A stretch of 26,838 bases of DNA from Zancudomyces culisetae (taxonomy: Eukaryota; Kickxellomycota; Harpellomycetes; Harpellales; Legeriomycetaceae): positions 1 to 26,838 of the forward strand of contig LSSK01001248.1 in the NCBI GenBank assembly GCA_001969505.1. The letters run 5' to 3'. Positions within the stretch are counted from its first letter, which is position 1; each line of letters starts with the position of its first letter. A model generated the notes under the pieces. It was not told the DNA's origin. It was given only the letters and a program-made list of their open reading frames with translations, and made no database searches. Below are positions 1-26,838 of this stretch, piece by piece. A program made the position numbers and the translations under genes.

Positions 1-2
1 CT

Positions 3-1232
3 AATAATAATACAGTTGCCGGAGTTGGAACAGATACGAGTAAAAATAATGATCCCACATCTAACCCTTGCATGAATGATAGTTCATTTTCCACCTCCTT
101 CTGTAATCAGCCACAAGCTGTGGGTTTATTATTCGACTCAAAATCCAAACTAACTAATCAAGTTTGTCCAACAAATACTGAAAACTATGATATGGCCTGT
201 AAAGTTATAATTCCAGCAAGATACGTCTTCGGAGATATTGATAAAGTGGATTTCCTCAGCAAGGATGATATGAACCTTGGTATGCTTGAAAAGTCGTGGT
301 GGTTCAGAAACAGCCTGGAAAAAATGACAAATTTAAAGATGGAACTGATAGACTTTATTAATGTCTTTCACAAAAGAGTGATTGAAAGATATAACACTAA
401 TACTAATAATCCAATAGCCGGAAAAAGACCAAGTATTTTTGAAAGCGTGGAGTTGATATCACGATATATTTGCAACGCCATAGTCTTAAATGATGTTGAG
501 GCTGCATGGGGAAAGTTAAACATCGAAGCTCCTCTCCTGGCCGATCCTACAGCCAATGACTTGACCCTACCTTTAGAAAATAAATCAAACAGCGTATCTA
601 TCAACAAGCAAAGCTCAACAAATCCTCCAGGTGAGGATACGATTGACAAATCTGCAAAAGGTGCACCAGCGTGCTCAAAAGCTCAATTTTCAAGCAATGC
701 ACCGAAAACATCACCAACTTCTCAAACTCAGGATGATGTGAATGCCAAACGTGCACCTATTGAATCAGCACCATCAAACCTGGAAACTTACAGCAATAAC
801 GACTGCTCTAAAACTATTACTGATAAAGGACCCAAAACAAAATGCAAGAATGGACTGGGGAGTAACCAGAATGGAGTACAAAAAGATCAACCCGAGTTTT
901 ATACAAGTTGTAGCAAAAATTATCGGGAGAACTCCGGGTTTTCTTCAGGCTCAGACTCCGTCACATCACAAAATCGCGGTGACTGTGATGCAAACGTCAG
1001 TAAAAACTTTGTGTGTAAAGATAATCAAGATGATAACAAATCATCGATTGCTGTTTCCCCGGAAAACAGTGTGGTTGAAGATATTTATCTGAATGATAAG
1101 GAGAGGCGCGAGTTTAATAAACTGTACCTGGATATATGCAGTATTGCAGATCAGTTACACTCTTCAAAGTATGTAAAGCCATTCAGAGTCGCCCTACAAA
1201 GAGTATACAAGATGCACAATGCCGACCCATAA
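3..1232 (+). CDS. Hypothetical protein, 3' part (5' truncated by window edge)
   Basis: The reading frame is open from base 3, with no stop before the first in-frame ATG at 72, so the true start probably lies outside the window. The stop is TAA at 1230-1232. From the ATG it reads 386 residues. Residues about 45-160 look folded (a stretch around VDFLSKDDMNLGMLEKSWWF and helices to about 150). A long Ser/Asn/Lys/Asp-rich, apparently disordered middle follows (about 165-335). A second ordered piece lies at the C-terminus (about 338-384), with a KPFRVALQRVYK-type helix. No intron is needed. I do not recognise the family. The two ordered blocks joined by a polar linker would suit a regulatory or chromatin protein, but that is only an impression. 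It converges on the MPO1-like gene. Confidence 0.6.
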   Translation, partial: NNNTVAGVGTDTSKNNDPTSNPCMNDSSFSTSFCNQPQAVGLLFDSKSKLTNQVCPTNTENYDMACKVIIPARYVFGDIDKVDFLSKDDMNLGMLEKSWWFRNSLEKMTNLKMELIDFINVFHKRVIERYNTNTNNPIAGKRPSIFESVELISRYICNAIVLNDVEAAWGKLNIEAPLLADPTANDLTLPLENKSNSVSINKQSSTNPPGEDTIDKSAKGAPACSKAQFSSNAPKTSPTSQTQDDVNAKRAPIESAPSNLETYSNNDCSKTITDKGPKTKCKNGLGSNQNGVQKDQPEFYTSCSKNYRENSGFSSGSDSVTSQNRGDCDANVSKNFVCKDNQDDNKSSIAVSPENSVVEDIYLNDKERREFNKLYLDICSIADQLHSSKYVKPFRVALQRVYKMHNADP

Positions 1233-1636
1233 CTATACGAGTGCACATGTGTCTGAAATCTTTTATTTTTTATTTTATTTAGGCCTTTTATGTGTAGTAT
1301 ACCGTTCATAGACAAAGACTAAAAACTATTTATTGAAACAACAAGTAGTATTGAGAAAATAATCGCATACACACATACTCCAAGTAACTCGTTAAAAGAA
1401 AAACATTCTAAAAATTAAAAGGAACATAAACGTAAAGGGTAGTATTGGTAGTGGTGGTGAGATGAGAGAGAAAAAAAAAGAAGAGTCTTTTGTATGTGTA
1501 ATAGTGAAAGAGTCTAGCAAAGAAAAAAAACCCAAGACAGGCTGCGACGGAAATGGGGAATTTAGATATTTCTCCACATTCGTCCTCCCCCCCCCTCCCA
1601 TATTCATTCAACACCAAACAAATAGATAGCGAATGC
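1233..1636. other. Convergent intergenic region
   Basis: Lies between the stop of the first gene (+) and the stop of the MPO1-like gene (-). It should hold both 3' UTRs. It is T-rich at 1260-1280 and has A-rich and C-rich runs at 1471-1605. The overlapping minus-strand frames here are low-complexity (Phe/Ser/Thr-rich) and I do not regard them as genes. Confidence 0.6.
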
Positions 1637-2525
1637 CTATTTTTCCTTTTTCATTTCGCTTTCAAGTTTTTTGATTTGAGCCAATCTAGCCTCTTCTAAT
1701 TCCTCGAATCGTTCCTCAACCAAATCTTCCAGATCATATCTTAACTCTTGTCTGTAACCAAAATACATCAAAAGACCCAAAGTGTCATATATAAGGCCAA
1801 AGAACAAACCTAATGTCATTGAAAATATACAATTGGTTAGTATCATTGTTGTGGATAACAAATAGAATAGGTAAAGAGGGTTTAGATGAAAACAGTAATA
1901 TAAAGATAGTCAAGAGCGTAGTAAATATAATCTCACCTTCGATGTTTCCATGCATAATAGCTGGTTTTTTTTTCTCAAGATAGTAGTGTCCCAGTATATC
2001 CATTAATCTTGAAAACATCATTGCAATGTAAAAATGATGGTAAGCCATATCCACATTGCTGGCATAGTAACTAAGACACCCAACCATCATTAAATAAACA
2101 GGTGCAAAAAGCAGCTATTTGTTATAATATGAAATCCATATTTAGTTGAGGCCATGCTGTTTTAATAGAAGGGCATGTCATATTTTTTTTTCTTTTCCTT
2201 TTTATGTATATATATATTTTAAACATTTGCATCTGGCCAAAATGGAAATACTTACCGCAAGGAAAGGCTCATGGTAGAAGACGTATACTATGTAAAGAAT
2301 AGCCATGATCATCGCCATGTTTATGTCAGTTTTCTGTCCTGGAAAAAGTTCGGAATACGGCTCCAGACACTTTGGCATCGCCACCAGGGGACCAGAAGCT
2401 GTAAAAAAGCCCAAAAAGCATAGTGTTGCTATTGAGTTAAAAAACAAGTGGATGGCTCTGTTGTAAGTGTTGTTATGGTACATGGCATAATCCACGTATT
2501 TTCGCTTTAGAGTACTATCGAACAT
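1637..2525 (-). CDS. MPO1: MPO1-like (DUF962) ER membrane dioxygenase
   Basis: Three exons, read on the minus strand: 2525-2256, 2114-1937 and 1809-1637. Introns are 2255-2115 (GTAAGT...ATAG) and 1936-1810 (GTGAGA...TTAG). The second intron has a perfect TACTAAC branch site at 1842-1836. The product is 206 residues. Family hallmarks are the N-terminal YHNNTYNRAIH (His17, His26), a second His in YHEPF (His85) and GHYYLEKKKPA (His133), separated by hydrophobic membrane segments. A charged Glu/Lys helix closes the C-terminus. In yeast, Mpo1 is an Fe(II)-dependent ER enzyme that oxidises 2-hydroxy fatty acids from phytosphingosine breakdown to odd-chain acids, using the conserved histidines. The protein is slightly longer than yeast Mpo1, mostly through the charged tail. 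Exon phases (0, then 1) join exactly. Confidence 0.85.
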
Positions 2526-3359
2526 TCTGGATATTCTTTACTATGAACCTCTTCAATAATTAAAAGTAAGAAGACTAAACTATGGTACTTTTATACAAAA
2601 AAAAGTAAAAACTTTAAATTTTTTAAACCAAGATCAGTCTGAGATTTTTAATGTAGTTTATTTTTGCCACCATCTTGAAGCTAGAAAGCATTTAGTAGAA
2701 CACGCCAAAAAAAACCGATATAATTTTCGCGAAGTTTTCTGTTTTGGAAGCCCAGCAAATAGTTGGTAAGGAGTAGTAATGTTTGGCGAATAGCATTAGC
2801 AGAGAGAGTAGTCCATAATCTAGATGTTTTTTTTCAACACATTTGCCTCTTATTTGCTCAATTAACGTATTTCCAATAGAAAAGATACCATCACAGGTAT
2901 TAACATTGTGATTTGATTTGCCTTTCAAATAAATCAACAAGATTGAGGTAAAGGCCAAAGTTATATTTTTAGAAATTCACAAGCCCTTGTTGCATATTTA
3001 AACAAACTGCAAATAACAGGGATGGGAAATAAATATTTCCATTACCAAAATTCGAAACTCGCTGTCAAGCTGCTATTACTCAGTTAGCTGATATGGGCTA
3101 AAAAAAGAAAAAGTAAAAAACGGCTTTTAGAAATCGTTGTACGGCAATTAAGCCAAGGAGAGTGCTGGGCCTATACACACCCATCAATTTCGGCTGGCTT
3201 TCACCCATTCCATGTGCTTGGTATTTATCAGCTGACATTTACAATTGTAGTTCCAATAGCCTGTGATCAAAAGAAAAGTGTTGAAAATGTACTATTGAGT
3301 AGTAAGAAGGCCGATAAGATGGTGTTGTAGCGAACTAGTCTTGTAGGATAAAAGGATGT

Positions 3360-3448
3360 AAAAACAAAAACAAAAACGAAAACAAAAACCAATACCAATA
3401 CCAATACCAATACCAATACCAATACCAATACCAATACCAATACCACTA
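3360..3448. repeat. Composite hexamer tandem repeat (AAAAAC)n then (CCAATA)n
   Basis: Five AAAAAC-type units (one with a G) at 3360-3389 run directly into nine perfect CCAATA units at 3389-3442 and one degenerate unit to 3448. The abrupt change of unit within one array resembles the variable tail of a retroposon, or two successive slippage events. Confidence 0.9.
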
Positions 3449-3538
3449 GAACCCGATAGTATCAGGGCTTAAAGTCCAATCTGAAGCCTGGCTATCTATC
3501 ATACATACTTACTATCTTGCCACACATTTAGAAAGCCT

Positions 3539-3754
3539 TTGTTTTATCATACATGTATTGTATGTTTCTGTAGTGAGTATGAGCAAGAAATATTGTTGGA
3601 GTCAATATTTTGCTTATCAATAATTACACTTTTAGAAACAAAAGGTAAAAGCAATAAGGAAACATCAAATATAATATTCTTATCGAGTAATTTTTGGTTG
3701 TATCTTGATGAAGAACAGCGCAACTCTTTATTCAGCAGAGTTTTAGATATATAA
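3539..3754 (+). other. Possible orphan exon or gene remnant
   Basis: Open frame of about 71 codons ending in TAA at 3752-3754. It begins with TTG and contains no usable ATG near its start. The C-terminal half reads like real protein (SNFWLYLDEEQRNSLFSRVL). A TAG that could serve as an acceptor lies at 3571-3573, and a GTAAAA that could serve as a donor lies at 3644. It ends 22 bp before the dispersed repeat begins. I do not recognise a family. It may be the last exon of an undetected gene or a decayed fragment. Confidence 0.2.
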
Positions 3755-3775
3755 ATGCAAATAAAGAGTTAGTAG

Positions 3776-4074
3776 AAGGTTCAGGCTGGTAGCTAGCATT
3801 TTGGGTGTGCTCACAGTTCCAACTTGATAGATACCATTTTGCTAAACTGTTGACCATGATGCCTTAGAGTAATTAGTAGGCTTAGGATAGTGAACATGAT
3901 TAATGGCTATAGAGTTAGTTAGTGTTGGTGTTGGTGTTGGTGTCACAGCTAATTTGATGAGATGACAAAAAATAGGTGAATCAATATTAGTTGAGAGTTG
4001 AGTGGATGTTATAGTGTTTATTTGACTTGCTAATATCAGAATTGGTCTGATTTTTATTTTAGTTGTTGTTTTAA
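3776..4074 (-). repeat. Dispersed repeat, copy A (299 bp)
   Basis: This is the reverse complement of 18826-19148. By eye the two copies differ by 12 substitutions and by the number of internal hexamers (here three CAACAC units, there seven). No other indel is needed: 299 + 24 = 323. No terminal inverted repeats, clear target-site duplications or open reading frame were found. Orientation is given relative to copy B as plus. Confidence 0.9.
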
Positions 4075-4287
4075 CCAGTTTATGAAAAGAAGGGTGAAAA
4101 TACCATTGAAACTCATTTGTTGCATATTCAAACTTATTACTAGGTAGGGATTCGTAAATGAGCTATTGAAATTTATTTACATCAAAACATCATTTGCTTA
4201 AAAAACGATTTACACAACTACTAAAGCTATTCTACGTTTTTTTGGCTCTTCTTCGAGACTTACGATTAATCGAAAGGCATAGTAAAG

Positions 4288-4317
4288 ATGAGCTGTGTTC
4301 AGCTACCAATTCACTAA
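4288..4317 (+). promoter_or_regulatory. Candidate upstream ORF in the SGF11 leader
   Basis: An ATG at 4288 opens a nine-codon frame that stops with TAA at 4315-4317, one base before the proposed SGF11 start at 4319. If transcription starts upstream of 4288, this arrangement would make SGF11 translation depend on leaky scanning or reinitiation. The transcription start is unknown. Confidence 0.3.
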
Positions 4318-4318
4318 A

Positions 4319-5336
4319 ATGGAGGTATCAGAAAAACTACTATCTACCTACGATGAACATATAAGACGACTAAAAAACATTAAAAAGTACTTGGCAGAAT
4401 TGGAGCCTCAAAACTCGAAAGGCGACCAGGATGAGTTTTTCAAATCAGAAATGGTATGTATTTTTCATCCTGATGTTTATTTCTCACAAACACTTTTATT
4501 AACAGTCATAAAGGATGTCAGCAAACGTTATTAAACACACCATTTATTTTGCGTAGACTGAGGAGGTATTTTCTCAGATAATCGAGGATTTGGCGATGGA
4601 AATAGTATTTGAATGCCACAGAGAAACAAAACAATCACTGTCTACTTGTCCCCTTTGTTTAACTAAGTATGTAAAAATATCAAATATGGAATATTATTTT
4701 TGTTCTTATTTTTCACTTACAATTCTTATACTACTTTGGAGTAGATGCAGAACATTCGGTAACTTGATATAAATTTTACAAAAACGGCGTTGTAATTTTT
4801 ACTGATTTGGTAAATATTGAAAATGCAAATACAAACTAGTTGATCTACCTGGTGTGGACATCTTTGGTCAAGATCCCCAATCATTTAACTCTGAGCCACT
4901 TGCATGTCCAAATTGTAGACGTGAGTATCCCTCATCGAGATTTGCGTCACACATGGATAAATGTATGGGGCTTAACTCGAGGAGAGTAGCTAGTAGGAGG
5001 TATGTCTTTATCAGTATTTTCTTTTTAGCAAAAAGTAGCGAATCCCATGTTAAAAGAAAAGAGGGATGGTGTGATTTTGTGATAAAATTAAACATCAATA
5101 CACTACCTTATTGTCTGTAGATCAAACGCAGCCTCTTCTGCTTCGTTAACACCAACCTTTACGCCTCTAGGTGAAATTAATGGCGAAATTGAAGGAAAAA
5201 GTAAGCATTTCTTGACTTAATTTGTTTTTCAATACACACTTTCATGGATCTGGTTGTTTATATCTAAAATGACACTGGGGAATATATAGAGAAATATGGA
5301 AGTGGGTCCTTCGGCGTTTCTAGAAAGAGAGGATGA
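4319..5336 (+). CDS. SGF11: SAGA deubiquitinase module subunit Sgf11 (ATXN7L3-like)
   Basis: Six exons are proposed: 4319-4453, 4557-4666, micro-exon 4745-4758, 4840-4999, 5121-5200 and 5290-5336, giving 181 residues. The N-terminal helix (TEEVFSQIIEDLAMEIVFE) matches the Sgf11/ATXN7L3 helix that packs against the Ubp8 deubiquitinase. It is followed by FVDLPGVDIFGQ, close to the ATXN7L3 PGLDIFGQ segment. The Sgf11 zinc finger is C-X2-C-X11-H-X3-C (CPNCRREYPSSRFASHMDKC), then SRRVASRR and a basic Ser-rich tail. Without the micro-exon the second and fourth exons do not share a frame. The start is ATG 4319; an in-frame stop at 4289-4291 excludes longer versions. The C-terminal exon is the least certain part. 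A CPLC motif just before the micro-exon is unusual for the family. The role is H2B deubiquitination in the nucleus. Confidence 0.85.
4745..4758 (+). other. SGF11: 14-nt micro-exon of SGF11
   Basis: Flanked by GTAG (acceptor, ending 4744) and GTAACT (donor, from 4759). It converts phase 2 of the preceding exon into the phase 1 needed to read GTT-GAT (Val-Asp) at the next exon, giving KCRTFVDLPG. An 8-nt version (4751-4758, acceptor GCAG) would also restore the frame. The 14-nt version is preferred because nearly all other acceptors here are TAG. Confidence 0.65.
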
Positions 5337-5833
5337 TGTTGTCAAGGCAGCGAAATATCAAAACCTGTGGATCGTAAATATTCGTTGGAAGAGGGTGGGG
5401 GGGTGCTTTATCCTTGAATTATCTTGCTATTTCTTATATTTGGTATCTCTAGTAACTGCTATTTTCCTGTTTTTGTTAATTTGTATATGCTGAATAAAAT
5501 AACACAAAATATACTAAAAACCTTGCAAGACGATTTAGCCATTCCCCCTCATCTATAACCTCCATGCGTTGAATCAATGGATGTTGTGCATCTATTTCAA
5601 ATAACTCCGCGAGGGAGAGGGGGGGATCCACTCTTGTACTAACAAGTCCAATGCAAACACATTTTCTTCTTTCACCTGGAATGCAAGAATCAAACACACT
5701 TTTGAATTTATGGTATTTTATTGCTACAGCTATCATCCATTAAATTAAATATATCGAAACTACAAATCAATGAAATACAAAACAAAATAATTACGTGGCT
5801 AAAAATGAATAATCTAGAAACAACCAATGCATA
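5337..5833. other. Convergent intergenic region between SGF11 and CRAT
   Basis: About 500 bp holding both 3' ends. A minus-strand frame of 86 codons (5736-5476) lies inside it and is listed separately. Otherwise nothing is recognised. Confidence 0.5.
5476..5736 (-). CDS. Small unrecognised ORF
   Basis: An ATG-started frame of 86 codons, ending in TAA. Its middle (GERRKCVCIGLVSTRVDPPL, then EGEWLNRLAR) is not low-complexity and looks protein-like. A hydrophobic aromatic C-terminus follows. It lies about 100 bp beyond the stop of the carnitine acetyltransferase on the same strand, so it could be a short separate gene, part of a spliced gene or chance. I recognise no family. Codon use cannot be judged reliably at this length. 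Confidence 0.25.
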   Translation of the reverse strand: MIAVAIKYHKFKSVFDSCIPGERRKCVCIGLVSTRVDPPLSLAELFEIDAQHPLIQRMEVIDEGEWLNRLARFLVYFVLFYSAYTN

Positions 5834-7762
5834 CTACTTGTCGTTCAGCTTTGCCGACCCCAAACCGTTACAAAGGCTCTCCTCCTCTCCCTTGCTTAGA
5901 ATCCTTGCCTCCTCTAAAAGCAGTGATTCCATATCAACTAGAGACTGGCGAATGGATTCGCACATTTTCTTCGATCCCAGATGGGCACTGCACACATTGA
6001 AATGGAGGTTGTTCGATTGAACCATATAGGCAATACCAAACCCATCGTTTACAACCTGTCCCCAGCCATAGCCAATCATCCTCTCTTCGCTTATTTGAGA
6101 AGTTGAAAGCTGCCAATAGCTCGAAGCATTAAAAGTCTCATCAAAAAACAACTCTGGAAGTTGTTCACCCTGACGAACGCAGTGGCGCAAACCCATAAAG
6201 TGTCTATCAACACCACGACCTTGTGCTGCAGCTGCAGTGTAGGTGGACTGATACTTGATGGCGTCCCTTAATAATGTTGCTTTTTCGAGTATAAATTTTT
6301 CCTGGTTTTCTTTCGGCTCGTCCTCTCCAGAAACCATTTTCATACACCAAGAAACGCTTGCCTCTGAAACTGATCGTGAGGTTTCAGTCCTTCCGTGTGC
6401 AAATGCCCTCGTAGATGCAGATTCGTAGGTAGCTACAAACTGATCATAAAGCCGGTAATAGGCAAGCTGTAGTGCCATTTGGACAAATGCATCTGGGCTA
6501 ACTTTGAATTTCTTGATTCTTTCTTTTCCAAAATCTTCAAATCGAAGCACAGACATTTCTTGTCTAAATACCTGATGATCAAAATATGTTACAGCTCTTT
6601 TAATATATCTCTTTAGCATATCGTTCAAATCGAATTCGAGCTCGGTGGGTTGAACTTTGAGATTACCTGAAGACTCCGATTCCACCATATATTCATTCTG
6701 TGTAAAGTAGTCTTCAGCAAATGTTACAATATGATTTGCAAGCCTAACATCAGTTGTCCCATCTGTCAGCGAATGCTCACCATTAAACCCATAACGGCCG
6801 TTTTTAAAGACTAGAAGTTGAAAACATTTATCAAAGTAGCCATTGATTCCATCCGAGTGATAGCAAGCATTTGCAAGCTCGTCATATGTCTCGGGTGTAT
6901 TCGAATCTAAAGATAACAAAAATGCAGATGATTCTAGCATTTTTAGCGATTTTTTGTTTTTTTCTGACACAGACAATAAAGTTTTTCTAGCACGATACCA
7001 ATCTCCACGTTTCAGTGTGCTTAAAACTCCAATAGATTTTCCTCTTACTGGCTCGTATGATTTGTTCCAGGTTACTAGTGCTAGAAGCATATGTTCCAGT
7101 TGATCGATCGGCTTTATGCTTCCATCTTCATTGTATGGGTCAAGTGTGTAAAACTTTCCCTTGTGTGACACCGCAATGTGTTTACTCTCCTCAAATGGAT
7201 ATATTTTGGTCGTGTCTACCTTTTCTCCTGGTATTCTGCAGCCACCAAATTGATACATAAATTGCTTCATACAAAGAATCTTTTCACGCACGGTATCGGT
7301 CTTAAAAGTTCCATCGATAATTTCTTGTCTATACTCTAAAATGCTCCTAAGCAACACGGCGGCAAGTTTAGTTTGTGCCGGTCGTATTTGCTGACCACTG
7401 TTCCCATCAACAACCTTGATATCTCTAAATGCAAAAAAGTAGTTGACATAAAAGCATAGGGATTGTCTGTTTTGAAAATATGCCACATCATTCCACCACT
7501 CCTCGGCCCATGATACAATGTTTGGATCACTTGCTCTTTCTTCTAACCTTCTTTGTAGTGTCCTTCCGATGCTCTTGGTCGGGTCAAGAAGATGTTCCGC
7601 CTTTTCTTTGCATTCCTCATATTCTTCTTCCGAGAAAAGTGGTTTTATTGATTTCAAAAGTCGCTCAACTGTTTCTTCTAGTGTTGGAACGGGTAACTTC
7701 GGAACATTTTTTGCGTTGTCAAGGTATGTAAGATCGCTTATCTTCCTGCCACAGGTCTCCAT
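5834..7762 (-). CDS. CRAT: Carnitine O-acetyltransferase
   Basis: A single uninterrupted frame of 642 residues belonging to the choline/carnitine acyltransferase family. It transfers acetyl groups between CoA and carnitine, letting acetyl units cross organelle membranes. Visible features are PKLPVPTLEETVERLLKS at the N-terminus (residues 21-38), the catalytic His330 in NGEHSLTDGT, the core block SPDAFVQMALQLAYYRLY (422-439), TYESAS (445-450), LSTSQ (552-556) and GWGQVVNDGFGIAYM (566-580). Sequence and length match the acetyltransferase branch better than CPT2. There is no C-terminal PTS1: it ends NDK, with AKL only internal. The chosen ATG gives no obvious mitochondrial presequence, but an in-frame Arg-rich stretch lies just upstream (see findings). 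Cytosolic, mitochondrial or peroxisomal location is therefore open. Confidence 0.95.
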   Translation of the reverse strand: METCGRKISDLTYLDNAKNVPKLPVPTLEETVERLLKSIKPLFSEEEYEECKEKAEHLLDPTKSIGRTLQRRLEERASDPNIVSWAEEWWNDVAYFQNRQSLCFYVNYFFAFRDIKVVDGNSGQQIRPAQTKLAAVLLRSILEYRQEIIDGTFKTDTVREKILCMKQFMYQFGGCRIPGEKVDTTKIYPFEESKHIAVSHKGKFYTLDPYNEDGSIKPIDQLEHMLLALVTWNKSYEPVRGKSIGVLSTLKRGDWYRARKTLLSVSEKNKKSLKMLESSAFLLSLDSNTPETYDELANACYHSDGINGYFDKCFQLLVFKNGRYGFNGEHSLTDGTTDVRLANHIVTFAEDYFTQNEYMVESESSGNLKVQPTELEFDLNDMLKRYIKRAVTYFDHQVFRQEMSVLRFEDFGKERIKKFKVSPDAFVQMALQLAYYRLYDQFVATYESASTRAFAHGRTETSRSVSEASVSWCMKMVSGEDEPKENQEKFILEKATLLRDAIKYQSTYTAAAAQGRGVDRHFMGLRHCVRQGEQLPELFFDETFNASSYWQLSTSQISEERMIGYGWGQVVNDGFGIAYMVQSNNLHFNVCSAHLGSKKMCESIRQSLVDMESLLLEEARILSKGEEESLCNGLGSAKLNDK

Positions 7763-10628
7763 GATTTGTATCTTATTATTTTTTTTGTTTCGGTATAAAT
7801 TGTTTAGGCGTTTTCGCGGTGCTCTAGCACAATTCCTCCTTATTTACAGTGAATTAAAGTATACAGAATTCTGATATTAGCTATCTAATACCTCAAAGAA
7901 ATATTTTCTCCCCAACTAATAAATATCTGAAGAAAAAGACACCAACAGAAAATAAAGTGGCTCTAAATAATACAGTTATGTCTGAGGTGGTGTCTATGAA
8001 GATCCCTTTCCAATAATAACGCACCGAGGATGATACAAAATGTTTAAGTTTCGTAAAAGGCCTCTAGCTTGTCTTACTACTCTATGTACATACATATCAT
8101 TCAAAAAGAGTATATATATTAGACTGTGCCTTTATTATATATCTTGCAGGTTTTTATAGTTTTCAGCTAACGACCAACGCATAAATACTGATACCATTCC
8201 CTTAAATGCATACTAAGTTTTTACGTTCCCATCTATGCAAAATAGCTAATGGTGAGTTCTTACATCAATTCGCTGTCGTGGTTGACAAGTACGCTTGAAA
8301 AAAAAACTATACCGCCGGTTGGTGTAAAATTATAAAGTATTATTTGTAATAATAATAAAAGCTGCAGAGATATAACAACTAGTTTTTGGGTTTTTTAATA
8401 CTTTGTTAAGAGTAACTTTGAAATAGAGCAAGTCGGTTTTGGATATTAGCTTTTATATGTACATACCTAGCCTTTAAAATTTGTTTGCGGGTTTTTATTG
8501 ATACTATTTTGAAATTTTGTGATTTGCTTTCAAAAATTTCAAGTAACTGTATTCAATCATTGCTCAAGTAGGTGGTGTAAAGATAAATTGCAAAATGATG
8601 TTGAATACAACAAGGGGGTGTATAGATTTTGGTTTTAAGGTGGTGTATGTGACATGAGATTGTTTCTCTCCTCTCTCACTTCATTATTTTTTTACCATAG
8701 TCATGAAGCATCTAACCAAACTATCCTAAAATTCATCTCGAGGTTTTTTTACTTAGTTGTCACGCCCATTTTCCCTTTAGTTTGGCACTTGTGACTTTAT
8801 TTTTTTGTCCTGCAAGTCTAGAGTAGGTCAAATACAGTGTGTAGGATATCAGGAACTAGAAAGGGAACAAAAGCAGCACCAGTACGGGGGAATGGACAAG
8901 TGAATGCATAAGAAGGGGAGGGGAGTGGTTATCAAAAAAACTATTGGAGAAAAAAGTTTATAAACTTTAAGGAGTTTGATGTGTTACATAATAGAAATAA
9001 AACTATAGGAAGAAATGAATACGATGGCTAAAACACAAAATAAAACAACGAATATATGCATGCGAATATACAAGGGTAATATTTTTAGTGCTGGGGGCAT
9101 CTACCACAAATATAGCTTAAACATGATTATCTAATGAGACAAATCACTGCACTGATAATGAAGTTTCCACGAGTAAGAATGGTTAGATAGCTTAAAACAA
9201 AAAAAAACTTTTTGCTTTGTAAATTATACCTGTTCCTTTCGTCTCATCCAGTAGTACTATATTTACTTGACAAGTGATTGTTGGTATGGTGGTCTGTGAA
9301 TGTGCTGGTATCATCTCGTCAATCACATGACATTTGCTTCTTTTCGCCTTGTCGCAATTGTTTTTATACCTAGCTCCCTGTTTTTGGATTATGCTACATT
9401 TTTTTTCTCACAATTCCAAATATAACGACCCAAAATATTGGGGGGGGGAGGGGAAAGGGGAGAAAACTGCGACTATTCAGTGATATAACCACGCTTTCAG
9501 ATCGTTTATTTAGAGGCAAAATGACCTCGAAGCCTGTGAATTTGGGCAAATTATCGGCATTGGGTTTGGTAATTTGAACGAGAAAACTTTTTAATTGACC
9601 TGTTTTCCTTGTGCAGTGCTTTTAGAGCGAGATTTTGTTCTATTTTAAATTGTACTTGTGTTACCCCCAATTTTTGTTATCACAAGACGTTAAAATTATT
9701 GGAGGGGTGGATCGATTATCGCAGCTATTCTATTCGGTAAAAAATCTTTATCTAAATTAATATAAAGCTTATCGAACAAATAAAATCGGCAAACTGGCTG
9801 TGTCACCATGAAGTAGGCACTATTTAACAGCTCTTGAAGCATAGTTTTTTGAGAGATTCTAAAACAAAAACGAAGAGAGTGAGCTCTGAATTCTCAATGC
9901 AACAAGTATTCATAATACTTCAATAGCAATGTGCGAATTGTGTGGTTACATGTGTGAAATAGACATCAGTCTGTTTTGTTTTGTTTTGTTTTGTTTATCA
10001 GTGTAGCAGGGGATGAAGATTAAAAATTAGACAAAACAGTACAAGACTTGATAAAAAAGAACCACAAGACATATAAACATACATGAAACGCGCGATAAAA
10101 GCTCTAATACCATGATGGAATCACTATTTTAGCTCAATTTGTGCTCCGACTGTTGTCTGTGCGCTGTTTAAAATGGAGCACTCAGGTATGAGGCTGATTG
10201 CTTGTCTGGAATTAGCTCCTTCATAGATGATAACCTACACTATGAAGAATGTGTTTAAGTGAACAAGGTCTCTGTCAAATAGTGCCCAGGCAATTGTATA
10301 GTCATATTTGTTTCTGCTTGATGTTTTTGCCTCATGGTTTATGAAATAGCTGCACGAAAACCATAGTGTTGTAATCAAACTTTGAGTAAAAGAGAAGGGT
10401 ATTATCAAATGTGCTATTATAACTGAATTTCATATTAATGATAGTGAAATGTAGTGATATTGGCATATACAATTTATGTTTAGTAATGTATTCACTCTTT
10501 TTTCTATAAAAAAAAAAAGTAGATATAGGAGGATTAAACTATCTTAATATTTACAACAACAGTGGATCAATCGATGAAACAATAATCATATCTTAAAAAA
10601 TAAAGAGATGGAGAAATGATGGAAACCA
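7763..10628. other. Long region without recognisable genes (about 2.9 kb)
   Basis: Upstream of the carnitine acetyltransferase start and downstream of the BUD23 stop, both on the minus strand. The first 120 bp or so (7763-7880) is the 5' flank of CRAT. No ORF of note, no tRNA or other RNA gene that I can recognise, and no copy of the dispersed repeat. It contains a G-rich stretch (9440-9470), a (TTTTG)n run (9974-9996) and many A/T homopolymers. Small structured RNAs cannot be excluded by eye. Confidence 0.5.
9974..9996. repeat. (TTTTG)n microsatellite
   Basis: Four perfect TTTTG units plus a partial one within the gene-free stretch. Confidence 0.85.
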
Positions 10629-12073
10629 TTAAAAAGCGGTTCGTCTTTTTCTTCCAGTATATTTTGAATCACGAGGAACAGGCTTTTCACCTTTTTTCCT
10701 CTGAATGTCCTTTTTGTGGAGAATCCAATCTTTGGATTTGACTGAAACCCTTTTACCCTTTTTGCCTCTATTTTACACATCGATCATGGGTTTTAATACA
10801 GATTTCAGCTGAAAGCAATATTCGAAACAGAAAAATAACTTACTTTGAAAAGCCATTGAACCGAGAATTGGAATTCGAGTTCTCGACAGTGTTTTCGTGT
10901 TCACCGGTCAACCCCTGTGGAAGTTGTTGATGACTGGCTGCACCATTAGCCTTACCATTGTGGCCGCCAGAACTTCCAGCAAATAAACATAGGTAGTACT
11001 TTTTGGCCTTCTTGGAATTTGGATAATCAATTACTACACCACCAGTAAATCCGCACACTGTAGCGCTTTCCATAATCATGTTTATTTGATCGTCGTTCTC
11101 TGGATAGAATTGGAATACTGCACGTGCTCCTCTTCGAAGTGCAATAAACAGAGTGGTAAAAAAGCGCTTTAATCTCTTTCTAGGATTGTTTATAGTTTTG
11201 TCTGCATTGCATAGCCATTGAATAACTGAAATACTATTGAAAGTTGTAATTTATCGTATTTTAATGCCTTTATGCAAATATTATTTCATTACATAGCAAT
11301 CTTCTTCCCACCTATTGAAGCTGCTCAATACCAACAAACGCAGGTAGGAGAGGGTAACAAAAAGTAAAAATACATGTAACAAGGGAATGGTCGGTGTAAT
11401 ACCTTATAGCTCCGTCAAATGTGCCTGGTCTGAATCCCATTCCCTGTCCTATATCCTGCAAAAACAGATCGCCTTCCAAATCTTTGTCAACGGCAATATC
11501 TAAATTGTATCAAGATGTTTTTGCGTTTAATACATTTGTCACTACTTTCTATTAAAAATGATATTTTAGTAAATTAAATAAAAAGAAAAGATGTTTTACC
11601 TAACATTGATTTCGAGATATCCATGCCTACCCAAACGTGGCCCTCTTCTTCAAGTATCTCTCCGCTTAAACCAGATCCACACCCAATATCCAACAAGAAT
11701 GCAGTTTGATCCTCTGGAAGGCAAAGTAATTCAACAGCTCTCAAACTCATTTCAGCTTGTATAGTGGTGATTCGAGTACTAATAAGGTCATTATTTTTTG
11801 TGTATAGTCAGAAATTTAACGTTTTATTTGCAAATGAATGGAAAAAAATAGTGCTAAAATATGTAACTGTACACGTATTGACTTACTTCTCAGTGTATTT
11901 TTTTGCCATATCATCATTGTAGTACTATTTGTATTCGGTTTGATAGAACTTTGTTGAAATGCATTTTAAATTGAAAGTGAAATTCAAATAAAAACGTAAT
12001 TAATAGCGCATTCGAATCGTGTGTTCTATATACTTACAATTTCTGGAGGCGATATATGCTCTGGTCTAGACAT
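10629..12073 (-). CDS. BUD23: Bud23-type 18S rRNA (guanine-N7) methyltransferase
   Basis: Six exons on the minus strand: 12073-12038, 11924-11887, 11778-11600, 11499-11403, 11233-10844 and 10767-10629, giving 292 residues. All junction phases fit and all five acceptors are TAG. The protein starts [17 protein letters not shown], nearly as in yeast Bud23. It carries the SAM-binding motif [13 protein letters not shown] (residues 53-65) and the later blocks AIQWLCNAD-like ([10 protein letters not shown]), [10 protein letters not shown] and [21 protein letters not shown] polar Gly/Asn/Ser-rich insert leads to the basic C-terminal signature [13 protein letters not shown]. Bud23, with Trm112, methylates a guanine in 18S rRNA during 40S maturation; the basic tail is typical of the family. 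It is a little longer than yeast Bud23 (275) because of the polar insert. Confidence 0.95.
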
Positions 12074-12471
12074 GGTTGAATTTTGTGTTGTTTTTTTTAG
12101 TTTGTTTTGAAGAGTAGTGTAATATAGAGCAAAATATAATTGCTTTGCTTCGGTGATCTAGATTCAATGAAAAGTCTAATTCTTAATTTCGTATTGTAAT
12201 TGTCTTTCTTATACACTGCAACAAAAGATTTTGTTGTATTTTTTTTTTTTTTTGATTTTAGTTAACAGATGTGTTCCAATTTCCAATAATAATTGGTGAA
12301 AAAAAATTTTTTTTGGCTAATCAACACAAATAGGTAATTCCAAATAGCAATAAATCAAGCAAAATGGAAAAAACGTGACATTTTTTTAAAAAACCAATAT
12401 TTAAATGACTGGGCAAAGTAATATGAAGCTCAAAAACAAAAACAAAAACAAAAACAAAAACAGGAAAGAGA
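12074..12471. other. Intergenic region between ERG26 and BUD23 (tandem, minus strand)
   Basis: About 400 bp that must hold the 3' end of ERG26 and the promoter of BUD23. It contains long T and A runs (12238-12253, 12299-12315) and a (CAAAAA)n array. No gene seen. Confidence 0.6.
12431..12460. repeat. (CAAAAA)5 hexamer repeat
   Basis: Five perfect CAAAAA units, 11 bp beyond the ERG26 stop codon on the minus strand, where the transcript would read (TTTTTG)n. The unit is the same as in the 3360-3389 array. Confidence 0.9.
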
Positions 12472-13771
12472 TCAGTTTGTTTTCTTATCTGAGGAGCCCG
12501 GATCCTGAGATTTCCACCTTTCAAGACAAGATTTGACAGCAATAGGCACACCTTGTGCATAAGAAATCCTTGGAGAGTAGTTGAGTAGAGTTTTAGCTTT
12601 GGTGATGTTAAAATAACGAGAAGTAAAGGTCATGCCAAAGACAAACGGAACCTCATGCTTGACAACCCCAATACAGGCCAAAAGTTTGAGAAAATACAAG
12701 ATGAACGTAGCGATTATATTTGGGATAATGATAAGCGGCTTCCTAGTATCACCAACCTGGGCCCATATTAGGCGTAGGAAAGACCACATACCGATTGGTT
12801 GGCCATTGGTGATGAAAAAGGCTTGGCCTTGGATCTGTGTGTTGTGACTAGAGGAGAGGAGGTCACTGGCAGAGATGTGGGCATCAACAATGTTATCAAC
12901 ATACGTGAAATCAAACAGCGCCGTATTGTTTCCTACTTGCAGCAAGACCGGGAAGTTCTTTTTCTGCGCAATTAGCGCGCCAGGTGTAGTTTGGGCATCT
13001 CCAGGGCCAAAAATTCCAGACGGCCTGATGGCCAGTGTTTTCATTCCACTAGGACTATTTGCAGCAAGACACATTTTCTCTGCAATCGCCTATGTATTGT
13101 TGTAGTTGTGTAAGTAGTTGGATAAACTAATTCAGGGCACAATTATACAATAAAAAAACAAAATATACATTACTGTGAATGATCATACTTTGGTTTCTGA
13201 ATAATAGTCTGCAAACTTTTGTGGATACGGAATAGTTTCATCAACATTAACCAGGGGAGCACCGGAATACACTACACTTGCACTGCTTGTGTAGATAAAG
13301 CTCTTCACCTTTTCTTCCTTGCATACTTCCAAAAGTGTCTTTGTACCATCGATGTTTACCATTTTGTGGATATTCTTTGCTGCTTTCATTATCGGAGAAG
13401 CTGTATGGAATACTGTTGTAACATTTACGTTTCCATCCCGCAAGATTGCTCGTATTTTTTCCTTGTCATTTATGTCGCTTTGGTAGAATTTATAGCCGTT
13501 GCATTCTCCGTCCGGTTTTTTGATATCAAGAACCCGGATCTCAGAATTATCATATGTACCGAACTGCGCTTTTTTCTTTTCAATCAACGCCAGGACGATT
13601 CGTTTACCCAAAAAACCCTCACCACCAACCACTAGATATACCTCTTTAGTCTATTCCAGAGCAAGATTTACATTTTTGTATTTGTAATTTTACTTTTCAT
13701 TATTTCGACTTTTTTATTTTTGATTTTGTGGGTAGTTAGATGCGATTTTAATTAAAAAAACTTACCGACAT
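12472..13771 (-). CDS. ERG26: Sterol-4-alpha-carboxylate 3-dehydrogenase (Erg26/NSDHL)
   Basis: Three exons on the minus strand: 13771-13766 (ATG TCG only), 13650-13189 and 13089-12472, giving 361 residues. Both introns end in TAG and the phases are 0. This is an extended SDR enzyme of the 3-beta-hydroxysteroid dehydrogenase family. It oxidatively decarboxylates 4-carboxysterols during sterol C-4 demethylation at the ER. Visible features are the NAD-binding GGEGFLG near the N-terminus (Gly11/14/17), the TSSASVVYSG strand, the catalytic Tyr152-X3-Lys156 (YSETK), RPSGIFGPGD and FDFTYVDN. A hydrophobic stretch (PNIIATFILYFLKLLACIG) could be a membrane anchor. The sequence VYLVVGGEGFLG at the second exon start supports the tiny first exon. 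Length is close to yeast Erg26 (349). Confidence 0.92.
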
Positions 13772-14859
13772 TGTGTACCAGGGTATAAATTTAGTTGTAA
13801 TATTCTTCTACAAAGATGGTCTGCATATACTCTTGCAACTGATTCAAATAATGTTGAAAGGAAATAAAAATTTCAGCAAGCCACTCAATATAGATACAAG
13901 CGGATGAAGTTTTGTGCTTGGTAATTTTTTTTTTTTGTGCTCAGCAAAGAGAAAATGTTGTCTATCTTTTTTTTGTTTTGTTTTGTGTAGTTACTTTTTT
14001 TTTGATGTGCTAATAATTATTTATTCACATGCAAATCAAGACACTTTTTGAATTCATATGCTGTAACAACTTGAAAATGTCAGCCAAAAAATAAATTACA
14101 AATCCGTCTATATGAACAGATTTGTAAAATGCAATGTCTTTTTTCTTTTATGTTTATGTATGGTCTCACTCCAGTCTGGTGAGGTTTTGAGACGGCGTGA
14201 TTTTATTTTAAATATTTGAGAAACCACAACTAGAGCCAAACCAAAACCAAGAACTGCTGAGCCGAGTTTGACTTTGTGCATTTTTAAGATCATGTACTTG
14301 TATCTTGGTCAACTTTGAGTATACATGTAATATAGAGAAAGAAATAAACCCGACCGACTCTCTCATAATACTATATTTTTTCCATTTTATTTGTTCCAAA
14401 ACACATGAACTTGTGGGCATACGAGTTCAAGAAACGGGGTAGATTGTTAACTGTATAACCTACATTCTAAAAAGTTTTTAAAATACTTATGTAGCATGTG
14501 ATGGATTTGGTTAGTGTTATTGGTAATACTTTACTTTTGCCAGTTAGAGCTGTGATTCCCGTTAATAAGCATATATATAGCTTAACTCATAAGCCAGTTC
14601 GCGTTGTTTGGTTGGGTCTTAATTTGAAATGACAAGAAAATGCGTCCAGTTTCGAGTTTTTTAATTCATGATTGGTTAGGTCTTCTTTTTTTATACAAAT
14701 GGCGTATAAAGTAATCAAGAGTATATAAAAATGCAAGTAGAAAAAAAAAGGGCATGGAGGAAAAAGAAATTTTTCAACTAATTCGCTTTTCCAAAAAGAT
14801 AAAAGGGATATACCCAGAGAAACAGCGAACAAACGTTATAGAAACGAATTTTCAACATA
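13772..14859. other. Divergent intergenic region between ERG26 and the ZGRF1-like gene
   Basis: About 1.1 kb of AT-rich sequence that holds the promoters of both genes. It contains one small ORF (14293-14108, minus), listed separately. A second minus-strand frame (14832-14587) does not begin with ATG and is low-complexity. No promoter element can be assigned with confidence. Confidence 0.55.
14108..14293 (-). CDS. Possible single-helix membrane microprotein
   Basis: An ATG-started frame of 61 codons (a second in-frame ATG lies at codon 5). Residues about 8-28 form one clean membrane-spanning segment (KLGSAVLGFGLALVVVSQIF). A strongly basic, polar tail follows, with SPDWSETIHKHKRKK. The layout, a short N-terminus with one Gly/Ala-rich helix then a basic tail, is common among small mitochondrial inner-membrane or ER subunits. 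I do not recognise a family. It stands alone between ERG26 and the ZGRF1-like gene. Chance remains possible at this length. Confidence 0.35.
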   Translation of the reverse strand: MILKMHKVKLGSAVLGFGLALVVVSQIFKIKSRRLKTSPDWSETIHKHKRKKTLHFTNLFI

Positions 14860-17800
14860 ATGAGTATGGTTAGGTACCAGGTTGTCTACACGTCACAGAA
14901 GTACAAAAAGCAGGGTGTGATTTGGAAAGATGGTAAGTAGTCTTTACTGTAATCTCTTAATTAAAACAGATTTATTAAATTTTTGGCAACTGTACGCAAT
15001 TATAGGAATAGTGGAATTGGTTGACGACAAAACGGTAGAGTTTTTATACGGTTGCGATATAATTTCTATTAACTTTTCAAGAATGGTCGAATCAAAAGTA
15101 CTAAATCAAATATTGTAAAAATAGATTATACTGAAGGATCTGGAAAAGACAGTATTGACCAAGTAATAAAAAATTTCATGCTAAATTGACAATAAAAATG
15201 TAAAACATACTATAAACTGCGTGCGAACCTAATAGGTACATGAAGAAGAAAACAGACGTGGTTCAAATAGATGAAACGCTTGATGTGGGAAAATATTTGG
15301 TAGTGTTCAATGAAATAGAAGATGGGGATATAGCTAAAGGAGATATTACTACAACTTCAAAAGCAGAGAAGAGTGATAATAATGCTGCAGGCAGCAGCAT
15401 CAAAGGAAGGTACCTGATGAGCAATATGAATAGCGGTGGTATAACTTCAAAAGTAATTGCAAAACGCAAAATGGGGATTCAAAAGAGCCAGAATTCGACT
15501 TTTATTTCACCGTTTAAAGTAAGTCTTATTATTGGTATTGATACAAGTGAAGTATTTATTTATACTTTTTTAAAAGAAAAATCCTGGTTATGATGGAAAA
15601 CATGGCTTAAATATACGATAATGGCATAAAGCGGGTAAGAGTGAGTTGAGCATCTTTAAACCTGAGTGAATGTACAATAGAAAATGAAGGTGCAAAAGAA
15701 AGAGGAGCCTGACACACAAAAACAGAGTGGCGATGTGGTTACAAAAACACCGAGTGTTAACAACAAGGTCACGATTAATGGTGTAAGGTAAATAATATAG
15801 ATATTGTGAATAAAGTAAGCGATATTCAAGATAACAAAATTTATGAATGGAAATGTCTTTACTGTAGGACAAAAGTGAATAGAATAAGTTTTCCAAATAA
15901 ACGAGAAATCGAGATGGAATACTACAAGAAGAGGGGTAGTGGGGGAGTAAGGCTGAGGTTAGATTATGTAAGTATCGATTTGTAAATGGCAGAGTAGGAT
16001 GTATTGATTAACCAAGGGGTCAAAAATAATAAATAAATGGGTGGATGAATGCATTAAATAGGAGAACTGGGGAGACTATTGTAGAACAATTAAGGGAATG
16101 CTGCGAGAGTTTATACAAGATACAATAGCAGAGACAGCAAAGATGTTTTATGAGACCAAAAAAAAGTATATCAATCAAAAGATGATGGCTAGTAAATTGA
16201 AGACCCAAAAGATAGAGTATTATGAAGGAATCGGTTTGGTTAGGGGGATGAACGGATACCGAATATCGGGAGTTACTGGTAATAATGGTAATGGCGGTGC
16301 AAACAGAAATTTTTACAAATATGGACAAAAGGGAGCAAAAAAGAAAAGTGAAGAATATCAAAAAAACGATACATGGATCATTTCACAAACGGTAGATTTC
16401 CACAACGGAATAGTATGCAAAAGTGAATATTATGGAGTAAACAGTGATGGTACAATAATGATAGATGGGGTAGATGAAGATAATAAGGACAAGCTAAAAA
16501 AGATATTCGGAGCTGGCTTGGAAAAAAATCAGAGACAGATGTTACAGAAAAAGGATAGAGAATTGGAGAGGGAGATAGAAATGTATTGTTTACGGATGGT
16601 GGAAAGTGTGAATGAATGGAGTATTTTGGAAATGTTGGACGAAGTAGAAAAAGACAGTGAGAACGACATTTATTTGAGAAAAGTTTTGATAGGGAAGGCA
16701 GATAAGGAAGGAACAAAGGAAATAATGGCAGAGACTGAGGATGAAGTGAGAAACGGGATACAAAAAAGGGCAAAAGAACTGATTGGACAACAACAGCAAC
16801 TGTATAAGTTGAATCAAGAGCAGTTGCAAGTGGTCACGCGGGTAATAGACAATATAATCAAGCTGTATACAAACAGTTCTAGAGATGAAGCTGAGATCGA
16901 AGAAAACGAGAGCAAAAATAAGAACGAGGATAAGAATAAGAATAAAAACGGATGCAGACGAGAGGGAGAAGGACAGGCAATAGTAGTCCATGGACCATTT
17001 GGAACAGGCAAGTCACTGGTGACTGCAGTCATAGTTGTGGTATCAGCAGCGCTAAAGCAAGAGTTTGTAGAAATATTTGGGAAGCATCCGACATATGGTG
17101 GACTGAGGATGCTGGTGACGTCGATGTCTAACTGTGCCGTTGATAATGTTTTGCAAAAAATAGTAGAACTTGGGTTTGACGATCTAGCACGAGTGGGTAG
17201 CCGGCCGCGCGTTAGTAGCAGTATCCGCACCTATTTGATGGCAGCTAGCAATGCAGATATCAACAACAAGTTTTTAGTAGGTGCAACTACAATTATGTGC
17301 ATGAACATGGGCAATGACGCCAAGTATCCCGTTGTGTTGGTAGATGAGGCTAGTCAAATTACAGAGCATCTGTTGGCAGTGCCGGTGTTGAAATTCAATC
17401 CACCTGTGCTGGTAATGGTTGGCGATCATAAACAGCTGCCTCCTACAATGGCCAGCATTGTCACCAACCGGTACTATGCAGAGTCTGGGATTCCATTTAT
17501 CTACACACTCTTTGAACGGCTTATAAAATTACAGCATGAGCCAATTATCAGGTTGCGCTTGCAGTATCGCTGCCATCCAAAGATTGCAGAGATTGTCAAT
17601 ACGTTATTTTATAACAAACAGCTGATAAATGGGGTTTCAGAGGCTGAAAGACCTGCTCTAATTACCAGCCTACCACCAATCTGTTTTTTCAACGTTGTTT
17701 CTCCAACTTCCTCAACCGCTTCAGCCCCAAATCCAACCAAAAATACTACTAGCTGTATGAACAAAAGTGAGCTTCTATTGACTTTAAAGCTCCTGAAATC

Positions 17801-18674
17801 TATACATACTAATTTTAGTCGGCAATCCAAAACCCATTCAATCGGGATAATTAGTTTTTATAAAGACCAAGTCAAACTGCTTTCAAAACATCTACCATCA
17901 TTTCCTCATCTCTTCCGGCACGTGAACTCAGCTCCGAATAACGGCGTTGATAATGATGATGAAAATGATGATGTGGCTGAAGATTCTGTAATCACCACAA
18001 GTACAGTGGATGCATTTCAGGGTAGCGAGAAGGATATTATTCTCTTTAACTGCGTCAAATCTCTGCCAGCACCAACAACTATTACCACACGAGGACAAGG
18101 CTCATCTCATCCTCCTAAACTTCGAATAAATACGTTTTTAAACAACCCAAACCGCATAAATGTAGCACTATCTCGATCAAAATCACACTGTATTATATTG
18201 GGCAACGAGTCATTCCTCCTCGCCTGTTGTCCACTTTGGAAATCCATTATTGATTATTGTAAGTTACATGGGTGGTATGTTGATACCTCCTTGGGTGCTA
18301 CCAACGATACTGCAGATAATAATATCCACCGGTTTGCAATGTCAAAACTATATGCCAACATCAATGGCGATGGTAATCACAACTATTTTTCAAACAACAT
18401 GACCAGCGATCCGCCTAGTTCTGGCGCTGATATTAATGATAATGAACCTGATAATGAACCTGATAATACCGATACATTGCTCTCTTGCGATCTAGCTAAT
18501 GACGACGATTTTTACAATCAAGAACACGATGTACCCTCTACTGGTCAAGCCAATAACCATGTTGACTCAACCAGTAGTAGCAACCACACTGTTATTGATG
18601 AATATTCTGGTCATGAACGCTTGTTTTTGGATATAGAAAACGAAATGGATTTAAACATCGATTCGATAATATAG
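14860..18674 (+). CDS. ZGRF1: ZGRF1-like protein: N-terminal DUF2439 plus UPF1-type superfamily 1 helicase
   Basis: Six exons: 14860-14932, 15006-15114, 15236-15518, 15681-15787, 15868-15967 and 16062-18674, giving 1094 residues; all phases fit and all acceptors are TAG. Residues 1 to about 85 form a DUF2439 domain (MVRYQVVYTSQKYKKQGVIW at the start; DVGKYLVVFNEIE near its end). This is the module shared by human ZGRF1 and yeast Mte1/Dbl2. An SPFK motif ends the third exon, as in that family. The helicase core has Walker A GPFGTGKS (about 535), VDEAS (about 651), GDHKQLPP (about 678), QYRCHP (about 725), VDAFQGSEKD (about 873) and NRINVALSRS (about 921). The tail is acidic and Asn-rich, with a tandem EPDN repeat. 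ZGRF1 and Mte1 act in homologous recombination and crosslink repair. I find no GRF zinc finger. In the helicase alone it could be confused with IGHMBP2/SEN1 relatives; the N-terminus decides. Confidence 0.88.
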
Positions 18675-19510
18675 CACTACTTTGGTAGCTTTTTTAATTT
18701 ATTTTTACTTTTTTTTATTGTAGTTTTTTCGGCTTTGTTTTCAAGCTTGGTGTTTCGTCAATCTACAGGATCGGTTCCCAATATATTCTCATCCTTTTTC
18801 TTTCTTTTTTTTTTCCACAATATGATTAAAACAACAACAAAAATAAAAACCAGACCAATTCTGATATTAGCAAGTCAAATAAACACTATAACATCCACTC
18901 AACTCTCAACTAATATTGATTCACCTATTTTTTGTCACCTCATCAAATTAGCCCAGACACCAACACCAACACCAACACCAACACCAACACCAACACCAAC
19001 ACTAACTAACTCTATAGCCATTGATCATGTCCACTATCCTAAGCCTACTAATTACTCTAAAACATCATGATCAACAGTTTAGCAAAATGGTATCTATCAA
19101 GTTGGAACTGTGAGCACACCCAAAATGCTAGCTACTAGCCTGAACCTTGTACTGGTTAACACTAGATAAATTCTGTTAAACCTAGAAAATCGAGCTAACT
19201 AAACAATTCGAACAACTCACTTTAGTTGCTAGTAACTCATAATTAGGTGCAAAAAACTCAACCACGGTGGTATATTTGTTGGCTGGTTAACTGTTTATCC
19301 TTCTCAACCAACTACACCTTTGTTCTACTTATCATGTAGTCTCCTATAGTTTGTTTAGGTTTCAACTATAGCACATTTGATAAAAGTATACCATGTTCCT
19401 CTTTCAGTGCATTTTGGTGAACATACCACAAGACGCTAGACATATTTTTAACGCAATTTTTTATTAATAAAACGTAAATAAAATACTGAAATGCAATAAT
19501 AATAAACCTG
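18675..19510. other. Convergent intergenic region with dispersed repeat
   Basis: Between the 3' ends of the ZGRF1-like gene (+) and ARP3 (-). Its centre is copy B of the dispersed repeat. 19149-19510 shows no gene. A plus-strand frame at 18735-19070 runs through the repeat and its Thr-Pro stretch is just the hexamer array, so I do not call it. Confidence 0.7.
18826..19148 (+). repeat. Dispersed repeat, copy B (323 bp)
   Basis: Reverse-complement match to 3776-4074. It starts TTAAAACAACAAC and ends AGGCTAGTAGCCTGAACCTT-like sequence (exact edge GAACCTT at 19148); beyond both ends the copies diverge at once. An internal array of seven CAACAC units lies at 18961-19002, against three in copy A. 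No coding capacity. Could be a short non-autonomous retroposon or MITE-like element; no family recognised. Confidence 0.9.
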
Positions 19511-20900
19511 TTAGCCGAGACTGGTAAACACTTTATTATATCTACATATACTTGGCCCATACTCTTCATAATCAGCCTTGCTATGTGCAACCTGGTAGAA
19601 CTGCTGATCTGTGCTGCCCAAAATACTTCCTCCAAACCATACTGCATGTCTCTGCTTCTTGTGGCTAATCACGTTTACTGCGACTGGGTTTGCTGTGATT
19701 GTAAATGCACCACTATCTCCACCCCCAGTCTGTTGCTGTAGTGGGTTTTTGAGTCGCGCAGCCATCAGTTGCGCCTGGTTGCTGCTCTGGCGGTCGTCAA
19801 CAATTTTGCGCAAATCACGCTGTAGTCGCTTACCAAGGTTGCTGAACATTGTTGACCCACCACTTAGCACAATGTTGGAGTACAAGCCACGGCGAGTATC
19901 TATGGGTGCTGATTGGATTGCTTGGTCAATCAGGGTTGGTAGTGGGGTAAGGTAATCTGTGCTAATTATTTCGGGGTTGAAAAAGACTTCGGGACCCAAA
20001 AACCGCTCGTATCCAACATCTATGGTTCCACGGTTGTCCTTCAGCATGTGTCGGATAATGTTTTTGCTTGGTTCTAAATCGTACTTCTCGAATTCCTTCA
20101 CAATATCATGACATGTGTACCCATACTGCTCCTTGATGGTCTTGGCTGTCTCCATCATTTGTTCTGGTGGAATTGGTTCGTTGCGATCTCTCAGCTGCTG
20201 CATCACAAAACTTGTGATATCCCGTCCGGCAATCGGCATGCTCTTCAAACTTCCCCCCAAAACATATCCTTCTGCTACTGGAATAATATGTGTTACTCCA
20301 TCTCCACTGTCGACAACCAGTCCGGTCAGACTTTGATTACTATTTTTGCTCGTCCAGCTAGCTACCAACGCAAGTACAGCCTGTACTGCTATATAAAGCC
20401 CATTCACATTGAAACTCTCAAAAAATATTTCGGCCATCTGCTCCCGATTCTCTGGTGCATTCAGTGGTGGTTCAGTGAGTACAAAATAATGGTTTTCCGG
20501 CTCACAGCGCATGTATTTAAATATACTAGTCTCCCAAATCCGCTCCATATGGTCCCAGTTTTCAATCTGCCCTTGTCGCATAGGATACGAAACTCCATAC
20601 ATTTGACCATTAGCAAATGCCTCATCCCCTATATAAAAATCCAAGTCCTCTACTCCTCTCTTTGAAGCTATTCCATATCGACTTGTTTGCTTGACATTCT
20701 TGTTTGGGAGGCCGATAACTGAGGGTATTACAAATTGCGGATCGGTGTTTCCCGCAAATCCCATTTTTGTATACCTATTCAACAGTCGTTTATCAGTTAT
20801 TTGCTTTTTTTTTATTGCTAAAGATTATATCAACATGATGCATCTATAGACTCTCTTACCCTGTTCCATTATCTATAACTACTGGTGGTAATCTTGACAT
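19511..20900 (-). CDS. ARP3: Actin-related protein 3 (Arp2/3 complex)
   Basis: Two exons on the minus strand: 20900-20860 and 20774-19511, giving 434 residues. The intron (20859-20775, GTAAGA...ATAG) splits the Gly codon of the conserved phosphate-binding loop: VVIDNGTG joins [14 protein letters not shown]. Family blocks include [38 protein letters not shown], the second nucleotide-binding strand with [11 protein letters not shown], and the C-terminal [19 protein letters not shown], which separates Arp3 from actin and Arp2. Arp3 pairs with Arp2 to nucleate branched actin filaments, as in endocytic patches. Length matches the family (about 418-450). A polar, Gly-rich loop ([11 protein letters not shown]) lies near residue 355, in the region where fungal Arp3 proteins carry inserts. 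It is divergent from the thioesterase gene. Confidence 0.97.
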
Positions 20901-22605
<1,705 letters not shown>

Positions 22606-22681
22606 GAGCATTAGTATCCTGTAATCACATAGCGCTTTTATAACATGTATTGTTTTATTGACAGCCTCGTCACTCTCACAC

Positions 22682-22715
22682 AATAATAATGATAATAATA
22701 ACAATAATAATAATA
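22682..22715. repeat. (AAT)n-rich microsatellite
   Basis: Imperfect AAT/GAT/AAC trinucleotides between the convergent 3' ends of the thioesterase and IST1 genes. Confidence 0.8.
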
Positions 22716-22768
22716 GTTGGGTGTTTTTCATGTTCTAGCCAAAACATGTACATCTATCTGAACTAGCA

Positions 22769-24129
22769 TCAGTTTCTTTTTAGCGCTTCTAATCTCTTCA
22801 TCAATTCATCCATTGTCGGCACCTGGTTGGCGCTTCCAGCGGAATCTGACACCTTTTTTTCGTCTCCAGTTTGTGCCTTGTTACTGCTATGACTACTATT
22901 ATCGGCTCTATCTCTAGTACTGGATTCTTTATCCACACTGTTATCATTCTCATTTTTTCTGACTTTCTGTTGTGGTACATTTACTTTGCTGTGTCTGGCT
23001 TCGACTTCCTTTTCCCGTTCTTTTTCCTCTTCCTAAAAATATGCATACTTATTTTGTTGTTACTATATCAACAACACCTGTGCATCATGATAAATTTCTT
23101 AGATGCACCTTGGTACGTTACCTTTGCTTCGGATTCCTTTGCTCCTCCGCCATTTCCATCATCATCCTCACTCGATTCGTCCTCCGGTTCCTCATCTGAT
23201 GGTACCCATTTTATTCCATAGCTACGACTTATTTCTCGTAAATATTCTTTGATCAGCAACGGATCAAATTCGCAGATATTGAGTTTGGCTACAAGCTAAT
23301 ATTTTTTTTATCACTTGTTAATTAATTCAATACGAGCACTGTGTGACCACAGCATTCGCTGTTTACTGTTTATTGCTCAACTCTACTACAAAATTTTCTA
23401 GGTTACCTGTTCGTTTGCCTTAAGATTCGTATTGTCTAGACTATGCCCTACAAACTCTCGTCCATATAGACTTGTAAATATGTCTTTAATCTAGAGTATC
23501 AATGTTAAGCTGTTAGCAGTGTTTCTTTTTTTTGGGGTGGATTACTCATGTGTCCAGGAAACGCTGAAAAGTATGATTTAAATTCTTTGTAGATTCATTC
23601 TTAATAGTGTTTAACGGATCCTTTAAAAAATGGGCATACGTTCTCACTGGTATTTAAAAAACATAAAAAACAATACTTACCGTAGCAAATTCCTTGACAT
23701 TTACCCTCCCTGAAGAATATATTATACTACAAATGACCTCCATTGTCGAATCGTCTAGCTGTTTGCTTTGATCAATAAGTATCAATCTATTTTGCAGCCT
23801 TCTGCAGTATTGTTCCAAAAGCTCAAGGGCCTCAATTATATAGTCCTCTTGGATTATCTTTTCGACCTATTCGCGAATTATTTTAGGATTCTCACATTGT
23901 ATACCGAATTTTTCTTATTTAAAGGTTACCATCACAAAGATAAAATAATGCTTTAAGCTGGAAATATCCCTACTCTTATCTTTGCCACCATTGTTTCGTC
24001 TTGCTCTAGCAATCTCGATATTTCTTTTCTTTCTGCTTTTCCTATTGCCTTTTTCTTTTCTCTCAGCAATTTCAATCTATTGGTCGCCAGACCTAGATTA
24101 ATTTTCAATTTCTCTACTATCTTCTGCAT
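22769..24129 (-). CDS. IST1: IST1-like ESCRT-III regulator
   Basis: Five exons on the minus strand: 24129-23974, 23866-23681, 23490-23407, 23295-23122 and 23032-22769, giving 287 residues. All introns are phase 0 and end in TAG. The N-terminal helical domain begins MQKIVEKLKINLGLATNRLK and continues with ERKEISRLLEQ, AKIRVEKIIQEDYIIEALEL and LLEQYC, the classic Ist1 signature. It closes with EYLREISRSYGI. An acidic and Gly-rich linker follows, then a charged Glu/Lys region. The last residues, DELMKRLEALKRN, fit the MIM1 consensus that binds the MIT domain of Vps4. Ist1 tunes Vps4 and ESCRT-III in endosomal sorting and cytokinesis. ATG 24129 is chosen because frames further upstream have no ATG and extend past the family N-terminus. 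Length matches yeast Ist1 (298). Confidence 0.93.
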
Positions 24130-24521
24130 GTTTCTTCGGTCTAAACCCTCTTTATAACAAAATGTTACTATTCCAAATCGTTCAATATAAGAGTATGTAA
24201 ACAACAAAAGATACAACACATGAGACAAATTGTGTTTCAGTTTAGTGAAATATGCAACTCTGAAACTCTGCCCACCAATCGCGAAACGGCTGAGCTAATA
24301 AATGCCAACCAAAAATACTGACATTTTTATTGGACCTTTCGGGCTAGCGAATAAAATACAAAAGAAATAGTCGCAAAGCTTGAATCACGTATTTTACAAG
24401 CTTTATATTTGCTTATGATCAAAAGCGTGCCTTAGACGCAATATAGATTTTGTTTCAAAACTGCGCTCTTCTGCATAGGTTACTTTCGAAGATTTTACAG
24501 CTATTAAGATATATTAGAGTT
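24130..24521. promoter_or_regulatory. Divergent promoter region, IST1 / SECISBP2-like
   Basis: About 390 bp between two outward-facing start codons. It must hold both promoters. No specific element can be assigned. The frame of the SECISBP2-like gene stays open to about 24450 but without ATG. Confidence 0.5.
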
Positions 24522-26127
24522 ATGCAGTATAATCAAGCTACAAATCGAAGCTCGAAGGCATCTGGTAGCACCGGAACTGGCGTCAAGACCAAAAAAAAGA
24601 CCAAGCCGAAACCACAATCAGGATTCAATCTATCTCAAGTTATCGAAGAAGCACTAGAAAAGGTTGGAAGTGATCGGCAAACCAAAATCACAGAAGTTTG
24701 GGTAAAGCCGTCCGGAAAATACGTTTGTAAAACAGACTCTTGTTTCACCAGAAATGAAAGGGAGGGTGATCAACGAGTAGACCTGAATAAAGCTTCCAAT
24801 ATTAAACCCATCACGAGACATAGAACAAGACAGCATGTGTTGATAGATAGCCCGAATTCCAGAAACAAGGTAATACTAAAAAGTCACAGTCAAGAAACAT
24901 CCAAGAAGAAAAGACAGATAAAAATATCCGTTACTAAAAGAAAAATACGCAAAAAAACACTCCTGCCCGATAAAAAGGACAGGCTTTTACTACAAGGAAA
25001 GACAAAAGTAGATAAAAACGAGGTAAAATACGGAGAGAATAATATTTTGGATAAAACTGCACCTAGCAAGCTATATAGAGGCATACAAAGGCGATTGCCA
25101 AAGACAACGAAAATTTCAAAGTTAAAAAAAAAGTATCTTGTTCAAAAACATATCATTCATGAGATAAAGCATGGCAATGGTCAGGTAGACGCGAATATTA
25201 GCACGAACAATGTGGAAGAGGCAGATAGGGCTACAGAGGTACCTCAACATCAATCTTGCAAAAATAGTACTTTGGGGGTCCAAGATATTAATGGTAAAGT
25301 AGGCACAAAAGACGAGTACAAGATGAGAAAGGATATGCGAAAGGCAAAGATTGAAAAGTTTAAGGATTCGCTAAAAGAAAGTACAGAGGTGCTAAAAATG
25401 AAAAGCCAGGTTCAAGAATTGATAAAATTTGCTGCTGATGAAAAGCATGATGGCAGAAAGCATTTCAAAAACGGTATAAAAGTCTGCAAACAAATTCAAA
25501 AGATAAAAAGCCAAGCTATGTTTACTAATGAGGCAGAAATCCAAAGGTATCTATTGTATTTTTTTTAATATTTCATTAACATGCTACAAATACAATCTTA
25601 ATGCAAATGGGTATCTTAACAATAGCTATGTCACGCAGCTAATAACGCCTGAGCTCCAACAGATAGTCTTAGGCATAATAGAAAAGCTGACCACGTACCA
25701 GAGCAGAAATAGCAAGAATCGGGGTAGTGGGTATAAACAAAGGTACTATACCGGATTAAGGGAGGTATGCAGAAAGGTCAAGCTGAGCGAGAAGGGTCTA
25801 GCTCCTACAAATTATAGCAAAAAGATACACAGCGTGATTGTTAGTGTTAATATCCAACCAACTGATTATGCTAAAAGAGAGTTCCCTGCAGACCCGACCT
25901 CTTTATTAGAGAAATGCAAAGCCCAAAATGTTCCAGTAATTTATTCCCATACGCGGAAGCAGCTTGCACGGATAGTCTCTTCCTGTTCGGAAAAGAAAAT
26001 CAAGTCGATATCCTGCCTTGGTCTATCTTTTATTGATGGTGTGAATGAGGAGCATGCAAAAATGGTAGCCATGTCCAGTGAGCTAAGTGCAGAGTGGGTG
26101 CGCCAGTTCAACAGCCTATGTGAATAA
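24522..26127 (+). CDS. SECISBP2: SECIS-binding protein 2-like (C-terminal L7Ae RNA-binding domain)
   Basis: Two exons, 24522-25546 and 25626-26127 (intron GTATCT...ATAG, phase 2), giving 508 residues. The first 300 or so residues are Lys/Arg-rich and apparently disordered, with little recognisable. From about 285 the sequence becomes helical (EYKMRKDMRKAKIEKFKDSL). Exon 2 reads SYVTQLITPELQQIVLGIIE, then RYYTGLREVCRKVKL (about 381-395), which resembles RRLVLGLREVLKHLKL of animal SBP2. NVPVIYSHTRKQLARIV (L7Ae core) and a C-terminal helix follow. SBP2 binds the SECIS hairpin in selenoprotein mRNA 3' UTRs and recruits eEFSec with tRNA-Sec. The chief alternatives are other L7Ae proteins (RPP38, NHP2), but the GLREV block preceding the core favours SBP2. 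The start is the first in-frame ATG. Confidence 0.8.
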
Positions 26128-26838
26128 TTGGCGTCATTGGTACTATTCTAGCTTATTTTCTTTTTCCAAGTGACTACCATCACACAAAAAAAATGTATTA
26201 TTAATTGTCTGAACCCGGTGCCATAAACAGAGTGGTCGTACTACTGTAACGTGTAGTGGATATATTTTAAATCAATACTTGATGATGTTTAGAGATGGTA
26301 TAATTTCTTGAGTTTTATTTAAAAAAAAATCACATTTCTAAATACTTGAGGATTATCAAATACCCAATCTGTAATCCTTTGTTAAAAGAAAAAAGCACCA
26401 ATATACCATTAATTTTCTCTGACCCTACTTCATCTTTGTTTCACACTGCGATTTTTGCACTATTTTGTCTCTTGTGTGTGCTACGCAGATACCAACATAG
26501 AGCAGACCAACTGAACCCTTTTCCTGCCATGTCTCCTATTTTGGACACAACATCATATCTTTATTTTACATTTGACCCAAAATAGCTATTAACTCTTATT
26601 AATTATTGAGCTTTCACTGATGAATAAACTCCTCAATAGACAATCAGTTCTTTAGAAATGTTATTGAAAAACTATTGTGAAACAACAGTTTGGTGGTGCA
26701 ATTGATAAGAATACTGATGTATACTGCTAGTACACGGTGTGGAGTGTATGTATAGATTTAGTATACCCTTTTCAGGGTTCAGTGACAAAGATATCAATAT
26801 ATGTTTTCTTGTTAGATTCGGTTTTGCCTATTGTGGTT
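26128..26838. other. 3' flank with no recognised gene
   Basis: About 710 bp after the SECISBP2-like stop. AT-rich. A plus-strand frame at 26346-26585 lacks recognisable protein character. Nothing else seen; it may contain the 3' UTR and the flank of a neighbouring gene. Confidence 0.5.

Follow-up and report, generated by a model that had tools for sequence, protein, structure and literature searches.

A predicted, diverged SBP2 gene in the selenocysteine-using fungus Zancudomyces culisetae

The locus considered here raises the question of whether a fungus carries a gene for the SECIS-binding protein 2 (SBP2) and, if so, of what the protein would do there. The window, by which we mean the whole stretch of DNA analysed (26,838 nucleotides), comes from Zancudomyces culisetae (Harpellales), a fungus inhabiting the guts of insect larvae. 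In 2019 Mariotti et al. reportedly described selenocysteine (Sec) in nine early-branching fungi. That Z. culisetae uses Sec has itself already been published (PMC12611240, with reference to Mariotti et al., 2019), the organism being placed there among the Sec-utilizing early-branching fungi of the 2019 study; seven of the nine Sec-using fungi are Harpellales according to PMC10386755, and Sec-utilizing early-branching fungi are also treated in PMC11378755. The two Sec users outside the Harpellales are reportedly Gonapodya and Bifiguratus. The main text of PMC12611240 contains no occurrence of SBP2, and within the literature searched we found no description of a fungal SBP2, which protein Mariotti et al. 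(2019) or a supplement possibly lists. What appears to be new here is the SBP2 gene; it is ordinary in kind, a diverged SBP2 from a fungus whose use of Sec was known before.

The predicted gene and its likeness to SBP2

The open reading frame begins with the ATG at 24522 and ends with the stop codon at 26125–26127, the same limits as those given in an earlier note on this DNA, which had proposed an SBP2 homologue there. A first frame is open from 24522 to 25568, and a second frame continues to the stop at 26127. Near the frame break six GT/AG pairs preserve one open frame; from among these we took the GT at 25547 and the AG at 25625, which predicted splice gives the 508 residues of the earlier note along with a collinear SBP2 alignment. 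The resulting predicted intron, of 79 bases, is close in length to the introns that we inferred for SPS2 in the same genome (76–128 bases). The features, all on the plus strand, are as follows:

24522..25546, + strand: exon 1 of the SBP2 gene, residues 1–341 plus two bases of codon 342, containing a basic N-terminal region and the Sec-incorporation domain (SID); open reading frame from the ATG to GTATCT at 25547, predicted as the 5' splice site
25038..25148, + strand: SID-like block, approximately residues 173–209, NNILDKTAPSKLYRGIQRRLPKTTKISKLKKKYLVQK, matching SBP2 NPLDSSAP...REIPKAKKPTSLKKIILKER by local alignment
25547..25625, + strand: predicted intron of 79 bases, GTATCT...CTTAACAATAG, one of the six frame-keeping splice choices
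25626..26127, + strand: exon 2, L7Ae-type RNA-binding domain through the stop codon, from phmmer against the PDB, the reciprocal search with human SBP2, and shuffles
25753..25767, + strand: GLREV block of the L7Ae core, identical in the SBP2 chain 7zjw_B
25786..25818, + strand: SEKGLAPTNYS, 11 residues inserted after the GLREV helix and ahead of the hydrophobic strand, with no counterpart in 7zjw_B SBP2 (alignment gap)
25933..25971, + strand: PVIYSHTRKQLAR, counterpart of SBP2 PFVFALNRKALGR by alignment, with the Asn and the Gly substituted

The gene adjoins, in divergent orientation, a gene of at least two exons for the ESCRT regulator Ist1 (window 23657–24294, minus strand).

When exon 2 was compared with the PDB by phmmer (177,635 distinct sequences), the best match was the SBP2 chain 7zjw_B, which we take to be rabbit SBP2 (E = 0.0025; collinear, 2–151 with 632–766); the remaining four matches up to E = 10 were ORC1 sequences, so that SBP2 was the sole L7Ae-family chain recovered. 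In a local alignment of the RNA-binding domain with 7zjw_B the score was 118 against a shuffle mean of 29.3 (s.d. 5.1; z = 17.5), and that of the N-terminal part with the SID region of the same chain was 86 against a mean of 40.2 (s.d. 6.1; z = 7.5), neither score being reached by any of 500 shuffles; for the ungapped 20-residue SID block, RRLPKTTKISKLKKKYLVQK with REIPKAKKPTSLKKIILKER, 28 of 10,000 shuffles attained the score. In the reciprocal direction, the RNA-binding domain of human SBP2, searched against the 23.1-Mb assembly, gave two matches at E ≤ 10: the window gene (E = 4.2e-5), whose protein has 28% identity over that domain, and C475:18973-19428 (E = 3.0e-5), a second copy treated below.

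The evidence from Pfam was weak. The Pfam L7Ae model, PF01248, scored the 508-residue protein at 16.1 bits versus a cut-off of 22.1 (residues 406–464); the two exon frames searched separately against Pfam gave no family at E ≤ 0.001; and a scan of the complete assembly with PF01248 brought up six further sites but not the window SBP2 gene. The full-length 508-residue protein matched no PDB sequence at E ≤ 10, and the AlphaFold model of exon 2 alone was unusable (pLDDT 36.8). Two word-based searches of a collection of 5.8 billion proteins for SBP2 relatives of about 280–890 residues, yielding 321 and 7,730 word-sharing candidates, returned none at E ≤ 10; the absence of relatives among those candidates indicates that the gene appears to be unannotated within that range of lengths.

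The layout of the protein follows that of 7zjw_B: the SID block comes first and is succeeded by the L7Ae domain, with its preceding YCSQ stretch and GLREV, and the alignment is collinear across the whole domain; the GLREV block and L7Ae core that had been read in the C-terminal half are present. The fungal protein departs from 7zjw_B in the 11-residue core insertion, in having KYLVQ in place of IILKE and SHTRKQLAR in place of ALNRKALGR, and in its length of 508 versus 854 residues. Several of these features have parallels in the comparison of SBP2 proteins in PMC2746813, here cited from its accessible text. There, a conserved Gly is placed 15 residues before a hydrophobic cluster in the SBP2 L7Ae core; both the Gly (of GLREV) and the cluster (VIV) are present in the window protein, whose insertion lengthens the interval, the literal 15-residue spacing thereby being lost. 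The RNA-binding regions of the accepted SBP2s from Monosiga, Emiliania, and Toxoplasma are likewise reported to have been aligned with nonconserved stretches and large gaps (PMC2746813). As in Drosophila SBP2, where the corresponding sequence is SVRVY, the IILKE is not kept; and the window protein is without the vertebrate N-terminal extension, as is described for most protostome SBP2s (PMC2746813). The QLDL motif was not found in the window protein (the score of the best ungapped block being reached by 1,956 of 10,000 shuffles); that motif is, however, characterized in the same source as sporadic outside the deuterostomes and as missing from accepted SBP2s that include those of Drosophila and Dictyostelium, which argues that QLDL is not family-defining.

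The core fold is common to all members of the L7Ae family, and, in view of the Pfam score below the cut-off, we considered whether the window protein might be another member—NHP2, Snu13, eL30, eL8, eS12, or RPP38—merely resembling SBP2. The six PF01248 places in the assembly, named by reading of the letters, correspond to Snu13, eS12, eL30, NHP2, and eL8 (two exons), so that five of those proteins appear to have genes of their own; SBP2 was the only L7Ae-family match of exon 2 among PDB chains at E ≤ 10; and upstream of the RNA-binding domain lies the SID block, which is not known to be part of any of those six families. In a nine-row tree the window protein pairs with 7zjw_B SBP2 (85/93), apart from NHP2, Snu13, eS12, and eL8. 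The nearest outgroup of that pair is eL30, with a support of just 36/0, and the same neighbour appears in the accessible text of PMC2746813. Since the window protein has a long row and, of the six inner branches, five are open and not one is starred, we take the tree as support and not as proof; the grouping with SBP2 instead of NHP2 implied by the earlier reading was recovered, RPP38 having been left out of the rows. We accordingly regard membership of another L7Ae family as very improbable.

The proposal of an SBP2 homologue at this position is thus upheld by SID-like and L7Ae-type blocks in the SBP2 order, by SBP2 as the best PDB match, and by the pairing in the tree. We assign a probability of roughly 85% to the reading that window positions 24522–26127 constitute a two-exon gene for a predicted 508-residue SBP2 of Z. 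culisetae, which, at the UGA codons of selenoprotein mRNAs, likely serves to recruit eEFSec and Sec-tRNA.

Selenocysteine machinery and selenoprotein genes

The earlier note had taken such a gene to imply a selenoprotein system, either working or recently lost. In the same assembly we found a tRNA-Sec, an eEFSec, and genes for SPS2 and SelenoH with an in-frame TGA, which findings support a live system, more weakly with respect to SECIS and SecS. The tRNA-Sec (C630:8925-9012; anticodon TCA) scored 57.9 bits versus a cut-off of 47 and was also called by ARAGORN as SeC (tca); among the ten places listed for tRNA-Sec, it alone lay above the cut-off. Domain III of eEFSec (C393:3779-4123) matched PF21208 with 76.2 bits versus a cut-off of 27, and upstream of that domain GTPase exons could be read, one of which had its best match with selB (43.7 bits versus a cut-off of 242). 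For PSTK we have a weak candidate below the curated cut-offs, namely a frame of 440 residues on C242, for which TIGR03575 was the best NCBIfam match (E = 1.2e-8; 34.6 bits versus a cut-off of 382) and which matched nothing in the PDB up to E = 1. An exon-by-exon search of the draft assembly for SecS (SepSecS) gave no match with PF05889, with TIGR03531, or with human SepSecS.

The two selenoprotein genes are the following:

C807:14952-16397: SPS2, five exons, the first codons unsettled; TGA at 15018–15020 in SGLKG[TGA]GCK, the known Sec site
C228:18982-18163: SelenoH; TGA at 18493–18491 in EHCTR[TGA]RVF, followed by an intron and then by GPPRKLKFPE

In SPS2, the 358 codons contain no stop beyond the Sec TGA except the terminal one; the protein matched selenide, water dikinase 1, presumably human SPS1, with 340 bits, and TIGR00476 with 247 bits versus a cut-off of 125. 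Ten bases separate the Sec TGA of this gene from the predicted 5' splice site of exon 1 that follows it, so that in the mRNA the codon would be found beside the junction of exons 1 and 2. The SelenoH gene was missed by the Rdx family model in a genome-wide search, and its family scores fell under the cut-offs (TIGR02174, 19.8 versus 34.2 bits; PF10262, 15.2 versus 22.6 bits). It was found instead with the pattern EHCxxUxx(F/Y), which had a single match in the genome, compared with three for the reversed-pattern control; the identification consequently rests on the surrounding SelenoH sequence, the residues around EHCTR[TGA]RVF and GPPRKLKFPE resembling those of human SelenoH. Ahead of the Sec domain, SelenoH has a long Lys/Pro-rich N-terminal region of approximately 150 residues.

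That we did not find SecS agrees with the account of the draft given in the accessible text of PMC12611240, according to which the COL-18-3 draft has all the essential Sec genes plus SelenoH, with the exception of SecS, whereas for strain HAW-14-8 the HiFi assembly does contain SecS and the Sec machinery is expressed. The failure of three queries to find SecS in the draft could also mean that the SBP2 gene is a relic in a lineage that has recently lost Sec decoding; the presence of SecS in the HiFi assembly and the reported expression speak against that interpretation, as do an intact tRNA-Sec and the retention of TGA at the Sec site of both SPS2 and SelenoH, with frames intact on either side, and we give the relic scant credence.

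In PMC7988114 and PMC8559351, the lack of U in annotated proteins of fungi is taken as an argument that these organisms are without Sec. Against that claim stand the genes for SPS2 and SelenoH found here: with UGA at two canonical Sec sites, and with a likely recoding factor, all read from the DNA of a single fungus, the missing U is likely explained by annotation that terminates at UGA.

The recoding signal and the proposed function

A genome-wide search with RF00031 placed none of the 133 candidates scored above the cut-off of 35; two matches, on C362 and C856, had 18.4 bits (E = 9.25). The match on C362, lying antisense to a frame read as glutamate synthase, was dismissed as a chance occurrence. 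The searches around the two selenoprotein genes were all made without a positive control: RF00031 gave no match up to E = 10 near SPS2 or SelenoH; a first custom SECIS scan, of the SPS2 3' flank only, returned four foldings, none convincing; a stricter custom scan found none in either flank; and the loosest scan found one hairpin in the SelenoH flank and none in that of SPS2, at least one such hairpin occurring in 7 of 252 background chunks. Mariotti et al. (2019) reportedly state in their abstract that consensus SECIS elements are missing from most fungal selenoproteins.

The SelenoH hairpin lies on C228 some 340 bases past the stop codon; its stem has 9 bp, with UGA and GA at the top, and an AAAA run lies inside the hairpin. 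It is a possible noncanonical recoding element, which we hold only as a lead because of the 7 background chunks that also have one and because the SPS2 flank has none. The sequence similarity between the 3' flanks of SPS2 and SelenoH did not exceed chance (the score being reached by 69 and by 60 of 200 shuffles), and their structure z-scores, down to −3.0 and −2.6 among 54 windows each, were unremarkable.

By analogy with SBP2 in animals, one would expect the RNA-binding domain to bind both an element in the selenoprotein mRNA and the ribosome, and the SID to promote Sec insertion by assisting eEFSec in the delivery of Sec-tRNA at the UGA. The RNA element read by the fungal protein has probably changed and become lineage-specific, because no canonical SECIS was seen near SPS2 or SelenoH and because the protein is changed in the regions responsible for SECIS recognition. 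Drosophila SBP2 reportedly binds SECIS elements of Form 2 alone, and the exchange of its SVRVY for IILKE is reported to confer binding to those of Form 1 (PMC2746813); for the fungal protein, by contrast, no canonical SECIS has been seen. As a tentative extension, to which we attach less than even odds, the Harpellales may have re-engineered the SBP2–SECIS handshake, keeping the fold and the SID while the insertion, the SHTRKQLAR loop, and the KYLVQ co-evolved with a noncanonical element that replaced the SECIS and for which the SelenoH hairpin would be the first candidate.

The altered SECIS-reading loop, the insertion in the core, and the lack of a canonical SECIS near SPS2 or SelenoH would also suit a descendant of SBP2 that now has another role, whether ribosomal or regulatory like vertebrate SBP2L, with fungal UGA recoding left to a different RNA-binding factor. 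A precedent exists in SBP2L, which has two conserved blocks in common with the window protein and which, according to the accessible text of PMC2746813, binds SECIS weakly and does not support Sec insertion in vitro; the same text restricts SBP2L to deuterostomes plus one mollusc and one annelid, assigns it extra motifs of its own, and reports it as missing from organisms without selenoproteins, among which fungi are named. We nevertheless judge this change of role unlikely, since no SBP2-like gene other than the window gene and its own second copy turned up in the genome, the SID block has been retained along with the RNA-binding domain, and tRNA-Sec, eEFSec, and UGA-containing genes are all present. 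Under the preferred reading, of an SBP2 acting in Sec insertion, the diverged protein makes fungal UGA recoding testable, and its gene can serve as bait in the search for the RNA signal that stands in for a canonical SECIS in fungi.

The second copy and the origin of the contig

The assembly searched comprised 23.1 Mb in 859 contigs, which may be those above some length limit: for Z. culisetae, the accessible part of PMC5954228 gives 28.70 Mb along with the figures 1,954 and 35.52, the latter two taken as scaffolds and GC percentage. The GC content of the window is 36.3%. The copy of the gene on C475 is 99.6% identical to that of the window over 2,715 bases, with three synonymous and two nonsynonymous codon differences and an intact frame in both. 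Where the window overlaps with 20 kb of C475 (window 16629–26838 and C475:10001-20187), the identity is 99.1% over 10.2 kb, on account of which we infer that the C475 copy is the other allele or a redundant contig, and not a paralogue. Near-identical contigs of this kind, likely alleles, have been kept in the assembly, so that gene counts can be doubled.

Along 57% of its length, a carnitine acetyltransferase encoded in the window has 100% identity with a partial protein of Z. culisetae, and it has 53–60% identity with five proteins from other Harpellales (among the 120 matches listed), in keeping with the fungal appearance of the genome noted earlier. The fungal reading of the neighbouring genes held in part: Sgf11 and a stretch of Erg26-type 3Beta_HSD scored above their Pfam cut-offs, an Mpo1-like match fell just below (23.6 versus 24), and Bud23 went unconfirmed in the single frame tried. 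For a gut symbiont, host DNA in the assembly is conceivable, and the contig could in principle be contamination from the insect or from another organism; with that carnitine acetyltransferase in the same window, closest to Z. culisetae and then to other Harpellales, and with a second near-identical contig also bearing the SBP2 gene, we consider such an origin the least probable of all the alternatives, to be entertained hardly at all.

An inverted, dispersed repeat of approximately 340 bases was also observed in the window, at 3771–4100 and, through its C475 counterpart, at about 18790–19130, the C475 copy being 91% identical to the first of the window sites.
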